Positions 1 through 64,000 of a stretch of 64,000 nucleotides of DNA are shown here, piece after piece. Within the stretch, counting starts at the first letter, position 1. Each line of letters begins with the position of its first letter. This DNA comes from Comamonas aquatica NBRC 14918 (lineage in GTDB: Bacteria; Pseudomonadota; Gammaproteobacteria; Burkholderiales; Burkholderiaceae_C), in NCBI RefSeq assembly GCF_000739875.1, contig NZ_BBJR01000024.1, forward strand, positions 1 through 64,000. The letters are read 5' to 3'. The notes beneath the pieces were generated by a model, which saw only the letters and a program-made list of their open reading frames with translations, did not search any database and was not told the DNA's origin. A program made the translations under genes and the position numbers.

Positions 1-333
1 CGCCCTTTCAGCCAGCAAAGGTACGGCTTCGTCATGCATTTTTAGTGCACACGCAACCGTAATCTGATCCAGCTTGAAGGCATGGGCCTAGCATCCTATC
101 CCGCAGCTGGATTGGTGGCGTGGCGTCGCCCTGGCAAGAAGCGGGCTTGCCGTTGTGGGCTGTGTAGGTTCCGCTGTCGTCGCTATTTTTTGAGCGGTGG
201 ATGGCTGTTGCAATCAGTGTGCAACCCCGCAGTTTTTCTGAAGTTTTGCAGCAGGCACAGCCATACGCACAAACGATGCGGGCGTTGCCAGACCCACGAC
301 AGGCACAGGAGCTGGGTGCGATAACATCTGCCG
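1..333. other. No convincing gene at window edge
   Basis: Short open frames run through this stretch on both strands, but none has a recognisable domain, a ribosome binding site or codon use like its neighbours. It probably holds the upstream region of the EAL gene that follows. Confidence 0.5.
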
Positions 334-1128
334 ATGCTTCTTCAACCCAAGTCTTCGTTACCGCCCTGTAAAGGCTGTCATGACCGTCCCCCGCTGGGCC
401 TGGCATTCAGTATGGCCTTTCAACCGATCGTGGACGTGCGTGATCAAACCGTTTTTGCTTACGAGGCCCTGGTGCGTGGGCTGGATGGCAGCGGCGCGGG
501 GCAGATTCTGAGTCAGGTGAATGCGGACAACCGTTACCAGTTCGATCAGGCCTGCCGCGTCAAGGCTGTGAGTTTGGCAGCACGTCTGGGCGTCCCCTGC
601 CATGTCAGCATCAATTTTTTGCCGAACGCCGTATACGAGCCTGCAGCCTGCATTCGCACCACCTTGGAAGCGGCGCAGCAGCACCAGTTTCCAACCAGCC
701 ACCTTATTTTTGAAATCACCGAGAACGCGCGCGTGGTTGACAAAGACCACCTCAAGCGCATCATGCAGGAGTACCGCCGGCGCGGCTTCAAGACGGCAAT
801 CGATGATTTCGGTGCGGGTTACGCCGGCCTCAACCTGCTTGCTGAGTTCCAGCCCGACATCATCAAGCTGGACATGGAGTTGGTGCGCCAGATCGACACC
901 AACCCTGTTCGTCGTGCCATCGTCCAAGGCATTCTGGACGTGTGCCAGGCACTGTCGATCGAAGTGATTGCGGAAGGTGTGGAGACCGATGCCGAGTACC
1001 ACACGTTGTGCGCGATGGGGGTGCATTACTTCCAGGGCTATCTGTTTGCCAAACCAGCCTTTGAGCAGTTGCCTGTTGTGACGTGGCCTGCTGGCTGCGA
1101 GCTGTCTGAAACTGGCGCAGGCATATAG
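334..1128 (+). CDS. Standalone EAL-domain cyclic-di-GMP phosphodiesterase
   Basis: This 264-residue protein is essentially one EAL domain with no sensor or membrane segment, so it is probably cytoplasmic and hydrolyses c-di-GMP to pGpG. The catalytic set looks complete: E44 of EALVRG, N94, E127 of FEITE, D157-D158 of DDFGAGY, K178, E214 of AEGVET and Q234. The spacings match active EAL enzymes of the RocR type after N94. The start is uncertain: ATG at 334 has no good Shine-Dalgarno, and an internal ATG at 412 would begin MAFQPIV right at the domain edge. A GGDEF cyclase lies about 4 kb downstream, but nothing links the two as an operon. Confidence 0.88.
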   Translation: MLLQPKSSLPPCKGCHDRPPLGLAFSMAFQPIVDVRDQTVFAYEALVRGLDGSGAGQILSQVNADNRYQFDQACRVKAVSLAARLGVPCHVSINFLPNAVYEPAACIRTTLEAAQQHQFPTSHLIFEITENARVVDKDHLKRIMQEYRRRGFKTAIDDFGAGYAGLNLLAEFQPDIIKLDMELVRQIDTNPVRRAIVQGILDVCQALSIEVIAEGVETDAEYHTLCAMGVHYFQGYLFAKPAFEQLPVVTWPAGCELSETGAGI

Positions 1129-1429
1129 GCCTGAATGCCGCAGCGCGGTCGGTCGTGTGTGCCGCGCGCTGCGCGACTTGGCATATACTGGTCTCGCGCG
1201 CTAAATTTGTTCTTCGCCCCTCTAGCGCACGTCTGACACCTCCGTAGCCCCTTGGCCGTTGGTAGTTCCCTTCTTTGAGAAGCGTGCGACTGTCACTCTC
1301 CCTTCCCGGCGAATCTCTGCAGATCTCTTCTTCGTTCGATCTGCCCAGCCCCTGATCTACCAGGGTCCGCTGTCTCCCTATTTACTCGATGGACATTGCT
1401 CACAAGCAGGGCGTGCCCGTCCGTATGCC
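1129..1429 (+). promoter_or_regulatory. Leader region of the small-protein/infA/RRM block
   Basis: This gap has no supported gene. A TATACT-like -10 element lies near 1183-1189, followed by a long, T- and C-rich transcribed-looking leader of more than 200 nt before the ATG at 1430. The reading frame of the downstream gene stays open through it, but the translation looks non-coding. A long leader would suit a gene controlled by RNA structure or cold. That is inference only. Confidence 0.3.
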
Positions 1430-1648
1430 ATGCTGCAAAAACCTATCAAAGAGCAGGTGGGCAACTACGTTGTTACACCCTTCAGTCACCTCGACGCATC
1501 CGGCCAGTTTGCTGCATCGGTATCTATCCGACGCGGTGTCTATGACCGTGTCTTCCGATTCATTCCGCAGTTCACCAGCGAGAGCCTGGCCAACAGCTAT
1601 GCGCTCGATCAGGCACGCACGATGCTGCTGGCCAACGCACTGAACTAA
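1430..1648 (+). CDS. Small conserved-looking protein, paralogue of 2821-3057
   Basis: A 72-residue protein of unknown function. It shares an arrangement with the 78-residue product of 2821-3057: Y..TP, then ASG, then SIR.G, then the block [10 protein letters not shown], and a C-terminal helix with YA..Q....L. There is no signal peptide, membrane segment or cysteine. The frame stays open upstream to 1259, but the shared region begins close to the ATG at 1430, which was chosen as the start. It lies 31 nt before infA and is probably cotranscribed with it and the following RRM gene. The company of translation and RNA-binding genes suggests an RNA- or ribosome-related role, but no function is assigned. 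Confidence 0.7.
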
Positions 1649-1679
1649 ACCTGTTTATCGCCACTCATCTGGAGGCACC

Positions 1680-1946
1680 TTGGCAAAAGAAGAACTCATT
1701 GAAATGCAAGGTCGGGTGGAAGAAGTTCTGCCCGATACGCGCTTTCGCGTAAAGCTGGACAACGGGCACGAACTGATTGCCTATTCGGGCGGCAAGATGC
1801 GCAAGCATCGGATTCGCGTCTTGGCGGGCGACAAGGTCACTGTCGAGATGTCGCCCTACGACCTGAACAAAGGGCGGGTGACCTTCCGCCACATCGAGAC
1901 GCGGATGAACGCGACCCCCGGTGGTCCCAAGCGTCGTCCCCGTTGA
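1680..1946 (+). CDS. infA: Translation initiation factor IF-1
   Basis: The 88-residue product is a clear S1/OB-fold IF-1. It opens [18 protein letters not shown] and carries [33 protein letters not shown] and a basic tail rich in R and P. IF-1 binds the 30S A site and helps initiation fidelity. The start codon is TTG, placed 5 nt after a GGAGG Shine-Dalgarno at 1671-1675. The tail ([12 protein letters not shown]) is longer than that of the usual 72-residue form. Many betaproteobacteria carry one infA with the ribosomal protein genes and a second elsewhere; the context here (small protein, RRM genes) fits the second copy. Confidence 0.95.
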
Positions 1947-1994
1947 TTTTTGGGCTGTCCTGGCACAAAGGTCCGTCCTTCTTGAAAGTACCCT

Positions 1995-2246
1995 ATGCAA
2001 AACAAACTCTACATCAGTAACTTGGCCTTCTCGATCGACAGCGATGCACTGCGCAAGCTGTTGACCAACTATGGCGTGGTGCTGTCATCCCAGGTCATCT
2101 TGCAGCGTGACACTGGCCGCTCGCGCGGTTTTGCCTTTGTGGAGATGTCCACGGAAGAAGAGGCGCAAGCCGCAGTGCAGGGCTTGAATGGTCAGCCCAC
2201 CGAGGGGCGCGCGCTGAGCGTGGCGATTGCTCGCGATCGCAGCTAA
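1995..2246 (+). CDS. RRM-family RNA-binding protein (no Gly/Arg tail)
   Basis: The 83-residue protein is a single RNA recognition motif. RNP2 is LYISNLAF (residues 4-11) and RNP1 is RGFAFVEM, with a final beta strand ALSVAIARDR. Proteins of this type bind single-stranded RNA and are often cold-induced in bacteria. It lacks the glycine/arginine tail found on its convergent paralogue at 2392-2709. It follows infA after 48 nt with no terminator between them, and a strong hairpin with a T-run begins 23 nt after its stop. Confidence 0.92.
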   Translation: MQNKLYISNLAFSIDSDALRKLLTNYGVVLSSQVILQRDTGRSRGFAFVEMSTEEEAQAAVQGLNGQPTEGRALSVAIARDRS

Positions 2247-2269
2247 AGCACCTGTAGCTACAAGCGCAG

Positions 2270-2304
2270 CCCCCGCGGATGAAAGTCCGCAGGGGGTTTT
2301 CTTT
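2270..2304 (+). terminator. Intrinsic terminator after the first RRM gene
   Basis: The arms are CCCCCGCGGA and TCCGC-A-GGGGG, a 10-bp stem with one bulged A and a 6-nt loop, followed directly by TTTTCTTT. It closes the plus-strand small-protein/infA/RRM unit. Confidence 0.85.
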
Positions 2305-2332
2305 GGGCATTTGATGCTTGTCGGCTGCCAAC

Positions 2333-2365
2333 AAAAAGCCCCTGTCAGCAAGTGCTGGCAGGGGC
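2333..2365 (-). terminator. Intrinsic terminator of the convergent RRM gene
   Basis: A stem of GCCCCTGTCAGC with GCTGGCAGGGGC (12 bp, one G-U wobble) and a 4-nt loop. Read on the minus strand it is followed by five T residues. It lies 27 nt past the stop of the minus-strand RRM gene. Confidence 0.85.
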
Positions 2366-2391
2366 CTTGAGATCTAGAGCCTCAAGAGCTT

Positions 2392-2709
2392 TTAGTAGCG
2401 GTTATTGCCACCGCGGTAACCGCCACCGCCGTTGTTGCTGCGGTAGCCGCCGCCGGATTCTTCGCGGGGGCGTGCAACGTTGACGAGCATGTTGCGGCCA
2501 TTCAGAGGTTGGTCATGCAGGCCTTGGATGGCAGCTTGCGCTTCTTGCTCGGTCGACATTTCAACAAAGCCAAAACCCTTGGAACGGTCGGAATCGCGCT
2601 CCATCATGACCTTGGCAGAGGTCACATTACCGAATTCGGCAAATTGTTGCTCCAGATCGTGGTCGCGAACGTTGTAAGAAAGATTGCCTACGTACAGTTT
2701 GGTTGTCAT
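2392..2709 (-). CDS. RRM-family RNA-binding protein with Gly/Arg/Tyr-rich tail
   Basis: The 105-residue protein has an N-terminal RRM (RNP2 LYVGNLSY, RNP1 KGFGFVEM). A low-complexity tail from about residue 84 carries repeated GGGYR-like units ending GGNNRY. Such tails add non-specific RNA binding and chaperone-like behaviour in cold-inducible RRM proteins. It faces the tail-less RRM gene at 1995-2246, with a terminator for each between them. A paralogue of the small protein at 1430 lies just upstream of it (2821-3057), so the local gene order mirrors the plus-strand arm. Confidence 0.92.
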   Translation of the reverse strand: MTTKLYVGNLSYNVRDHDLEQQFAEFGNVTSAKVMMERDSDRSKGFGFVEMSTEQEAQAAIQGLHDQPLNGRNMLVNVARPREESGGGYRSNNGGGGYRGGNNRY

Positions 2710-2820
2710 GGTGTAACTCTATGAAGTTGGGGTGATCCTGGGAGATGTCCAAGGATCAAAGGGTGCAAAGCGCCCGTGTACGGGTTGGCCTTTGGGTGTG
2801 GAGCGCCGCAAGCTCGGTTG

Positions 2821-3057
2821 TCAGTCGGGCAGGCCGGGCAGGTGCAAATAGCTTTTGCCTTGCTCAATGGCATAGCGAATGGCGGCAGCAGGAGATCGAA
2901 ACAGGGGAATGAAGCGAAACACCCGGTCGTGTGAGCAAGAGCCTTTGCCGCTGCGAATGGAAAGCGGTGCTGTGTAAGAGCCGCTGGCGGTCATTGCGGC
3001 GGCAGGCGTGAGTGCGTAGCGGCCGATGACTTGAGAGATAGCAGGAGAGTGGATCAA
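2821..3057 (-). CDS. Small protein, paralogue of the 72-residue protein at 1430
   Basis: A 78-residue protein of unknown function. It shares [20 protein letters not shown] and YA..Q with the product of 1430-1648. A short insert with GSCSH sits before the DRVFRFIP block. There is no signal peptide or membrane helix. It is upstream of and in line with the minus-strand RRM gene, 111 nt away, so the two may be transcribed together. The repeated pairing of this family with RRM genes is the main clue to its role. Confidence 0.7.
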   Translation of the reverse strand: MIHSPAISQVIGRYALTPAAAMTASGSYTAPLSIRSGKGSCSHDRVFRFIPLFRSPAAAIRYAIEQGKSYLHLPGLPD

Positions 3058-3559
3058 GAGAGACGCGTTGGGTTAGGCAGACGCGCGAATAACAGGCTCA
3101 AAAGCAAGCCGCTTATACGTTTTGGGGTGCGGAAAGTAGGATCCAAGCTGCAGCGGCATGCTTGGTCATTTCTCAATGACAACCAGAAGTCATTGAAAAC
3201 AAGGAGTTGAAAATCGTCTGGTGCGATGTGGGTTGCGCTTGGGGCGCTGCACTTTGGTGTGCTGTATAAGTTGTTGCGTTGCAGCAAATTGGCCGCAACT
3301 ATAACAGTATTCGGTGCAAAGGCATGGCCTTTCTTTTCTTGTGTAGGGTCGCAATGCCCTCAGGGCTCAGGTGTCTGGGTGATGTCAAGTCTCCGTTGCT
3401 GCAAACGGGCACGCTGGCGTGTGGAAACTCGCAGTGCACGATGGCTTGCGCGGAGGTTCGCCATGCAATGCTGTGTGCGAAAGCTATGCCCAGAGACGCG
3501 GGCGGCCCTGCAAATCACGCAGCATCTGTGGGATAGGTGGGCCTGTGCCAGACTACGGC
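3058..3559. other. Gene-free, relatively AT-rich spacer
   Basis: About 500 bp with no supported gene. It is richer in A and T than its surroundings and must contain the promoter of the minus-strand small-protein/RRM pair and that of the plus-strand FemAB-like gene. Open frames here have no domain and atypical composition. No repeat or hairpin of note was seen. Confidence 0.5.
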
Positions 3560-4723
3560 ATGACTCAAAAAGGGCGGTATACGGCGAGCTGGGTGGATGC
3601 GCTTGGCCATGTCGAAGAAGACGCGTGGCAGGTACTGGCCGGTGGCCATCCATTCACCAGCCACGCATTTCTTCAGCTGCTGGAAACAACGGGCTGTGTC
3701 GGCGCAAAGACCGGGTGGCATGCCCGCCACTTGCTGCTGTACGAGGAGGGCGTCTTGGTGGCAGCAGCCCCCAGCTATTTCAAGACCCACTCCCGTGGGG
3801 AGTTTGTGTTTGACCAGGCCTGGGCCCAGGCGTTTGAGGCGCATGGTCTGTCCTATTACCCCAAGCTGGTGGTGGCCGTTCCGTTTACGCCCGTCCAAGG
3901 TCCCAGGCTATTGGCCAAGGATGAGGCTGCGCGCCGTGCCTTGGCGCACGAGCTGGCGGCGGCGTGCGACGTCGTGCATGCCTCTTCGGCGCATGTGCTG
4001 TTCACCGCGCCGCAGGACCGGGCAGCCCTGGTTGAGGCTGGCTTCATGCTGCGCGAAAACGTGCAGTTCCATTGGCGGAACGACGGCTACACATGCACTG
4101 AAGACTTCCTGGCCCGACTCTCCCAGGACAAGCGCAAGAAGCTGCGGCAAGACACCCGGTATGTGACCAGTGCCGGAATCACTTACCGGTGGTTGGAGGG
4201 CGCACAGCTGCAGCGGGAGCACCTGGAGTTCTTCTATGCCTGCTATGTCAATACCTATACCGAGCATTGGTCGCAGCCCTATCTGTGCCTGGAGTTCTTT
4301 CTCCGGGCCCATGCGGAGCGTGTGTTGGACTTGGTGCTGATCCTGGCGGAACGTGACGGGGCACCGGTGGCGGTGGCGCTGAATGTGCGTGAGGGCAAGA
4401 CCCTGTATGGGCGCCACTGGGGCACGACGGAGTTCGTCAAGGGCCTGCACTTCGAGACTTGCTATATGCAATCGATTGCCTACTGCATTCAGCACGGCCT
4501 TGAATTTTTTGAGGGAGGGGCCCAGGGCGAACACAAGATGGCCCGCGGGCTGTTGCCGGTGAAGATGTTTTCGGCCCACTGGGTGGCTGACCGCCGGTTT
4601 GCCGCGGCCATCGACCACTTCCTGCAGCGGGAGACGGTGGCTGTTGACGGCTATGTCGATGAGTTGCAGCGCGCCAACCCGTTCAAGGTGGATGCAAAAA
4701 GCAGGGGGGGCCGGGGCGCCTAG
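3560..4723 (+). CDS. FemAB/GNAT-like protein (peptidogalycan biosynthesis family)
   Basis: The 387-residue protein resembles the large GNAT-fold family once called DUF482, or peptidogalycan biosynthesis/recognition proteins, related to FemAB aminoacyl-transferases. Supporting features are the N-terminal SWVDALG...F.S..FL..LE, the central LSQDKRKKLRQD segment, the GRHWG motif and EFFEGGAQGEHKMARG near the C-terminus. No signal peptide or transmembrane segment is visible. The substrate is unknown. The start at 3560 was chosen because the family N-terminus begins there; the open frame extends upstream in unlike sequence. Its 3' end overlaps the convergent GGDEF gene by 4 nt. Confidence 0.8.
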   Translation: MTQKGRYTASWVDALGHVEEDAWQVLAGGHPFTSHAFLQLLETTGCVGAKTGWHARHLLLYEEGVLVAAAPSYFKTHSRGEFVFDQAWAQAFEAHGLSYYPKLVVAVPFTPVQGPRLLAKDEAARRALAHELAAACDVVHASSAHVLFTAPQDRAALVEAGFMLRENVQFHWRNDGYTCTEDFLARLSQDKRKKLRQDTRYVTSAGITYRWLEGAQLQREHLEFFYACYVNTYTEHWSQPYLCLEFFLRAHAERVLDLVLILAERDGAPVAVALNVREGKTLYGRHWGTTEFVKGLHFETCYMQSIAYCIQHGLEFFEGGAQGEHKMARGLLPVKMFSAHWVADRRFAAAIDHFLQRETVAVDGYVDELQRANPFKVDAKSRGGRGA

Positions 4724-6048
4724 GGCGTGGCCGCTGCCACTTGATTGCGCCCGCTGCGCTTGGCTTGGTACAGGGCGCGGTCGGCCATGTCGACCAGCGC
4801 GGTGGTCGATGCCGTCAAGGCTGTACCGCTGGCGCAGGCGACGCCAATGCTGATGGTGATGCGCACCAGGCCGGTGTTTTCGTTGCCCAGTGACATGTTT
4901 TCCACCTGCTGCCGGATGAATTCCGCCAGCTTGGCGGCAGAGGGCAGATCGGTGTCCGGCAGCAAGACCGCAAACTCCTCGCCGCCATAACGTGCGACCA
5001 GGCTGCCGGTGCGCTGGATGCGGTGTGCCAAGATGCTGGCAAGGCGCTTGAGCACTTCGTCCCCAAAGGGGTGGCCGTGGGTGTCGTTGAGGCGCTTGAA
5101 GTGGTCCACATCCAGCATCAGCAGCGACAGTGGAGTTTTGGAGCGGTGCGCGCGCTGCCACTCGGACTCCAGCACTTCATCGAAGCGGCGGCGGTTGGCC
5201 AGGCCGGTCAGCGCGTCCTTGATCGCCAGCGACTCCAGGTGCTGGGTGAGCTGCTTCAAGGCTTCCTGCTGTTGCCGGGATTCCGTCACATCGACATGGG
5301 AGAGAAAGTTGCTGCCATTGGTCTGGGTGCCACGCAGCTCCACCACGCGCACCCAGCGGTTGTTGGGCAGTGCCAGCACGTAGGGGGCGCCTGAAAAGCG
5401 CTGGTGTTCCTTGAGGAGACCCAGGCTGGCGACATACTCCGCCGTGGGGACTTCGTGTTGCCAGGCCTGGGTGTAGAGCTGTGCAAAATCGCGCAGCTTC
5501 AACGCATCGGTGCTGGGCAGCCCGTAAAGCTCCAGAAATGCGTGGTTGGCCCAGATGGCACGACCGATCTCATCAACCATCAAGATCCCGTCCGCCAGGC
5601 TTTCCAGTGCCATGGCTGTGTCTGGCAGGATTTGTGTGGGCAGTGGCTTGGTGTCAGGATTGATGCGGTCCTGCATGCCGGTCAGCAGCGGTGCCGTTTT
5701 GCGCCATAGCCGGACGCGTCCATAGGCACCCAGTGGCAGGGACGCCACGCGCACGCGGTAGTCGTGGTGGTCAAACTCAAACGCCCGCAACTGGTTGCGG
5801 TGCCGCAGCACACCTTCCTCGATGTAGCGATCGATCTGTGGCAACTCCTCGGCCGAGAGCCTTTGCAGATAGAAACGCCGCAGGTTATCGCGGTAGTCTT
5901 CCCCGACATGGACGTGGCCAGCATGCTCTGGAAAGAACTGCAGAAAGGTGTCGTTCCAAACGAGTGCCTTGTCCTCTGCATCAAAAATGCAGATGGCCAC
6001 CTCCAGCTGGTCGAGGGCTACTGCTATTGGTTTGAGGATTGAGATCAA
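4720..6048 (-). CDS. PAS-PAS-GGDEF diguanylate cyclase
   Basis: The 442-residue cytoplasmic protein has an N-terminal PAS-like domain (about 10-120), a second PAS (about 145-255) and a GGDEF domain (about 275-437). The active-site motif is GGEEF at 355-359 with DVDHFKRLND before it, so it should make c-di-GMP from GTP. The inhibitory I-site, expected as RxxD five residues before the motif, reads RTGS (346-349), so product feedback at this site is probably lost. No membrane segment is present. It converges on the FemAB-like gene with overlapping ends. Confidence 0.93.
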   Translation of the reverse strand: MISILKPIAVALDQLEVAICIFDAEDKALVWNDTFLQFFPEHAGHVHVGEDYRDNLRRFYLQRLSAEELPQIDRYIEEGVLRHRNQLRAFEFDHHDYRVRVASLPLGAYGRVRLWRKTAPLLTGMQDRINPDTKPLPTQILPDTAMALESLADGILMVDEIGRAIWANHAFLELYGLPSTDALKLRDFAQLYTQAWQHEVPTAEYVASLGLLKEHQRFSGAPYVLALPNNRWVRVVELRGTQTNGSNFLSHVDVTESRQQQEALKQLTQHLESLAIKDALTGLANRRRFDEVLESEWQRAHRSKTPLSLLMLDVDHFKRLNDTHGHPFGDEVLKRLASILAHRIQRTGSLVARYGGEEFAVLLPDTDLPSAAKLAEFIRQQVENMSLGNENTGLVRITISIGVACASGTALTASTTALVDMADRALYQAKRSGRNQVAAATP

Positions 6049-6649
6049 GTGGGGCTATCCAAAAAGCTGTCTGAGTCTAGCTTGTAAGTTTTTTGTAACG
6101 ACCCATGCTAAACCCGTGTAACACCCGCCATCCGCGGGGTCTGCCATCGCCATGCGCGTATGCGTCGGACGGGGCCCTTGCCTGGGTAGGTGTGCGCTGA
6201 CGGCAGCCTGTCCACAGGATAGGCATTAAAAGTGGTGCTGGCGCTGATGGGGAAAGCGCAGGCAGCTATGGAAGTTGATAGCGCGAACGTGCAGGAGCAG
6301 ACGCTGTACGGTGTGCAACGGGCACAGGGAGGTGGGACGCCACAAGTCGCGTGCGCGTCACCAAACATTACAAATTACCTGTGACGCAGGATTGGGGTGA
6401 ATGCCGGCTCCATCGAAGGCCCTGAGCGGCTTGGTGGCAACGGGCTGCTCCAGCTGATGCCGGGTGGTGTCTGATGGGGGCGTGGGCCAGCACCCATTAC
6501 GTCGGTCCCACGCCGAGGGCGGCACATGCTTGTTCTGGGTGTGGCTGGGGTGGCTGCAGTTCGTGCCACAAAAAAAGCCCAACCGGCAGGTTGGGCTTGG
6601 TGGGCTGCGCTCCAGGCTGGACCAGGGAGCGCAGCAATTGCAGCGTGGT
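6049..6649. other. 600-bp spacer with no supported gene
   Basis: Open frames on both strands lack domains and good starts. The left part should hold the promoter of the minus-strand cyclase gene, and the right end holds the terminator of the Bug-protein gene (6570-6597). No repeats or RNA gene were recognised. Confidence 0.5.
6570..6597 (-). terminator. Intrinsic terminator of the Bug solute-binding gene
   Basis: A 9-bp stem, AGCCCAACC with GGTTGGGCT, and a GGCA-type loop. On the minus strand it is followed by a run of at least six T residues. It lies about 50 nt past the stop codon at 6650. Confidence 0.88.
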
Positions 6650-7630
6650 TTATTGGATGGTGGCGCCCGAGGCTTCCACCACGGCCTTGGAGTTGGCGAA
6701 GTCTGCGCGGTACATCTTGTCAAACTCGGCAATGCTCATGGCCTTGGGCTCGGCGCCTTGGGCCAGGATGGCTTCCTGGGTTTCGGGTTTGGCCAGCAGC
6801 TTGTTGACTTCGGCATTCATCTTGGCCGTGATGTCGGCCGGTGTGCCAGCCGGCATGAACAGGCCGTACCAGGTGCTGACATCAAAACCCTTCATGCCCT
6901 GTTCCTGCATGGTGGGCACATCGGGCAGCGAGGTGGACCGCTTGGCCGAGGTCACGGCCAGCGGGCGCAGCTTGCCGGCCTTGATCTGTGCAATGGCCGA
7001 AGGGATGGAGGAGACCAGCAGATCCACGTTGCCGGCAATCGCATCCATCAGCGCCGGGTTCGAGCCCTTGTAGGGCACGTGGGTCAGCTGCACGCCCGCT
7101 GCTTTTTCGAACATGTGACCGGCAATGTGGATGCTGGTGCCGTTGCCGGGCGAGCCGTAGGTGATCTTGGCGGGCGAGGCCTTGGCGGCGGCCACCACGT
7201 CGGCAATGCTCTTGTAGGGCGAATTCACGCTGGTGGCGATGATGACCGGGGTGTAGGCAATGTGGGCCACCGGCGTCAGGTCCTTGGTGGGGGTCCAGGG
7301 TAGGTTCTTGTACAGGTAGGGGCCGAGGATCAGGTTGTCCTTTTGGCCCATGACCATTTCATAGCCTGTGGCAGGGGCCTTGGCCGCCTCGGTGATGCCG
7401 ATGGTGCCGCCGGCGCCGGCCTTGTTCTCGGGAACAATGGTCCACTTGGTGGCTTCGGTGAGCTTGTTGGCGATCACGCGCGACAGGATGTCTGTACCGC
7501 CGCCGGGGGGGAAGGGGATGACCAGCCGGATGGGTTTGCCGGGGTATTGGTCTGCTGATTGTGCGAGCACGGGGGCGGCAGCGCCTGCGGCCAACGCCAG
7601 GGTCGTGCAGGTAATCAGTGTGCGGTACAT
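6650..7630 (-). CDS. Bug/TctC-family tricarboxylate-type solute-binding protein
   Basis: The 326-residue periplasmic protein has a cleavable signal peptide (hydrophobic LALAAGAAAPVLAQ, probable cut after AQ). It carries the Bug family start YPGKPIRLVIPFPPGGGTD and the later GSPGNGTSIH and VPYKGSNPALMD motifs. Bug proteins bind small carboxylates such as tricarboxylates, aromatic acids or nicotinate. The ATG at 7630 follows a GGAGA Shine-Dalgarno; the longer frame would need a TTG. No TctA/TctB membrane genes are nearby, which is common in Comamonadaceae and leaves the transporter partner unknown. Confidence 0.92.
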   Translation of the reverse strand: MYRTLITCTTLALAAGAAAPVLAQSADQYPGKPIRLVIPFPPGGGTDILSRVIANKLTEATKWTIVPENKAGAGGTIGITEAAKAPATGYEMVMGQKDNLILGPYLYKNLPWTPTKDLTPVAHIAYTPVIIATSVNSPYKSIADVVAAAKASPAKITYGSPGNGTSIHIAGHMFEKAAGVQLTHVPYKGSNPALMDAIAGNVDLLVSSIPSAIAQIKAGKLRPLAVTSAKRSTSLPDVPTMQEQGMKGFDVSTWYGLFMPAGTPADITAKMNAEVNKLLAKPETQEAILAQGAEPKAMSIAEFDKMYRADFANSKAVVEASGATIQ

Positions 7631-7962
7631 GAAGGTCTCCAAAAAACTCAGACATCAAAACTGCGGCTGGAGGCGCAAAGCACAGCGAGCCAGCCGCTTT
7701 CAAGCAGATTTGTGGGCCGTTGGATGGCACGGGGTGCAGGCCATCAGGCATGGAGTACCGGGTGAGCGGCCTGTTTGCACGCAGCCTGCAGGGGTGGCCT
7801 GCAGACTGATCACTGGCTGCAGACACCGATCAGATGGTGCAGCACTGTGTGGCCCACGTAGCGCAAACAGGTTCTTGGGATAGCCGAATGTTAGCGCTGG
7901 AATCCTTCTCAAAAGACGGATCGTGCAAAAAATGCCTGCTGTTGGTGCATCAAGGCCGGTGC
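7631..7962. other. Upstream region of the Bug-protein gene
   Basis: About 330 bp between two minus-strand genes. It should contain the Bug-gene promoter and the 3' end of the SDR transcript. No gene, repeat or clear terminator was recognised. Confidence 0.4.
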
Positions 7963-8721
7963 TTATGCGGTGCGCACATCGGCCAGCACCGGATTGCCGA
8001 AGTCGGCACGCTCCAGCCAGGCCAGGACCCGTGCAGCGGCTTCGTCGGCCGACGTCAGTGCCCCTGAGCTGTGCAACTGGGCAAAGCGCTGCACGTCCGG
8101 GAAGGCCTGGCTGGAGGCGCTGCGCAACTGGCGTTGCATGTCCGTGTCGATAACGCCAGGGGCCAGCGAGCAGATTTTGGCGCCATTCGGTTTGAGGGCT
8201 TCGTCCAGAGCCACGGACACCGAGAAGTTGTCCATCCCGGCCTTGGCGGCGCAATAGGTGGCCTGCGAGGCGATGGCGCGGCGGCCCAGGCCGGACGAGA
8301 TGTTGAGCACCTGGCGTGGAATCTCCCAGGCCTCGGTAGCCTGCAGGAACGCGGCGGTCAGCAGCATTGGGGCTTCCAGGCCCACACGCAGGGCCTGGGC
8401 AATCGCATTCCAGTCGCTGTCTGCCAGCGGGGCGATGGGGGGGATGACCCCTGCGTTGTTGATCAGGACCACGCGGGCGTAGTCGCCGGGTGATTGCGCG
8501 CGGAGCCAGTCTTTCAACTGTTGGGCCGCAGGCTGTGGTGCTGCCAGATCGTGCTGCCATTGCAGCAGCGTGGCGTGGCCTTCGCGGGCCGTGGTGTCCA
8601 GGTCTGCGTTGCGGTGGCGCGCAATGCCCACTAGGTGGTGGCCCTGGCGCAGGATCTGCCGGGCCATGGACAGGCCCATGCCGCGCGAGCTGCCTGTCAG
8701 GATGTAAAGCTGAGGTTTCAT
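7963..8721 (-). CDS. SDR-family oxidoreductase (sepiapterin/benzil reductase-like)
   Basis: The 252-residue short-chain dehydrogenase has the cofactor motif TGSSRGMG (about residues 8-15), NNAG, and the active-site YCAAK with a preceding serine in NISSG. Arginine follows the glycine motif, which favours NADPH. PGVIDTDMQ marks the usual C-terminal loop. The closest family feel is sepiapterin reductase/YueD-like carbonyl reductases; the substrate is not known. The start at 8721 (MKPQLYILTG) puts the glycine motif where expected. The frame could extend to overlap livF. It lies 50 nt downstream of livF on the same strand. Confidence 0.85.
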   Translation of the reverse strand: MKPQLYILTGSSRGMGLSMARQILRQGHHLVGIARHRNADLDTTAREGHATLLQWQHDLAAPQPAAQQLKDWLRAQSPGDYARVVLINNAGVIPPIAPLADSDWNAIAQALRVGLEAPMLLTAAFLQATEAWEIPRQVLNISSGLGRRAIASQATYCAAKAGMDNFSVSVALDEALKPNGAKICSLAPGVIDTDMQRQLRSASSQAFPDVQRFAQLHSSGALTSADEAAARVLAWLERADFGNPVLADVRTA

Positions 8722-8771
8722 GCGCCGTATCGTAGCGGCTCCATCCGGCGCATGAAACCTCAGAGGGGCGA

Positions 8772-9494
8772 TCAACCGCCCAGGTAGGCTTTGCGCACGG
8801 CGTCGTTGCGCAGCAGGTTGGCACCGGTGTCTTCCAGCACCAGCCGCCCGGTTTCCAGCACGTAGCCGCGGTCGGCAATCTGCAGGGCGCGGTTGGCGTT
8901 CTGCTCCACCAGGAACACCGTGACACCTTGGCTGCGGATGGTCTGGATGATGTCGAAGATCTGCGCAATGATCAGCGGCGCCAGGCCCAGGGTGGGCTCG
9001 TCCATCAACAGCAGACGCGGCTTGGACATCAGCGCACGGCCAATCGCCAGCATCTGTTGCTCGCCACCCGACATCGTGCCTGCGCGCTGTGCCGCACGCT
9101 CCTTCAAGCGTGGGAACAGGTGGAACACGTGGTCCATGCCCGCTTCAATGTCGTGCTTGTTCAGGAAGAAGCCCCCCATCTGCAGGTTCTCCGTGACGGT
9201 GAGGTCCGGGAAGATGCGCCGCCCCTCGGGGGAGACGGCGATCCCGCGCTGCATGATGTGGTGCGTGGGCAGGCTGGTGATGTCCTCGCCTTCGAAATGG
9301 ATGGTGCCGCTGGAGGCGCGGGGATTGCCGCATACCGTCATCAGCAGCGAGGTCTTGCCGGCGCCGTTGGAGCCGATCAGGCTCACGATTTCGCCCTTGT
9401 TGACATGCAGCGACACCTTGTTGACGGCGCAAATCGAGCCGTAATGCGTGCTGATGCTGTCCAGCTCCAGCATCGGTGGATGTGTGCTCATCAT
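8772..9494 (-). CDS. livF: Branched-chain amino-acid ABC transporter ATPase LivF
   Basis: The 240-residue ATPase has Walker A GSNGAGKTS, signature MSGGEQQ and Walker B LLLMDEPTLGLAP, and ends with the LivF-type C-terminus (RKAYLGG). It powers uptake through LivHM. It overlaps the stop of livG by ATGA, so translation is probably coupled. It is the last gene of the livHMGF set on this strand. Confidence 0.93.
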   Translation of the reverse strand: MMSTHPPMLELDSISTHYGSICAVNKVSLHVNKGEIVSLIGSNGAGKTSLLMTVCGNPRASSGTIHFEGEDITSLPTHHIMQRGIAVSPEGRRIFPDLTVTENLQMGGFFLNKHDIEAGMDHVFHLFPRLKERAAQRAGTMSGGEQQMLAIGRALMSKPRLLLMDEPTLGLAPLIIAQIFDIIQTIRSQGVTVFLVEQNANRALQIADRGYVLETGRLVLEDTGANLLRNDAVRKAYLGG

Positions 9495-10261
9495 GCCTCT
9501 CCCAGGTAGGCCTTGATGACCCGTTCATTGTTTCTGACTTCCTCCGGCGTGCCATGGGCAATCGGCTTGCCGTATTCCATGACGGTGATGCGTTCGGAGA
9601 CACCCATGACCAGGCCCATGTCGTGCTCGATCAGCAGGATGGCGACGCCGTACTGGTCGCGCAGCTGGCGGATCAGGGCTTGCAGATCAAGCTTTTCCTG
9701 GGGGTTCAGGCCGGCGGCGGGTTCGTCCAGCATCAGCACCTTGGGCTCGGTGATCATGCAGCGCGCGATTTCCAGGCGGCGCTGGTGACCATAGGCCAGA
9801 TTGCCTGCTTCGCGGTTCGCGAAATCGCGCAGCCCCATGTAGTCCAGCCAGTGCAGGCTGCGCTCGATGGACTCAGCTTCCTGGCGACGGAAGCTGGGGG
9901 TGTTGAACAGGCCGGCCAGGACGGAGGCGCGGTTTTTCTGGTGCTGGGCCACCAGCAGGTTTTCCAGCACCGTCATCTTCTTGAACAGCCGCACGTTCTG
10001 GAAGGTGCGCACGACGCCCTTGCGGGCGACCGTGTGGCTGCCCAGACCGGCAATGCTGGCGTTCTGCAGCAGGATGCTGCCGCCTGTGGGGTTGTAGAAA
10101 CCACTGATGCAGTTGAACACCGTGGTCTTGCCGGCCCCGTTGGGGCCGATGATGGCGAGAATCTGCTTCTCACCCAATTCGAGGCTGACGCCATCGACCG
10201 CAAGCAAGCCGCCAAAGCGCATGCTCAGGTCCTTGACGTCCAACAAATGACTGCTAGGCAT
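9491..10261 (-). CDS. livG: Branched-chain amino-acid ABC transporter ATPase LivG
   Basis: The 256-residue ATPase has Walker A GPNGAGKTT, a signature-like LAYGHQRRLE and Walker B VLMLDEPAAGLNP. The LivG-type insert and the ending VIKAYLGE are present. It pairs with LivF as the two nucleotide-binding subunits. It sits 41 nt downstream of livM and overlaps livF by 4 nt. Confidence 0.94.
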   Translation of the reverse strand: MPSSHLLDVKDLSMRFGGLLAVDGVSLELGEKQILAIIGPNGAGKTTVFNCISGFYNPTGGSILLQNASIAGLGSHTVARKGVVRTFQNVRLFKKMTVLENLLVAQHQKNRASVLAGLFNTPSFRRQEAESIERSLHWLDYMGLRDFANREAGNLAYGHQRRLEIARCMITEPKVLMLDEPAAGLNPQEKLDLQALIRQLRDQYGVAILLIEHDMGLVMGVSERITVMEYGKPIAHGTPEEVRNNERVIKAYLGEA

Positions 10262-10302
10262 GCTGGAGTGTTTTCTTCAAAGAGTGCATGGGATAGATGG
10301 GG

Positions 10303-11550
10303 TCAGGCGCTGCGTTTGGCGGGCACCTTCACATGGTTGCGCGTGACCGGGAACAGTCCCTGGGGGCGCCACACCATCATCAGGATCATGACGAGGCCGA
10401 AGATCAGCATGCGGTATTCGGAGAACTCGCGGGCCAGCTCTGGCAGCACGGTGATCAAAATGGCCGCGACAATCACTCCCAGCTGCGATCCCATGCCTCC
10501 CAGCACCACGATGGCCAGAATCAGGGCCGACTCAATGAAGGTGAAGGATTCGGGGTTCACGATGCCTTGGCGCGCCGCGAAGAACGCGCCCCCAAAGCCT
10601 GCGAACATGGCCCCCAGGGTGAACGCGGACAGCTTGATGTGCATGGGGTTGAGCCCCAGCGAGCGGCAGGCGATCTCATCCTCGCGCAGGGCTTCCCAGG
10701 CGCGGCCGATGGGCATGCGGATGAGGCGGCTGGAGATCCACAGCGTCACCACTGCCAGCATCAGTGCCATCAGGTACAGGAAGATGACCATGTGCACGGA
10801 GCTGAACTCCCAGCCCATGAACTGGTGGAAGGTGGTGGCGCCTTCGACGCTCGGATTGCGTGTCATTTCCAGACCCAGCACCGTGGGCTTGGGAATGCCG
10901 GAAATCCCGTCAGGGCCACCGGTCCAGTCGTTCAGGTTGATCAGCAGCAGGCGGATGATTTCACCAAAGCCCAGCGTCACGATGGCTAGGTAGTCACCGC
11001 GCAGTCGCAGCACAGGAAAGCCGAGCACGAAGCCGAACATGGCCGAGGCGGCACCTGCCAGTGGCAGGGCCTCCCAGAAGCTCCAGCCTGCCCAGTGGAA
11101 CAGCAGGGCGTAGGTGTAGGCGCCAACGGCATAGAAGCCGACAAAGCCCAGGTCCAGCAGGCCGGCAAAGCCCACCACAATGTTCAGGCCCAGGCCCAGC
11201 ATGATGTAGATCATCGCCAGGGTGGCGATGTCCACGGCGTTGCGTCCGGCAAAGAAGGGCCAGGACACGGCCATCAGCAAGGCGGCGAACACCAGGGCAT
11301 TGCGCAGCTTGGGCGTCAGTGCCGGCAGGCTGGGCATGCGCAGGCCCTGGGTGGCACCGCGCAGGGCGGGTTTGAGCAGTTGCACCACGAACACCAGCAC
11401 AGCGGCGCCGAGGACGTAGTTCCAGTGCGGCTCCAGCGTCATGCGGCCGCCGACGCGCTGCAACTGCAAACCAAAGATGGGAGTGACGACCACGGCGGTG
11501 ATGACGGCTGCCATCAGGGCCGGGCCCAGGTTCAGGAGAAGGCGTTGCAT
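10303..11550 (-). CDS. livM: Branched-chain amino-acid ABC transporter permease LivM
   Basis: The 415-residue inner-membrane protein has multiple hydrophobic segments and the LivM core [20 protein letters not shown] followed by [16 protein letters not shown]. It has an extra N-terminal region of about 100 residues (two hydrophobic segments) seen in longer LivM forms. With LivH it forms the membrane channel. Its start overlaps the stop of livH by one nucleotide. Confidence 0.94.
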
Positions 11551-12476
11551 CAGACTTTCTCCACTTCAGGCTTGCCCAGCAGACCTGTGGGGCGGAATAG
11601 CAAGATCAGCACCAGCAGGCTGAATGCCACGATGTCCTTGTACTCGGAGGAGATGTAGGCAGCCGCCAGGGTCTCGGCGACGCCCAGGATCACACCACCC
11701 AGCATGGCGCCGGGGATGCTGCCGATGCCCCCCAGCACGGCGGCGGTGAAAGCCTTGATGCCAGCCAGAAAACCGATGAAGGGGTTGAGCTTGCCCACGG
11801 CCAGGGCAATCAGTACGCCGCCCACGGCCGCCAGCATTGCCCCCAGGATGAAAGTGAACGAAATCACGCGGTTGGTGTTGATGCCCAGCAGGCTGGCCAT
11901 GTGCATGTCCTGGGAGCAGGCGCGCGAGGCACGGCCCATGCGCGAGTGCTTGATGTACAGGGTCAGGGCAATCATCAGCACGACCGCCACGGCAATGATC
12001 AGCACGCGGGTGTAGGGCACGAATACCTCGAATCCGCTGCCCATCTCAAACTGGAAAGCACCAGGCAGCAGCGAAGGCACGGCCATGTCGCGCGCACCCT
12101 GCCCCAGGGCGACCCAGTTCTGCAAGAAGATGGACATACCGATCGCGGAGATCAGTGCCACCAGCCGGGGGCTGCTGCGCACCGGCTTGTAGGCCACCTG
12201 TTCGACGGCAAAGCCATAGATGCCGGTGATGACCACGGCCACGATGAGCATCAGGCCGATCACCATCCAGATGGGCACGGTGCCCTGAATGCCGACGGCC
12301 GACAGGGTCACCAGCCCCACGTAGGCACCAATCATGTAGATGTCCCCATGAGCGAAATTGATCATGCCGATGATGCCGTAGACCATGGTGTAGCCGATGG
12401 CGATCAAGGCGTAGATGGCCCCGAGTGAGAGACCGTTGAAAAGCTGCTGTAGCAGTTGGGGGAGAAAGTCGTTCAT
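11550..12476 (-). CDS. livH: Branched-chain amino-acid ABC transporter permease LivH
   Basis: The 308-residue permease has about eight hydrophobic segments and the LivH opening [27 protein letters not shown], followed by [14 protein letters not shown]. The conserved EAA-like region and [16 protein letters not shown] are present. It is the first of four overlapping or near-touching genes livH-livM-livG-livF and lies 111 nt downstream of the binding-protein gene, with a hairpin between. Confidence 0.94.
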
Positions 12477-12528
12477 GTGCGCAAAGGCCTAACTAAATTG
12501 AAGGGCGCAGCAATACCCGTGTTGAACT

Positions 12529-12571
12529 GAAAAGCCCACAGGCTTGGTGCAAAGCGCTGTGGTGTGGGCTT
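12529..12571 (-). terminator. Hairpin between the liv binding-protein gene and livH
   Basis: A perfect 9-bp stem, AAGCCCACA with TGTGGGCTT, and a loop of 22 nt. On the minus strand four T residues follow. The T-run is short, so partial termination is more likely than full. This would lower transporter expression relative to the binding protein. Confidence 0.55.
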
Positions 12572-12587
12572 GGTCAGTGGCTACGGA

Positions 12588-13712
12588 TTACTTGGTCGCA
12601 GGCGTCTTGCTGCCGTCCTTGTGCCACTGGAAGATCTGGAAGTCGAATGCGTTCAGGTCGCCTTGCTTGTTCCAGGACACAGGGCCGATCACGGTGTTGA
12701 TGGTCGCCTTGTGCAGGTGGTCGGCCACCTTCTTGGGATCGTCACCCACGGCCTTGATGCTCTCGGCGATCGCCTGCGTTGCCGCATACGCGGTCAACTG
12801 GAACGCGCCCGAAGGATTGCGCTTCTTGTCCTGGAACGCCTTCACGATGGCCGCGTTCTTGGGGTTGGTGGAGAAGTCGGCAGGCAGGGTCACCAGCATG
12901 CCTTCGACGGCGTTGCCGGCAATCGCATTGACTTCAGGGTTGCCCACGCCTTCAGGGCCCATCATGCGCACCTTCAGGCCTTGCTCGCTGGCCTGGCGCA
13001 GCAGCAGGCCCATTTCGGGGTGGTAGCCGCCGTAGTAGACAAAGTCAACGCCCGCGCTCTTGAGCTTGGTGATGATGGCAGAGTAGTCGCTGTCGCCGGC
13101 GTTGATGCCTTCAAACAGGGCCACGTTGACCTTGGCCTTTTGCAGCTGGTCGCGCACGGACGAGGCAATGCCCTGGCCATACGACTGCTTGTCGTGCAGC
13201 ACGGCGACCTTGGTGGGCTTGGCCTTTTCGATGATGAACTTGGCGGCGGAAGGACCTTGTTGGTCGTCGCGACCGATGGTGCGGAAGATGTAATGGAAGT
13301 TCTTGCCTTCGGTCAGCGCGGGCGACGTGGCCGAAGGGGTCACCACCACCACGCCTTCGTTGTCATAGATGGGGGCTGCGGCAATCGCAGCGCCGGAGCA
13401 GACTGGGCCGATCATGTAGCCGATCTTGCTGTTGACCACGCGGTTGGCAGCCACAGGGCCTTGCTTGGGTTCGCAGGCATCGTCTACGGTGGTGACTTCG
13501 ATCTTCTTGCCATTGATGCCGCCGGCCGCGTTGATTTGTTCCACGGCGGTCGAGACGCCTTCCTTCACCATGTCCCCGTACTGGGTCAGCGGACCGGTGG
13601 TTGGGATCACCATGGCGAACTTGATGTTTTGTGCGTAGGCTTGGCTGGTGACGGCTGCGCCCAGCAGGCCCAGGGTTGCCACGATGGTTTTCAATTGAAA
13701 CGAAGCACGCAT
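12588..13712 (-). CDS. livJ: Branched-chain amino-acid ABC transporter binding protein
   Basis: The 374-residue periplasmic protein has a signal peptide (positive MRASFQLK, hydrophobic core, AYAQ cut) and the type I peri-binding fold: IKFAMVIPTTGPLTQYGD, EQINAAGGINGKKIE, GPVCSGAAIAAAPIY, and YGQG. LivJ/LivK proteins bind leucine, isoleucine and valine; exact specificity cannot be read here, so the symbol means family only. ATG at 13712 follows AGAGGA on the minus strand. The operon promoter should lie within 13713-13960. Confidence 0.92.
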   Translation of the reverse strand: MRASFQLKTIVATLGLLGAAVTSQAYAQNIKFAMVIPTTGPLTQYGDMVKEGVSTAVEQINAAGGINGKKIEVTTVDDACEPKQGPVAANRVVNSKIGYMIGPVCSGAAIAAAPIYDNEGVVVVTPSATSPALTEGKNFHYIFRTIGRDDQQGPSAAKFIIEKAKPTKVAVLHDKQSYGQGIASSVRDQLQKAKVNVALFEGINAGDSDYSAIITKLKSAGVDFVYYGGYHPEMGLLLRQASEQGLKVRMMGPEGVGNPEVNAIAGNAVEGMLVTLPADFSTNPKNAAIVKAFQDKKRNPSGAFQLTAYAATQAIAESIKAVGDDPKKVADHLHKATINTVIGPVSWNKQGDLNAFDFQIFQWHKDGSKTPATK

Positions 13713-13960
13713 GGTTGTATGTCCTCTTGGTTGGTTTTGCATCCGGCATTTGCATGCCCTTGAGGGATAGCTGCAAATTGCATGCCTGATGCGCGAGGTG
13801 CCAAGCTTAAAAATTTGCTAGCAAAAGGCGCAACCGGGTTTGTCTCTATGGCGCTGCGCGCAGAGGGAAAGTTTGCAAATCGCTGCGGAGAATCAAGATT
13901 AATGCGCGCGTGGTCGCTTATTTAGAATTTGCTGTTGTGGCATGGGGTAAGCCCGGGTGC

Positions 13961-14620
13961 TCAAAACGGAGCCGGGCTTTGAACCTGCAACGGGCTGCCG
14001 GATACCGGGTGCTGGAACTGCAACGTGGTCGCGTGCAGCAGCAGTCTGGGGGCCATGGCGACGACGTCCGCAGGGGCATACAAGGCATCGCCCAGCATCG
14101 GGTGACCGATGTGGGTCATGTGCACCCGCAACTGGTGGGAGCGGCCAGTGATGGGTTCTAGCCACAGCCTGGTGCTGTGCGGGGGAATTCCGCGCTGGTC
14201 GGGATGCACCTGGTAGCGGGTCTGGCTGGGCTTGCCGGTCGCTGGACACACGATCTGCAAAGGGCGGCGCTCCCAGTCGCACACCAACGGGGCATCCACC
14301 ATGCTCCAATCCTGTTCGGGCGCAGCGACCTGGCCGAAGACCACGGCGGTGTAGCGCTTGTGCACTTCCCGTGCGGCAAACGCTTTGCCCAGGTCGCTTT
14401 GCACTGTCTTGGTGCGCGCCAGAATGACCAGGCCCGACGTGGACATGTCCAGGCGGTGGACCACCAGGGCATCGGGCCAGTGCTGCAACGCGCGGTGGAT
14501 CAGGCAGTCCTGCTTGTCCTCGCCGCGGCCTGGGACGCTCAGCAGGCCGGAGGGCTTGTCGAGCACCAGCAGGTGCTCGTCTTCATACAGACAAGAAGGA
14601 CGGGGCGCAACAACAGTCAT
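13961..14620 (-). CDS. rluA: RluA-family rRNA/tRNA pseudouridine synthase
   Basis: The 219-residue enzyme has the catalytic motif HRLDMSTSGLVILA, with the aspartate as nucleophile, and GRSHQLRVH plus GDALYAP downstream. There is no S4 domain. The length equals that of E. coli RluA, which modifies 23S rRNA U746 and U32 of some tRNAs. The start at 14620 was chosen because the family N-terminus (LYEDEHLLVLDKPSG) begins there and the ATG overlaps the stop of the upstream histidine kinase (TGATG). Confidence 0.88.
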   Translation of the reverse strand: MTVVAPRPSCLYEDEHLLVLDKPSGLLSVPGRGEDKQDCLIHRALQHWPDALVVHRLDMSTSGLVILARTKTVQSDLGKAFAAREVHKRYTAVVFGQVAAPEQDWSMVDAPLVCDWERRPLQIVCPATGKPSQTRYQVHPDQRGIPPHSTRLWLEPITGRSHQLRVHMTHIGHPMLGDALYAPADVVAMAPRLLLHATTLQFQHPVSGSPLQVQSPAPF

Positions 14621-16818
14621 CAGGGCTTTTGGTGGAGGAGGCGGTCCACCGTCTCGCACAGTTCGTCCACATCGTTCGGTTTGTGAATCAGGGCCAGGGC
14701 CCCGGCGTCCAGGGCCTGGGCCTCGATCTCGGCGGTGACATAGCCGGAGGCCAGCGCGACGGGCAGGTCCGGGCGGATGCGCTTGGAGTCCCGCACCAGA
14801 TCCACCCCACAATACCCGGGCATGTTGTAGTCGGTCACCAGCAAGTCGTAGGCATGCGGGTTCTGCTCCAGGGCGGCCGTGGCTTCGCGCGGATCCAGGA
14901 AGCCCGACACCTGGTAGCCGCGGCGGCGCAGCAGGCGCTGCACCAGCGAGACCAGGGCGTGGTCATCGTCCACATACATCACATGCGGGCGCTCTTGCAC
15001 GGTGGCGGCAGCGTGGGCCGGGGGAAGCGTGCAGATGTGCGAGGTGGCAAAGCGCGGCGGTGGCACCGTCGGGGTGGAGGCCAGGAGGTTGACCGGGAAG
15101 TACAGGGTGAACGCGCTGCCCTGGCCGAGTTTGCTGGTGACGTCCACCGCGCCCCCATGGGTGCGCATCACGCCGTGCACCACTGCCAGACCCAGGCCGG
15201 TGCCCTGGCCCACGGGCTTGGTGGTGAAAAATGGTTCGAAGATGCGTTGCAGGGTCTCGGGCGACATGCCGGGGCCGTTGTCCTGCACCGTGATGGCGAT
15301 GTAGTCGCCCAGGCTCAGGCCCAGCCGTTCGCACAGGCGTTGCTCCGACATGCTGAGCGTGGCCTCCATGCGCACCAGCCCGCGGTTGTCGCCAATTGCG
15401 TGCACGGCGTTGGTGGTCAGGTTGAACAGCGCCTGCTCGACCTGGGTCGGGTCGGCCAGCATGTGGGGCAGCTCCGGGGGGGCATCCACCTGCAGCTCAA
15501 TCGCGGGTGGCAGGGTGACACGCAGCAGGCGCTCGGTGTCGCGCATCACCTCTGAGGCGCGGACCGCATAGCGCTTGGGCGGCTCGTTGCGGCTGAAGGT
15601 CAGGATCTGGCGCACCAGATCGCGCGCCCGGCGGCCAGCTTTCTCGATCTCCAGCAGGCTTTCCATGGCCTGCGGGTTGTGGCTGCAATCGGCCTTGGCC
15701 AGCTCCACATTGCCCAGGATGGCCCCCACGATGTTGTTGAAGTCATGGGCAATCCCGCCGGCCATGGTGCCCAGGGCCTGCATCTTGTGCGACTCGCGCA
15801 GTTGCAGCTCCAGTTCGCTGCGCTGGGCCTCGGCGCGTTTGCGGCTGGTCAGGTCGCGGGCGAAGACGGTGGTGATCTCGCCATCGGACAGGCGCTCGAA
15901 GGACATGCCCACTTCCACCGGCAAGGTCTTGCCCGTGGCGGTCAGGGCGGTCATCTCGCCCAGCATGGCCTGCGTGGTCAGGGGAGCGAATTCCAGGGCG
16001 TGCACGGCATCCGGCAGGAAGCGCGACAGCTTGCTGCCCAGGGCATCCGTGGCCGGGCACAGGAACAAGGCCGCCGCCGTGGGGTTGAAAACCGTGATGC
16101 ACTGGTTCTGGTCCACGCAGATGATGGCGTCCAGCGAGCTGTTGATCACCGATTCCAGGCGGCGTTCGCTGGCATGCAGCTGGTCGTTGCGCTGCTGCAG
16201 TTGCTGGCGTTCGGCAAGCAGCGGGCCCTGGTCCACCAGGGCGCACATGAATTGCGCGATGGTTGGGCCTTCGCGCTGGGGAATCTGGATACAGGCGATG
16301 TGCAGGTCGCCCTGCATCTGCTCGCCGTTGCCCAGGCTGAAGACCACTTCCTGCACTTCGCTGCGCCCGGCTTGGCGCGCCAGCACAAAACCCTCGGCCA
16401 CGCGGTCGCTGTCGGCGGGGCTGACGAGCGGCATGAAGGAGACAAACAGCCGGTCATGGCCTTCGGCCTGGAAGGCGTTGTGCGCCATGGCATTCGCCTG
16501 GATGACCATGTCATGCTCATCGAGCACCAGCAGGGGCAGGGGCACGCTGGAGAACAGGGCCTCGAAGCGCTCCGAGGCACTCTCGGCCACAGCCTGGCTG
16601 TAATCCAGCACCTTGTTCTGGATTTCCAGCTCGTTCTGGTAGTTGCGCAGCTCGGCGATCAGGGCCGCCAGCGGGTCGTCGCTCAGCGATTCCTCGCTCA
16701 CCTGCAGCGCTGGCAGCACATCCAGCGCGGCGGGGTCCAGTTCGGGCAGCAAATCCTGGACGGGCGTGGAAGCGTCTGCTTCGCGGGTGATCAGAAAGGA
16801 AAGGTCTGGGCGACTCAT
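14620..16818 (-). CDS. Hybrid sensor histidine kinase with C-terminal receiver
   Basis: The protein is 732 residues from ATG 16818, or 736 from ATG 16830. It has two PAS-like regions (about 85-195 and 220-330), a HisKA segment with phospho-acceptor H in GGIAHDFNN (about 358), an HATPase domain (DNGPGMSP, TGLGLAVVHGV) and a C-terminal receiver (about 610-732) with VDDD, the phospho-acceptor D in LLVTDYNMPG and the conserved K in IHKP. No transmembrane helix is evident, so it is likely cytoplasmic. The signal and output partner are unknown. The receiver has no attached DNA-binding domain. It overlaps rluA by one base. Confidence 0.92.
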   Translation of the reverse strand: MSRPDLSFLITREADASTPVQDLLPELDPAALDVLPALQVSEESLSDDPLAALIAELRNYQNELEIQNKVLDYSQAVAESASERFEALFSSVPLPLLVLDEHDMVIQANAMAHNAFQAEGHDRLFVSFMPLVSPADSDRVAEGFVLARQAGRSEVQEVVFSLGNGEQMQGDLHIACIQIPQREGPTIAQFMCALVDQGPLLAERQQLQQRNDQLHASERRLESVINSSLDAIICVDQNQCITVFNPTAAALFLCPATDALGSKLSRFLPDAVHALEFAPLTTQAMLGEMTALTATGKTLPVEVGMSFERLSDGEITTVFARDLTSRKRAEAQRSELELQLRESHKMQALGTMAGGIAHDFNNIVGAILGNVELAKADCSHNPQAMESLLEIEKAGRRARDLVRQILTFSRNEPPKRYAVRASEVMRDTERLLRVTLPPAIELQVDAPPELPHMLADPTQVEQALFNLTTNAVHAIGDNRGLVRMEATLSMSEQRLCERLGLSLGDYIAITVQDNGPGMSPETLQRIFEPFFTTKPVGQGTGLGLAVVHGVMRTHGGAVDVTSKLGQGSAFTLYFPVNLLASTPTVPPPRFATSHICTLPPAHAAATVQERPHVMYVDDDHALVSLVQRLLRRRGYQVSGFLDPREATAALEQNPHAYDLLVTDYNMPGYCGVDLVRDSKRIRPDLPVALASGYVTAEIEAQALDAGALALIHKPNDVDELCETVDRLLHQKP

Positions 16819-16906
16819 GGGCGGCAGCACCGGCAGCGGGACGTGGAGGCGCAGTGTAAGCGCCCTCCGTGAAGGGCACGACGGGAAACCCCCAGAGGAC
16901 TGGGGA

Positions 16907-19780
16907 TCAGCTCAGGTAAGCCGCCAGCGGAGGGCAGGTGCACACTATGTTGCGGTCGCCATAGACGTTGTCGATACGCGACACTGGCGGAAAATACTTG
17001 TGCGCCAGTGCGGTCTGGCCAGCGGCCTGCTGGCGGCTGTAGGCGTGCGGCCAGGGCTCTTGCAGCAGTTGCGCGGCAGTGTGCGGGGCGTGCTTGAGCG
17101 GGTTGTCGTCCCGGGTCCAGTCGCCGCGTTCGATCTGGCGGATTTCCTCGCGGATGGCCAGCATCGCGTCGATGAAGCGGTCCAGCTCCGACAGCGGCTC
17201 GCTTTCCGTGGGCTCCACCATCAGGGTCCCGGGCACGGGGAAGGACAGGGTCGGTGCGTGGAAGCCATAGTCGATCAGGCGCTTGGCCACATCCTCGGCG
17301 GTGACGCCGCTGCTGTCCTTCAGGGGGCGCAGGTCCAGGATGCACTCGTGCGCCACGAGCCCGCCAGGGCCGGTGTACAGCGTGGGGTAGTGGCCTTGCA
17401 GGCGGGCGCTGATGTAGTTGGCGTTGAGGATGGCCGTCTCCGTGGCATGGCGCAGGCCGTGCACGCCCATCATGCGGATGTACATCCAACTGATCGGCAG
17501 CACGGAGGCATTGCCATACGGTGCGGCCGAGATCGCGCCCACCGGGCTGGCCGTGGCGCTGGCTGGGTGCCCGGGCAGGTAGGGCACCAGATCGGCGGCC
17601 ACGCAGACCGGGCCCACGCCGGGGCCGCCACCGCCGTGCGGAATGCAGAAGGTCTTGTGCAGGTTCAGGTGGCTGACGTCGCCGCCGAAGGCGCCGGGCG
17701 CCGCCACGCCGACCAGGGCGTTCATGTTGGCGCCGTCCACATAGACGCGGCCGCCGTGCTGGTGCACCAGGTCGCACAGCGGGCGCACGGCGTCCTCGAA
17801 CACGCCATGGGTGCTGGGGTAGGTGATCATGATGCAGGCCAGCCGGTCGCTGTGCGCCTCGCACTTGGCCTGCAGGTCCGCCATGTCGACGTTGCCCTGC
17901 GCATCGCAGGCCACCACCACCACCTGCATGCCGCACATCTGGGCGCTGGCCGGGTTGGTGCCGTGGGCGCTGGACGGAATCAGGCAGATGGTGCGCTGGG
18001 GCTGCCCCTGGGCGGCGTGCCAGGCGCGGATGGCCAGCAGGCCGGCGTATTCGCCCTGCGAGCCGGCGTTGGGCTGCAGGCTCACGTCGGCATACCCGGT
18101 GATGCGCGACAGCCACTGGCGCAACTGCTGGTCCAGCAGGGCATAGCCTTGCTGCTGGTCGGCCGGCGCGAACGGGTGGATGTGGGCGAAGTCCGGCCAG
18201 GTGATGGGCAGCATCTCGCTGGTGGCGTTGAGCTTCATGGTGCACGAACCCAGCGGGATCATGCAGCGGTCCAGCGCCAGGTCCTTGTCCGACAGGCTGC
18301 GGATGTAGCGCAGCATGGCGGTTTCGCTGCGGTGGCGGTGGAACACCGGGTGTGTCAGATAGGGAGAGTGGCGCTGCAGCGCTGCCGGGATCAATGGGGC
18401 GGCCTGGCCGTCCAGCACCGGCGTGCCGGTGGCGCCAAACAGGCGCAGCAGCAGGGCCACATCGGCCGGGGTGCTGGTCTCGTCCAGCGAGATGCCCAGC
18501 GCGGATTCAGAGACTTTTCGCAGGTTGACGCCCGCCAGCTCTGCGCGGGTAGCTATATTGATTGCAGCATGCGGCACGCGCACGGTCAGGGTGTCGAAGG
18601 CCGTGTCGTGGACCAGGGCATGGCCTTGGGCCTGCAGGCCATGGGCCAGGGTGGCAGTCAGGCCGGCAATGCGCTGCGCCATCTGGCGCAGGCCGTCGGG
18701 GCCGTGGTAGACCGCATACATGCTGGCCAGCACGGCCGGCAGCACCTGGGCCGTGCAGATGTTCGAGGTGGCCTTTTCGCGGCGGATGTGTTGCTCACGC
18801 GTTTGGAGTGCCAGGCGCAGGGCGGGTGCGCCCTGGCTGTCCACGCTGACCCCCACCAGACGCCCTGGCAGGGCGCGCTTGTAGGCATCCTGGCAGGCCA
18901 TGAAGGCCGCATGCGGGCCACCGGCCCCCAGCGGCAGGCCCAGGCGCTGGCTGCTGCCGACCACGATGTCGGCGCCCCATTCGCCGGGCGGTGTCAACAG
19001 CGTCAGGGCCAGCAGGTCGGTGGCAACGATGAACAGCGCCTGCTGCTGGTGGCTCAGGCTGGCCGCATCGCGCCAGTCGGCCAGGGCCCCTGTGCTGCCG
19101 GGGTACTGCACCAGGGCACCAAAGTGCGGCGCCTGCAGGGCGGCGTGGAAGGCAGCGTCGTCAGCGGGGCAGTCCAGTTGCCAGCCCAGGGGCTCGGCGC
19201 GGGTGCGCAGCACGGCCAGGGTCTGGGGGTGGGTGTCGGGGTGGACCAGGAAGATGCTGCTGGGCGAGGCTGCGCTGCGGCGCGCCAGTGCCATGGCTTC
19301 GGCAGCGGCGGTGGCTTCGTCCAGCATGGAGGCATTGGCCACGGGCATGGCCGTGAGGTCGCAGACCAGGGTCTGGAAGTTCAGCAGGGCCTCCAGGCGT
19401 CCCTGCGAGATTTCGGCCTGGTAGGGGGTGTAGGCCGTGTACCAGGCGGGATTTTCCAGGATGTTGCGCTGGATGACGCCTGGGGTGTGGGCGGCGTAAT
19501 AGCCCTGGCCGATGAAGCTCTTGAGCACGCGGTTGCGCGCGGCGATGGTCTTGAGTTCGTGCAGTGCCTCGGCTTCGCTGAGTGCCGGGGGCAGGTCCAT
19601 GGGGCGGTCCTGCACGATGTCGGGCGGCACCAGTGCATCCATCAGGGCCTGGCGCGAGGGCTGGCCGATGGCGCGCAGCATGTGTGCTTCGTCCGGCGCA
19701 CTGGGCCCGATGTGGCGCCGCGCGAAGGCGTCGCTCTCGTGCAGTTCAGACAGGGGTGCTTGCAGTCGCTGATTCATCAT
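16907..19780 (-). CDS. gcvP: Glycine dehydrogenase (decarboxylating), P-protein
   Basis: The 957-residue PLP enzyme decarboxylates glycine and passes the aminomethyl group to the lipoyl arm of GcvH. The length equals that of E. coli GcvP. The N-terminal FARRHIGPS motif, the glycine-rich segments, and the PLP lysine in [16 protein letters not shown] (about K709) are present. Two ATGs in tandem at 19780 and 19777 follow a GGTGGG-type Shine-Dalgarno. It is the last gene of gcvT-gcvH-gcvP and lies 109 nt after gcvH. Confidence 0.97.
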
Positions 19781-19889
19781 CCCACCTTCCCTCTCATCGA
19801 TACAGTGCGCGGGCCGGGTTGCGGCTGCGGCGGCAGGCACGCAGCCGCCCCGATCTGGGCGGCGCAGGCCCAGAGCAGGGTGCAGGCGC

Positions 19890-20264
19890 TCAGGCGCTGG
19901 CGGCGAAGTTGCCGTAGGTGGTTTCGTCCATCAGGCCGTCGAGCTGGCTGGGGTCGCTGAGCTTGACCTTGAAGAACCAGCCGGCGCCCAGCGGGTCGGT
20001 GTTGGCCAGCGAGGGATCGGCGCGCAGGGCTTCGTTGACTTCGACGATCTCGCCGGTCACGGGCATGAAGACGTCGGCCGCGGCCTTGACGGACTCGACC
20101 ACGCCGGTGACGTCGCCCTGCAGGAAGGTGGTGCCCACGGCGGGCAGGTCCACAAACACCACGTCACCCAGGGCGTCCTGGGCGTGCACGGTAATGCCGA
20201 CGATGGCGGCTTCAGGCTGGGCGGCGTTGACCCATTCGTGTTCTTTGGAAAATTTGAGGCTCAT
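19890..20264 (-). CDS. gcvH: Glycine cleavage system H-protein
   Basis: The 124-residue lipoyl carrier protein begins [12 protein letters not shown]. The lipoylated lysine is K60 in [25 protein letters not shown] near the C-terminus is typical. It shuttles the aminomethyl group from GcvP to GcvT and electrons to the L-protein, which is not in this window. The start at 20264 fits the family; the longer open frame upstream is unrelated. Confidence 0.97.
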
Positions 20265-20377
20265 GGGAAAAACTCCGTGATGCGAGAAAAGGCAAAAAGC
20301 GTGCCGCAGGCCGGCGCGCGTTGGCTCACACTGTAGCCGGGTTGGCAGGCGCCGACGGCGTTGCCAGCGGCTGCGGC

Positions 20378-21517
20378 CTAGCTTTTGCGGTAGCGGGTCC
20401 CTATGAAAGGCAGAGGAATGACCTCCATGGGCACGGGCTTGCCGCGCACCAGGGCATCCAGCCGGGTGCCGTGGGCGGCGCAGTCGGGCGGGACATAGCC
20501 CATGGCGATCGGGCGGTCGGTGCTGGGCGAGAGCAGGCCGCTGGTGACCTGGCCGACCGCCATGCCCCCCGGGCGGTGCAGGGGGCTGCCGTCGCGCACG
20601 GGGATGCGCTCCATGGCGTGCAGGCCCACGCGCACGCCGGCCACGGGCGCCTGGCCCTCGATCTGCGGCAGAACCACGTCGGCACCGATGAAGCCGCCGG
20701 CACGCTGGCCCCCGGTGCGGCGCACCTTGGGGATGCTCCAGTTCAGGGCGGCCTGGGTGGGGGTGGTGCGCTGGTCCATGTCGGTGCCGTACAGGCACAG
20801 CCCGGCCTCCAGGCGCAGCGAATTGCGGGCACCCAGGCCGGCGGGCAGCACGCCGGGCTGCTTGAGCAGCCAGCGCGCCAGGGCATCGGCGTGGCTGGCG
20901 GGGATGGAGATTTCAAAGCCATCCTCCCCGGTGTAGCCGCTGCGGGTGATGTAGCCGCGTGCATCCTTGAAGTCGAACGGCGTGCCCTGCATGAACAGCA
21001 GCGGGCCGGTGGCCGGCACCGGGCGCTGCAGCACGGCGGCGGCCTGCGGGCCTTGCAGGGCCAGCAGGGCCATCTCGGGCAGGGGCTGGACCTGGCATTC
21101 GTGGCCGATGTGGGTCTGCAGCCAGGCCAGGTCTTCGTGCTTGCGGGCGGCGTTGACGATCAGCAGGTAGTCCTGGCCACGGTTGATGACCATCAGGTCG
21201 TCGAGGATGCCGCCGTCCTCGGCCAGCAGCAGGGCGTAACGCTGGCGGTGCAGGCCCAGGTCCATCACGTCGATGGGCAGCACCTGTTCCAGCGCGGCGG
21301 CGGCCGAGGGGCCGCTGACGCTGATCTGCCCCATGTGCGAGACGTCGAACAGGCTGACTTTCTCGCGCGTGTGCTTGTGCTCGGCCAGCAGGCCGGCGGG
21401 GTATTGCACCGGCATGGCATAGCCGGCAAAACGCACCATGCGCGCACCCAGTTCCAGGTGCAAGGCGTGCAAAGGGGTGTGCAGGGCGGGCGCCTCGGTG
21501 GGCGGCACTGTGGTCAT
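20378..21517 (-). CDS. gcvT: Aminomethyltransferase (glycine cleavage T-protein)
   Basis: The 379-residue enzyme transfers the one-carbon unit from aminomethyl-GcvH to tetrahydrofolate. Typical parts are MVRFAGYAMPVQYP, LFDVSHMGQI, GYTGEDGFEI, GLGARNSLRLEAG and the C-terminal GYVPPD. ATG at 21517 fits the family start. It is the first gene of the gcv set and has a 5' region with a long hairpin (21668-21745). Confidence 0.96.
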   Translation of the reverse strand: MTTVPPTEAPALHTPLHALHLELGARMVRFAGYAMPVQYPAGLLAEHKHTREKVSLFDVSHMGQISVSGPSAAAALEQVLPIDVMDLGLHRQRYALLLAEDGGILDDLMVINRGQDYLLIVNAARKHEDLAWLQTHIGHECQVQPLPEMALLALQGPQAAAVLQRPVPATGPLLFMQGTPFDFKDARGYITRSGYTGEDGFEISIPASHADALARWLLKQPGVLPAGLGARNSLRLEAGLCLYGTDMDQRTTPTQAALNWSIPKVRRTGGQRAGGFIGADVVLPQIEGQAPVAGVRVGLHAMERIPVRDGSPLHRPGGMAVGQVTSGLLSPSTDRPIAMGYVPPDCAAHGTRLDALVRGKPVPMEVIPLPFIGTRYRKS

Positions 21518-21667
21518 GACCTGGTCCTCGTTCTTGGTGGTTGGAACGATTCTAGGGGGCTGCCGCCGCTTGTGGCTGCGCGTTGTCGCGGGAGCGCACG
21601 TGCAGTTGACAGCCCCGTGGCGGGCGCACCTGGGCTGGGTGTGCCGCGCACGGGCCATGCCTGCCAG

Positions 21668-21745
21668 GAGCAGCTGGCGCTGGTTCCACCTGACTTTCAG
21701 CGCGAAAAGTGCCTGAAGTTAAGGCAGGACGTGCGCCAGCTGCTC
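21668..21745 (-). promoter_or_regulatory. Long structured element in the gcvT leader
   Basis: Perfect 13-bp arms GAGCAGCTGGCGC (21668-21680) and GCGCCAGCTGCTC (21733-21745) enclose 52 nt. Inside, CCTG pairs with CAGG, and TTCAG pairs with CTGAA around a short CGC/GTG stem. It lies 150 nt upstream of gcvT on the gcvT strand. The usual glycine-riboswitch cores were not found. Read on the plus strand the arm is followed by TCTTTTT, so it might instead act as a terminator there, though no plus-strand gene precedes it. Confidence 0.5.
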
Positions 21746-21764
21746 TCTTTTTGAGCGAATGTGC

Positions 21765-22085
21765 TCAGTGGGGGCGCACCTCGAAATAGCAGCCTTCCTC
21801 GCCACCGAGGCCTTGCATGCCGGCCTCGGCCGCGGCGCGGGCGGCCTTCATCCAGCGTTGGTAGATGGCCTTGGCATCGTCGGTGATTTCCTCGGGCGGG
21901 GCGTCTTCCAGACGCTCCAGCGTGCGCAGGGCGTCGGCCACCTGGGCCTCGCCGCCAAGCTGGCGCGCCAGTGTGCGGGCGTAGCGGGTTTCGGCGCGCT
22001 GGCGCTCGAACTCCGGCAGGCCGGGGTAGTCGCACAGGGCCACGGTGAAGCAGGGTTGGTCTTGAACAGTATCGGTTGCGAACAT
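21765..22085 (-). CDS. Unknown 106-residue protein behind a LexA box
   Basis: No family was recognised. The product is 106 residues, acidic, mostly helical in appearance, with no signal or membrane segment. Notable parts are CFTVALCDYPGLPEF, an arginine-rich helix near residues 30-42, an acidic middle (LEDAPPEEITDD) and the ending GCYFEVRPH. ATG at 22085 was chosen because the LexA-type palindrome ends 24 nt before it and the promoter lies between. It is upstream of gcvT on the same strand, but 247 nt and a structured element separate them. The operator suggests a role in the DNA-damage response. Confidence 0.72.
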   Translation of the reverse strand: MFATDTVQDQPCFTVALCDYPGLPEFERQRAETRYARTLARQLGGEAQVADALRTLERLEDAPPEEITDDAKAIYQRWMKAARAAAEAGMQGLGGEEGCYFEVRPH

Positions 22086-22108
22086 AGATATGTATAAAAC
22101 AACAGTGA

Positions 22109-22124
22109 CTGTATGAATGTACAG
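22109..22124 (-). promoter_or_regulatory. LexA (SOS) box
   Basis: CTGT-N8-ACAG, a perfect match to the gamma/betaproteobacterial LexA half-sites with an AT-rich centre. On the minus strand it is followed by an AT-rich TTTTATACAT segment that can serve as a -10, and then the ATG at 22085. A LexA dimer here would cover the promoter. Confidence 0.72.
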
Positions 22125-22361
22125 TTTTTTGTGGCCGCTGCGCAAGTGTTTTTTGCAGGGCCCATCACCCTGAGGAGCCACCGCGTCGGTCGCCGTGGCG
22201 CGGTGGCTGGCGGGCCGCGGGTCTGCGTGGCTGCCTTGGTGGATTCACTAGGTAGTGGCTTCACCCGTGCGACAGCGCGATGCGGGTGAGGCATTTCACA
22301 ATGCAGGCGCAGGCCCCGAACGAGGGCCGTTTCCATCCATGACCACCAGGAGACTTCGTCC

Positions 22362-23147
22362 ATGACGCGTACCGTGCAACAACTCTTCAACCTGCAAGGC
22401 AAGACGGCCTTGGTGACCGGTGGCTCGCGCGGCCTGGGGCTGCAGATGGCACAGGCCCTGGGGGAGGCCGGTGCGCGCGTGGTGCTGACCTCGCGCAAGG
22501 CGCAGGACCTGGAGGCGGCCGCGGCCGAGTTGCAGGCCCAGGGCATCGACGCGCAGTGGATTGCCGCGGACTGTGCCAAGGAAGAGGACATCCTGCGCCT
22601 GGTGGCCGAGACCGTGCAGCGCGTCGGCCCCATCGACATCCTGGTCAACAACGCGGGCGCCAGCTGGGGCGCCCCGGCGGAAAGCCACCCCGTGGCGGCC
22701 TGGGACAAGGTGATGAACCTGAACATCCGGGGCTATTTCCTGCTGAGCCAGGCCGTGGCCAACGCCGGCATGCTGGCGCGCGGCGGGCGCATCATCAACC
22801 TGGCCTCGATCGCCGGCCTGGGCGGCAACCCCATCGAGATGAAGACGATTGCCTACAACACCTCCAAGGGTGCGGTGCTGAACTTCACGCGCGCGCTGGC
22901 GGCCGAATGGGGCCCCCACCATGTGACGGTGAATGCCATCTGCCCGGGCTTCTTTCGCACCAAGATGGCCGAGGTGCTGATCGACACCATGGGCGAGGAC
23001 AACATGGCCAGCCGCGCACCGCTGCGGCGCCTGGGCGATGACGAAGGCCTGAAGGGCCTGACCGTGCTGCTGGCCAGCGATGCCGGCAAGCACATCACCG
23101 GCCAGTGGGTGGCAGTGGACGGCGGCGTGAGCGCGGTGCTGGGCTGA
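22362..23147 (+). CDS. SDR-family oxidoreductase
   Basis: The 261-residue short-chain dehydrogenase has TGGSRGLG (about residues 19-26), NNAG and the catalytic YNTSK. ICPGFFRTKM and the terminal GQWVAVDGG are classical SDR features. It resembles gluconate 5-dehydrogenase/3-oxoacyl-ACP-reductase-like members, but the substrate is not fixed. ATG follows an AGGAG-type site. It opens a plus-strand set with a thioesterase, an MDR reductase and another SDR, which may act in one acyl-CoA or carbonyl pathway. Confidence 0.88.
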   Translation: MTRTVQQLFNLQGKTALVTGGSRGLGLQMAQALGEAGARVVLTSRKAQDLEAAAAELQAQGIDAQWIAADCAKEEDILRLVAETVQRVGPIDILVNNAGASWGAPAESHPVAAWDKVMNLNIRGYFLLSQAVANAGMLARGGRIINLASIAGLGGNPIEMKTIAYNTSKGAVLNFTRALAAEWGPHHVTVNAICPGFFRTKMAEVLIDTMGEDNMASRAPLRRLGDDEGLKGLTVLLASDAGKHITGQWVAVDGGVSAVLG

Positions 23148-23344
23148 TGGGCATGCGCGCGCGGTCAGTGGCCCTGTCCCAACGGTGTGTCTGCAGCGCC
23201 CAGGGTCCAGCCCGCGCGGGCGGCGGCCTGCGTGGACGGGATTGTCGCCATTACTCCAATGCGACAGCTTTTTGCCCAGAGCCCACCGCCCGCGCCGCTA
23301 TGCTTGCGCGCATTTCCCCCTGATATGAACGACGGAGACACCGC

Positions 23345-23785
23345 ATGCTGAGTTTTGGCGCCCACCCCATCCCCTTTGTGAACCACCTGGGCTTCACCCT
23401 GCACCACATGGCCAACGGGGAGTCCGAACTGCGCTACACCGCCAAGCCCGAGCACCTGAACACCTTCGACGTGACGCACGGCGGTGCCAGCATGACGCTG
23501 ATGGACGTGGCCATGGCCGTGGCCGCGCGCAGCCTGGAGAGCGACGATTTCGGTTGCGTCACCATCGAGATGAAGACCAGCTTCATGCAGGCCGCGCGCG
23601 GCCCGCTGGTGGCCAAGGGACTGGTGCTGCACCGCACCAAGACCATGGCCTATTGCGAAGGCAAGATCTATGACAGCGAGGGCCGCCTGTGCACCCATGC
23701 CACCGGCACCTTCAAGTACATGCCGCGCACTGTCAAGCCTGGTCAGAAACCCGGTAGCGCCACCACCGTGATTGCCACAGACTGA
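23345..23785 (+). CDS. PaaI-type hotdog thioesterase
   Basis: The 146-residue protein fits the PaaI/YbgC hotdog fold: NHLGFTLHHMANGESEL, then the helix HLNTFDVTHGGASMTLMDVAM with the HGG motif, then TIEMKTSFMQAARGPL. These enzymes hydrolyse acyl- or aryl-CoA thioesters and usually act as tetramers in the cytoplasm. The neighbouring SDR and MDR genes support a role in CoA-linked carbon metabolism. It is 197 nt after the SDR, so an own promoter is possible. Confidence 0.87.
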   Translation: MLSFGAHPIPFVNHLGFTLHHMANGESELRYTAKPEHLNTFDVTHGGASMTLMDVAMAVAARSLESDDFGCVTIEMKTSFMQAARGPLVAKGLVLHRTKTMAYCEGKIYDSEGRLCTHATGTFKYMPRTVKPGQKPGSATTVIATD

Positions 23786-23884
23786 GCCAGCGGCCAGCCA
23801 GGGCTGGCTTGAGTTTCATGTATCAAATGTGCTGTTTACGCTTATCTGGCAAGCGATGACAGTTATCAAAAGGAGACAAGTCAC

Positions 23885-24901
23885 ATGCCCGTCAATCAAC
23901 AGATCCTGCTGGACAACCGCCCCCATGGCGAAGCCACGGTCGACAACTTCAAGCTGGTCGAGACGGCCACCCCCGCGCTGCAGGACGGCGAGGTGCTGGT
24001 GCGCCACCACTACCTGAGCCTGGACCCCTACATGCGCGGCCGCATGAACGACAGCAAGAGCTATGCGGCCAGCCAGGCCCTGGGTGAAGTGATGATCGGC
24101 GGCACCGTGGGCGAGGTGGTGGAAAGCCGCCACCCCAAGTTCCAGCCCGGCGACCAGGTCGTGGGCATGGGCGGCTGGCAGCTGTACAGCGTGGTCGACG
24201 GCAACGCCCCCGGCATGCTGCGCAAGGTGGACACCACCCACGTGCCGCTGTCCTACTACCTGGGCGCCGTGGGCATGCCCGGCGTCACCGCCTGGTACGG
24301 GCTGGTGAAGATCATCCAGCCCAAGGCGGGCGAGACCGTGGTCGTCAGCGCCGCCACCGGCGCTGTGGGCAGTGCCTTTGCCGCCCTGGCCAAGGCCCGT
24401 GGCTGCCGCGTGGTGGGCATTGCCGGTGGCGCGGAAAAATGCGCCTACGCCACGGGCGAGCTGGGCTTTGACGCCTGCATCGACTACAAGGCCCACCCCG
24501 ACCTGAAGTCCATGGCCAAGGCCCTCAAGGACGCCTGCCCCGACGGCATCGACGGCTACTTCGAGAACGTCGGTGGCTACATCCTCGACGCCGTGCTGCT
24601 GCGCGCGAACGCGTTCGCCCGCGTGGCCGTGTGCGGGATGATCGCCGGCTACGACGGCCAGCCCCTGCCGCTGGCCAACCCGGCGCTGATCCTGATCAAC
24701 CGCATGAAGGTCGAAGGCTTCATCGTCAGCGAACACATGGACGTCTGGCCCGAGGCCCTGACCGAGCTGGGCACCCTGGTGGCCCAGGGCAAGCTGCGCC
24801 CGCGCGAAAGCATTGCCCATGGGCTGCAGAACGCGCCCGAGGCCTTCCTGGGCCTGCTCAAGGGCAAGAACTTCGGCAAGCAACTGGTCCAGTTGGTCTG
24901 A
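23885..24901 (+). CDS. NADP-dependent zinc-free MDR oxidoreductase
   Basis: The 338-residue medium-chain reductase has LSLDPYMRGRM near the N-terminus and the NADPH loop AATGAVGS, as in the CurA/leukotriene-B4 12-hydroxydehydrogenase group that reduces alpha,beta-unsaturated carbonyls. Zinc-binding cysteines of classical alcohol dehydrogenases are absent. It lies 99 nt after the thioesterase and ends at a strong terminator. Confidence 0.9.
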   Translation: MPVNQQILLDNRPHGEATVDNFKLVETATPALQDGEVLVRHHYLSLDPYMRGRMNDSKSYAASQALGEVMIGGTVGEVVESRHPKFQPGDQVVGMGGWQLYSVVDGNAPGMLRKVDTTHVPLSYYLGAVGMPGVTAWYGLVKIIQPKAGETVVVSAATGAVGSAFAALAKARGCRVVGIAGGAEKCAYATGELGFDACIDYKAHPDLKSMAKALKDACPDGIDGYFENVGGYILDAVLLRANAFARVAVCGMIAGYDGQPLPLANPALILINRMKVEGFIVSEHMDVWPEALTELGTLVAQGKLRPRESIAHGLQNAPEAFLGLLKGKNFGKQLVQLV

Positions 24902-24914
24902 GCCACCTCCCTGC

Positions 24915-24939
24915 AAGGCGCCCCGGTGGCGCCTTTTTT
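24915..24939 (+). terminator. Intrinsic terminator after the MDR gene
   Basis: An 8-bp stem, AAGGCGCC with GGCGCCTT, a 5-nt loop, and six T residues overlapping the stem end. The following SDR therefore probably depends on read-through or its own promoter. Confidence 0.88.
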
Positions 24940-25001
24940 GCGGGCGGCAGCGGACAGTGACGGATGCGAGGACAGAGGATCACACACAAGGAGACACAAA
25001 G

Positions 25002-25919
25002 ATGCTGAATGGACTGGCAGGCAAGACGGCGGTGCTGACGGGCGCGGGCTCGGGCTTTGGACTGGAGTGCATGCGCATCGCCGCCCACGGCGGCATGCGC
25101 CTGGTGCTGGTGGATGTGCAGGCCGACGCCCTGGCCGCGGCCGAGGCCGAAGCCCGGCGGCTGGGCGCCGCCGACGTGCTGGCGCGGCAGGTGGACGTGA
25201 GTCAGGCGGCAGCCATGGAACAGCTGGCGGCCGAGGTGCAGGCCCGCTTCGGGGCGCCGCACTTCGTGTTCAACAACGCCGGCGTGGGCGGTGGCGGCCT
25301 GCTGTGGGAGCAGTCCGTGCAGGACTGGGAATGGGTGTTGGGCGTGAACCTGTGGGGCGTGATCCACGGCGTGCGCCTGTTCACCCCGATGATGCTGGAG
25401 GCCGCGCGCCAGGACCCGGACTGGCAGGGCCACATCGTCAACACGGCCAGCATGGCCGGGCTGCTGGCGCCGCCGAACATGGGGGTGTACAACGTCAGCA
25501 AGCATGCCGTGGTCAGCCTGACCGAAACCTTGTACCAGGACCTGCGGCTGGTCAGCGACCAGGTGCATTGCAGCGTGCTGTGCCCGTATTTTGTGCCGAC
25601 CGGCATAGCCAACAGCGAGCGCAACCGCCCCGGGGGCGTGGACACGCAGCAGCTGACCACCAGCCAGCAGATTGCGCGCGCCATGTCGCAAAAGGCCGTC
25701 AGCTCCGGCAAGGTCACGGCCGAAGACATCGCCAGCAAGGTGTTCGCGGCCATGGCCGACAACCAGTTCTACATCTTCAGCCACCCGCATGCGCTGGGGA
25801 ATGTGCAGACGCGCCTGGAGGACATCCTGGAGATGCGCAACCCCACCGATGCCTTTGCGGACCGCCCCGACGTGGGCACCCAGCTGCGCAACGCCTTGCG
25901 CACGCCGGCCGCCGCCTGA
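25002..25919 (+). CDS. SDR-family oxidoreductase, long form
   Basis: The 305-residue SDR has TGAGSGFG (about 13-20), NNAG and YNVSK. A C-terminal extension of about 40 residues distinguishes it from the shorter SDR at 22362. The start at 25002 follows AAGGAG 9 nt upstream; the open frame continues upstream in unrelated sequence across the terminator. The substrate is unknown. Confidence 0.9.
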   Translation: MLNGLAGKTAVLTGAGSGFGLECMRIAAHGGMRLVLVDVQADALAAAEAEARRLGAADVLARQVDVSQAAAMEQLAAEVQARFGAPHFVFNNAGVGGGGLLWEQSVQDWEWVLGVNLWGVIHGVRLFTPMMLEAARQDPDWQGHIVNTASMAGLLAPPNMGVYNVSKHAVVSLTETLYQDLRLVSDQVHCSVLCPYFVPTGIANSERNRPGGVDTQQLTTSQQIARAMSQKAVSSGKVTAEDIASKVFAAMADNQFYIFSHPHALGNVQTRLEDILEMRNPTDAFADRPDVGTQLRNALRTPAAA

Positions 25920-26221
25920 GCGCGCCCCGCACAGGCCGCGGGCCCTGTGCCCGCGGCGCGGACCTGCAGCCCCGCTGGCCGGGGCTGTGTCGCGTCTGGC
26001 GGGTGCGTGCCGGAATTTGTGTGGACAGGATGTAGGGAACTGTTACAGACTCTCGCAGTCTCAGCACAAGGCGCAGGCAGGCCGCGGCTGCAATCTGGCG
26101 CAAAGCGGGTGATGGCGGGCGGTCTTGCTACCAATTTCCCCGGTTTTGGGCCGGGCGCTTTACAAAAAATCAACATTGCGGGCCCAGAATGGCACCGTTT
26201 CGCTCCACTGATTGCCTCTCC
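25920..26221. other. Spacer with RND operon promoter region
   Basis: About 300 bp with no gene. A TGTTACAGACTCTCGCAGTC segment near 26040 has some symmetry (GACT..AGTC), but no firm operator was identified. No regulator gene adjoins the RND operon on this side. Confidence 0.35.
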
Positions 26222-27505
26222 ATGACGCTCTCCCTTGTCCCTTCACGCGCCGCTTCCCGTTCGCCGGACTGTTTTTCACCCGGGCACCAGCGGCCACAAG
26301 GCAGGTGGCGCATGGCCGCCGCAGCGCTGGCGGTGGTGCTGGTGGCCGCGTGCGGCAAGACCGCGGACAAGCCCGCCGCGCAGAATGCACCGGCCAAGGT
26401 GGGCGTGGTGGTGTTGCAAAAGCAAAGCCAGATGCTGGACACGGTGCTGCCCGGGCGCACCCAGGCCTTCCTGAGCGCCGAGGTGCGGCCGCAGGTCAGC
26501 GGCATCGTGCAAAAGCGCTTGTTCACCGAGGGCGGCATGGTCAAGCAGGGGCAGCCGCTGTACCAACTGGATGCGGCCAGCCTGCGCGCGGCCGAAGCCA
26601 GCGCGGTGGCGGCCCTGGCCAAGGCCGAAGCCAGCCAGCAGACCCTGGAAGCCACGGCACGGCGCAATGCCGAGCTGGTGAAGATCACGGCCATCAGCCA
26701 GCAGGCCTATGAAGAAAGCCAGGCCGCGGCCAAGCAGTCGCGTGCCGACGTGGCCGTGGCGCGCGCCAACCTGGAGAACGCGCGCATCAACCTGAAGTAC
26801 AGCCGCATCGAGGCCCCGATCTCGGGCCGCATCAGCCTGTCCAGCGTCACCCCCGGCGCCCTGGTCACGGCCAACCAGACCACCCCGCTGACCGACATCG
26901 TGCAGATCGACCCGATGTACGTGGACTTCACCCAGTCTTCGGCCGATTTGCTGCAATTGCGGCGTGACTGGGAGGCGGGGCGCTATCAAAAGATTGAAGG
27001 CGACCAGATGCCGGTGCGCATCCGCCTGGAAGACGGCAGCGACTACCCGCACGAAGGCAAGCTGCAGTTTGCCGGCCTGATCGTCAACGCCACCATGGGC
27101 ACGGTCACGCTGCGCGCGGTGGTGCCCAACCCCGAAGGCCTGCTGATGCCCGGCATGTTCGTGCAGGCGCAACTGCCCACGGGGCTGGCGCCGGAGGCCA
27201 TCCTGGTGCCCCAGCAGTCGGTGACACGCGACCTGACGGGCCGCCCCAGCGTGCTGGTGGTCAAGGACGGCGATGTGGTGGAAAAGCGCGCCGTGGAGCT
27301 GAGCCGCGCCGTCGGCACCTACTGGCTGCTGGACAGCGGCCTGCAACCCGGGGAGCGCGTGGTGGTCGATGGCTTCCAGCGCATCAAGCCGGGCGATACC
27401 GTCAGCGTGGTCGAGGTGGACCTCAAGGCCAAGCAAGGGCCCAAGCGTGTCGATGCCCAGGCCGCTGCCGCGAATCTGCGCGCTGCCGTGCAGGCCTCCA
27501 AGTAA
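26222..27505 (+). CDS. RND efflux periplasmic adaptor (AcrA-like lipoprotein)
   Basis: The membrane-fusion protein of a tripartite pump carries a lipobox, LVAAC (the cysteine becomes residue 1), after a hydrophobic stretch. It then has the lipoyl halves around RTQAFLSAEVRPQVSG-like and SRIEAPISGRISL sequence, a coiled-coil hairpin (about 110-190) and a beta-barrel domain with a C-terminal membrane-proximal part. The start is uncertain: 26222 gives an unusually long leader of about 45 residues, and the ATG at 26312 gives a short standard lipoprotein signal. It is 18 nt upstream of the pump gene. Confidence 0.9.
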   Translation: MTLSLVPSRAASRSPDCFSPGHQRPQGRWRMAAAALAVVLVAACGKTADKPAAQNAPAKVGVVVLQKQSQMLDTVLPGRTQAFLSAEVRPQVSGIVQKRLFTEGGMVKQGQPLYQLDAASLRAAEASAVAALAKAEASQQTLEATARRNAELVKITAISQQAYEESQAAAKQSRADVAVARANLENARINLKYSRIEAPISGRISLSSVTPGALVTANQTTPLTDIVQIDPMYVDFTQSSADLLQLRRDWEAGRYQKIEGDQMPVRIRLEDGSDYPHEGKLQFAGLIVNATMGTVTLRAVVPNPEGLLMPGMFVQAQLPTGLAPEAILVPQQSVTRDLTGRPSVLVVKDGDVVEKRAVELSRAVGTYWLLDSGLQPGERVVVDGFQRIKPGDTVSVVEVDLKAKQGPKRVDAQAAAANLRAAVQASK

Positions 27506-27523
27506 GCGGGAAGCGATCGCACC

Positions 27524-30500
27524 ATGGCGCAGTTCTTCATCAACCGGCCCATCTTCGCGTGGGTCATCTCCATCGTCATCATGCTGGCGGGGGGGCTGTC
27601 GATCTACACCCTGCCGCTGGAGCAGTACCCCGACATCGCCCCGCCGCGGGTGACGATCGGTGCGCAGTACACGGGCGCCTCGGCCGAGACGGTCGAAAAC
27701 TCGGTCACCCAGATCATCGAGCAGCAACTCAAGGGCATCGACAACATGCTCTACATGAGTTCGACCTCGGATGCCTCGGGCCGCGCGCGCACCACCTTGA
27801 CCTTTGCGCCGGGCACCGACATCGATGTGGCCCAGGTGCAGGTGCAGAACAAGCTGCAGTCGGCCATGAACCGCCTGCCCGAGGCGGTGAAAAGCCGCGG
27901 CGTGTTCGTGAACAAGGGGGGGCAGGACTACCTGGTCACCTACAGCTTCTACTCCACCGATCCGTCCATGACGCAGGTGGACATCGGCGACTACCTGAAC
28001 TCCAACCTGGTCGATGTGCTGGGCCGTCTCGACGGGGTGGGGGACATCAGCGTGTTCGGCACCAACTACGCCATGCGCATCTGGATGGATCCGGCGCTGA
28101 TGCAGAAGTACGCGCTGATGCCGTCGGACCTGATCAATGCCCTGAATGCCCAGAATGCCCAGGTGTCGGCCGGCCAGCTGGGGGCGTTGCCCGCCGTGAC
28201 CAACCAGCAGCTCAACGCCACCATCACCGCGCGCACCAAGCTGCAGACGGTGGAGCAGTTCGAGAACATCGTCCTCAAGGCCGCCACGGATGGTTCGGTC
28301 GTGACCATGAAGGACGTGGCCCGGGTCGAGCTGGGGCCGGACAACCTGACCGTGAAGTCCAAGCTCAACGGCATGGTGGGCGCGGGCCTGGGCATCGTGC
28401 TGGCCGATGGCGCGAATGCCATGCAGGTCTCGGATGCGGTCGCCGCCAAGCTGGCGGAGATGAAGGCTTTCTTTCCCAACGATATCGATTACTTCGTCAG
28501 TTCCGACTCGACGCCCTTTGTGCGCGCCTCGATCCACGAGGTTGTCAAGGCCCTGGGCGAGGCCATGGTGCTGGTGGTGATCGTGATGTTCATCTTCCTG
28601 CAGAACTTCCGCGCCACGTTGATTCCGGCGATTGCCGTGCCCGTGGTGCTGCTGGGCACCTTCGGTGTGCTGTCCGCGGCGGGCTACTCGATCAACACGC
28701 TGACCATGTTCGCCATGGTGTTGGCGATCGGCCTGCTGGTGGACGACGCCATCGTGGTGGTGGAAAACGTCGAGCGCGTGATGCACGAGACCGGGCTGTC
28801 GGCCAAGGAGGCTACGCGGCGTTCGATGCGCGAGATCACCTCGGCACTGGTCGGCATCGGCGTGACGCTGTCGGCGGTGTTCGTGCCCATGGCCTTTTTC
28901 GGTGGCTCCACCGGGGTCATCTACCGCCAGTTCTCCATCACCATCGTCGCGGCCATGGCCTTGTCGGTGTTTGTGGCGCTGACCCTCACGCCGGCCTTGT
29001 GCGCCACCATCCTCAAGCCGCCCTCGCAGCACGGCCATGAACGGCAGCTGCGCCGCGGCATCCTGGGGCTGAACGACCGCTTCTTCCGCTGGTTCAACCA
29101 CCACTTTGACGCCACGGCCCTGCACTACCAGGGCGGGGTGGTGTGGGCGCTGCGCAGGACCAAGCGCATGGCCCTGTTTTTTGTGCTGATCCTGGCGGCT
29201 GTGTGGCTGCTGCTGGCACGCCTGCCCACGTCCTTCCTGCCCGATGAGGACCAGGGTTTTGTCAGCGTCAGCGTGAACCTGCCCGCCGGTGCGGCCGATG
29301 CCCGCCTGCAGGAGGTGCTGGACCAGGTGCGCGATTACTTTGCCCAGCAGCCGGAGGTGATTAGCTTCAATCAGGTCTCGGGCCTGAGCGGTGACCAGAG
29401 CTCGGCGCGCGGCTTCGTGCGGCTCAAGCCCTGGGAGGCACGCCCGCTGGCGTCGCAGTCGGCCGCAGCGATTGCCCACCGGGCCACCCAGGAGCTGGCG
29501 GCCATCCGTGACGCGCGCATCTTCGTGACCCAGCCGCCTGCGGTGCGCGGCCTGGGCTCGAACGCCGGCTTCAACTTTGTGCTCAAGGACTTGAATGGCC
29601 TGGGCCACGATGCCTTGCTGGCGGCCAAGGACAAGTTCCTGGCCGAGTCGCGCAAGCACCCCGAACTGTCCAGCGTGCGCACCACCAACCTGGACGATGC
29701 CACCGAGCTGCGCCTGGACATCGACGACCGCAAGGCCGCGGCGCTGAACCTGTCGTACAGCGACATCAACAGCGTGCTGTCCAGCGCCATGGGCGGCACC
29801 TATGTCAACGACTTCTTGAACAACGGCCGCGTCAAGCGGGTGTACATCCAGGGCGATGCTCCGCACCGCATGCTGCCCCAGGACATTGCCAAGTGGAGCG
29901 TGCGCAACAAGAACGGCGAGATGGTGCCTTTCAGCGCCTTCTCCACCTCGTACTGGGCCTACGGTTCCCCTCAACTGGTGCGCTACAACGGTGCACCGGC
30001 CTATGAACTCGTGGGCAATGCCTCGCCGGGCGTGAGCTCGGGCGTGGCCATGCAGATCGTGGAGAGCATCTTGCGCGACATGCCCAACGGCATTGGCTAT
30101 GAATGGACGGGGGCCTCGCTGCAGGAGCGCCAGTCGGGGGCACAGGCGCCGCTGCTGTATGCCATCTCCATCCTGTTCGTCTTCCTGTGCCTGGCTGCGC
30201 TGTACGAAAGCTGGACCGTGCCGCTGTCGGTGATGCTGGCCGTGCCGCTGGGCGTGGTGGGGGCGCTGCTGGCCACCTATACGCGCGGGCTGTCGAACGA
30301 CGTGTACTTCCAGGTGGGTCTGCTGACCACGGTGGGCCTGGCCTCCAAGAACGCCATCCTGATCGTGGAGTTTGCAGTGCAGTTGCAGGAGCAGGGCAAG
30401 AACCTGTTCGATGCCACGGTGGAAGCCGTGCGCATGCGGCTGCGCCCCATCCTGATGACCTCGCTGGCATTCGGTTTTGGCGTGGTGCCGCTGGCGCTGG

Positions 30501-30679
30501 GCACGGGTGCAGGCGCCGGTGGGCGCAATGCCATCGGCACGGCGGTGCTGGGGGGCACGGTGGCGTCCACGGTGCTGGGCCTGTTCATGGTGCCGGTGTT
30601 CTTCCTGCTGGTGCGCAGCTGGTTCAAGAGCCGCTCGCGCCTTGATGACACCCCCGACCACCACGAAAGCGCTGCATGA
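27524..30679 (+). CDS. RND multidrug efflux pump (AcrB/HAE1 family)
   Basis: The 1051-residue inner-membrane pump begins MAQFFINRPIFAWVISI, as in the HAE1 family. The proton-relay aspartates of TM4 are D407 and D408 in GLLVDDAIVVVENVER, the same numbers as in AcrB. Two large periplasmic loops and 12 TM segments are implied. It exports hydrophobic drugs, detergents or solvents through the outer-membrane channel encoded next. Its stop overlaps the start of that gene by 4 nt. Confidence 0.96.
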   Translation: MAQFFINRPIFAWVISIVIMLAGGLSIYTLPLEQYPDIAPPRVTIGAQYTGASAETVENSVTQIIEQQLKGIDNMLYMSSTSDASGRARTTLTFAPGTDIDVAQVQVQNKLQSAMNRLPEAVKSRGVFVNKGGQDYLVTYSFYSTDPSMTQVDIGDYLNSNLVDVLGRLDGVGDISVFGTNYAMRIWMDPALMQKYALMPSDLINALNAQNAQVSAGQLGALPAVTNQQLNATITARTKLQTVEQFENIVLKAATDGSVVTMKDVARVELGPDNLTVKSKLNGMVGAGLGIVLADGANAMQVSDAVAAKLAEMKAFFPNDIDYFVSSDSTPFVRASIHEVVKALGEAMVLVVIVMFIFLQNFRATLIPAIAVPVVLLGTFGVLSAAGYSINTLTMFAMVLAIGLLVDDAIVVVENVERVMHETGLSAKEATRRSMREITSALVGIGVTLSAVFVPMAFFGGSTGVIYRQFSITIVAAMALSVFVALTLTPALCATILKPPSQHGHERQLRRGILGLNDRFFRWFNHHFDATALHYQGGVVWALRRTKRMALFFVLILAAVWLLLARLPTSFLPDEDQGFVSVSVNLPAGAADARLQEVLDQVRDYFAQQPEVISFNQVSGLSGDQSSARGFVRLKPWEARPLASQSAAAIAHRATQELAAIRDARIFVTQPPAVRGLGSNAGFNFVLKDLNGLGHDALLAAKDKFLAESRKHPELSSVRTTNLDDATELRLDIDDRKAAALNLSYSDINSVLSSAMGGTYVNDFLNNGRVKRVYIQGDAPHRMLPQDIAKWSVRNKNGEMVPFSAFSTSYWAYGSPQLVRYNGAPAYELVGNASPGVSSGVAMQIVESILRDMPNGIGYEWTGASLQERQSGAQAPLLYAISILFVFLCLAALYESWTVPLSVMLAVPLGVVGALLATYTRGLSNDVYFQVGLLTTVGLASKNAILIVEFAVQLQEQGKNLFDATVEAVRMRLRPILMTSLAFGFGVVPLALGTGAGAGGRNAIGTAVLGGTVASTVLGLFMVPVFFLLVRSWFKSRSRLDDTPDHHESAA

Positions 30680-32145
30680 TGACTTCTTTGAATTTGCGGC
30701 CTGCGGCCGCCGCTGCCCTGGCTGCCGTGCTGCTGTCGGCCTGCAACCTGGCTCCCCGTTACGTTTCGCCGGTGCCCGGCGTGCCGGATACCCTGAGTGG
30801 GGAGACGGGCACACCCGTGCAGGCCAGCACGGCCGCGCTGGATTTCGCACAGGCGCAAACCTGGATTCACAGCCCGCAGCTGCGCGAAGTGGTGGCACTG
30901 GCCTTGAGCCACAACCGCGACTTGCGCGTGGCCGTGGACAACATCGAAAAAGCACGTGCCCAATACGGCATCACGCGCGCCGATTTGCTGCCGGGCATCA
31001 CCGCGCAAGGCCAGGGCACGCGCAGCCGCAGCAGTGCGGAGCTGAGCAATTCCGGCCAGTCCACGGTCACTGAGCAATACACCGCGCAGCTGGGCTTTAC
31101 CAGCTATGAGATCGACTTCTGGGGCCGGGTGCGCAACCTCAGCGAGGCGGGCTTGCAAGCGTTCCTACAGTCGGGGCAGAACCAGCGCAATGTGCAGATC
31201 GGCTTGGTGGCCGATGTCAGCAATGCCTGGTTGACCCTGGCCGCCGACCTGGCGCGCCTGGAACTGGCGCAGAACACCTTGGACAGCCGTGAGAAGGCCT
31301 ACGCGCTGACCAAGCGCATGTTCGATATCGGGGCCACCTCGGGGCTGGTGATCGCGCAAAACCTCTCGACCGTTGAATCGGCCCGCAGCGATGTGGCCGC
31401 CTATACCTCGCAAGCCGCACGCAGTCGCAATGCCCTGCAATTGCTGGTCGGCGGCGCGGTGCCCGAGGCCTTGCTGCCCACGGCGCAGACCATGGCCGCG
31501 AACGATGCCAACAACATGGCTTTTGTGCCGGTGCCGCTGAACCTGCACTCCAGCGTGTTGTTGCAGCGCCCGGATGTGCAGGCGGCAGAGCACAACCTGC
31601 GCGCCATGAACGCCAACATCGGTGCCGCGCGGGCGGCCCTGTTCCCCAGCATCACGCTCACGGGCAGCATCGGTTCGGGCAGCCGGGAACTGGACAGCTT
31701 GTTTGGCGGTGGCAATGGCACCTGGAGCTTCATGCCGCAAATCAAGCTGCCCATTTTTGATGGGGGTCGCTTGCGTGCCGGCGTGCAGGTGGCCGAGGCC
31801 AACCAGCGCATTGCCACTTCGCAGTACGAAAAAACCGTGCAAACGGCCTTCAAGGAGGCGGCCGATGCGCTGGCCGACCGGGCACAGTGGGCCAACCGCC
31901 TGGGCGCGCAGACCGGCATGGTCTATGCCACGCAGAAAGCATTCGATTTGTCGGATGCGCGCTTTCAGGCCGGTGTCGACAACTACCTGACGGTGCTGGA
32001 CGCGCAGCGCAGCCTGTATGCGGCCCAGCAGACCTTGATCACCTTGCGCCTGGGCGAGCAAACCAACCGTGTCACGCTGTGGAAGGCACTGGGCGGGCAG
32101 GAGGCGGTCAATATGCCGGAGGTGCCTGCAGGTACAGCAGGCTAG
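30676..32145 (+). CDS. Outer-membrane efflux channel (OprM/NodT family lipoprotein)
   Basis: The 489-residue TolC-fold protein starts with a lipoprotein signal (AAVLLSAC, acylated C). The NodT features are APRYVSPVPGVP, TSYEIDFWGRVRNL, LLQRPDVQAAEHNLRA, AALFPSITLTGSIG and LPIFDGGRLRAGV. It forms the trimeric tunnel of the RND pump and is the last gene of the operon. Confidence 0.95.
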   Translation: MMTSLNLRPAAAAALAAVLLSACNLAPRYVSPVPGVPDTLSGETGTPVQASTAALDFAQAQTWIHSPQLREVVALALSHNRDLRVAVDNIEKARAQYGITRADLLPGITAQGQGTRSRSSAELSNSGQSTVTEQYTAQLGFTSYEIDFWGRVRNLSEAGLQAFLQSGQNQRNVQIGLVADVSNAWLTLAADLARLELAQNTLDSREKAYALTKRMFDIGATSGLVIAQNLSTVESARSDVAAYTSQAARSRNALQLLVGGAVPEALLPTAQTMAANDANNMAFVPVPLNLHSSVLLQRPDVQAAEHNLRAMNANIGAARAALFPSITLTGSIGSGSRELDSLFGGGNGTWSFMPQIKLPIFDGGRLRAGVQVAEANQRIATSQYEKTVQTAFKEAADALADRAQWANRLGAQTGMVYATQKAFDLSDARFQAGVDNYLTVLDAQRSLYAAQQTLITLRLGEQTNRVTLWKALGGQEAVNMPEVPAGTAG

Positions 32146-32198
32146 CCGTCTGCACGCGTGCGCAGGGCGCCCTGGCGCGCTCTGCGGCAGGCACCAAC

Positions 32199-32240
32199 AA
32201 AAAGGCCGATCTGCGAGGGGTATTGCAGATCGGCCTTTTT
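32199..32240. terminator. Strong bidirectional intrinsic terminator after the RND operon
   Basis: 16-nt arms, AAAAAGGCCGATCTGC and GCAGATCGGCCTTTTT, with a 10-nt loop. The GC core is 11 bp and a five-T run follows on either strand. Confidence 0.92.
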
Positions 32241-32365
32241 GCACAGTGCGTCCAGCGTGGGTCACATGGCCACGGGCAAACGGTAAATTGCCTTGGCGAT
32301 GAAATGGCGTTCTACATCGCCGGTGGGCGTTGCTTCCATGACTTGTAGTGTGCATGTCGCGCCGC

Positions 32366-32439
32366 AAAAAATGCTGCTGTCCTGCTATGAAATTCGAATG
32401 TTTTCGAAAAAAAATGCTGCGTTTTATGAAATTGCAGCA
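32366..32439 (+). promoter_or_regulatory. Repeated sites before the Lrp-family gene
   Basis: TGCTGC occurs at 32372-32377 and 32415-32420, 43 nt apart. Each is followed by TATGAAATT (32386-32394 and 32425-32433), and an inverted GCAGCA lies at 32434-32439. The spacing is about four helical turns. This pattern suits self-regulation by an oligomeric Lrp/AsnC protein, but no site has been tested. Confidence 0.45.
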
Positions 32440-32450
32440 AAATTTGCTTC

Positions 32451-32906
32451 ATGGATAAAATTGATCGGAAAATCCTTGCTGTATTGCAAGGCAATGCGCG
32501 TGCCAGCCTGCAGGACATCGGCCAGGCGGTGGGACTCAGCGCCTCGCCCTGCTGGACACGCATCAAGCGCATGGAGGACGAGGGTGTGATCGAGGGCTAT
32601 ACCGTGCGCATCAACCCCCAGACCCTGGGGTTTGCCGATACGGTGTTGTTGATGGTCACGCTCAACAGCCACAGTGACAACACGCTGGAGAAGTTTGGTG
32701 AACAGCTGGCCACCATCCCCGAGGTGGTGGAAGCGCACCTGGTCTCGGGCACCTACGACTACCTGCTGCGCGTGGTGGTCAAGGACACGCGCGATTACGA
32801 GCGCCTGCTGCGTGAAAAGCTCTACAAGATCAAGGGCATCCAGCACAGCCAGTCCATGTTCGTGCTGCGCACGCTCAAGCGCACCGAACTGCCGCTGGGC
32901 GGGTGA
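32451..32906 (+). CDS. Lrp/AsnC-family transcriptional regulator
   Basis: The 151-residue protein has the N-terminal helix-turn-helix (MDKIDRKILAVLQGNARASL, then GLSASPCWTRIKRME) and a RAM effector-binding domain (about 65-140, with VSGTYDYLLRVVVKD). It is likely an octameric or dimeric regulator sensing an amino acid. No divergent target gene adjoins it, so targets other than itself are unknown. Confidence 0.92.
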   Translation: MDKIDRKILAVLQGNARASLQDIGQAVGLSASPCWTRIKRMEDEGVIEGYTVRINPQTLGFADTVLLMVTLNSHSDNTLEKFGEQLATIPEVVEAHLVSGTYDYLLRVVVKDTRDYERLLREKLYKIKGIQHSQSMFVLRTLKRTELPLGG

Positions 32907-33028
32907 GGGGGCACACCTGCTGCGTAAGCGCTGTCCCCTTGATCTGGCGATGGTCGGCAGCATCTAAGGCACACTGCAGGCGTGCGCATCCTGCGGTCTC
33001 TCCCGCTCACCATTGACGAAGCCCCCTT

Positions 33029-33247
33029 ATGAAGACCATCGATGAAATGCTGAACCTGGATCTGCTGACACACGAGCAGCACGGTGCCATCAGCGCCTGG
33101 ATTGCACGCTCTGCGTCGCCGGATGACATCCTGCAGATGCCGGCCCCCCTGTGGCAGGCCGTGGAGCGTGCCAGTGAGGTGATGGGGGTGAACGAGGACT
33201 TGCTGCGCGTGCCTGCGCTGGATGCCGGCGGTGTGATGGAGGTGTGA
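33029..33247 (+). CDS. Unknown 72-residue protein
   Basis: No family was recognised. The product is helical in appearance: EMLNLDLLTHEQHGAISAWI, then ASPDDILQMPAPLWQAVERA, with an acidic C-terminus. There is no signal or membrane segment and no obvious Shine-Dalgarno before the ATG at 33029. Codon use looks like that of the neighbouring genes, which is why it is kept. It follows the Lrp-family gene by 122 nt. Confidence 0.55.
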   Translation: MKTIDEMLNLDLLTHEQHGAISAWIARSASPDDILQMPAPLWQAVERASEVMGVNEDLLRVPALDAGGVMEV

Positions 33248-33952
33248 GCCGCAAGCGCCTGAATGCCCGCTGCAGGCATGGCGTATGTCCAAGATGCCGA
33301 GGATTGGGCGTCTGCTTGGGGCCAGACACAGACAGCGGGCTCTGTTCTCGAGCAATGCGATTGCAGCATCCCAGATGCAGAGTCCAATTTGAAGAGCGGA
33401 TGCCAAAACCTGTCGCCGGTCATCGCTATGGCTGATTGGCATGTGTAGGTTCAGACGTAGTAGGTTGCCTGCTGCAAAAGTAACCCCGTCTGCCATGTTG
33501 CACCTATCAGTGACTTCTTTCTCGGCCAGATAGAGATCGGGTAATTCGTGGAGTGGATGACCTCGCTAGGACCCCAAGTGCTTGTCTAAACATGTCCTGA
33601 ACCATCCCACGGTGTCAGGTTCTCGTGTGGTGTGGACTAGCTCTGCAACCTGCGGGCGCGATTACCTGCCTTTCGCTGTTGGCTATGTATGGCTGTGCAC
33701 AGTCAGGACTAGGCGGCTGTGGACATGATCTTTGCAGCGTGTCACCTTGATAGTGATGTTTTTCCCCTTAGAGGTGGCCCTGCTGCGTTCAGCCACCGAA
33801 CTTCCATCTGCAGCGCACACAAGCGCATCACTGTGGTGCGCACGCGACGAATTTGCCTTTTGATTTAAGTTAAATCTTGTTGAGATTGATTGTTGTTTAC
33901 ATTAACGCTCTTTCATTTTCAAGGGCTGATACAGCCCAGAGGGAAGCGCGTG
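33248..33952. other. 700-bp low-gene-density spacer
   Basis: No supported gene on either strand; base composition drops toward 50% GC, and open frames carry no domains. The right end is the promoter region of the TonB-dependent receptor. This could be the remains of a lost gene, but no recognisable fragment was found. Confidence 0.5.
33873..33900 (+). promoter_or_regulatory. Possible Fur-type operator before the receptor gene
   Basis: An AT-rich stretch with the dyad AATCT-N5-AGATT and a TTGAGATTGATTG segment that loosely resembles Fur-box hexamers. The match is weak. The placing, 50-80 nt before a siderophore receptor, is the main support. Confidence 0.25.
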
Positions 33953-36088
33953 ATGACGCACAACAAACCAAGCCTGCAGCAGGGCGCAAGCAAGGGACAA
34001 CGCGGCGGGCTGCACCCTGTGGCAGCACTGGTACTGCTGGCATTGCCCAGTCTGGCCCAGGCCCAGCAGGACGCGGCCGAAGACATGGCGGCCTTGCCGG
34101 CCGTGCAGGTGAAAGCCTCGCAGTACGACGCCGACGATGTGCGCCCAGAAGGGGTGACCACGGCGACCAAGACCTACCTGGCGCCCAAAGACATACCGCA
34201 GACCATCGACACGCTGGAAGTCAGCAAGTACAAGAGCTACGGGATCAACGACCTGGCTGTGATGCTCGACGGCGTTCCCGGCGTGAACACCAACTACGAC
34301 ATGCGTGGGGAGGGTGTGATGATCCGCGGCTTCAGCGCTGACGCCGGGGACATTTACCGGGATGGCATCCGTGAATCGGGCCAGGTGCGCCGCAGCACGG
34401 CCAACGTGGAGCGCATCGAAATCCTCAAGGGACCGGGCTCGGTGCTGTACGGTCGGGGCGGGGGCGGGGGCATCATCAACCTGGTCAGCAAGCAGGCCCG
34501 TTTTGACGCCAAAAGCAGCCTGACCTTGCGCGGCGGATCCTGGGAGAACTTCGGTGGAACCATCGACATCAACCATGTGGTCAATCCGAATGTGGTGGTG
34601 CGCCTCACCGCCGATCGCGAGCAGGCGCACAGCTTCCGCAGCGGCATTCGCAACAAGAACGAGATGATCTCACCCAGCATCCTGGTGGACACGCGCACCG
34701 GGCTGCGCTGGACGGCACAGTACACCTACGACAACGTCTGGCGGGTGCCCGACCGTGGACCGTCGTACGAAACGCTGCCGGCCGGGGTGTCCATCCGCAA
34801 CGGTTTCCAGCATCCGGGCGACTATGTGGAGGACCGTCTGCGTGTGGCCCGCTCGGACCTGAGCTATGACTTCAACGACGACTGGAGTGTGCGCTGGGTG
34901 GCCAGCCAGCGGGAAGCCGATCAGGACTTCGACCACTACTTCGCCGGTACGTACAACGCGGTCACCGAGCTGATCCGCCCGAATTACGCCTGGCAGCAAA
35001 CCCAGAACCGCACCACCTCCAATATGGTGGACCTGTCCGGCAAGTTCCAGACTGGCAGCATCGGGCATGAGCTGCTGGTGGGCGTGGAGGTCAGCGAGGA
35101 GCTGCGCCGGCCCAAGGTCTATGGCACGGTGGCGGGATCGTTCACCTACGATCCGTTCAATCCGAATACCGGCGCATGGCCGACCAGGCCAGCCCGCGTC
35201 GCCCCGACGCAGAACAACCGCCATGAAGGGGAGACGCAGGCCGTGTACTTTCAGGACCTGATCAGCCTGACGCCCCAGTGGAAGCTGTTGGCGGGTTTGC
35301 GCCATGATCGCTTCAAGTTCCACTCGACCAACTATGTGACGGGATTCCAGCGTGGCTATGAGGGGTCATCCACCAGCCCCCGCGTTGGGGTGGTCTGGCA
35401 ACCTGTTCCCAGCCAGAGTCTGTATACGTCCTACAGCAAGAGCTATTCGCCCTATGGTGGGCGCGGCACCATCTCGGTGGACACCGCCGCGACGGCGGTG
35501 TACGACGACCAGCCGCAGCATTCCCGCCAGGTCGAGGCCGGCCTCAAGAGTGATTGGCTGGATGGTGCCTTGTCGACACAGCTGGCTGTTTACCAGCTCG
35601 AGCACTACAACATCCGCTATCGCCCCGATGCCACCAACCAGCCCACCGTGTGGGCGATCCGTGGCAAGGAGCGCTCGCGCGGGGTGGAACTCAGCGCCTC
35701 GGGGCGCGTGGCCTCCAGCTGGTATGTGCGCGGTGGCGTGGGCCTGATGAGTGCCAAAGTGGTGGAAGACCAGCAGGCCCCTGCGAATGTCGGCCTGGAT
35801 CTGCAGAACACCGCCAAGCGCAATGGCAATTTGTTCGTGCGCTATGCACCGTCCGGCCCCTGGTACGGGGAGTTGGGGGTGACCTACACCAGCGCCCGCT
35901 GGAGCAATGCGGCCAACACGGCGCGCCTGCCGGGCTATACCCGCTGGGATGCACTGGTGGGCTGGCGTGCAGCTCCCTGGACGGTGACGATGGCGGTCTC
36001 GAACCTGCTGGACACGGAGTACTGGCGCTCCAACGCCATGCCCGGAGCGCCGCGCACGTTCCTGCTGAGTGCGAACTACCAGTTCTGA
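33953..36088 (+). CDS. TonB-dependent siderophore receptor
   Basis: The 711-residue outer-membrane receptor has a signal peptide (ALVLLALPSLAQA), an N-terminal plug (about 40-190) with PQTIDTLEVSK, MIRGFSADAGDIYRDGIRE, VERIEILKGPGSVLYGRGGG and GGIINLVSK, and a 22-strand barrel ending in YQF. The pattern is that of hydroxamate or catecholate receptors (FhuE/FpvA/Fiu type); the ligand cannot be read. No siderophore synthesis or ABC genes adjoin it. ATG at 33953 overlaps a GTG (GTGATG), either of which could start translation. Confidence 0.92.
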   Translation: MTHNKPSLQQGASKGQRGGLHPVAALVLLALPSLAQAQQDAAEDMAALPAVQVKASQYDADDVRPEGVTTATKTYLAPKDIPQTIDTLEVSKYKSYGINDLAVMLDGVPGVNTNYDMRGEGVMIRGFSADAGDIYRDGIRESGQVRRSTANVERIEILKGPGSVLYGRGGGGGIINLVSKQARFDAKSSLTLRGGSWENFGGTIDINHVVNPNVVVRLTADREQAHSFRSGIRNKNEMISPSILVDTRTGLRWTAQYTYDNVWRVPDRGPSYETLPAGVSIRNGFQHPGDYVEDRLRVARSDLSYDFNDDWSVRWVASQREADQDFDHYFAGTYNAVTELIRPNYAWQQTQNRTTSNMVDLSGKFQTGSIGHELLVGVEVSEELRRPKVYGTVAGSFTYDPFNPNTGAWPTRPARVAPTQNNRHEGETQAVYFQDLISLTPQWKLLAGLRHDRFKFHSTNYVTGFQRGYEGSSTSPRVGVVWQPVPSQSLYTSYSKSYSPYGGRGTISVDTAATAVYDDQPQHSRQVEAGLKSDWLDGALSTQLAVYQLEHYNIRYRPDATNQPTVWAIRGKERSRGVELSASGRVASSWYVRGGVGLMSAKVVEDQQAPANVGLDLQNTAKRNGNLFVRYAPSGPWYGELGVTYTSARWSNAANTARLPGYTRWDALVGWRAAPWTVTMAVSNLLDTEYWRSNAMPGAPRTFLLSANYQF

Positions 36089-36129
36089 GTGCGCATCAGA
36101 CACGGATGCGCTACGTGGCGCATCCCCAC

Positions 36130-36163
36130 AAGCCTGGCGCAATCCCAAGTGGCCAGGCTTTTT
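36130..36163 (+). terminator. Intrinsic terminator after the receptor gene
   Basis: A 9-bp stem, AAGCCTGGC with GCCAGGCTT, a 13-nt loop and five T residues. It lies 41 nt past the receptor stop. Confidence 0.87.
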
Positions 36164-36340
36164 GGTTGGTACCGGCTTCAAGCGCCATCAGGCCTCCGTG
36201 TGTGGGCTGTCAGTGCGCCTGCCAGTAGGGTGGCGGGTTGTGGTTGGTGAAAAGGATCTGCCCGGATCTAGCTGGAATGTGCAGGAATGCGGGGTGCATC
36301 GATGCTGGAATGGGCAACTTTCGGTGCGGGCACCGCGCCC

Positions 36341-37144
36341 TCAAAGCTCGCGGCGGATCAGCGCCCCCTTGAACAACACCGGTCCTGTGGGCCCCATGCT
36401 GCTGGGAACGCCGCCCTTGGGCTCCAGGCTGATGGCCAGCGCCGGGATCGTGTGCACATCCTGTTCTTGGGCTTTGAGCTCGTCCAGCTTGCCCTGGCCC
36501 AGGACGCCCAGGGACCGTGGGGCGCCTTGCTGTGGCAAGGCCCACAGTTGCAAGGATTGGTTGTCGGCTTCCTGGAATCCTCCCACGCGCTGCAGCACGA
36601 GCTGGTCGTGTCGGGCATCAAACGTCACCAGCACCGAGGCATCTGCCTTGGCATCGGCCAACACCGCCACATACCGGATCTGCGGCGTCGCCTGCAAGGC
36701 CGCCTGTGTGCTCTGGAGCTGCGTTTGCAGCAAAGCCAGCTGCTGCCGTGTGCTGTGCTGCAGGCCCTGGTGCGACCACAGTCCCAGCGCAACTGCTGCC
36801 ACCGTGGCAAAGCTGCCGGCCAGCGCCCAGCCACGCCACCATGTCAATGCCCGCGCCGCCTGCCTGGACGTTCCGGCCTGGCGCTGCGCGCTCCACAGGG
36901 CATTCGACGTCTCGGCTTGCACCAGGTTGTGGATGCGGGTCCAGACCGCTGCATCGGGCACCACCGGCGCTTGGACTTCCGCGAAAGCCGACCAGCGCCC
37001 CTGCCACAGCAGTGCCGCGGCGCGCACCTGGGGGTATTCCCGGGCCAGTTGCTCGAAACGCCGGCGGGCCCCTCCGCGCAGGCTGCCCAGTGCGTAAGCG
37101 GCTGCCAACTGGTCAAGCAGTTGTGGATTGCGTGTCAGGTTCAT
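36341..37144 (-). CDS. Anti-sigma factor, RskA-like
   Basis: The 267-residue protein has an N-terminal cytoplasmic helical domain (LDQLAAAYALGSLRGGARRRFE, typical of anti-sigma-K domains), one transmembrane helix (about 103-123) and an extracytoplasmic RskA domain (about 140-260) with LQLWALP and SLEPKGGVPSSMGPTGPVL. It should hold the adjacent sigma factor inactive at the membrane. It lies 18 nt downstream of the sigma gene. Confidence 0.9.
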   Translation of the reverse strand: MNLTRNPQLLDQLAAAYALGSLRGGARRRFEQLAREYPQVRAAALLWQGRWSAFAEVQAPVVPDAAVWTRIHNLVQAETSNALWSAQRQAGTSRQAARALTWWRGWALAGSFATVAAVALGLWSHQGLQHSTRQQLALLQTQLQSTQAALQATPQIRYVAVLADAKADASVLVTFDARHDQLVLQRVGGFQEADNQSLQLWALPQQGAPRSLGVLGQGKLDELKAQEQDVHTIPALAISLEPKGGVPSSMGPTGPVLFKGALIRREL

Positions 37145-37162
37145 GGGTGAGGCTCCAGGGGC

Positions 37163-37738
37163 TCAAACATGGCGCGCCATGCACTTGCGCAACTGCTCCA
37201 GGCTGCGGCGCATCCATGTCTTGACCGTGCCCAAAGGCAATTTCAGGTAGCTGGCCAGTTCGCTGTGACTGAGATCCTTCAGGTACGCCAGGCTGACCAC
37301 CTGGCGCTGGGCATCTTCCAGGCGCTGCATGCACTGGTGCAGCACGGCGGCTTGCTCACTGGCTTCGACCAGTTGCATCGGCCCCTGCGCCTGTGGGTCC
37401 TGCGGCAGCTCCTCCATGTCTTCGATGGGAACATTCAGGTGCAAGCGCTCCGCACGGCGTCTGCGCAAAAAGTCCAGGGCCCTGCTGCGCACCAGCATGC
37501 CCATCCACGCCAATGGCGGACTCAGCGAGTCGCGGTAGGTCCCGGCATTGCGCCAGATGCCCAGAAAGCTCTCTTGCAGCACATCCTCGGCCCACTCCTT
37601 GTTGCCCACGATGCGCAGTGCCAGGCCATACAGCCGCGATGCGGTCTGGTCGTACAGCTGTTTGAGCGCCGCTTCGTCCCGGGCGGCTATGCGGTCTAGA
37701 AATTCCATCAGTTGCTGGTCCGGTGTGGTGGCGTTCAT
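37163..37738 (-). CDS. ECF sigma factor (SigK/ECF19-like)
   Basis: The 191-residue sigma-70 family factor has region 2 (LYGLALRIVGNKEWAEDVLQ, FLGIWRNAGTY, LRRRRAE) and region 4 (VVSLAYLKDLSHSELASYLK, then LGTVKTWMRRSLEQLR). The start at 37738 fits the family N-terminus; the longer open frame runs through the promoter region. It is cotranscribed with its anti-sigma gene and divergent from a ferritin-like gene. Matching -35/-10 elements on both arms suggest it activates itself and that gene. Confidence 0.93.
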   Translation of the reverse strand: MNATTPDQQLMEFLDRIAARDEAALKQLYDQTASRLYGLALRIVGNKEWAEDVLQESFLGIWRNAGTYRDSLSPPLAWMGMLVRSRALDFLRRRRAERLHLNVPIEDMEELPQDPQAQGPMQLVEASEQAAVLHQCMQRLEDAQRQVVSLAYLKDLSHSELASYLKLPLGTVKTWMRRSLEQLRKCMARHV

Positions 37739-37822
37739 GCCGCCATTGTGATGAGAAGCACCTGCTTGTTGGGGCGCTGTTGCATTGCCGCCAACGCAGC
37801 TTGCAGACCTTGTCTTTGGGCA

Positions 37823-37850
37823 TATACGCAGCATCCGGGCGACTGGATGC
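37823..37850 (-). promoter_or_regulatory. Predicted ECF promoter of the sigma/anti-sigma operon
   Basis: On the minus strand: GCATCC, 16 nt, CGTATA. The -10 lies about 85 nt before the sigma ATG. It matches the promoter on the opposite strand at 37886-37913 in both elements and in spacer length. Confidence 0.65.
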
Positions 37851-37885
37851 AAGCGCAGAGGGAAATAAAAAATTCTTAAAAACTT

Positions 37886-37913
37886 GAATCCATTAATGCC
37901 ACGGCTGCGTATT
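37886..37913 (+). promoter_or_regulatory. Predicted ECF promoter of the ferritin-like gene
   Basis: On the plus strand: GAATCC, 16 nt, CGTATT. The -10 lies 57 nt before the ATG at 37971. The shared pattern with the divergent promoter is ATCC-N16-CGTAT. Confidence 0.65.
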
Positions 37914-37970
37914 CCCAATGTCGAACACACCAATTCGTCGACACAGCCCCATCGTCAACAAGGAGTCACC

Positions 37971-38564
37971 ATGAGCAGTAATTTGGTTGAAGGCCGTTTC
38001 TCCACGACCGCCTCGCGGCGTGGATTTCTGGGGGCCACCGGCAGTTTGTCGGCCGTGGCGGTCGCCATGCTGGCCGGCAACGAGGCCCTGGCGCAGGGCA
38101 TGGGCAACGATCCCGCCAAGGACGTCGCCATCCTGAACGTGGCGTTGGGGCTGGAGCATGAAGCCATCAATGCCTACCAGTTGGGCGCGGGCAGTGGCCT
38201 GCTGCAAAAACCTGCACTGGATGTGGCCCTGCTGTTCCAGAGCCACCACAAGGGACACCGCGACGCACTCGTCGCCACCATCCAGAAGCTGGGGGGCAGC
38301 CCGGTCGCCGAAGCGCCGCTGCAGACCTACGCGGAATCGCTGAAGGCCGCCACGCTGAAAAGCCAGGCCGACGTGCTGGCGCTGGCGGCCAAGCTGGAGC
38401 TGGGGGCCACCAATGCCTATCTGGGCGTTATTCCCGCGTTCGAGCACCGAGATCTGGCCAAGGTCGCAGGCCGCCTGGCGGCCGATGAAACCATGCACTA
38501 CACCGCGCTGGTGTCGGCGCTGGGCCGTTCCTTGCCGAGCAATCCCTTGACCTTCGGCGGCTGA
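37971..38564 (+). CDS. Tat-exported ferritin-like domain protein
   Basis: The 197-residue protein starts with a twin-arginine signal (ASRRGFLGATG, a hydrophobic stretch, then ALAQ). A four-helix ferritin-like bundle follows with candidate metal ligands in GLEHEAINAYQLG, SHHKGHRDAL, LELGATNAY and ADETMHYTAL. It is likely periplasmic. The function is unknown; metal binding or oxidative-stress defence is an inference from the fold. A GGAG site precedes ATG 37971. It is divergent from the ECF sigma gene and 70 nt upstream of the DUF3455 gene. Confidence 0.87.
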   Translation: MSSNLVEGRFSTTASRRGFLGATGSLSAVAVAMLAGNEALAQGMGNDPAKDVAILNVALGLEHEAINAYQLGAGSGLLQKPALDVALLFQSHHKGHRDALVATIQKLGGSPVAEAPLQTYAESLKAATLKSQADVLALAAKLELGATNAYLGVIPAFEHRDLAKVAGRLAADETMHYTALVSALGRSLPSNPLTFGG

Positions 38565-38634
38565 CAGGCCGCTTCCCCGCACCCGGCCGACCGGCCGGAT
38601 GCCTTGATTCACTTCATCATTCCAGGAAATCATC

Positions 38635-39189
38635 ATGCAATATCAACGCGTACGCTTTTCGACGGCCCTGGGTGTATCGGCCCTGGTGCTCAGCGCATGT
38701 GCACCCATGCAGCGGCATCCCGCTTTTTCGCAGGCGCAAATGCCAGCACCCGTGCAGGTGCCGGCTGGCCATCAAGTGGCCCTGGAAACCGTGGGCGTGG
38801 GCCACATCACTTATGAATGCCGCGCCAAGAAAGACATGCCCAGCGAGCACGAATGGGTCTTTGTGGGCCCCGATGCCAAGCTGCAAACCCGCGGCGGTGA
38901 GGTGATCGGCAAATACTGGGGGCCGCCTGCGACGTGGGAGAACAACGATGGCTCCAAAGTCACTGCCACGCAGGTCGCGGTCTCGTCGGCCGGGGCGGGC
39001 AACATTCCGCTGCAACTGGTCAAGGCCAATCCAGCCAGTGGCATGGGCGCCATGCAGGGGGTGACGTACATCCAGCGCGTGGCGACCAAGGGCGGTGTGG
39101 CGCCCAGCATGGCTTGCGGGGCAAGTAGCGTGGGCAGCAAGCAGGTCATGCCGTATCAGGCGGACTATATTTTCTGGAAGGCGTCCTGA
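38635..39189 (+). CDS. DUF3455-family lipoprotein
   Basis: The 184-residue protein has a lipoprotein signal (VSALVLSAC). The mature part has ITYECRAKK, HEWVFVGPDAKL, GKYWGPPATWENNDGSKV and a late single cysteine (SMACGASS), which fit DUF3455. The family has no known function. Its place after the ferritin-like gene and behind a likely ECF promoter suggests an envelope stress role. Confidence 0.82.
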   Translation: MQYQRVRFSTALGVSALVLSACAPMQRHPAFSQAQMPAPVQVPAGHQVALETVGVGHITYECRAKKDMPSEHEWVFVGPDAKLQTRGGEVIGKYWGPPATWENNDGSKVTATQVAVSSAGAGNIPLQLVKANPASGMGAMQGVTYIQRVATKGGVAPSMACGASSVGSKQVMPYQADYIFWKAS

Positions 39190-39322
39190 TCGTCCGTGCC
39201 CGCGGCGCATGTTCGAGGGTCCTGCCCGGACCTGCGCCGCAGGGCTGCTGCACGCGAAGAACCTAGCGCGCTTGCACCCGAATGGCTGGGGTGCGAGGGA
39301 GAGCGCACAGAACGATCTGCGC

Positions 39323-40273
39323 TCATCTCGCTTTTGCGGGTGCTGTGCGCTCGGGCGCCATGCTCACTGCCTCGGGCATGGGCAGCAATTCCTGCTGCAG
39401 GTGGGTGCGAAAGGCCTGGGCCGAGGGGCCCAGCACCCTGTCGCGGCGCTGCAGGAAACCCAGCGTGCGCCAGAGGTCGGGTTCCGTCAGCGGAATGGCG
39501 CACAAATTCGGGTGGTCTGGCCGCAAGGCCAAATGGGGAATGGCACTCAGCCCCAAGCCGGCTTCCACCAAGGCCAGGGCGCCGGCCACGTGGTTGCACT
39601 CGTACCAGGCCACAGGTTGGTGCGGCAGTTCGGCCATGACCTGGTCCAGCAGCAACCGGTTCCCGCTTTTGTGCGACACCGACACCAGGCGCTGGCCTGA
39701 CAGTTCGGCCCAGGGGATATGGGGACGGGCGGCCCAGGGGTGGCTGCGCGGCATGGCCAACATGTAGCGTTCCCGTGTCAGGGCTTCAAACCGCAGCGAC
39801 GATTCCTGGCTGCCGGTGAAGCTGATGCCGAAGTCGGCATCCCCTTTGAGTACGGCGTCCAGTACCTGGGGGGCACTTTCATCGATGACATGCACCTGGA
39901 CGTCGGGCTGCTGCACGGCAAACTTCGCCAGCAGGTTGGGGAGTAAATTGATGGCCACGGACGGAATGCAAGCGATGGACACGCGCCCGCGGCGCAGCTT
40001 TTGCTGATCGTTCACGCGCTGGATGGCTTCTTCCAGGCCCGCCAGCGCGGCCCGCGCCTCCTGCAGGAATTCCTGGCCAATCGCCGTCAATTCCACGTGC
40101 CGGGTGGTGCGTTCCAGCAGGCGCGCTCCCACGGCGGCCTCCAGGCGTTCGACGCGACGGCTCAATGCCGGTGGCGACAGGAACAGGGCATCCGCAGCGT
40201 GGCGAAAGCTGGCTTTTTCGGCGGTCACCACAAAAGCGATCAGCTCGCCCATGTCGAATTTGATGCGTTGCAT
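39323..40273 (-). CDS. LysR-family transcriptional regulator
   Basis: The 316-residue protein has the N-terminal winged helix-turn-helix (ASFRHAADALFLSPPALSRRVERLE, residues about 22-46) and a LysR effector domain from about 95. The start may instead be the internal ATG at residue 8. It is divergent from the Bug-protein gene, the usual arrangement in which a LysR protein controls the neighbouring Bug gene in response to its ligand. Confidence 0.93.
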   Translation of the reverse strand: MQRIKFDMGELIAFVVTAEKASFRHAADALFLSPPALSRRVERLEAAVGARLLERTTRHVELTAIGQEFLQEARAALAGLEEAIQRVNDQQKLRRGRVSIACIPSVAINLLPNLLAKFAVQQPDVQVHVIDESAPQVLDAVLKGDADFGISFTGSQESSLRFEALTRERYMLAMPRSHPWAARPHIPWAELSGQRLVSVSHKSGNRLLLDQVMAELPHQPVAWYECNHVAGALALVEAGLGLSAIPHLALRPDHPNLCAIPLTEPDLWRTLGFLQRRDRVLGPSAQAFRTHLQQELLPMPEAVSMAPERTAPAKAR

Positions 40274-40373
40274 GCAATAGTCTCTTTATAAATTGCAATT
40301 CACAGAATATTGTCCTCTGCCTAGGATGCGGGCTTTTACAAAGCCGTCAAAGCCCGGCAATTCTGGAGACAAA

Positions 40374-41348
40374 ATGAAACGACGCACATTGCTTGTGACC
40401 GGGGTCCTGGCCGCGGGTGCCTGCCTTGCCACGAACCTGGCGCATGCACAGGACTTTCCGCCCAAGAAAGCGGTGACCTTGGTGGTGGGGTTTGCTGCAG
40501 GCGGCTCGGCCGACATCGCCGCCCGGGTGATCGCCAAGAAACTCGGCGAAAACATCGGCCAATCCGTGATCGTGGAAAACAAGCCCGGTGCCGGCGGCAA
40601 CCTGGCCCATGGCCAGGTGGCGAATGGCCCTGCGGACGGCTCCATGCTGCTGTTTGGCTCCATCGGCCCCTTGACCATTTCTCCCCACTTCATGAAGGTC
40701 AGCTACGACCCGCTCAAGGATTTGGCACCGATCACGATGGGGGTGACCTTCCCGAATGTGCTGGTGGTGCCGGCCAGCACCGGCATCAAGAGCCTGGGCG
40801 AGTTTGTGGCCAAGGCCAAGCGTGAACCGGGCAAGCTGGACTTCGCCTCCACAGGCCCGGGCTCGGCCGCGCACCTGGCGGGCGAGTTGCTTAATGATGT
40901 CGCCAAGATCGATACCGTGCACGTGCCGTACAAGGGCGGGGCGCCTGCGCTGCAGGACGTGCTGGGTGGGCGCGTCACGTCGTTCTATGCGGCGCCAACC
41001 ACGGCGCTGCCGCACATCGAATCGGGCAAGCTGATTCCGCTGGCCACCACGGGCCTGAGCCGGCCTGCCTACCTGCCGAATGTGCCCACTGTGGCCGAAA
41101 GCTACCCAGGCTTCAATGCCACCAACTGGTATGCCTTCGTGGCTTCCGCCAAAACGCCCAAGGCCTTGCTGGACCGCTGGAACACCGAGCTGGTCAAGGT
41201 CTTGAACACCCCCGAGGTGCGCGACAACCTGCTCAAGCACGGGCAGACCGCAGCACCAGGGACGCGCGAAGAACTGGGCAGCTTCATCGCCGCCGAGCAT
41301 GCGAAGTGGGGCCGCATCATCCGCGAGCGCAAGATCTCGGCCGATTGA
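40374..41348 (+). CDS. Bug/TctC-family solute-binding protein
   Basis: The 324-residue periplasmic protein has a signal peptide (MKRRTLLVTGVLAAGACL, ending LAHAQ). It carries FPPKKAVTLVVGFAAGGSAD, ENKPGAGGN, STGPGSAAHLAGEL and VPYKGGAPALQD, all Bug motifs. The ligand is unknown. ATG at 40374 follows GGAGA. It is probably cotranscribed with the following ModA-like gene (47 nt gap) and controlled by the divergent LysR. Confidence 0.93.
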   Translation: MKRRTLLVTGVLAAGACLATNLAHAQDFPPKKAVTLVVGFAAGGSADIAARVIAKKLGENIGQSVIVENKPGAGGNLAHGQVANGPADGSMLLFGSIGPLTISPHFMKVSYDPLKDLAPITMGVTFPNVLVVPASTGIKSLGEFVAKAKREPGKLDFASTGPGSAAHLAGELLNDVAKIDTVHVPYKGGAPALQDVLGGRVTSFYAAPTTALPHIESGKLIPLATTGLSRPAYLPNVPTVAESYPGFNATNWYAFVASAKTPKALLDRWNTELVKVLNTPEVRDNLLKHGQTAAPGTREELGSFIAAEHAKWGRIIRERKISAD

Positions 41349-41395
41349 TGGTCTGCAGCGACAACGACAACTGACAACAACACAGGAGACATTCC

Positions 41396-42229
41396 ATGCA
41401 CACCATCACTCACAAGCATGCCGTATCCCGGCGTGGCGCTGTCCGCACCTTCCTGGGCCTGCTGGCGGGCGCGGGCCTGGCCGTCAGCGCCTTGTGCACC
41501 ACGGTCGTCCATGCCGCGGAAATCCGGGTGGTGACCTCCGGCGGGTTTTCGGCCGCATACGACCAACTGATCCCGCTCTACGAGCAGGCCACAGGGCACA
41601 AAGTGATCACCTCACGTGGCGCCTCGATCGGCAATGCACCCGACTCCATCCCCAGCCGCCTGGCGCGGGGCGAGCAGTTCGACATCGTGATCCTGGCCGA
41701 CTCGGCCCTGGACCAGTTCATTCAGCAAGGCAAGGTGAAGGCCGGCAGCCGTGTGGATCTGGCGCGCTCCATGATTGGCATGAGCGTGCGCAAAGGCACG
41801 CCCAAGCCTGACATCAGCAGCGTCGAGGGGCTCAAGCAGACCTTGCTGGATGCAAAGTCGATCGCCTATTCCGCCAGCGCCAGCGGAACGTACCTGTCCA
41901 ACGAACTGTTTCCACGCCTGGGCGTGGCCGAGCAGATCAAGCACAAGGCCACCAAGATCTACAGCGAACGCGTGGGGGCCGTCGTGCTGCGCGGGGATGC
42001 TGAAATCGGCTTCCAGCAGGTCAGCGAACTCTTGCCATTCAAGGAGCTGGAGTTCGTCGGCCCTTTGCCTGAGGAAGTTCAGCAACGAGTCTTCTTTTCC
42101 GCCGGGGTCGCTGAAGGTGCTGCGGACACGGCCGTGGCCTCGCATTTGATCCGCTTCCTGGCCGCGCCTGCCGCAGCGCCCATCGTGCGCAGCACTGGCA
42201 TGGAGCCCGCAGCCGCTGCGGCACGTTGA
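41396..42229 (+). CDS. ModA-like periplasmic substrate-binding protein
   Basis: The 277-residue exported protein has a signal peptide (ending VHAAE) and the type II binding fold of the molybdate-binding group: IRVVTSGGFSAAYDQLIPLY, FDIVILADSALDQFI, GMSVRKGTPKPDIS, YSASASGTYLSN and LRGDAEIGFQQVSELL. Such proteins often bind anions or small carboxylates other than molybdate. No permease or ATPase adjoins it. Pairing with a Bug protein is unusual and suggests both belong to one uptake or sensing function. Confidence 0.85.
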   Translation: MHTITHKHAVSRRGAVRTFLGLLAGAGLAVSALCTTVVHAAEIRVVTSGGFSAAYDQLIPLYEQATGHKVITSRGASIGNAPDSIPSRLARGEQFDIVILADSALDQFIQQGKVKAGSRVDLARSMIGMSVRKGTPKPDISSVEGLKQTLLDAKSIAYSASASGTYLSNELFPRLGVAEQIKHKATKIYSERVGAVVLRGDAEIGFQQVSELLPFKELEFVGPLPEEVQQRVFFSAGVAEGAADTAVASHLIRFLAAPAAAPIVRSTGMEPAAAAAR

Positions 42230-42319
42230 ACCCCTAGCTTGCCGGAAGGCGAGCCGCTCGGGTTGTGCCGCCCGCGGCGCCTGACCCAGCCGGCCATGCG
42301 CCCGTCAATGGCGGGCTCG

Positions 42320-42357
42320 CTGACCACCTGTGACCTGCACAGGTGGTCAGTTTTTTT
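42320..42357 (+). terminator. Intrinsic terminator after the ModA-like gene
   Basis: A perfect 13-bp stem, CTGACCACCTGTG with CACAGGTGGTCAG, a 5-nt loop and seven T residues. Confidence 0.92.
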
Positions 42358-42555
42358 GGGGGGCAGGAGCCGAGTGCTATCTTTTCTAGTAGCAAGCACG
42401 GCTCGAACGCACAGGCGTTGCGCTTCCTTGCAGGGTCGCGGAGAACATCCCTGTCCTCGTCGCCTGTGTGCTGTCCCAAGCCCTGTGGTGTTGGGCCGCT
42501 GCACGGCATGGATGCTGGCGTCGGGATGACTGGCAGTTTTTATAAAACAATGATT

Positions 42556-42575
42556 CAATAAATGTTGTATTATTG
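42556..42575 (+). promoter_or_regulatory. Probable ArsR operator
   Basis: The dyad CAATAA-N8-TTATTG lies 4 nt before the arsR start in an AT-rich stretch, the usual place for a self-repressing ArsR site. A TATAAAA element just upstream may be the -10. No Shine-Dalgarno is visible before arsR. Confidence 0.5.
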
Positions 42576-42579
42576 ACTT

Positions 42580-42903
42580 ATGCAAGAAGCACAAGTCATT
42601 CGATCCCTGGCGGCGCTAGCCCACGAGGCACGCTTGCGCGTGTTCCGGGCACTGGTGGTCGCAGGCCCCGATGGGCTGACGCCGAGCGCCTTGGCCGAGC
42701 AGCTGGGAATTGCCCCCAATGCCCTGTCGTTCCACCTCAAGGAGCTGTTCCACGCCGAGCTGGTCAGCCAGGAGCGCCTGGGTCGCAATGTGCTGTACCG
42801 GGCCGCGTTCCCTGCGATGAACGGATTGCTTGCGTACATGACCGAAAACTGCTGTCAAGGCGCGGCCTGCACGCCGGCCGGGGCCGCGTCCTGCCACTGC
42901 TGA
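42580..42903 (+). CDS. arsR: ArsR-family arsenic-responsive repressor
   Basis: The 107-residue winged-helix repressor has the DNA-recognition region GLTPSALAEQLGIAPNALSFHL and a C-terminal cysteine cluster (ENCCQGAACTP, then SCHC) that can bind As(III). The position of the cysteines at the C-terminus, not in the DNA-binding helix, matches the proteobacterial atypical ArsR group. It leads the ars operon and should release its promoter when arsenite or trivalent organoarsenicals bind. Confidence 0.92.
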   Translation: MQEAQVIRSLAALAHEARLRVFRALVVAGPDGLTPSALAEQLGIAPNALSFHLKELFHAELVSQERLGRNVLYRAAFPAMNGLLAYMTENCCQGAACTPAGAASCHC

Positions 42904-42914
42904 AGGAGCTGACG

Positions 42915-43415
42915 ATGAAACGCTTTCATGTCCACCTGCACGTCGATGATCTGGCCCAGAACATCGCCTTCTATACCCAGCTGTTTGGCGCAGCACCAGC
43001 ACGCGTGGAGTGCGACTACGCCAAATGGATGCTGGACGATCCCCGCGTGAATTTCGCCATCTCCACGCGTGGCCACCACCAGCCGGGTCTGGACCATCTG
43101 GGTTTTCAGGTGGATGCCAAGGAGGAGCTGGCCGACCTCAAGGCGCGTGCGCAGGCCGCGGAAATGGCTGTGTTGGACGAGGGCAGCACCACCTGCTGCT
43201 ACGCACGCAGCGACAAGCACTGGATCACCGATCCCCAGGGGATCGCCTGGGAGCATTTCCATTCGTTGGAGAACATTCCGGTCTTCCACGAAACATCCGA
43301 CGCGCCTGCCGCGAACAGCGCTTGCTGCGCCCCGAAAGCGGCAGCACCTGCACCGGCCCCCACCACCAGTTGCTGTGCTCCCCGCTCTGGCTCCAACCCC
43401 TCGACCTGTTGCTGA
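42915..43415 (+). CDS. arsI: ArsI-type C-As lyase (VOC dioxygenase) with Cys-pair tail
   Basis: The 166-residue VOC-fold protein starts MKRFHVHLHVDDL. Likely metal ligands are H5, H61 and E113. The vicinal pair C94-C95 in STTCCYARSDKHW matches the substrate-binding thiols of ArsI, which cleaves the carbon-arsenic bond of trivalent methylarsenicals and roxarsone-type aromatics. CadI-like annotation is the main alternative. A tail from about 125 carries three further CC pairs (137-138, 153-154, 165-166) in Ala/Pro-rich linkers. It lies 11 nt after arsR and 6 nt before arsC. Confidence 0.85.
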   Translation: MKRFHVHLHVDDLAQNIAFYTQLFGAAPARVECDYAKWMLDDPRVNFAISTRGHHQPGLDHLGFQVDAKEELADLKARAQAAEMAVLDEGSTTCCYARSDKHWITDPQGIAWEHFHSLENIPVFHETSDAPAANSACCAPKAAAPAPAPTTSCCAPRSGSNPSTCC

Positions 43416-43421
43416 GATTCC

Positions 43422-43934
43422 ATGACTTCTGTTCAACCATTGCATGTTCTGTTCCTGTGCACCCACAATTCGGCGCGCAGCATCCTGGCCGAGGCCTTGC
43501 TCAACCATCTGGGGCAGGGCCGTTTCCAGGCCTTTTCGGCCGGCAGCAGCCCGCGCGCCAACCAGCAACCCAACCCCTTGGGGCTGCAGGTGCTGGAGCG
43601 GGCCGGCATCGCCACGCAAGGCCTGTACAGCAAGAGCTGGGAGGTGTTTGCCGCCCCCGGGGCGCCCCACATGGACCTGATCATCACGGTCTGCGACAGC
43701 GCGGCGGGCGAGGTTTGTCCAATCTGGCCCGGCCATCCCGCCACGGCGCACTGGGGCTATGCCGACCCTTCCGCCGGCGACGGCAGCGATGACACCAAGC
43801 TGGAGGCTTTCCGCCAGACCTTGCACCTGATGCGCCAGCGTCTGGAGCTGTTGGTCAACCTGCCGGCGGACAAGCTGGCGCGCACATGCCTGCAAGGCAC
43901 GGCGCGCGCGCTGTCTGCCCCTGCCAGCCCGTAA
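43422..43934 (+). CDS. arsC: Arsenate reductase, LMW-phosphatase type
   Basis: The 170-residue protein has the P-loop LCTHNSARS (C13-X5-R19-S20), then FSAGSSPRAN, MDLIITVCDSAAGEVCP and the DPSAGDGS loop. Enzymes of this class reduce arsenate to arsenite, using thioredoxin or glutaredoxin. It is tightly coupled to arsI. A long palindrome and a terminator separate it from arsB. Confidence 0.92.
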   Translation: MTSVQPLHVLFLCTHNSARSILAEALLNHLGQGRFQAFSAGSSPRANQQPNPLGLQVLERAGIATQGLYSKSWEVFAAPGAPHMDLIITVCDSAAGEVCPIWPGHPATAHWGYADPSAGDGSDDTKLEAFRQTLHLMRQRLELLVNLPADKLARTCLQGTARALSAPASP

Positions 43935-43952
43935 CCGGTCGCACGGCTGCAG

Positions 43953-44006
43953 CAGCGTTCCGAGCCGTCATGCTTCCATATGGAAGCATGACGGTGCGGA
44001 ACACTG
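43953..44006. repeat. 54-bp near-perfect palindrome between arsC and arsB
   Basis: The core 43965-43994 is a perfect 30-bp palindrome without a loop (arm CCGTCATGCTTCCAT). After a 2-nt unmatched step the symmetry continues outward: CAGCGTTCCG on the left faces CGGAACACTG on the right, with one mismatch. No T-run follows. It could form a cruciform or a long RNA hairpin, be a dimer-of-dimers binding site, or be an inverted-duplication scar. Confidence 0.85.
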
Positions 44007-44047
44007 CGCGGCCGGCCCGGTCTGTTGACCGGCTGTTCCCGATTCCC

Positions 44048-44077
44048 GGCACCACGCTGGTGGTGCCTCGTTTGTTT
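44048..44077 (+). terminator. Intrinsic terminator between arsC and arsB
   Basis: An 8-bp stem, GGCACCAC with GTGGTGCC, a GCTG loop and a broken T-run (TCGTTTGTTTTT). It lies 20 nt before the arsB start, so it would attenuate arsB relative to arsRIC unless bypassed. Confidence 0.7.
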
Positions 44078-44097
44078 TTCTGAAAAAGCCCTGCACC

Positions 44098-45387
44098 ATG
44101 CTCACGGCCATCCTGATCTTTGTTTTCACCCTGGTGCTGGTCATCTGGCAGCCGCGCGGCCTGGGCATTGGATGGAGCGCTTCCATCGGCGCCGCCATCG
44201 CGCTGCTGCTGGGCGTGGTGCACCTGGGCGACATTGCCGTGGTCTGGGGCATTGTGTGGAACGCGACGGCCACCTTTGTCGCCATCATCCTCATCAGCTT
44301 GCTGCTGGATGAGGCGGGATTCTTCGAATGGGCGGCCTTGCACGTGGCCCGCTGGGGCGGCGGGCGGGGCCTGCGGCTGTTTGCCTTCATCGTGCTGCTG
44401 GGGGCCGTGGTGTCGGCGCTGTTCGCCAACGATGGCGCCGCGCTCATCCTGACGCCCATCGTCATGGCCATGCTGATGGCGCTGGGCTTTTCCCCGGCGG
44501 CCACGCTGGCCTTCGTGATGGCGGCGGGTTTCATCGCCGACACCGCCAGCCTGCCACTGATCGTGTCCAACCTGGTGAACATCGTGTCGGCCGACTTCTT
44601 CCAGATCGGCTTCAACGCCTACGCGGCCGTGATGGTGCCGGTCAACATCGCCTCGGTGCTGGCCAGCCTGGTGGTGCTGATGCTGTGCTTTGGCCGCAGC
44701 ATCCCGGCCCGGTATGAGCTGGCCCAGCTCAAGGCTCCGGCCGATGCCATCCGCGACCCGGCCACCTTCCGTGCCGGCTGGGTGGTGCTGGTGCTGCTGC
44801 TGGTCGGCTTCTTTGGCCTGGAGCCGCTGGGCGTGCCGGTCAGCGCCGTGGCGGCGGTGGCCGCGGCGCTGCTGCTGGCGGTGGCCGCGCGCGGCTCGGT
44901 CATCAGCACCCGCAAGGTGCTGCGCGGCGCGCCCTGGCAGATCGTCGTGTTCTCGCTGGGCATGTACCTGGTGGTCTATGGCCTGCGCAATGCCGGGCTG
45001 ACGGATGAGCTGGCCGGCTGGCTGGACTGGTTTGCGCAGGGCGGCATCTGGGGCGCGGCCCTGGGCACTGGGCTGTTGTCGGCGCTGCTTTCGTCGGTCA
45101 TGAACAACCTGCCCACGGTGCTGATCGGCGCCTTGTCCATCGATGCCTCCAGCGCCACCGGGCTGGTCAAGGAGGCCATGGTCTACGCGAATGTGATCGG
45201 CTGCGACCTGGGGCCGAAGATCACACCGATTGGCAGCCTGGCCACCTTGCTGTGGTTGCATGTGCTGGCGCAAAAGGGCCGCACGATTGGCTGGGGCTAC
45301 TACTTCAAGGTGGGCGCGGTGCTGACACTGCCGGTGCTGCTGGTCACGCTGTCGGCCCTGGCCGTGGTGCTGGGCGCCCGGGCCTGA
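44098..45387 (+). CDS. arsB: Arsenite efflux permease ArsB
   Basis: The 429-residue inner-membrane protein has about 11-12 hydrophobic segments. ArsB-family marks are [56 protein letters not shown] and MNNLPTVLI, with [20 protein letters not shown] near the end. It exports arsenite in exchange for protons. No arsA is present. The Shine-Dalgarno before ATG 44098 is weak. Confidence 0.95.
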
Positions 45388-45423
45388 GTTCCAAGGCCCG
45401 GTGCCGGCCCGTGCGCCGGGCGT

Positions 45424-45942
45424 TCACTGGCGCAGGTCGGCAAACACCTGCGCCCAGTCGCTGTCTTGCAGCGGCAGCAGGTCCATGAAGCGCAGCATCA
45501 GCGCACCTTCCAGCGCGCACAGACGCAGGATCTCCTGGCGGCCTTCGGGGGTGGCGGCCGACAGCTGGTCGAACACCTGGGCATACCAGGCGCGCAGGCA
45601 GGCGCGGCTTTCCGGCTCCTGGGTGATGGCCAGCGAGAAGGCCGCAATCCGCTGGTTCACGGCCGAAGCCGCCGTGGTCACGGCATCCACATAGGCATCT
45701 ACCGACGAGGCGCCCTCGGCCCGGGCGCTGTCGAAGCGCGCCTGGTAGCCGCTGTCCAGGTACTCATAGAGCGCCGCCAGCAGGCCTTCCTTGGTGCCGA
45801 AGGTGTTTTGCACACCGCCCTTGCTGACCCCGGCCGCCTTGGCGATGGCGTCGAAAGACAGTGCGGCCGCGCCGCGCGCCACGATGATCTGCTCCGCGGC
45901 TTCAAGCAGGCGGGCTTTGTCGATGGAAGGTTTTCGGGCCAT
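45424..45942 (-). CDS. TetR-family repressor
   Basis: The 172-residue protein has the N-terminal helix-turn-helix (AIAKAAGVSKGGVQNTFGTKEGLL, about 27-50) and a ligand-binding helical domain. It is divergent from an MFS exporter with a dyad between them, so it most likely represses that gene and itself. The inducer is unknown. Confidence 0.92.
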   Translation of the reverse strand: MARKPSIDKARLLEAAEQIIVARGAAALSFDAIAKAAGVSKGGVQNTFGTKEGLLAALYEYLDSGYQARFDSARAEGASSVDAYVDAVTTAASAVNQRIAAFSLAITQEPESRACLRAWYAQVFDQLSAATPEGRQEILRLCALEGALMLRFMDLLPLQDSDWAQVFADLRQ

Positions 45943-45963
45943 GGCAGTGGGGCAGGAAGTAAA

Positions 45964-45993
45964 AATACGAACGTATTACAATGCGGTCGTATT
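45964..45993. promoter_or_regulatory. TetR operator between repressor and exporter genes
   Basis: The inverted repeat AATACG-AA-CGTATT lies at 45964-45977, with another CGTATT half-site at 45988-45993. It sits in the 70-bp gap between the divergent starts and overlaps the likely promoters. Confidence 0.6.
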
Positions 45994-46012
45994 TTAATTG
46001 AATGTGGGACAC

Positions 46013-47515
46013 ATGGAGATACCCTTTCAGAATCGCTGGCTGACGCTGGCGATTGTTTCCGCGGCCTTGTTCCTGGTCGTGATCGACATGACGGTGCTGT
46101 ACACCGCATTGCCCAGCCTGGCGCAGGCCCTGCGCACCACGGCCTCCGAGAAGCTGTGGATCCTGAACGCCTACTCCCTGGTCATGGCCGGGCTGATGCC
46201 GGTGCTGGGCGCACTGGGTGACCGCATCGGGCACCGCCGCATCTTCATCGCCGGCATGGTCGTCTTTGGCGTGGCCTCCATGCTGGCGGCTCTTGCGACG
46301 ACCTCCGCGGTGCTGATCGGCGCGCGGGTGCTGCTGGCGATCGGCGGCGCCGCCATGCTGCCGGCGACCATCGCCATCATCCGGGTGACGTTCCAGGACC
46401 CGCGCGAGCTGGCGCTGGCCATCGGCATCTGGGCCGCGATTGCCTCCGGTGGCGCGGCCGTGGGGCCGTTGCTGGGCGGCGTCTTGCTGGAGCATTTTTG
46501 GTGGGGCTCGGTGTTCCTGATCAACGTGCCCATCATCGCCGTGGCCACGCTGCTGGCGCTGCGCTATGTGCCGGTGCGCCCGGGCAATGCCGCTATCACC
46601 ATCGACCTGCCCAGCTGTGGTTTGAGCATGGTCGGCATCATCGCGCTGGCCTACGGCATCAAGGAGCTGGCCAAGCCCGGCGGCAGCACCGCGCTGGCCC
46701 TGGGCATGCTGGTGCTGGGCGGCGCCACGCTGGGGGTCTTCGTGCGCCGGCAACTGCGGCTGGAGCGCCCGCTGATCGACCTGCGCCTGCTGGCCCAGGC
46801 GCCGATTGCCACCGGCATGCTGGTGGCGCTGGTGGCGTCCATGACCCTGATCGGCTTCGAGCTGGTGCTCAGCCAGCGGCTGCAGCTGGTGGTGGGCAAG
46901 AGCCCGCTGGAGGCCGGGGCCTTCGTGCTGCCGATTTCGCTGGGCTCGTTCTTTGCCGGGCCGCTGGCCGGCGCGGTGATCGGCCGCATCGGCTGCGTGC
47001 GCGTGATTGCCGCCGGGCTGGCGATGACGGCCCTGGGTATCGCCGGCTATCTGCTGCTGCGCGACGGCAGTGTGCTGGCACAGGTGCTGGTGCTGACGGT
47101 CTGCGGCGTCGGCATCGGCGCCAGCCTGACGGCGTCCAGCACCCTGGTGATGAGCAATGTCTCGGAAGACCGCGCCGGTATGGCCGGCTCCGTGGAGGGC
47201 GTGGCCTACGAGTTTGGTGGTGGCTTTGGCGTGACCATCTTCGGCTCGCTGATGACGGCGGTCTACGTGTCCACGGTGGATCGCCTGGGCTTTGCCGTGC
47301 AGGCGGGCGGCAGTCTGGACGAGGCGCATGCCCACGCCCGTGCCCACCCTGAGGCCCAGGCCATGCTGCAGGCGGCGATGCAGGCGTTCGAGACGTCCTT
47401 CACCTGGGTCAGCGTGGTGGTGGCGGCCATCCTGCTGGCCCTGGTGCTGGCCGTGCTGGGCCAGCGGCGCAGGCTGGGCGCAGCGGGTGAAGCGCCCCGC
47501 GTGGCCGCGCATTGA
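46013..47515 (+). CDS. MFS drug exporter, DHA2 (14-TM) family
   Basis: The 500-residue inner-membrane protein has the DHA2 motifs LFLVVIDMTVLYTALPSLA, WILNAYSLVMAGLMPVLG, LGDRIGHRR and LLGGVLLEHFWWGSVFLINV. It is similar in layout to SmvA/QacA-type exporters of cationic compounds. The upstream TTG in frame is less likely than ATG 46013. Regulation by the divergent TetR gene is likely. Confidence 0.92.
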   Translation: MEIPFQNRWLTLAIVSAALFLVVIDMTVLYTALPSLAQALRTTASEKLWILNAYSLVMAGLMPVLGALGDRIGHRRIFIAGMVVFGVASMLAALATTSAVLIGARVLLAIGGAAMLPATIAIIRVTFQDPRELALAIGIWAAIASGGAAVGPLLGGVLLEHFWWGSVFLINVPIIAVATLLALRYVPVRPGNAAITIDLPSCGLSMVGIIALAYGIKELAKPGGSTALALGMLVLGGATLGVFVRRQLRLERPLIDLRLLAQAPIATGMLVALVASMTLIGFELVLSQRLQLVVGKSPLEAGAFVLPISLGSFFAGPLAGAVIGRIGCVRVIAAGLAMTALGIAGYLLLRDGSVLAQVLVLTVCGVGIGASLTASSTLVMSNVSEDRAGMAGSVEGVAYEFGGGFGVTIFGSLMTAVYVSTVDRLGFAVQAGGSLDEAHAHARAHPEAQAMLQAAMQAFETSFTWVSVVVAAILLALVLAVLGQRRRLGAAGEAPRVAAH

Positions 47516-47522
47516 TCCAAAA

Positions 47523-47608
47523 AAAAGAGCTGCCTGCGCAGGTCCACATTAGGTTTCAGCGACAAAACAGCTGAAAACCCTTGTGGCACGCGCGCTGACA
47601 GCTCTTTT
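47523..47608. terminator. Nested inverted repeats between convergent genes
   Basis: Outer arms AAAAGAGCTG (47523-47532) and CAGCTCTTTT (47599-47608) enclose an inner hairpin, GGTTTCAGC (47552-47560) with GCTGAAAACC (47570-47579). The outer repeat ends in T-runs on both strands, so it may end transcription from both the MFS gene and the APC permease gene. Confidence 0.5.
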
Positions 47609-47653
47609 CAGGGTAGCGGCCGGCTGTCCAGCCCTTGGCCGCGGCCCGGTGGC

Positions 47654-49120
47654 TCAGCGGGCGCCGCTGATGTCCATGTCCTGCAGCTGGACGAAGCGCG
47701 TGCCCTTGCCCAGCTTGTAGCCCCACCAGATCGCCAGGAACAGCGGGATGCCGATGTAGGTGGCGATCACGCCGGTCCAGTCGATGCTCTCGGCCAGGAA
47801 GGCCTGGTAGTTCTGGCCCAGGGTGATGATCAGGCACAGCGCGAACGCGAAGATGGGCCCGATGGGGAAGGCCGCGGCGCGGTAGGGCAGCTGGTGCGTG
47901 TCAAAGCCCTGCACCTCGCAGGCGCGGCGGAAGCGGTAGTGGCTGATGGCAATCCCCAGCCAGGCGATGAAGCCGCACATGCCCGACAGGTTCAGCAGCC
48001 AGATGTAGACCGACTCGGGGCTGAACACATTGGTGAAGAAGCACATGGCCGCGATCACGGTGGTGGCGATCAGCGCCATGATGGGCACGCCGCGCGCATT
48101 CACGCGGGCGAAGATCTTGGGCGCCATGTTCTGCTGCGCCAGGGCGTACAGCATGCGCGTGGAGGCGTACATGCCGGAGTTGCCGGCCGACAGCACCGAG
48201 GTCAGCACCACGGCATTCATCACCGCCGCCGCGCCCAGCAGGCCGGCATGCTCGAACACCAGGGTGAAGGGGCTGACGCTGATGTCGCCCAGGTCGTTGC
48301 GCAGCAGCTGCGGGTCGGTGTAGGGGATCAGCAGGCCGATGATCAGGATGGAGAAGACGTAGAACAGCAGGATGCGCCAGAACACCTTGCGCACCGCGCG
48401 GGGCACGTTCTGGGCGGGGTTCTCGGACTCGCCGGCGGCAATCCCGATCAGCTCCGTGCCCTGGAAGGAAAAACCCACGATCATGGCCACGCCGATCAGC
48501 GCCGCAAAACCGCCGGCAAACGGCGCGTCGCCGGCCGTGAAGTTGGCAATGTTGCCCCACAGGCCGTCGGGGGCGCCGCCGGTGAGGATGCCGAAGACCA
48601 TCAGCAGGCCTACCCCGATGAAGACCAGCACGGTCACCACCTTGATGGCGGCAAACCAGAACTCGGATTCGCCGAAGCCCTTGGACGACAGCGAGTTCAG
48701 GCCGAACATCAGTGCCAGGAAGATCGCGCTCCACAGCAGGCCGTTGACGCCGGGGAACCAGTAGGCCATCACCAGCTGTGCGGCCACCAGGTCCACGGCA
48801 ATCGTCACCGCCCAGTTGTACCAGTAGTTCCAGCCCAGGGCGAAGCCGAAGCCCTCGTCCACGTACTTGGCGCCGTAGGTGGCGAACGAACCCGAGACAG
48901 GCAGGTGCGAGGCCATCTCGCCCAGGCTGGTCATCAGGAAGTAGACCATCAGGCCGATCACACAGTAGGCCAGCAGCGCGCCGCCGGGGCCGGCCTGCGA
49001 GATGGTGGCACCCGAGGCCACGAACAGCCCGGTGCCGATGGAGCCGCCAATGGCGATCATGGACATGTGCCGGGCCTTGAGGCCCCGGCGCAGGGAAGAC
49101 ACTTGCGAGTCAGCAGACAT
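47654..49120 (-). CDS. APC-family amino-acid permease (LysP-like)
   Basis: The 488-residue inner-membrane permease has 12 likely TM segments and the AAT-subfamily marks MIAIGGSIGTGLFVASG, AGPGGALLAYCVIGLMVYF, SLGEMASHLPVSGSFATY and FQGTELIGIAAGESENP. It resembles lysine-specific LysP, but the substrate could be another basic or neutral amino acid. ATG 49120 has no clear Shine-Dalgarno. The gap to the OprD gene (about 300 bp) has no gene. Confidence 0.9.
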   Translation of the reverse strand: MSADSQVSSLRRGLKARHMSMIAIGGSIGTGLFVASGATISQAGPGGALLAYCVIGLMVYFLMTSLGEMASHLPVSGSFATYGAKYVDEGFGFALGWNYWYNWAVTIAVDLVAAQLVMAYWFPGVNGLLWSAIFLALMFGLNSLSSKGFGESEFWFAAIKVVTVLVFIGVGLLMVFGILTGGAPDGLWGNIANFTAGDAPFAGGFAALIGVAMIVGFSFQGTELIGIAAGESENPAQNVPRAVRKVFWRILLFYVFSILIIGLLIPYTDPQLLRNDLGDISVSPFTLVFEHAGLLGAAAVMNAVVLTSVLSAGNSGMYASTRMLYALAQQNMAPKIFARVNARGVPIMALIATTVIAAMCFFTNVFSPESVYIWLLNLSGMCGFIAWLGIAISHYRFRRACEVQGFDTHQLPYRAAAFPIGPIFAFALCLIITLGQNYQAFLAESIDWTGVIATYIGIPLFLAIWWGYKLGKGTRFVQLQDMDISGAR

Positions 49121-49183
49121 AGAAGGGGGAAATCCGTTGCAATCACCCGGCGGGCCGCTGGACCCGGCCGGACAGGCCCACAA

Positions 49184-49420
49184 AAAAGCCGCACTGCTGC
49201 GGCCTTGGCGGTGGCGTAAGGGGCTGGATTTTGGGCGATGGCCGACCTCTTGTGTGGCGATGGCGTTAATGACCCTACAGCCAGTTAAGAGAAGCTAACG
49301 CGCCGCCCCTTTGCCGAGGCGGCGCGACTGGGCGTTGCAGTCAAAATGGCCTGCAGCGCGCATCCAGTCTGCGCAGGCTGCTCTGCTTTTTCGCCACGGA
49401 AGCGCCGCACGGGCCCGGCC
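49184..49420. other. Short spacer between OprD gene and APC permease
   Basis: Contains an AT-rich stretch near 49260-49300 that may be the permease promoter, on the minus strand. No gene, repeat or strong terminator was recognised. Confidence 0.4.
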
Positions 49421-50758
49421 TCAGGGCAGCAGCTGGATGGGCATTTCCACCAGCAGGCGGATCTGGTCGATGTTGGCTTCGCCCTGCGTCCGGTTGGCGC
49501 GGTGCACGCTGTAGCGCAACTGCAGTGCCATGCCCTTGGCCATGCCGTGCTGCACGGTGTAGCGCAGCAGCAGGTCGCGCTCCCAGTGCTTGCCGCCGTT
49601 GCCGCTGTAGCCCAGGTAGTTGGCGTAGACGCTGTTGAGGTGGCGGTGGTCGATGCCCGAGCCGCGCGTGTAGGCCACGCCCGCGCTCAGCCCGGGGGCG
49701 AGCAGGGGGCCCAGGTCCACGTCGTACTTGAGCTGCCAGGAGGCTTCGCGCGGGCCGTTGAAGTCGGACAGCTGCATGGCGTTGTCCAGCCAGATGGAGC
49801 CGCGGTTCACATAGTCGAACGGGTTGTCACCCTGCACCTTCTGGTAGCCCAGCCCCAGCTGGTGCGGGCCGAAGGCGTAGCTGCCCATCAGGCTCCAGGT
49901 GGTGGTGTCGATGTGGCCGGCCCGCGCCTGGCCGGTGTCGGTGTTGCGGTACAGGTTCAGGTTGAACGCCAGCTTGCGCTGCTCGGCCAGCGGCAGCTGG
50001 TAGGCACTGCCCAGGTACCAGGTGTTCCAGTGCTCGGCATAGCGGCCGTAGTAGCTGCTGACGGACAGGTGGGGGACGGGGGTGGTCCAGGTGCCGCCCA
50101 GGAAGCTGAAGGCATCCCCGGGACTGCCGGCATAGTTGGCCAGCAGCCGGCCCCCGTTCTGGCGCGCGTTGCGGTCGCTCCAGCGCGTGAAGCGGCCGGC
50201 CTGCAGGCTCAGTCCGGGCAGGTCGGTGCTGGTGAGCTGCCAGCCGCGGTTGGTCTCGGGCAGCAGGCGGCTGTCGGAGGAGCTGAAGATGGGGTTCTTG
50301 GTGCGCATCTCGCCCAGCTTCAGCTCGGTGGAGGCCAGGCGCAGCTTCAGCGCGGCGCCGGCGCGGCCGAAGCGGTCGGCAATGTCCGCGCCGTCCTTGG
50401 CCACATAGCGCGGCGTGGCACGGGCGCTGTCGGCCTGGGTGTCCAGGTTCAGGGCGCCATAGGCGTGGGCATCCAGGCCGACGCCCACCAGGCCGCGCGT
50501 GTAGCCCGATTGGTAGTTCAGCATCAGCCCGTAGGCCGATTCCTGGGCCTGGGTTTGGCCGCGCAGCCCGTTCGTGGCGCGGAAGCTGCTGCCTTGTTGG
50601 TAGTCCAGCTGCTCCCACACCACGCGGTTCAGCAGGCCCAGGCGGCTGCCGGCGACAAAGCCCTGGGCCTCGTCCTGGGCACTGGCCTGGGCATTGGCGG
50701 CGGCGGCGCACAGCAAGGCGGCGCCCAGGGCGGAAAGGGGGGAGATCTTGCAAGGCAT
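49421..50758 (-). CDS. OprD-family outer-membrane porin
   Basis: The 445-residue porin has a signal peptide (ALGAALLCAAAANAQA) and the OprD pattern: FVAGSRLGLLNRVV, QESAYGLMLNYQSGYT, GVGLDAHAYGAL, LRLASTELKLGEMRTKNPIF, LPETNRGWQLTSTDLPGL and a barrel ending MPIQLLP. OprD porins admit basic amino acids, carboxylates or other small solutes. It is on the same strand as, and 128 nt after, the pseudoazurin gene behind a cobalamin riboswitch, so it may be at least partly B12-responsive. The start at 50758 gives the best signal peptide. Confidence 0.9.
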   Translation of the reverse strand: MPCKISPLSALGAALLCAAAANAQASAQDEAQGFVAGSRLGLLNRVVWEQLDYQQGSSFRATNGLRGQTQAQESAYGLMLNYQSGYTRGLVGVGLDAHAYGALNLDTQADSARATPRYVAKDGADIADRFGRAGAALKLRLASTELKLGEMRTKNPIFSSSDSRLLPETNRGWQLTSTDLPGLSLQAGRFTRWSDRNARQNGGRLLANYAGSPGDAFSFLGGTWTTPVPHLSVSSYYGRYAEHWNTWYLGSAYQLPLAEQRKLAFNLNLYRNTDTGQARAGHIDTTTWSLMGSYAFGPHQLGLGYQKVQGDNPFDYVNRGSIWLDNAMQLSDFNGPREASWQLKYDVDLGPLLAPGLSAGVAYTRGSGIDHRHLNSVYANYLGYSGNGGKHWERDLLLRYTVQHGMAKGMALQLRYSVHRANRTQGEANIDQIRLLVEMPIQLLP

Positions 50759-50886
50759 GGGGTCGGGTCCGGGAGAGGTGGTCGGTGGGGGCGCTGCCGC
50801 CGCAGCGGGCGGGTGCTGCAGCAGCGGTACCAGAAATTTCATGAAATACCGCGCCAGCCCGCATGGGGTCTGCGCAGGGCGCTCTG

Positions 50887-51339
50887 TTATTTGGTGCCGG
50901 CCTGGGCGCGCGCCACGATCGCCTGGAAGCGCTGCTGTGCCTGCGGCGGCACAGCCTCGGGCACGGCCAGGGCGGACAGCGGGGCATCGCCGACCTGGAT
51001 CAGCATCACCATGCCCATGGCGTAATGCGGCAGGCATTTGACGCCGTACAGCCCGGGCTCGGTCAGCGTGACGGCGATCTCCTGGTTGACCTTGCCGCGA
51101 AACGGCGTGGCCCCGGCGGGCGCCATGCCGTCGATGGAGACCGCATCGTGGCCGCTGCTGGCCGCCACGAAGCGGATGGTGTCGCCCGGTGCGGCGCGCA
51201 CGAACTCCGGCTCGTAGGCCATGGGACCGTGCGGGCCGCGGTTCAGCATCCGGACCTCCCAGGTCTCGGCGTGGGCCAGGGTGGCGGCACCGCCGCACAG
51301 CAGGAGGGCCGCCAGGCGGCTGGGGGGCAGGAGGGTCAT
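50887..51339 (-). CDS. Pseudoazurin-like blue copper protein
   Basis: The 150-residue periplasmic cupredoxin has a signal peptide (LAALLLCGGAATLAHAE). Its type 1 copper ligands are H64, C102, H105 and M110 (GHDA; KCLPHYAMGM), with pseudoazurin spacing C-X2-H-X4-M. It carries electrons, commonly to nitrite or nitrous-oxide reductases, none of which are in this window. It starts only 17 nt after the stop of the ABC ATPase gene, so it is likely in the cobalamin-riboswitch operon. ATG 51339 is preferred over an in-frame TTG upstream. Confidence 0.9.
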   Translation of the reverse strand: MTLLPPSRLAALLLCGGAATLAHAETWEVRMLNRGPHGPMAYEPEFVRAAPGDTIRFVAASSGHDAVSIDGMAPAGATPFRGKVNQEIAVTLTEPGLYGVKCLPHYAMGMVMLIQVGDAPLSALAVPEAVPPQAQQRFQAIVARAQAGTK

Positions 51340-51356
51340 GGAGGGGCCTTTCAAAC

Positions 51357-52147
<791 letters not shown>

Positions 52148-52151
<4 letters not shown>

Positions 52152-53227
52152 GGCCGGCCCCCGGGGGCTTTGAGTAGGATGAGCGCGAACACGGGCGCAC
52201 CCACCAGGGCCGTGATGACGCCGATGGGCAGCACCTGGCCAGGGATCAGCGTGCGCGAGACCACGTCCGCCGCAATCAGAAACAGGGCGCCCATCAGCGC
52301 GCTGACCGGAATCAGCCGGCGGTGCCGCACGCCCACCAGCAGGCGGGCGGCGTGCGGAATCACCAGCCCCACAAAGCCGATCGCGCCGACGATGGACACC
52401 ATCACCGCCGTCATCAGCGCGGCGGCCAGCAGCAGCGTCAGCTGCACGCGGCGCACGGGCACGCCCAGGGCGGCGGCGGATTCGCTGCCAAAGGTGAAGG
52501 CATCGAGCGAGCGCGCGTGCAGCAGGCACACCACCGTGCCGGCGACGGCCACGGTGGCCGCCCCCAGGGTGTCGGGCCAGCGCACGCCGCTGAGGCTGCC
52601 CAGCAGCCAGAACATGATGCCGCGCGCCTGTTCGGCGCTGCCGGACTTGGTGATGATCAGCGAGGTGAGGGCGTTGAACAGCTGCGAGCCGGCAATCCCG
52701 GCCAGCACGATCTGCCCGCTGTTGTGCAGGCCGCCCCGCCCGGCCGCGTGGGCCAGCAGTGCCACCAGGGCGAAGGCGCAGACGGCGCCGACGAAGGCGC
52801 CGGTGGTCATGGAGATGGCGCCGGCGCCCAGGCCGGCCACGGTCACCAGCACCGCGCCCGTGGAGGCCCCGGCCGAGATGCCCAGCAAATAGGGTTCGGC
52901 CAGCGCATTGCGCAACAGCGACTGCAGGATCACGCCCGAGATGGCCAGCCCGGCGCCGCAGCAGGCGGCCACCAGGGCGCGTGTCAGGCGGTAGTTCCAG
53001 ACAATCCCCTGGTTGATGGGGTCGACGGCGTAGCTGGTGCCCGCCAACTGGTTGGACAGCACCTCGAAGACGGTGCGCACGGAGATCTCGGTCTCGCCGA
53101 TTGCAATCCCCAGCACGACGGCGACCAGCAGCAGCGCCAGGGCGGCCAGGGTCAGCAGGCCCCCGCGCAGCCACAGGCCGGCCGCGCGCAGCAGGATGGG
53201 CGCAGGCGGTCGCGCCACGGACTGCAT
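52148..53227 (-). CDS. Corrinoid/metal-chelate ABC transporter permease (FecCD family)
   Basis: The 359-residue inner-membrane protein has about 10 TM helices and the FecCD/BtuC marks RLTRALVAACCGAGLAISG, QSLLRNALAEPYLLGISAGA, LGVPVRRVQ, GAIGFVGLVIPHAARLLVG and the C-terminal GVITALVGAPVFALIL. The start at 53227 is the first ATG that leaves a normal N-terminus. It overlaps the ATPase gene by 4 nt. Confidence 0.92.
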
Positions 53228-53282
53228 CAGCACCGTGCGCACCCGGGCGCGGGTCGCTGGGCCCGGCGTGGACGGCCGTGTG

Positions 53283-54290
53283 TCACTTCGTGCGGCCCTG
53301 CAGCTGCAGCACCGCCTCGGCGATCTGCTCCATGCCATCCACCTGGCGGATGGAGCCCTGCAGCGCATCGGCATCCACGATCACGATGCGCTGGTGCTTG
53401 ACGGCATCCATGTGTCGGGTGACCGGGTCCTGCTGCAGGAATTCCAGCTTCTTTTGGTAGTCGTCGGCCGGGAAGCGGCGGCGGTCCATGCGGGCGATGA
53501 TCAGCACCGACGGGTTGGCCTTGGCGACGGTCTCCCAGCCCACGGTGGGCCATTCTTCGGTCGAACTGACGATGTTGCGCAGGCCCAGGGTCTGCATCAT
53601 GTAGCCGGCCACGCCGTTCTTACCGGCCATGTAGGGGTCGGCCGCCAGGTCGGCGCTGGAGAACCACAGCGCCGCCGTGAGCTGCTGGCGCTGCGCGCCC
53701 TGGACCTTGGCCACGGCCTGGGCCTGGCGGTCGCTGAGGCTCTGGACCAGCTGCGCACCGCGCGCCGGCACGCCGAAGATCTCGGCCAGCTGGCGGATGC
53801 TTTTGTACAGGGTCTGGACGTCGTAGCTGGCCGTGCGCGTGCCGTCGGCGCCGACCAGGTTGTTCTTGCCTTCGCAATCGGTCGGCATGGCGTAGGTGGC
53901 AATGCGCAGGTCATGGAACTGCTCGCGCGTGGCGACCACACCGTCCTTGCCCACCATCCACTCGAACTGCGAGACCACGAGGGCCGGGCGCTTGCCGATC
54001 ACCGACTCGAAGCTGGGAATGTTGTCCGACAGGCGCGGCACCTTGTCGTTGATGGCCTGGAACTGCGGCAGCACGGGGTTGAACCACAGGGCGGTGCCCA
54101 CCACCTTGTCACCCAGGCCCAGGGCATAGAGCATTTCCGTGCCGCCCTGGCCGATGGTGACCACCGAGGCCGGTGCCCGGTCCAGTTGGAGGCGATGGCC
54201 GCAGTTCTGCAGCTGCAGCGGGTAGTCCGCAGCGTGGGCAGACAGGGCGGTGGCCAGCAGGGCGGCGTAGGCAAGGCGTCGAGGCAGCAT
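53283..54290 (-). CDS. Corrinoid/metal-chelate ABC transporter binding protein
   Basis: The 335-residue protein has a signal peptide (MLPRRLAYAALLATALSAHA) and a type III peri-binding fold (RAPASVVTIGQGGTEMLYAL, ERI-like RPALVVSQFEWM, KNGVAGYMMQTLGLRNI). Such proteins bind siderophores, heme or cobalamin. A cobalamin riboswitch directly upstream makes cobalamin, cobinamide or a cobalt chelate the most likely ligand. It is first in the minus-strand operon. A hairpin with the chance to hide its Shine-Dalgarno lies at 54305-54331. Confidence 0.88.
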   Translation of the reverse strand: MLPRRLAYAALLATALSAHAADYPLQLQNCGHRLQLDRAPASVVTIGQGGTEMLYALGLGDKVVGTALWFNPVLPQFQAINDKVPRLSDNIPSFESVIGKRPALVVSQFEWMVGKDGVVATREQFHDLRIATYAMPTDCEGKNNLVGADGTRTASYDVQTLYKSIRQLAEIFGVPARGAQLVQSLSDRQAQAVAKVQGAQRQQLTAALWFSSADLAADPYMAGKNGVAGYMMQTLGLRNIVSSTEEWPTVGWETVAKANPSVLIIARMDRRRFPADDYQKKLEFLQQDPVTRHMDAVKHQRIVIVDADALQGSIRQVDGMEQIAEAVLQLQGRTK

Positions 54291-54304
54291 CAGGGGGCTT
54301 CTTT

Positions 54305-54331
54305 CCAGAAAAAGCGGGTACCCCTGGAAGC
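54305..54331 (-). promoter_or_regulatory. Possible Shine-Dalgarno-masking hairpin
   Basis: TTCCAG (5' on the minus strand) pairs with CTGGAA across a 15-nt loop. The 3' arm overlaps GGAAAG, the likely ribosome binding site of the ATG at 54290. It lies after the cobalamin riboswitch and could be its translational output. Confidence 0.45.
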
Positions 54332-54438
54332 ACTGGCAACACCCCCGCGGCGCGCGGGACCCCGAAAGGCCCTGGCAGGCAGGTCCACGGGACATTGCTC
54401 ACTTCCCGGACACCCCGCCGGCAATCGATGGTTGGTGC

Positions 54439-54636
54439 TTTGGCAGGTCTCCTGACTGGCACGTCATCGCGTCGCCCCGCCTTCCCGAATGTGGATTCAG
54501 TGGCGGATGGGGCGGGCTCGTTGCCTACAGTTGCGGGGGCAGTTCCATTCGGCCGCCAGCCCCTGAAGCGGGTGGCGGTCATTGGATTCCCTCATGCGGC
54601 TGGCGGTGGCTGGCGCATGTCCTTGCGGAACCAAAG
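54439..54636 (-). promoter_or_regulatory. Cobalamin riboswitch (minus strand)
   Basis: The conserved pieces occur in order on the minus strand: P1 CTTTGG (54636-54631), GGGAATCC (54591-54584), GCCCCCGCAACTGTAGGC (54540-54523), GCCACTG (54504-54498), GGGAAGGCGGGG (54486-54475), GCCAGTCAGGAGACCTGCC (54461-54443), and the closing CCAAAG (54444-54439). It lies about 150 nt before the binding-protein gene at 54290 and should lower expression of that ABC operon when B12 is plentiful. Confidence 0.93.
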
Positions 54637-54709
54637 TTCGGGTAATGTAGCTGATTTTGTAGCGTCTGGCGCAGGCACCGTCTGCGTGGACACCTGTTTT
54701 CAGCCTGAT

Positions 54710-55213
54710 ATGTCCCTTCCCGAATGCATGGTCATTGCGCCCGTCCACCGCCTGGAGGTGGTGCAGGATTTCTTGCACGTGGCCCGCCAGCAGATGTTCG
54801 GCACGCTGGTGGATCCGCAGCAAACCCCCACGGATCTGCAGCATTTTGAGCAGGTGTACGCGGCGGGCACGGGCGGCATGTGGGCGGCCAGGCATCCGCA
54901 GCACGGCATGGTGGGCAGCATTGCCTACCGCGCCTACGATGGCCGCTTTGCGCAGCTGGATTTCGGTGCGCTGCGCGTGGTGGAGGTGGTGCGCCTGTTC
55001 GTCGCCCCGGTGTGGCGCCGGCAGGGGCTGGCCGTGGCCTTGCTGGACCACGTGCGCCAGCACGCCATTGCCCAGGGGGTGCAACTGCTGTACCTGCACA
55101 CGCACCCGTTCCTGCCGGGCGCGCTGGAGTTCTGGCAGCAGCAGGGCTTTCAGGTGGTGCAGCGTGAAACGGCCGCGCCCTGGCACACCATCCACATGCA
55201 ATGCGCCCTGTAG
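54710..55213 (+). CDS. GNAT-family N-acetyltransferase
   Basis: The 167-residue protein has the GNAT core VVRLFVAPVWRRQGLAVALL, with the acetyl-CoA loop R-R-Q-G-L-A, and the late LYLHTHPFLPGALEFWQQQGF. The substrate is unknown. It lies between the two cobalamin riboswitches and is transcribed toward the second. Its start is before neither switch's own gene, so B12 control is unlikely. An alternative start is the ATG at 54728. Confidence 0.87.
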   Translation: MSLPECMVIAPVHRLEVVQDFLHVARQQMFGTLVDPQQTPTDLQHFEQVYAAGTGGMWAARHPQHGMVGSIAYRAYDGRFAQLDFGALRVVEVVRLFVAPVWRRQGLAVALLDHVRQHAIAQGVQLLYLHTHPFLPGALEFWQQQGFQVVQRETAAPWHTIHMQCAL

Positions 55214-55270
55214 CGCGTGCCGCCCGCGGTCTGCGCCGCGGGGGCGGCAGTCGCTTCTATAATCCACACT

Positions 55271-55463
55271 CCAACAGGAGCCCCGCCGCACCCGCGTGCG
55301 TGGGGTGAAACGGGAAGTCCGGTGACCTCACACCCCTGGTGTGGAGCATTCCGGCGCAGCCCCCGCTGCTGTAAGCCTGACAGACACACTTCGATGCCAC
55401 TGGGTGCCCCCCGGGAAGGCGGTGTGCGCTGTATGACGGCGAGCCAGAATACCGACCTGTTGG
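55271..55463 (+). promoter_or_regulatory. Cobalamin riboswitch (plus strand)
   Basis: A perfect 8-bp P1, CCAACAGG (55271-55278) with CCTGTTGG (55456-55463), encloses the core pieces GGGAAGTCCGGTGA (55312-55325), GCAGCCCCCGCTGCTGTAAG (from 55356), GATGCCACTGGG (55393-55404), GGGAAGGCG (55413-55421) and GAGCCAGAATACCGACCTG (from 55441). It leads the cobO operon, whose first ATG is at 55601. Between them, 55464-55600, lies GC-rich hairpin-forming sequence and the symmetric TTTCCATGGAAA. Confidence 0.96.
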
Positions 55464-55600
55464 CACGCAGTTGTATGCCACGGGGTGTGGGCCGTTTGCT
55501 GACAGGTTCCATCCCGCCTTGGCGGGGCGCCGGCCCGCCGCACACACACACCACCTTCCCGTATGGGCATGCCTTTCCATGGAAATGGCTCGGGGAGAGC

Positions 55601-56227
55601 ATGGACCTCACGTTCAAACAACAGCATGCCGAACGCATGCAGGACAAGAAAGCCCAGGTGCAGGCTGCCATGGCGCGCGCCCAGGTCGAGCGCGGTATCG
55701 TCGTGCTGCTGACCGGCCACGGCAAGGGAAAGACCACCTCGGCCTTCGGCATGCTGTACCGGGCCCTGGGCCATGGCCTGCGCGCCGGCGTGGTGCAGTT
55801 CATCACGGGCACCCACGCCTCGGGCGAAGTCACCTTTTTGCAGCAGCAGGGGCTGCTGGGGCAGGGGGCGATGGCCCAGGTGGACTACCACGCCATGGCC
55901 ACGGGCTGTTCCTGGCAGCGCAGCGACTGGGAGGCCGACCAGCCCGCCGCCAACCAGGCCTGGCAGGCGGCGCAGCGCATGCTGGCCGACCCCAGCCTGC
56001 GCCTGGTGGTGCTCGACGAGCTGACCTTCATGCTGCAGTACGGCTATCTGGCGCTGCCCCAGCTGCAGCAGGCGCTGGAGCGCCGCCCCGCCGGGCAATC
56101 GGTGGTCATCACCGGCCGCAGTGCGCCGGCACCGCTGCTGGCGCTGGCGGACACGGTCAGCGAGATCGCCGACACCCGGCATGCCTTCCAGGCCGGCGTG
56201 AAGGCGCAGGCGGGTGTGGACTTCTGA
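55601..56227 (+). CDS. cobO: Cob(I)alamin/cob(I)yrinate adenosyltransferase
   Basis: The 208-residue CobA/CobO/BtuR enzyme has the P-loop TGHGKGKTTSA (about 39-49) and LVVLDELTFMLQYGYL later. It transfers the adenosyl group from ATP to the cobalt of corrinoids. ATG 55601 follows GGGGAGA. It is the first gene after the riboswitch and overlaps the next gene by one base (TGATG). Confidence 0.94.
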   Translation: MDLTFKQQHAERMQDKKAQVQAAMARAQVERGIVVLLTGHGKGKTTSAFGMLYRALGHGLRAGVVQFITGTHASGEVTFLQQQGLLGQGAMAQVDYHAMATGCSWQRSDWEADQPAANQAWQAAQRMLADPSLRLVVLDELTFMLQYGYLALPQLQQALERRPAGQSVVITGRSAPAPLLALADTVSEIADTRHAFQAGVKAQAGVDF

Positions 56228-57102
56228 TGCGGCCACCGCTGCAGGCCCTGCTGCTGGCGCTGTGCGCCGGCCTGCCCATGGCCGTGGGGGCGGGGGCGGG
56301 GGCGCTGCCCACGCTGATGTCCACCAACATCTGCGCGGACACCCTGGCGCTGAGCCTGGCGGCGCCGCAGCAGATCCTGTCGCTGTCGCGCCAGAGCCAG
56401 GATGCGCAGCGCTTTTCCCTGGCCGCCCAGGCCCGGCAATTTCCCGCCAACGAAGCGACGGCGGAGGATGTGCTGCACCTGCAGCCCCAGGTGGTGCTGG
56501 CCTCGCGGCGCTGGAATGCCCGGCACCAGACGGCCTTGCTCCAGCGCCATGGCGTGCAGATCGTGACGGTGCCGTTTCCCACCGACTGGGAGGGCATCTT
56601 CAGCAGCACGCGCAAGATGGGCCAGGCCCTGGGGCGCGAGGCCGCCGCGCAGGCGCTGCTGGACAGCCTGTCCACCAGGCTGGCGCAGTTGCGCGCCACA
56701 CCGCGGCCTTTCAGGGTCCTGTACCTGCGCCCGAATGGCGGCAGCGCGGGGGCGCAGACGCATGTGGACGCCGTGCTGACGGCCGCCGGCCTGCGCAACC
56801 ATGCCAGCGCGCTGGGCCTGCAGGGCTGGGGGCGCATTGATCTGGAGCGCATCGTGCAGAACCCGCCCGACATCTTCATCACCCCCGGGCTGGTCAATGA
56901 CGCGGCCTACGCCCGCTCTGGGCTGAGCCGCCATCCGCAGATGCAAAAGCTGCTGCAGCACATCCCCGTGGTGGTGCTGCAGCACAACGACTGGGGCTGC
57001 AGCAACTGGCAACTGATCGAGGCGGCCGAGTCGGTGGCGGCCCAGATCGACGCCTTGCCGCGACCTGCCGCCCGGGTGGCGCTGCGCGAGGGGGCCCCAT
57101 GA
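56227..57102 (+). CDS. btuF: Cobalamin ABC transporter binding protein (BtuF-like)
   Basis: The 291-residue exported protein has a signal peptide (LLLALCAGLPMAVGAGAGA) and the BtuF/cobalamin-type pattern: MSTNICADTLALSLAAPQQI, SLSRQSQDAQ, ATAEDVLHLQPQVVLAS, LYLRPNGGSAGAQTHVD and LQHNDWGCSNW. It delivers corrinoid to BtuCD. It is tightly packed between cobO and btuC, so all should be B12-repressed. Confidence 0.88.
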   Translation: MRPPLQALLLALCAGLPMAVGAGAGALPTLMSTNICADTLALSLAAPQQILSLSRQSQDAQRFSLAAQARQFPANEATAEDVLHLQPQVVLASRRWNARHQTALLQRHGVQIVTVPFPTDWEGIFSSTRKMGQALGREAAAQALLDSLSTRLAQLRATPRPFRVLYLRPNGGSAGAQTHVDAVLTAAGLRNHASALGLQGWGRIDLERIVQNPPDIFITPGLVNDAAYARSGLSRHPQMQKLLQHIPVVVLQHNDWGCSNWQLIEAAESVAAQIDALPRPAARVALREGAP

Positions 57103-58133
57103 TGCGCTGGGCCCCGCGCACCGGCATGCCCCGTGTCTGGCTGCTGAACACCGGGCTGCTGGCCCTGTTGCTGGTGCTGGCCGGCATCTCCCTGGGCATC
57201 GGTTCGGTGTCCATCGGGGTGGCGGACTGGTGGGCGGCGGCCTGGCAGCCCGCAGGCGCCAGCGATCTGGCCGTGCGCCACCAGGCCATCGTGCAGGAAA
57301 TCCGCCTGCCGCGCGTGGTGCTGGCGGTGCTGGTGGGCATGTCGCTGGGCGTCGCGGGTGCGGCCCTGCAAGGCCTGCTGCGCAATCCGCTGGCAGAGCC
57401 CGGCCTGCTGGGCGTCAGCTCCAGCGCCGGCCTGGGTGCCGTGCTGTGCATCTATTTCGGGCTGTGGCACTGGAATGCCTGGCTGTTGCCCACGGTGGCC
57501 ATGGCCAGCGCGGCCGCCGCCACCCTGGTGCTCTACCGCATCGCCAGCCGGGGCGCCAGCAACCTGACCCTGATTCTGGCGGGCGTGGCCATGTCCTCGC
57601 TGATGGCGGCGCTGACGTCGCTGGCCATCAACTTGGCCCCCACGCCCACCGACATGCAGGACATCGTGCTGTGGCTGATGGGCTCGCTGGCCGACCGCAG
57701 CTTCGACGAGGTGCGGCTGTGCCTGCCGTTCATTGCGCTGGGGCTGCTGATCCTGGCCGGCAGCGGCCGGCAACTGGATGCGCTGACGCTGGGCGAGGAC
57801 GAGGCCGCCAGCATGGGCGTGAACCTGCCGCGGTTGCGCGCGCAGGTGATTGCCGGCACGGCGCTGTGCGTGGGCGCCAGCGTGGCGGTGACGGGGTCCA
57901 TCGGCTTCATCGGACTGGTGGTGCCGCACCTGTTCCGCAGCCTTGTGGGCTACCGGCCTTCGCGCCTGCTGCTGCCCAGTGCGCTGGGCGGGGCCGTGCT
58001 GCTGCTGGGGGCGGACATTGCGCTGCGCCTGCTCAGCGGGCGGGTGGAGCTGATGCTGGGCGTGGTCACGGCCCTGATCGGCGCGCCCTTCTTCTTTTAC
58101 CTGGTGGTGCGCGAGCGCTGGAGGCATCGCTGA
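57099..58133 (+). CDS. btuC: Cobalamin ABC transporter permease (BtuC-like)
   Basis: The 344-residue FecCD-family permease has about 10 TM segments, with VVLAVLVGMSLGVAGAALQG, LLRNPLAEPGLLGVSSSAGL, MGVNLPRLRAQ, GSIGFIGLVVPHLFRSLVG and the C-terminal VTALIGAPFFFYL. It overlaps btuF by 4 nt (ATGA) and btuD by one base. Two ATGs in tandem open the frame. Confidence 0.92.
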   Translation: MMRWAPRTGMPRVWLLNTGLLALLLVLAGISLGIGSVSIGVADWWAAAWQPAGASDLAVRHQAIVQEIRLPRVVLAVLVGMSLGVAGAALQGLLRNPLAEPGLLGVSSSAGLGAVLCIYFGLWHWNAWLLPTVAMASAAAATLVLYRIASRGASNLTLILAGVAMSSLMAALTSLAINLAPTPTDMQDIVLWLMGSLADRSFDEVRLCLPFIALGLLILAGSGRQLDALTLGEDEAASMGVNLPRLRAQVIAGTALCVGASVAVTGSIGFIGLVVPHLFRSLVGYRPSRLLLPSALGGAVLLLGADIALRLLSGRVELMLGVVTALIGAPFFFYLVVRERWRHR

Positions 58134-58942
58134 TGCGCACGCTGTCGGTCGAGTCGCTGCAGGTGGCATGGCGGGGCCAGACCTGCGTGCAGGACCTGTC
58201 GTTTCAGGTCCAGTCGGGCGAGCTGCTGGCCCTGATCGGCCCCAATGGCGCGGGCAAGAGCACGGTGCTGCGCGCCCTGGCCCAGCTGTTGCCGCACCAG
58301 GGGCGGGTGCTGCTGGATGGCGAGGACCTGGCACGCCTGGCCCCCCGCCAGCGCGCCAGGCGCCTGGCCTACCTGGCCCAGGGTGACCAGGTGGCCTGGC
58401 CCTTGCAGGTGCGTGACTTCGTGGCGCTGGGGCGCTTGCCGCACCAAGGCCGCTGGCGTCTGGCGTCGGCATCCAAAACCGATCAGAATGCCGTGGATGC
58501 TGCGCTGAGCGCTATGCATTTGACGGACATGGCCGAGCGCCACCTGCATGCGCTGTCGGGCGGCGAACGCGCCCGCGCGCGCCTGGCCCGCGCCATGGCC
58601 GTGCAGGCGCCGCTGCTGCTGGCCGATGAGCCCGTGGCGGCGCTGGACCCCTACCACCAGCTCAGCGTGATGGAGCTGCTGCGCGCCCAGTGCAATGCCG
58701 GCCATGCCGTGGTCGTGGTGTTGCACGATCTCACCCTGGCCAGCCGTTTTTGCGACCGCGTCCTGCTGCTGCAAGGCGGGCGGGCCGTGGCCTGCGGTGC
58801 GCCGCGCCATGTGCTGACCCCGGCGCACCTGCAGCGTGTCTACCAGGTCCAGGCCATGCATGGCGAGCATGAAAGCCAGGGCTATGTGCTGCCCTGGCGC
58901 TGCAGGCCTGGGACAGAACCCTCGGGGGCCGGCGTGCGCTGA
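58133..58942 (+). CDS. btuD: Cobalamin ABC transporter ATPase (BtuD-like)
   Basis: The 269-residue ATPase has Walker A GPNGAGKST, signature LSGGERAR, Walker B LLLADEPVAALDP and the switch histidine in VVVLHDLTLA. It drives BtuC. It starts by overlapping the btuC stop (TGATG). The C-terminal 20 residues are rich in G, P and R and look like a short non-conserved tail. Confidence 0.92.
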   Translation: MRTLSVESLQVAWRGQTCVQDLSFQVQSGELLALIGPNGAGKSTVLRALAQLLPHQGRVLLDGEDLARLAPRQRARRLAYLAQGDQVAWPLQVRDFVALGRLPHQGRWRLASASKTDQNAVDAALSAMHLTDMAERHLHALSGGERARARLARAMAVQAPLLLADEPVAALDPYHQLSVMELLRAQCNAGHAVVVVLHDLTLASRFCDRVLLLQGGRAVACGAPRHVLTPAHLQRVYQVQAMHGEHESQGYVLPWRCRPGTEPSGAGVR

Positions 58943-58985
58943 AGCCGACGCCCCATTTTTCACGGATCACAGGAGTCTTTCGACC

Positions 58986-60065
58986 ATGAACACCCACCAA
59001 AAAATTCCCGCCACCATCGTCACCGGCTTTCTGGGCAGCGGCAAGACCACGCTGCTGCGCCACATCCTGGCGAACGCCAATGGCCGCCGCATTGCGGTGA
59101 TCGTCAACGAGTTCGGCGAGCTGGGCATCGATGGCGACATCCTGCGCGGCTGTGGCATCGGCTGCGAGGACGAGGCCGGCGCGCAAAGCGGCCAGCTGTA
59201 CGAGCTGGCCAATGGCTGCATGTGCTGCACCGTGCAGGAAGAGTTCTACCCGGTGATGCGCAAGCTGATCGAGCGCCGCGACGAGATCGACCACATCCTC
59301 ATCGAGACCAGCGGCCTGGCCCTGCCCAAGCCCCTGGTGCAGGCCTTCAACTGGCCCGAAATCAAGAACGCCTGCACGGTCGATGCGGTCATCACCGTGG
59401 TCGATGTGCCCGCCACGGCGGCCGGGCAGTTTGCTGCCAACCCCGCGGCCGTCGATGCCCAGCGCAAGCAGGACCCCAACCTGGACCACGAATCGCCGCT
59501 GCACGAGCTGTTCGAGGACCAGCTGATCTCCGCCGACCTGGTGGTGCTGACCAAGCTGGACCAGGCCAGTGCCGCCGAGCGCGCGCAGGTCGAAGCCATC
59601 GTGCGCGAGGAAGTGCCGGCGCAGGTGAAGATCGTGGCCGCCAGCCATGGCCAGATCGACCTGGACGTGGTGCTGGGCCTGTCCAGCGCCTCGGAAGACA
59701 GCATCCATGAACGCGTGGGCCACCACGAGCACGGTGAGGACGACCACCACCACGACGAGCACGACCACGACGTGTTCGACTCGGTGGTAGTGCAGCTGCC
59801 CGAAGTGGAGCGCGAGGCCTTGCTGTCCCAGCTGGCCGCCATCGTGGCCGAGCACACGGTCTACCGCATCAAGGGCTTTGTGGCCCTGCCGGACAAGCCC
59901 ATGCGCTTGGTGGTGCACGGCGTGGGCAAGCGCTTTGACAGCTACTTCGACCGCCGCTGGCGCGAGGACGAGGCCCGCCAGACCCACCTGGTGTTCATCG
60001 GCCACGACCTGGAGGAGGGCGCGATCCGCGCTGCGCTGGACGGCCTGACTGCCGGAGCCTGCTGA
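58986..60065 (+). CDS. cobW: CobW-family GTPase/metallochaperone
   Basis: The 359-residue COG0523 G3E GTPase has the P-loop GFLGSGKT (14-21), the NEFGELGIDG switch, the metal-binding CxCC motif GCMCC (C78, C80, C81), SGLALPKP and the G4-like VVLTKLDQ. A histidine/aspartate-rich loop near 240-262 can bind extra metal. CobW is thought to deliver cobalt for insertion by CobN. It lies directly before cobN, whose start overlaps its stop. Confidence 0.93.
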   Translation: MNTHQKIPATIVTGFLGSGKTTLLRHILANANGRRIAVIVNEFGELGIDGDILRGCGIGCEDEAGAQSGQLYELANGCMCCTVQEEFYPVMRKLIERRDEIDHILIETSGLALPKPLVQAFNWPEIKNACTVDAVITVVDVPATAAGQFAANPAAVDAQRKQDPNLDHESPLHELFEDQLISADLVVLTKLDQASAAERAQVEAIVREEVPAQVKIVAASHGQIDLDVVLGLSSASEDSIHERVGHHEHGEDDHHHDEHDHDVFDSVVVQLPEVEREALLSQLAAIVAEHTVYRIKGFVALPDKPMRLVVHGVGKRFDSYFDRRWREDEARQTHLVFIGHDLEEGAIRAALDGLTAGAC

Positions 60066-63000
60066 TGCACCTGCTCGCTGTCCAGCCCGGTGGCTTTGTC
60101 GACGACGAAGCCTTTGTGTCCAGTCTGGGCCAGTCGCCGGCCGACGTGGTGGTGCTGAGTGCGGCCGACACCACGCTGGCGCTGCTGGCCGATGCCTATG
60201 AACAGTTGCAGGCACAGGCCACAGCCCCGGGGCTGGAGGGCGAGCCCCTGCCGACGGTGCGCCTGGCCAACCTGATGCACCTGCGCCAGCCCGCCTCGGT
60301 GGACCTGTACGTGGACGAGGTGCTGCAGCATGCCCGCGTGATCGTGATCGACCACCTGGGCGGCGAAAGTTACTGGCCGTATGGCACGGAGCGCGTGCGC
60401 GAGATCTGCCGCAAGCACCGCATCACGCTGGTGATGTTCTCCGGCTGCACCACGGAAGACATGAACCTGCTGCAAAAGAGCACGGCCTCCATCGAGCAGT
60501 GCCGCAGCATCTGGCGCTATCTGCGCGAGGGCGGGGCGGCGAACGCGCGCGAGATGTTCCGCTACCTGTGGCACAGCTTCCTGGGCGGCGCCCAGGCGGC
60601 GCTGCCCGCCCGGCCGCTGCCGGCCACCGCCGTCTACCACCCGGCACACGATGTGGCCACGGTCGAGGACTGGCAGCAGCCCGGGCCGCTGCAGTGGCAG
60701 GCCGGCCAGCCGGTGGTGGTGGTGCTGTTCTACCGCGCGCACCTGCAATCGGGCAACACCCAGCTGTTCCACACCCTGTGCCAGCAACTGTGGGACCAGG
60801 GCATGAACCCCTTGCCGCTGGCCGTGCTGTCGCTCAAGGACGCCACCAGCCTGGCCCTGCTGCACCAGCTGTGCGCGGCCCACCAGGTGTCGCTGATCCT
60901 GAACACCACCTCGTTCGCCCAGTCGTCGCTGGAAACCCCGGGCGACCACGCGCTGGCAGGCGACATTCCGGTGCTGCAGGTCATCATGTCGGGCAGCAAC
61001 CAGCAAAGCTGGCTGGACGACGCCCACGGCCTGCAGCCGCGTGACATCGCCATGCACGTGGCCATGCCCGAGGTGGATGGCCGCATCATCACGCGTGCCA
61101 TCAGCTTCAAGGGGCTGTCGCACCGCAGCGCGCTGACCCAGTCGGACGTGGTGCAGTACCAGGCCCATCCGGAGCGCCTGGCCTTCGTGGTGGAGCTGGC
61201 CCGGCGCTGGTGCCGCCTGCGCCACCGGCCCAATGCCGACAAGCGGCTGGCGCTGATCCTGGCCAACTACCCCACGCAGGAAGGCCGCCTGGGCAATGGC
61301 GTGGGGCTGGACACGCCGGCCTCGGTCATCCACATCCTGCAGGCCCTGCAGCAGCAAGGCTATGCACTGCAGGACATCCCCGCCGATGGCGATGCCCTGA
61401 TGGCGCTGTTGCAGCAAGGCATCACCAACGATCCCGCGTCCTGGCAGCTGCGCGCGGCCCAGCAAAGCCTGGACCTGGCCAGCTACCAGGCATTCTTTGA
61501 CAGCCTGCCGGCGACCAACCAGCAGGCCGTGCTGCAGCGCTGGGGCGCGCCCGAAGCCGATCCCATGCTGCGCCAGGGGCGCTTCATGGTGGCCGGGCTG
61601 CGCCTGGGCCAGGTGTTTGTGGGCATCCAGCCGGCGCGCGGCTACCACCTGGACCCCATGGCCAGCTACCACGACCCGGACCTGGTGCCGCCGCATTACT
61701 ACCTGGCCTTCTATCACTGGCTGCGCACGGCCTGGCAGGCCGATGCCATGGTGCACGTGGGCAAGCACGGCAACCTGGAATGGCTGCCCGGCAAGAGCGT
61801 GGCCCTGTCCCAGACCTGCTGGCCGGACCTGGCGTTCGGCCCCATGCCGCACCTGTACCCCTTCATCGTCAACGATCCGGGCGAGGGCACCCAGGCCAAG
61901 CGCCGCTCCCAGGCGGTGATCGTGGACCACCTGATGCCGCCGCTGACGCGCGCCGAAAGCTATGGCCCGACGCGCGACCTGGAGCGCATGGTGGACGAGT
62001 ACTACGAAGCCATCACGCTGGACCGCCGGCGGGCCACGCTGCTGCGCCAGCAGATCCTGGCGCACATCGTCGCGCACGACCTGCACCAGGACCTGGGCAT
62101 GGCGGCGCCGCGCTCCGAGGCCGAGGAGCAGGAGCTGCTGAACAAGACCGATGCCTACCTGTGCGAACTCAAGGAAAGCCAGATCCGCGACGGTCTGCAC
62201 ATCTTTGGCCAGTCGCCCACCGGCCGGCTGGAGCGCGATACCTTGCTGGCCCTGGCACGCCACCCCGTGGGCCACGGCCAGGGCGCCAACAACAGCCTGA
62301 TCCGGGCGCTGGCGCAGGACCTGCTGCCGGGCTGCGACTTCGACCCGCTGGACGCCGCCTGGGAGCAGCCCTGGAGCGGCCCGTTCCCCGAGCTGCTGCG
62401 GCAGGTCGACCCCCAGCCCTGGCGCCACACCGGCGATACGCGCGAGCGGCTGGAACTGCTGGCACTGCAAATTCTGGAGCATGATGCGCTTGACAGCATT
62501 GCGCTGGAGGCCAATTTTGTGCATGCCCGCCAGGTGCTGCAACGCGTGCAGCACGACCTGCGGCCACGCCTGCAGGACTGCGGCCCGCAGGAAATCCTGC
62601 AGCTCAGTCGTGGCCTGCAGGGGCGCTTCGTGCCCGCCGGGCCCAGCGGTGCGCCAACGCGCGGTCGCCCCGACGTGCTGCCCACCGGGCGCAACTTCTT
62701 TTCCATCGACACCCGGGCCGTGCCCACGCCCACCAGCTGGACCCTGGGCCTCAAGTCGGCCCAGCTGCTGGTCGAGCGCTACACCCAGGAGCATGGCGAC
62801 TACCCCCGCTCGCTGGGCCTGTCGGTCTGGGGCACGTCCACCATGCGCACCGGCGGCGACGACATCGCCCAGGCCTTCGCCTTGCTGGGCGTGCGCCCCA
62901 AGTGGGACGACGGCAGCTGGCGCGTGAGCGACTTCGAGGTGCTGCCCATGTCCATCCTGGGCCGCCCCCGGGTGGACGTGACCTTGCGGGTGTCCGGCTT

Positions 63001-63892
63001 CTTCCGCGACGCGTTCACGAACGTGATCCGCCTGTTCGATGCCGCCGTGCAGAAGGTCGCCAGCCTGGACGACGAGGATGCCTTCACCAACCCCATCCGC
63101 GCGCGCGTGCTGCAGGAAGCGGCCGAGCTGCAGGCCCAGGGCCTGAGCCACGAGGCGGCCCGCCACCAGGCCGGGTTGCGCGTGTTCGGCGCCAAGCCCG
63201 GCAGCTATGGCGCCGGCCTGCAGGGGCTGATCGACGGCCGCAACTGGGACAGCGACGAGGACCTGGCCACTGCCTACCGCAACTGGGGCGCCTATGCCTA
63301 TGGCCAGCAGGACGACGGCACGGCGGTGCCCGAGACCTTTGTGCGCCGCCTCAGCGAGATCCAGCTGGTGGTGCAGAACCAGGACAACCGCGAGCACGAC
63401 CTGCTGGACTCGGACGATTACTACCAGTTCCAGGGGGGCATGGCGGCCGCCGTGCGCCATTACAGCGGCCAGCAGCCGGACCTGTACTTTGGCGATCACA
63501 GCAACCCGCAGTCGCCGCGCATGCGCACGCTGCAGGAGGAAATCAGCCGCGTGGTGCGCGCGCGCGTGACCAATCCCAAGTGGATCGAGGGCATCAAGCG
63601 CCACGGCTACAAGGGCGCGTTCGAGGTCGCGGCCACGGTGGACTATCTGTTCGCCTTCGACGCCACGGCGCGCGTGGTGCGCGACGACCAGTACGCCCGC
63701 GTGACCGACGCCTTCGTGGCCGATGCCGCCACGCGCGATTTCCTGCAGCAGCACAATCCGGCGGCCTTCCACGGCATGTGCGAGCGCCTGCTGGAGGCCA
63801 TCGGCCGCGGCCTGTGGCAACAACCCGGTGAGCACCAGCAACTGCTGGAGCAGCACTTGCTGGCCACCGAGCAACTTTTGGAGAGCCGATGA
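60065..63892 (+). CDS. cobN: Aerobic cobaltochelatase large subunit CobN
   Basis: The 1275-residue protein is CobN/BchH-family. Supporting stretches are IVIDHLGGESYWPYGTERV, LILANYPTQEGRLGNGVGLD, VHVGKHGNLEWLPGKSVALS, GPMPHLYPFIVNDPGEG, LGLSVWGTSTMRTGGDDIAQ and the late YQFQGGMAAAVRH. It inserts Co(II) into hydrogenobyrinate a,c-diamide with an AAA+ partner complex. The next gene, overlapping by ATGA, encodes a ChlI/BchI-like subunit in place of classical CobS. Confidence 0.95.
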   Translation: MHLLAVQPGGFVDDEAFVSSLGQSPADVVVLSAADTTLALLADAYEQLQAQATAPGLEGEPLPTVRLANLMHLRQPASVDLYVDEVLQHARVIVIDHLGGESYWPYGTERVREICRKHRITLVMFSGCTTEDMNLLQKSTASIEQCRSIWRYLREGGAANAREMFRYLWHSFLGGAQAALPARPLPATAVYHPAHDVATVEDWQQPGPLQWQAGQPVVVVLFYRAHLQSGNTQLFHTLCQQLWDQGMNPLPLAVLSLKDATSLALLHQLCAAHQVSLILNTTSFAQSSLETPGDHALAGDIPVLQVIMSGSNQQSWLDDAHGLQPRDIAMHVAMPEVDGRIITRAISFKGLSHRSALTQSDVVQYQAHPERLAFVVELARRWCRLRHRPNADKRLALILANYPTQEGRLGNGVGLDTPASVIHILQALQQQGYALQDIPADGDALMALLQQGITNDPASWQLRAAQQSLDLASYQAFFDSLPATNQQAVLQRWGAPEADPMLRQGRFMVAGLRLGQVFVGIQPARGYHLDPMASYHDPDLVPPHYYLAFYHWLRTAWQADAMVHVGKHGNLEWLPGKSVALSQTCWPDLAFGPMPHLYPFIVNDPGEGTQAKRRSQAVIVDHLMPPLTRAESYGPTRDLERMVDEYYEAITLDRRRATLLRQQILAHIVAHDLHQDLGMAAPRSEAEEQELLNKTDAYLCELKESQIRDGLHIFGQSPTGRLERDTLLALARHPVGHGQGANNSLIRALAQDLLPGCDFDPLDAAWEQPWSGPFPELLRQVDPQPWRHTGDTRERLELLALQILEHDALDSIALEANFVHARQVLQRVQHDLRPRLQDCGPQEILQLSRGLQGRFVPAGPSGAPTRGRPDVLPTGRNFFSIDTRAVPTPTSWTLGLKSAQLLVERYTQEHGDYPRSLGLSVWGTSTMRTGGDDIAQAFALLGVRPKWDDGSWRVSDFEVLPMSILGRPRVDVTLRVSGFFRDAFTNVIRLFDAAVQKVASLDDEDAFTNPIRARVLQEAAELQAQGLSHEAARHQAGLRVFGAKPGSYGAGLQGLIDGRNWDSDEDLATAYRNWGAYAYGQQDDGTAVPETFVRRLSEIQLVVQNQDNREHDLLDSDDYYQFQGGMAAAVRHYSGQQPDLYFGDHSNPQSPRMRTLQEEISRVVRARVTNPKWIEGIKRHGYKGAFEVAATVDYLFAFDATARVVRDDQYARVTDAFVADAATRDFLQQHNPAAFHGMCERLLEAIGRGLWQQPGEHQQLLEQHLLATEQLLESR

Positions 63893-64000
63893 TGTCGATA
63901 GCCACCCCGCCTGCCACCGCGCCCGTGGGATTCCCCTTCACGGCCATCGAGGGCCAGCCCCTGCTGCAACGGGCCCTGCTGCTGGCGGCCGTGGACCCCT
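63889..64000 (+). CDS. ChlI/BchI-like chelatase ATPase subunit (5' part only)
   Basis: The first 37 codons fit the start of a magnesium-chelatase-type AAA+ subunit I: GFPFTAIEGQPLLQRALLLA AVDP matches the family pattern FPF.AI.GQ...ALLL.AVDP. The gene runs past the window end. Its overlap with the cobN stop (ATGA) suggests it is the ATPase partner of this cobaltochelatase. A ChlD-type partner may follow outside the window. Confidence 0.75.
   Translation, partial: MMSIATPPATAPVGFPFTAIEGQPLLQRALLLAAVDP

What the first reader, a model, noticed from the sequence alone, without database searches (positions are those of the whole stretch)
1430..3057. Mirrored small-protein/RRM module around infA
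Two paralogous unknown proteins of 72 and 78 residues (shared [17 protein letters not shown] and Y..TP) each lie upstream of an RRM gene, one pair on each strand, facing each other. The plus arm also holds infA. The repeated pairing suggests the small family works with the RRM proteins, perhaps at the ribosome or in cold adaptation. The pairing is seen directly; the function is inference.
Basis: partly seen in the sequence, partly recalled or inferred. Interest (0 to 1): 0.65.

Follow-up and report, generated by a model that had tools for sequence, protein, structure and literature searches.

The report
Conserved RNA leader on translation operon
Two small sister proteins next to RNA-binding and translation-start genes are real, and the operon of one of them begins with a knotted RNA structure, not matched by the public RNA-family library, that recurs in front of such genes in related bacteria and probably controls them.

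Summary
P0001 (1430-1648 +) and P0002 (2821-3057 -) are paralogues (BLASTP E 9e-18, 41%), each upstream of an RRM gene; P0001 also precedes infA. Relatives are under purifying selection. Of 80 family places, 72 have infA, an RRM gene or a cold-shock-domain (CSD) gene on the same strand within 700 bp: 53 directly before infA, 28 with RRM downstream, 23 with CSD. The main partner is thus infA; RRM comes second.

The more important find is upstream of the plus arm. Window 1198-1313, 8 nt behind a TATACT box, is a conserved pseudoknotted 5' leader RNA: a hairpin whose loop pairs with a segment 95 nt downstream, supported by compensatory changes. Covariance models blind to genes find it ahead of infA and/or RRM units in 21 of 24 and 27 of 29 matches. 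No Rfam family matches.

The protein model is bbb-alpha, closest to CV_2116 (2KON, Z 8.3). Family starts lack Shine-Dalgarno sites; infA starts have them.

Best reading: a leader-controlled, cold-shock-type translation operon. Temperature sensing is inferred; one in-silico test did not support it.

The parts
1184..1189 (+). -10 box TATACT of the presumed plus-arm promoter, 8 nt before the leader hairpin
   Evidence: sequence; spacing from the -10-like box to the loop motif is 20-27 nt in the 26 loci measured, but a -10-like box was part of how these loci were chosen; the consensus scan did not list this box
1198..1228 (+). P1 hairpin of the leader RNA (GCGCTA 1198-1203 / TAGCGC 1223-1228); the loop carries TTCGCC 1213-1218
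   Evidence: 99.1% of cells paired with compensatory changes in A9; found unaided by RNAalifold; own strands pair better than swapped strands, permutation p <= 5e-5
1231..1237 (+). conserved GTCTGAC segment after P1
   Evidence: mostly near-invariant columns in A9
1265..1290 (+). P3 hairpin region of the leader (less certain; not every pair forms in the window itself)
   Evidence: 74.5% (outer) and 67.5% (inner) of cells paired in A9
1308..1313 (+). 3' partner GGCGAA of the pseudoknot, pairs with loop 1213-1218
   Evidence: 90.3% of cells paired, 5 of 7 pairs with double changes in A9; found unaided by RNAalifold in A3
1194..1316 (+). leader RNA as matched by covariance model R2 (the window sequence is one of the nine used to build it)
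   Evidence: R2 87.5 bits
1430..1648 (+). P0001, small protein of the CV_2116-like family, start without Shine-Dalgarno
1680..1946 (+). infA (IF-1), TTG start with strong Shine-Dalgarno
   Evidence: TIGR00008 102.9 bits; duplex -9.3 kcal/mol
1995..2246 (+). RRM RNA-binding protein, plus arm
   Evidence: PF00076 70.0 bits
2270..2300 (+). terminator-like hairpin with T-tail, presumed end of plus operon
   Evidence: read from the sequence; not in the automatic list
2333..2365 (-). terminator-like hairpin with T-tail, presumed end of minus operon
   Evidence: read from the sequence; not in the automatic list
2392..2709 (-). RRM RNA-binding protein, minus arm
   Evidence: PF00076 70.5 bits; NF058537 108.8 bits against 100
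2821..3057 (-). P0002, paralogue of P0001
3058..3303 (-). stretch between a TATAGT box (3303-3298) and P0002; no match to R1 or R2
   Evidence: sequence; not among the matches

Best explanation
The plus arm is a leader-controlled translation operon: promoter - pseudoknotted 5' leader RNA - small CV_2116-fold protein whose start has no Shine-Dalgarno site - infA - RRM protein - terminator. Shown by sequence comparison: the leader is a conserved structured element behind a -10-like box; it recurs with the same set of genes in the window's family and three other families of its order; and it also occurs without the small protein. Inferred: that it is transcribed as the 5' end of the message and acts as a cis-regulator of message stability or translation start that raises this module when translation is slowed, most likely by cold, in the manner of the E. 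coli cspA leader; and that the small protein, modelled as bbb-alpha and nearest to CV_2116 and then to dsRBD-type domains, is an RNA- or ribosome-binding helper made together with IF-1 and the RRM protein. The minus arm is a second, RRM-only copy of the module whose upstream region does not match the leader models.
For: Leader: on structure-blind alignments the proposed pairs form in 96.6% of cells in A4 (21 double-change cells, shuffled mean 6.9, 0 of 500 shuffles as high; slid versions at most 54.9%) and 84.7% in A9 (36 against 11.6); A3 and A5 agree. RNAalifold found the pseudoknot helix in A3 and P1 in A4 unaided. In a scan of column pairs of A5 the two are the top-scoring helices (A5 was fitted to P1, not to the pseudoknot). 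R1 in 200 family genomes: 24 matches in 23 genomes; 15 ahead of family + infA, 3 infA + RRM without the family, 3 RRM without infA, 1 sigma-70 paralogue, 1 small unknown ORF, 1 unassigned. R2 in 53 genus genomes: 29 matches in 21; family member directly behind in 24 (window included), infA without it in 3, neither in 2. R1 and R2 partly find each other's loci. Protein: conserved neighbours, purifying selection, model pLDDT 85.5, 2KON Z 8.3. Family starts: duplex with the 16S tail at or below -5 kcal/mol in 8 of 43 operons, infA in 38 of 43. CSD genes adjoin 23 of 80 places.
Against: No expression data at any temperature were seen. Predicted openness around the family start is about the same at 10 C and 37 C (mean unpaired 0.45 and 0.50 over 23 loci; pseudoknots are not modelled there), so a simple thermometer at that start is not supported. 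None of the R1 or R2 matches examined precedes a CSD gene. Most genomes have no match: R1 23 of 200, R2 9 of 200, under strict filters. The minus arm has no match. The middle pair of the seven-pair pseudoknot helix is unpaired in 26 of 28 rows of A5 and 9 of 10 of A3. The number of pair types is not above shuffles in A5 (299 of 500) and only weakly elsewhere. Loci for A3 and A4 were chosen partly by the conserved letters of the pseudoknot strands. RNA binding of the protein rests on fold resemblance only; no Foldseek match reaches E 0.001, and unrelated proteins such as a beta-lactamase reach Z 5.1.
Confidence: 0.5

Rival explanations
1. The leader is an autoregulatory binding site: a product of the operon (RRM protein, IF-1 or the small protein) binds the pseudoknot and limits its own synthesis.
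For: 20 of 24 R1 matches precede a unit with an RRM gene, and the leader persists when the small protein or infA is missing. A recorded parallel by name exists: the Chlorobi-RRM motif in the table of PMC2864571 (passage seen).
Against: Several leader units show no RRM match in the fetched DNA (L148, L166, L167, L168, L171, L174), and one leads a sigma-70 paralogue, so no single product is always present.
Confidence: 0.25
2. The leader is a ribosome-recruiting element that replaces the missing Shine-Dalgarno site of the first gene.
For: Family starts have no Shine-Dalgarno above shuffled level (8 of 43; shuffled 16%) while infA in the same operons has (38 of 43) (starts were assigned by rule, not by experiment).
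Against: The matched structure ends more than 100 nt before the start codon in the window, and the leader also precedes infA or RRM genes without the small protein.
Confidence: 0.12
3. The small protein is a phage-derived structural protein, as proposed for CV_2116, and its place beside infA is incidental.
For: Closest fold is CV_2116, whose gene lies among phage tail genes (PMC3397530: first of three parts of the text and two passages read).
Against: 72 of 80 places are beside infA, RRM or CSD genes. Two divergent members without such neighbours exist in this genome, so the wider family may have more than one role.
Confidence: 0.03
4. The leader conservation reflects a DNA element (operator or promoter) and not an RNA.
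For: It starts right behind a -10-like box and P1 is an inverted repeat.
Against: The pseudoknot partners lie 95 nt apart in the window and change together across loci (CG/UA and others); an operator would be expected to conserve letters and not pairing (inference).
Confidence: 0.04

Closest known systems
CV_2116 (PDB 2KON; NCBIfam NF046097)
   Same: Predicted fold over 68 residues, Z 8.3, rmsd 2.8; weak profile matches in 25 of 64 members, best E 1.6e-6
   Different: Window members are not over the curated cut-off (P0001 no match, P0002 12.7 against 58 bits); gene context is translation, not phage tail
DUF6566 (PF20204)
   Same: Weak match over most of the length of P0002 and in 15 of 64 members, best E 4.9e-5
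   Different: P0002 scores 12.1 against a cut-off of 26.7; P0001 none
E. coli cspA leader (thermosensor)
   Same: Long structured message region of a cold-shock gene with two conformations at 37 and 10 C (PMC4166951 passage); that its cold form holds a pseudoknot is recalled
   Different: No Rfam match of the leader here; no temperature data; not found ahead of a CSD gene in the matches examined
Chlorobi-RRM RNA motif (RF01697)
   Same: Candidate cis-regulatory RNA whose name ties it to RRM genes (PMC2864571 table)
   Different: Chlorobi in that table; no match in the Rfam scans here
Burkholderiales-1 candidate motif
   Same: Same order of bacteria (PMC2864571 table)
   Different: Shown there without an Rfam accession and marked uncertain; its alignment was not available, so identity could not be tested

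Membership tests
IF-1 (infA) | TIGR00008 over its cut-off | tested here: met
   102.9 against 61.15 bits
RRM_1 (PF00076) | profile over gathering score, both arms | tested here: met
   70.0 and 70.5 against 20.7 bits
NCBIfam Rbp_regulator (NF058537) | score over 100 bits | tested here: inconclusive
   minus arm 108.8 (met), plus arm 94.6 (not met)
CV_2116 domain (NF046097) | score over 58 bits | tested here: not met
   P0002 12.7 bits, P0001 no match
CV_2116 fold | structure match above unrelated rows over most of the domain | tested here: met
   2KON Z 8.3, next row 7.0; Foldseek E 0.036, probability 1.00; only just above the Z 7-8 that the tool calls typical for models without a clear match, and a model, not a solved structure
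DUF6566 (PF20204) | score over 26.7 bits | tested here: not met
   P0002 12.1 bits, P0001 no match
dsRBD | alpha-beta-beta-beta-alpha order (recalled) | tested here: not met
   model has strands then one helix and no first helix
dsRBD-like fold | structural similarity to dsRBDs | tested here: inconclusive
   entry 9cpa_h (DHX29 43S complex) Z 7.0 and several dsRBD or Dicer-type entries at Z 5.0-6.3, mixed with unrelated rows; the tool says such Z may be a common arrangement
Rfam families, incl. Chlorobi-RRM and any cspA leader family | match at gathering score | tested here: not met
   leader not matched in window and 20 loci, nor at E up to 10 in window 1150-3400 or up to 1 in six loci
RNA thermosensor | temperature-dependent structure or output | tested here: inconclusive
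   little difference in predicted openness of the start; pseudoknot not modelled, no experiment
Burkholderiales-1 motif | match to its alignment | not testable with these tools
   no Rfam accession in the PMC2864571 table

The most novel reading that the evidence does not exclude
One pseudoknotted leader RNA, not matched by Rfam, coordinates a dispersed programme in Burkholderiales that rebuilds translation under stress: an extra IF-1, RRM proteins, a dsRBD-like small protein started without Shine-Dalgarno and, in some genomes, a sigma-70 paralogue, acting as a new class of cold-sensing or factor-sensing riboregulator.
Probability: 0.3. Interest if true: 0.8.

Novelty: new member of a known kind. 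Interest (0 to 1): 0.62.

Why it matters
Conserved cis-regulatory RNAs usually mark a regulated process. This one is defined well enough to test: a short 5' leader with two compensated helices, recurring ahead of a translation initiation factor and RNA-binding proteins. It offers a direct handle on how a large bacterial order may adjust translation initiation, and gives a gene context and a predicted fold to a small protein family whose window members no Pfam or NCBIfam model names over its cut-off.

Tried and rejected
Rejected: that the frames are chance (paralogy, selection in relatives, neighbours). Rejected: DEAD-box helicase as a shown partner; a text search for 'DEAD' tagged L029 (not checked) and L126, where it hit TSDEADK in a sigma-70 paralogue. 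Rejected: the minus arm carrying the same leader; R1 and R2 do not match it. A hairpin with a possible loop partner exists there but was not tested by covariation.

Led nowhere or dropped: automatic search for leaders by pairing alone and by weighted anchors over 1.2 kb gave many false places, so sequence anchors near the start were used. Those anchors include the loop motif, the GTCTGAC segment, the pseudoknot 3' segment and a -10-like box, with mismatches allowed; I fixed the marks by hand for 27 loci, one of which (L091) failed on its -10 string and was dropped, leaving 26. The loci were thus chosen partly by the pseudoknot letters; P1 arms were not anchors, though pairing searches had been seen before. 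A2 (24 rows) put P1 out of register between two groups and was not used for counts. A3 and A4 hold 10 and 11 of the 26; L016, L018, L056, L075 and L004 are in neither. A4 keeps two misaligned rows (L010, L012). R2 was built from nine of the A4 rows (A6). For A9, 34 leaders were reduced to 22 at 90% identity; L164, L175, L005 (identical to L148), L014 and the unplaced loci above were not put in. Two partial matches (L132 and the second L130) are in the A5 pair counts (30 rows) and left out of the column scan (28 rows). A1 holds 64 of the 80 family proteins; most of those left out have long or uncertain starts. Measures weaker than the rest: pairs with a double change were reached by 28, 3, 15 and 6 of 500 shuffles in A3, A4, A5 and A9. 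PDB sequence searches gave nothing convincing. The listings of ten paper searches showed no description of this leader, and for the family only the CV_2116 paper; only the best 4-20 titles of each were seen (15 of 474), and most subscription papers are not held. One survey of 224 motifs was not held.

Full report
Check of the observation. P0001 and P0002 are clear paralogues (E 9e-18). Between the arms the sequence shows one terminator-like hairpin for each direction, by eye. Fourteen chosen pairs of relatives give pooled pS 0.375 and pN 0.101; twelve have dN/dS of 0.05-0.22, two are higher at 0.46 and 0.79.

Where the window comes from.

The family. With P0001 as query, 69 of 150 genomes of the same family have a match; with a 64-row profile, 16 of 250 genomes sampled over the order and 3 of 369 over the class, all three in the window's own family. 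The tools' first look limits sensitivity, so these are lower bounds. Among 80 distinct places, 72 have infA, RRM or CSD on the same strand within 700 bp: 53 directly before infA, 28 with RRM downstream, 23 with CSD, 8 with none. The own genome has five members; the two divergent ones lack such neighbours.

The fold. The best model (three sequences, pLDDT 85.5, pTM 0.71) is three strands after a short one, then one helix. Top structural match is CV_2116, 2KON, Z 8.3 over 68 residues, Foldseek E 0.036; next come a chain of a DHX29 43S complex (Z 7.0) and dsRBD or Dicer-type entries from Z 6.3 down, with unrelated rows among them from Z 5.1. Profile membership in CV_2116 or DUF6566 is not met by the window proteins, though 25 and 15 of 64 relatives match weakly. 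RNA binding is therefore a lead, not a result.

The leader RNA. Reading upstream of the plus arm and of its relatives showed a repeated order: a TATACT-like box, a hairpin P1 with changing arms, a loop motif like GCTCGCC, GTCTGAC, a variable stretch, GTCAC, and GGCGAGC, which is complementary to the loop. In the window these are 1184-1189, 1198-1228, 1213-1218, 1231-1237 and, for the last, 1308-1313. P1 arms pair better with their own partner than with partners from other loci (mean score 17.7 against 12.6, 26 loci, permutation p at most 5e-5). In structure-blind alignments both helices are supported: A4 96.6% of cells and 21 double-change cells (shuffled 6.9), A3 84.2% and 11 (3.4), A9 84.7% and 36 (11.6; with two further hairpins included), and A5, fitted to P1 only, 83.3% and 42 (12.3; with one further hairpin). 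No shuffle of 500 reached them on cells paired, double-change cells or covariation score, and slid versions reach at most 54.9%. Pairs with a double change were reached by 28, 3, 15 and 6 of 500 shuffles in A3, A4, A5 and A9, and the count of pair types by 102, 36, 299 and 95. RNAalifold found P1 in A4 and A9 and the pseudoknot helix in A3 without being told. Further hairpins are less certain (67-75% of cells).

Where the leader occurs. Models of P1 plus sequence were searched without regard to genes. R1 (ten sequences) gave 24 matches in 23 of 200 family genomes; seven are loci used in the model. Behind them stand: family + infA in 15, infA + RRM without the family in 3, RRM without infA in 3, a sigma-70 paralogue in 1, a small unknown protein in 1, unassigned 1. 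R2 (nine sequences, window included) gave 9 matches in 9 of 200 family genomes, of which eight built the model and the ninth, L142, precedes family-infA-RRM. In 53 genomes of the genus it gave 29 matches in 21, two of them (window, L148) with sequences used in the model; a family member follows within about 270 bases in 24, infA without it in 3, nothing recognisable nearby in 2, one of which (L175) may be false. Six of these units are family-RRM without a detected infA, the arrangement of the window's minus arm. In the order sample R1 gave 5 of 250, three of them used in the model. R2 also finds group-two loci at E 4e-4 to 0.023, and R1 finds L007 and part of L016 at about 0.02, so the two groups are likely one leader family.

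Translation start. Family starts pair with the 16S tail no better than shuffled sequence (median -2.0 kcal/mol; 8 of 43 at or below -5; shuffled 16%), while infA starts in the same operons do (median -7.4; 38 of 43). Starts were assigned by rule. In the rows printed by that call infA often starts with GTG or TTG.

How it probably works. The anatomy fits a leader that sets stability or translation of an operon for IF-1, an RRM protein and a small helper. The company of CSD genes (23 of 80) and the general knowledge that IF-1, CspA-type and some RRM proteins rise in the cold in other bacteria (recalled) make cold the first guess. One computed test, openness of the first start at 10 and 37 C, showed little difference (0.45 and 0.50, 23 loci). 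Autoregulation by a product of the operon is the main rival.

What is known. No Rfam family matches the leader. The 2010 survey PMC2864571 lists Chlorobi-RRM and an uncertain Burkholderiales-1 without Rfam accession (table passage); the latter could not be compared. Two later surveys hold none of the terms infA, cold shock or Burkholderia in the main text (PMC8632094, PMC11109978; term searches only). Ten accepted text searches, listed under Tried and rejected, showed no description of the leader in the titles and abstracts listed. Verdict: a well-supported cis-regulatory RNA candidate on a conserved translation module, new member of a known kind.

Noticed in passing
window 54425-54650 (-) and 55259-55474 (+): Two divergent cobalamin riboswitches about 600 bases apart.
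   Followed up: no
L126, L130 (behind the leader): A sigma-70 (RpoD-like) paralogue follows the leader directly in one genome and follows leader-RRM in another (named by eye).
   Followed up: partly
L129 behind the leader, and L079 upstream of the family gene: A small unknown protein with an ALNWLEWHGG-LRLT motif lies behind the leader in one genome and between a CSD gene and the family gene in another.
   Followed up: no
L023, L033, L047, L076 upstream of family-infA-CSD: A different conserved stretch, with a GATC-N-GTTGATCTC hairpin, precedes these operons.
   Followed up: no
L024, L034, L035, L038, L040-L042, L044-L046, L051, just before the family start: A conserved GCGCACACCTC or close copy stands in front of the start codon, mostly in operons with CSD upstream; it resembles the anti-Shine-Dalgarno and not the Shine-Dalgarno.
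   Followed up: no
L058, L059, L066, L088 upstream of family-RRM: These RRM-only units share a third kind of upstream sequence with GAGCTGCAGCC.
   Followed up: no
G852 C32 and G857 C1: Family-infA-RRM and family-RRM modules, each with the leader, lie on one strand 3.0 and 4.5 kb apart, unlike the convergent pair in the window.
   Followed up: partly
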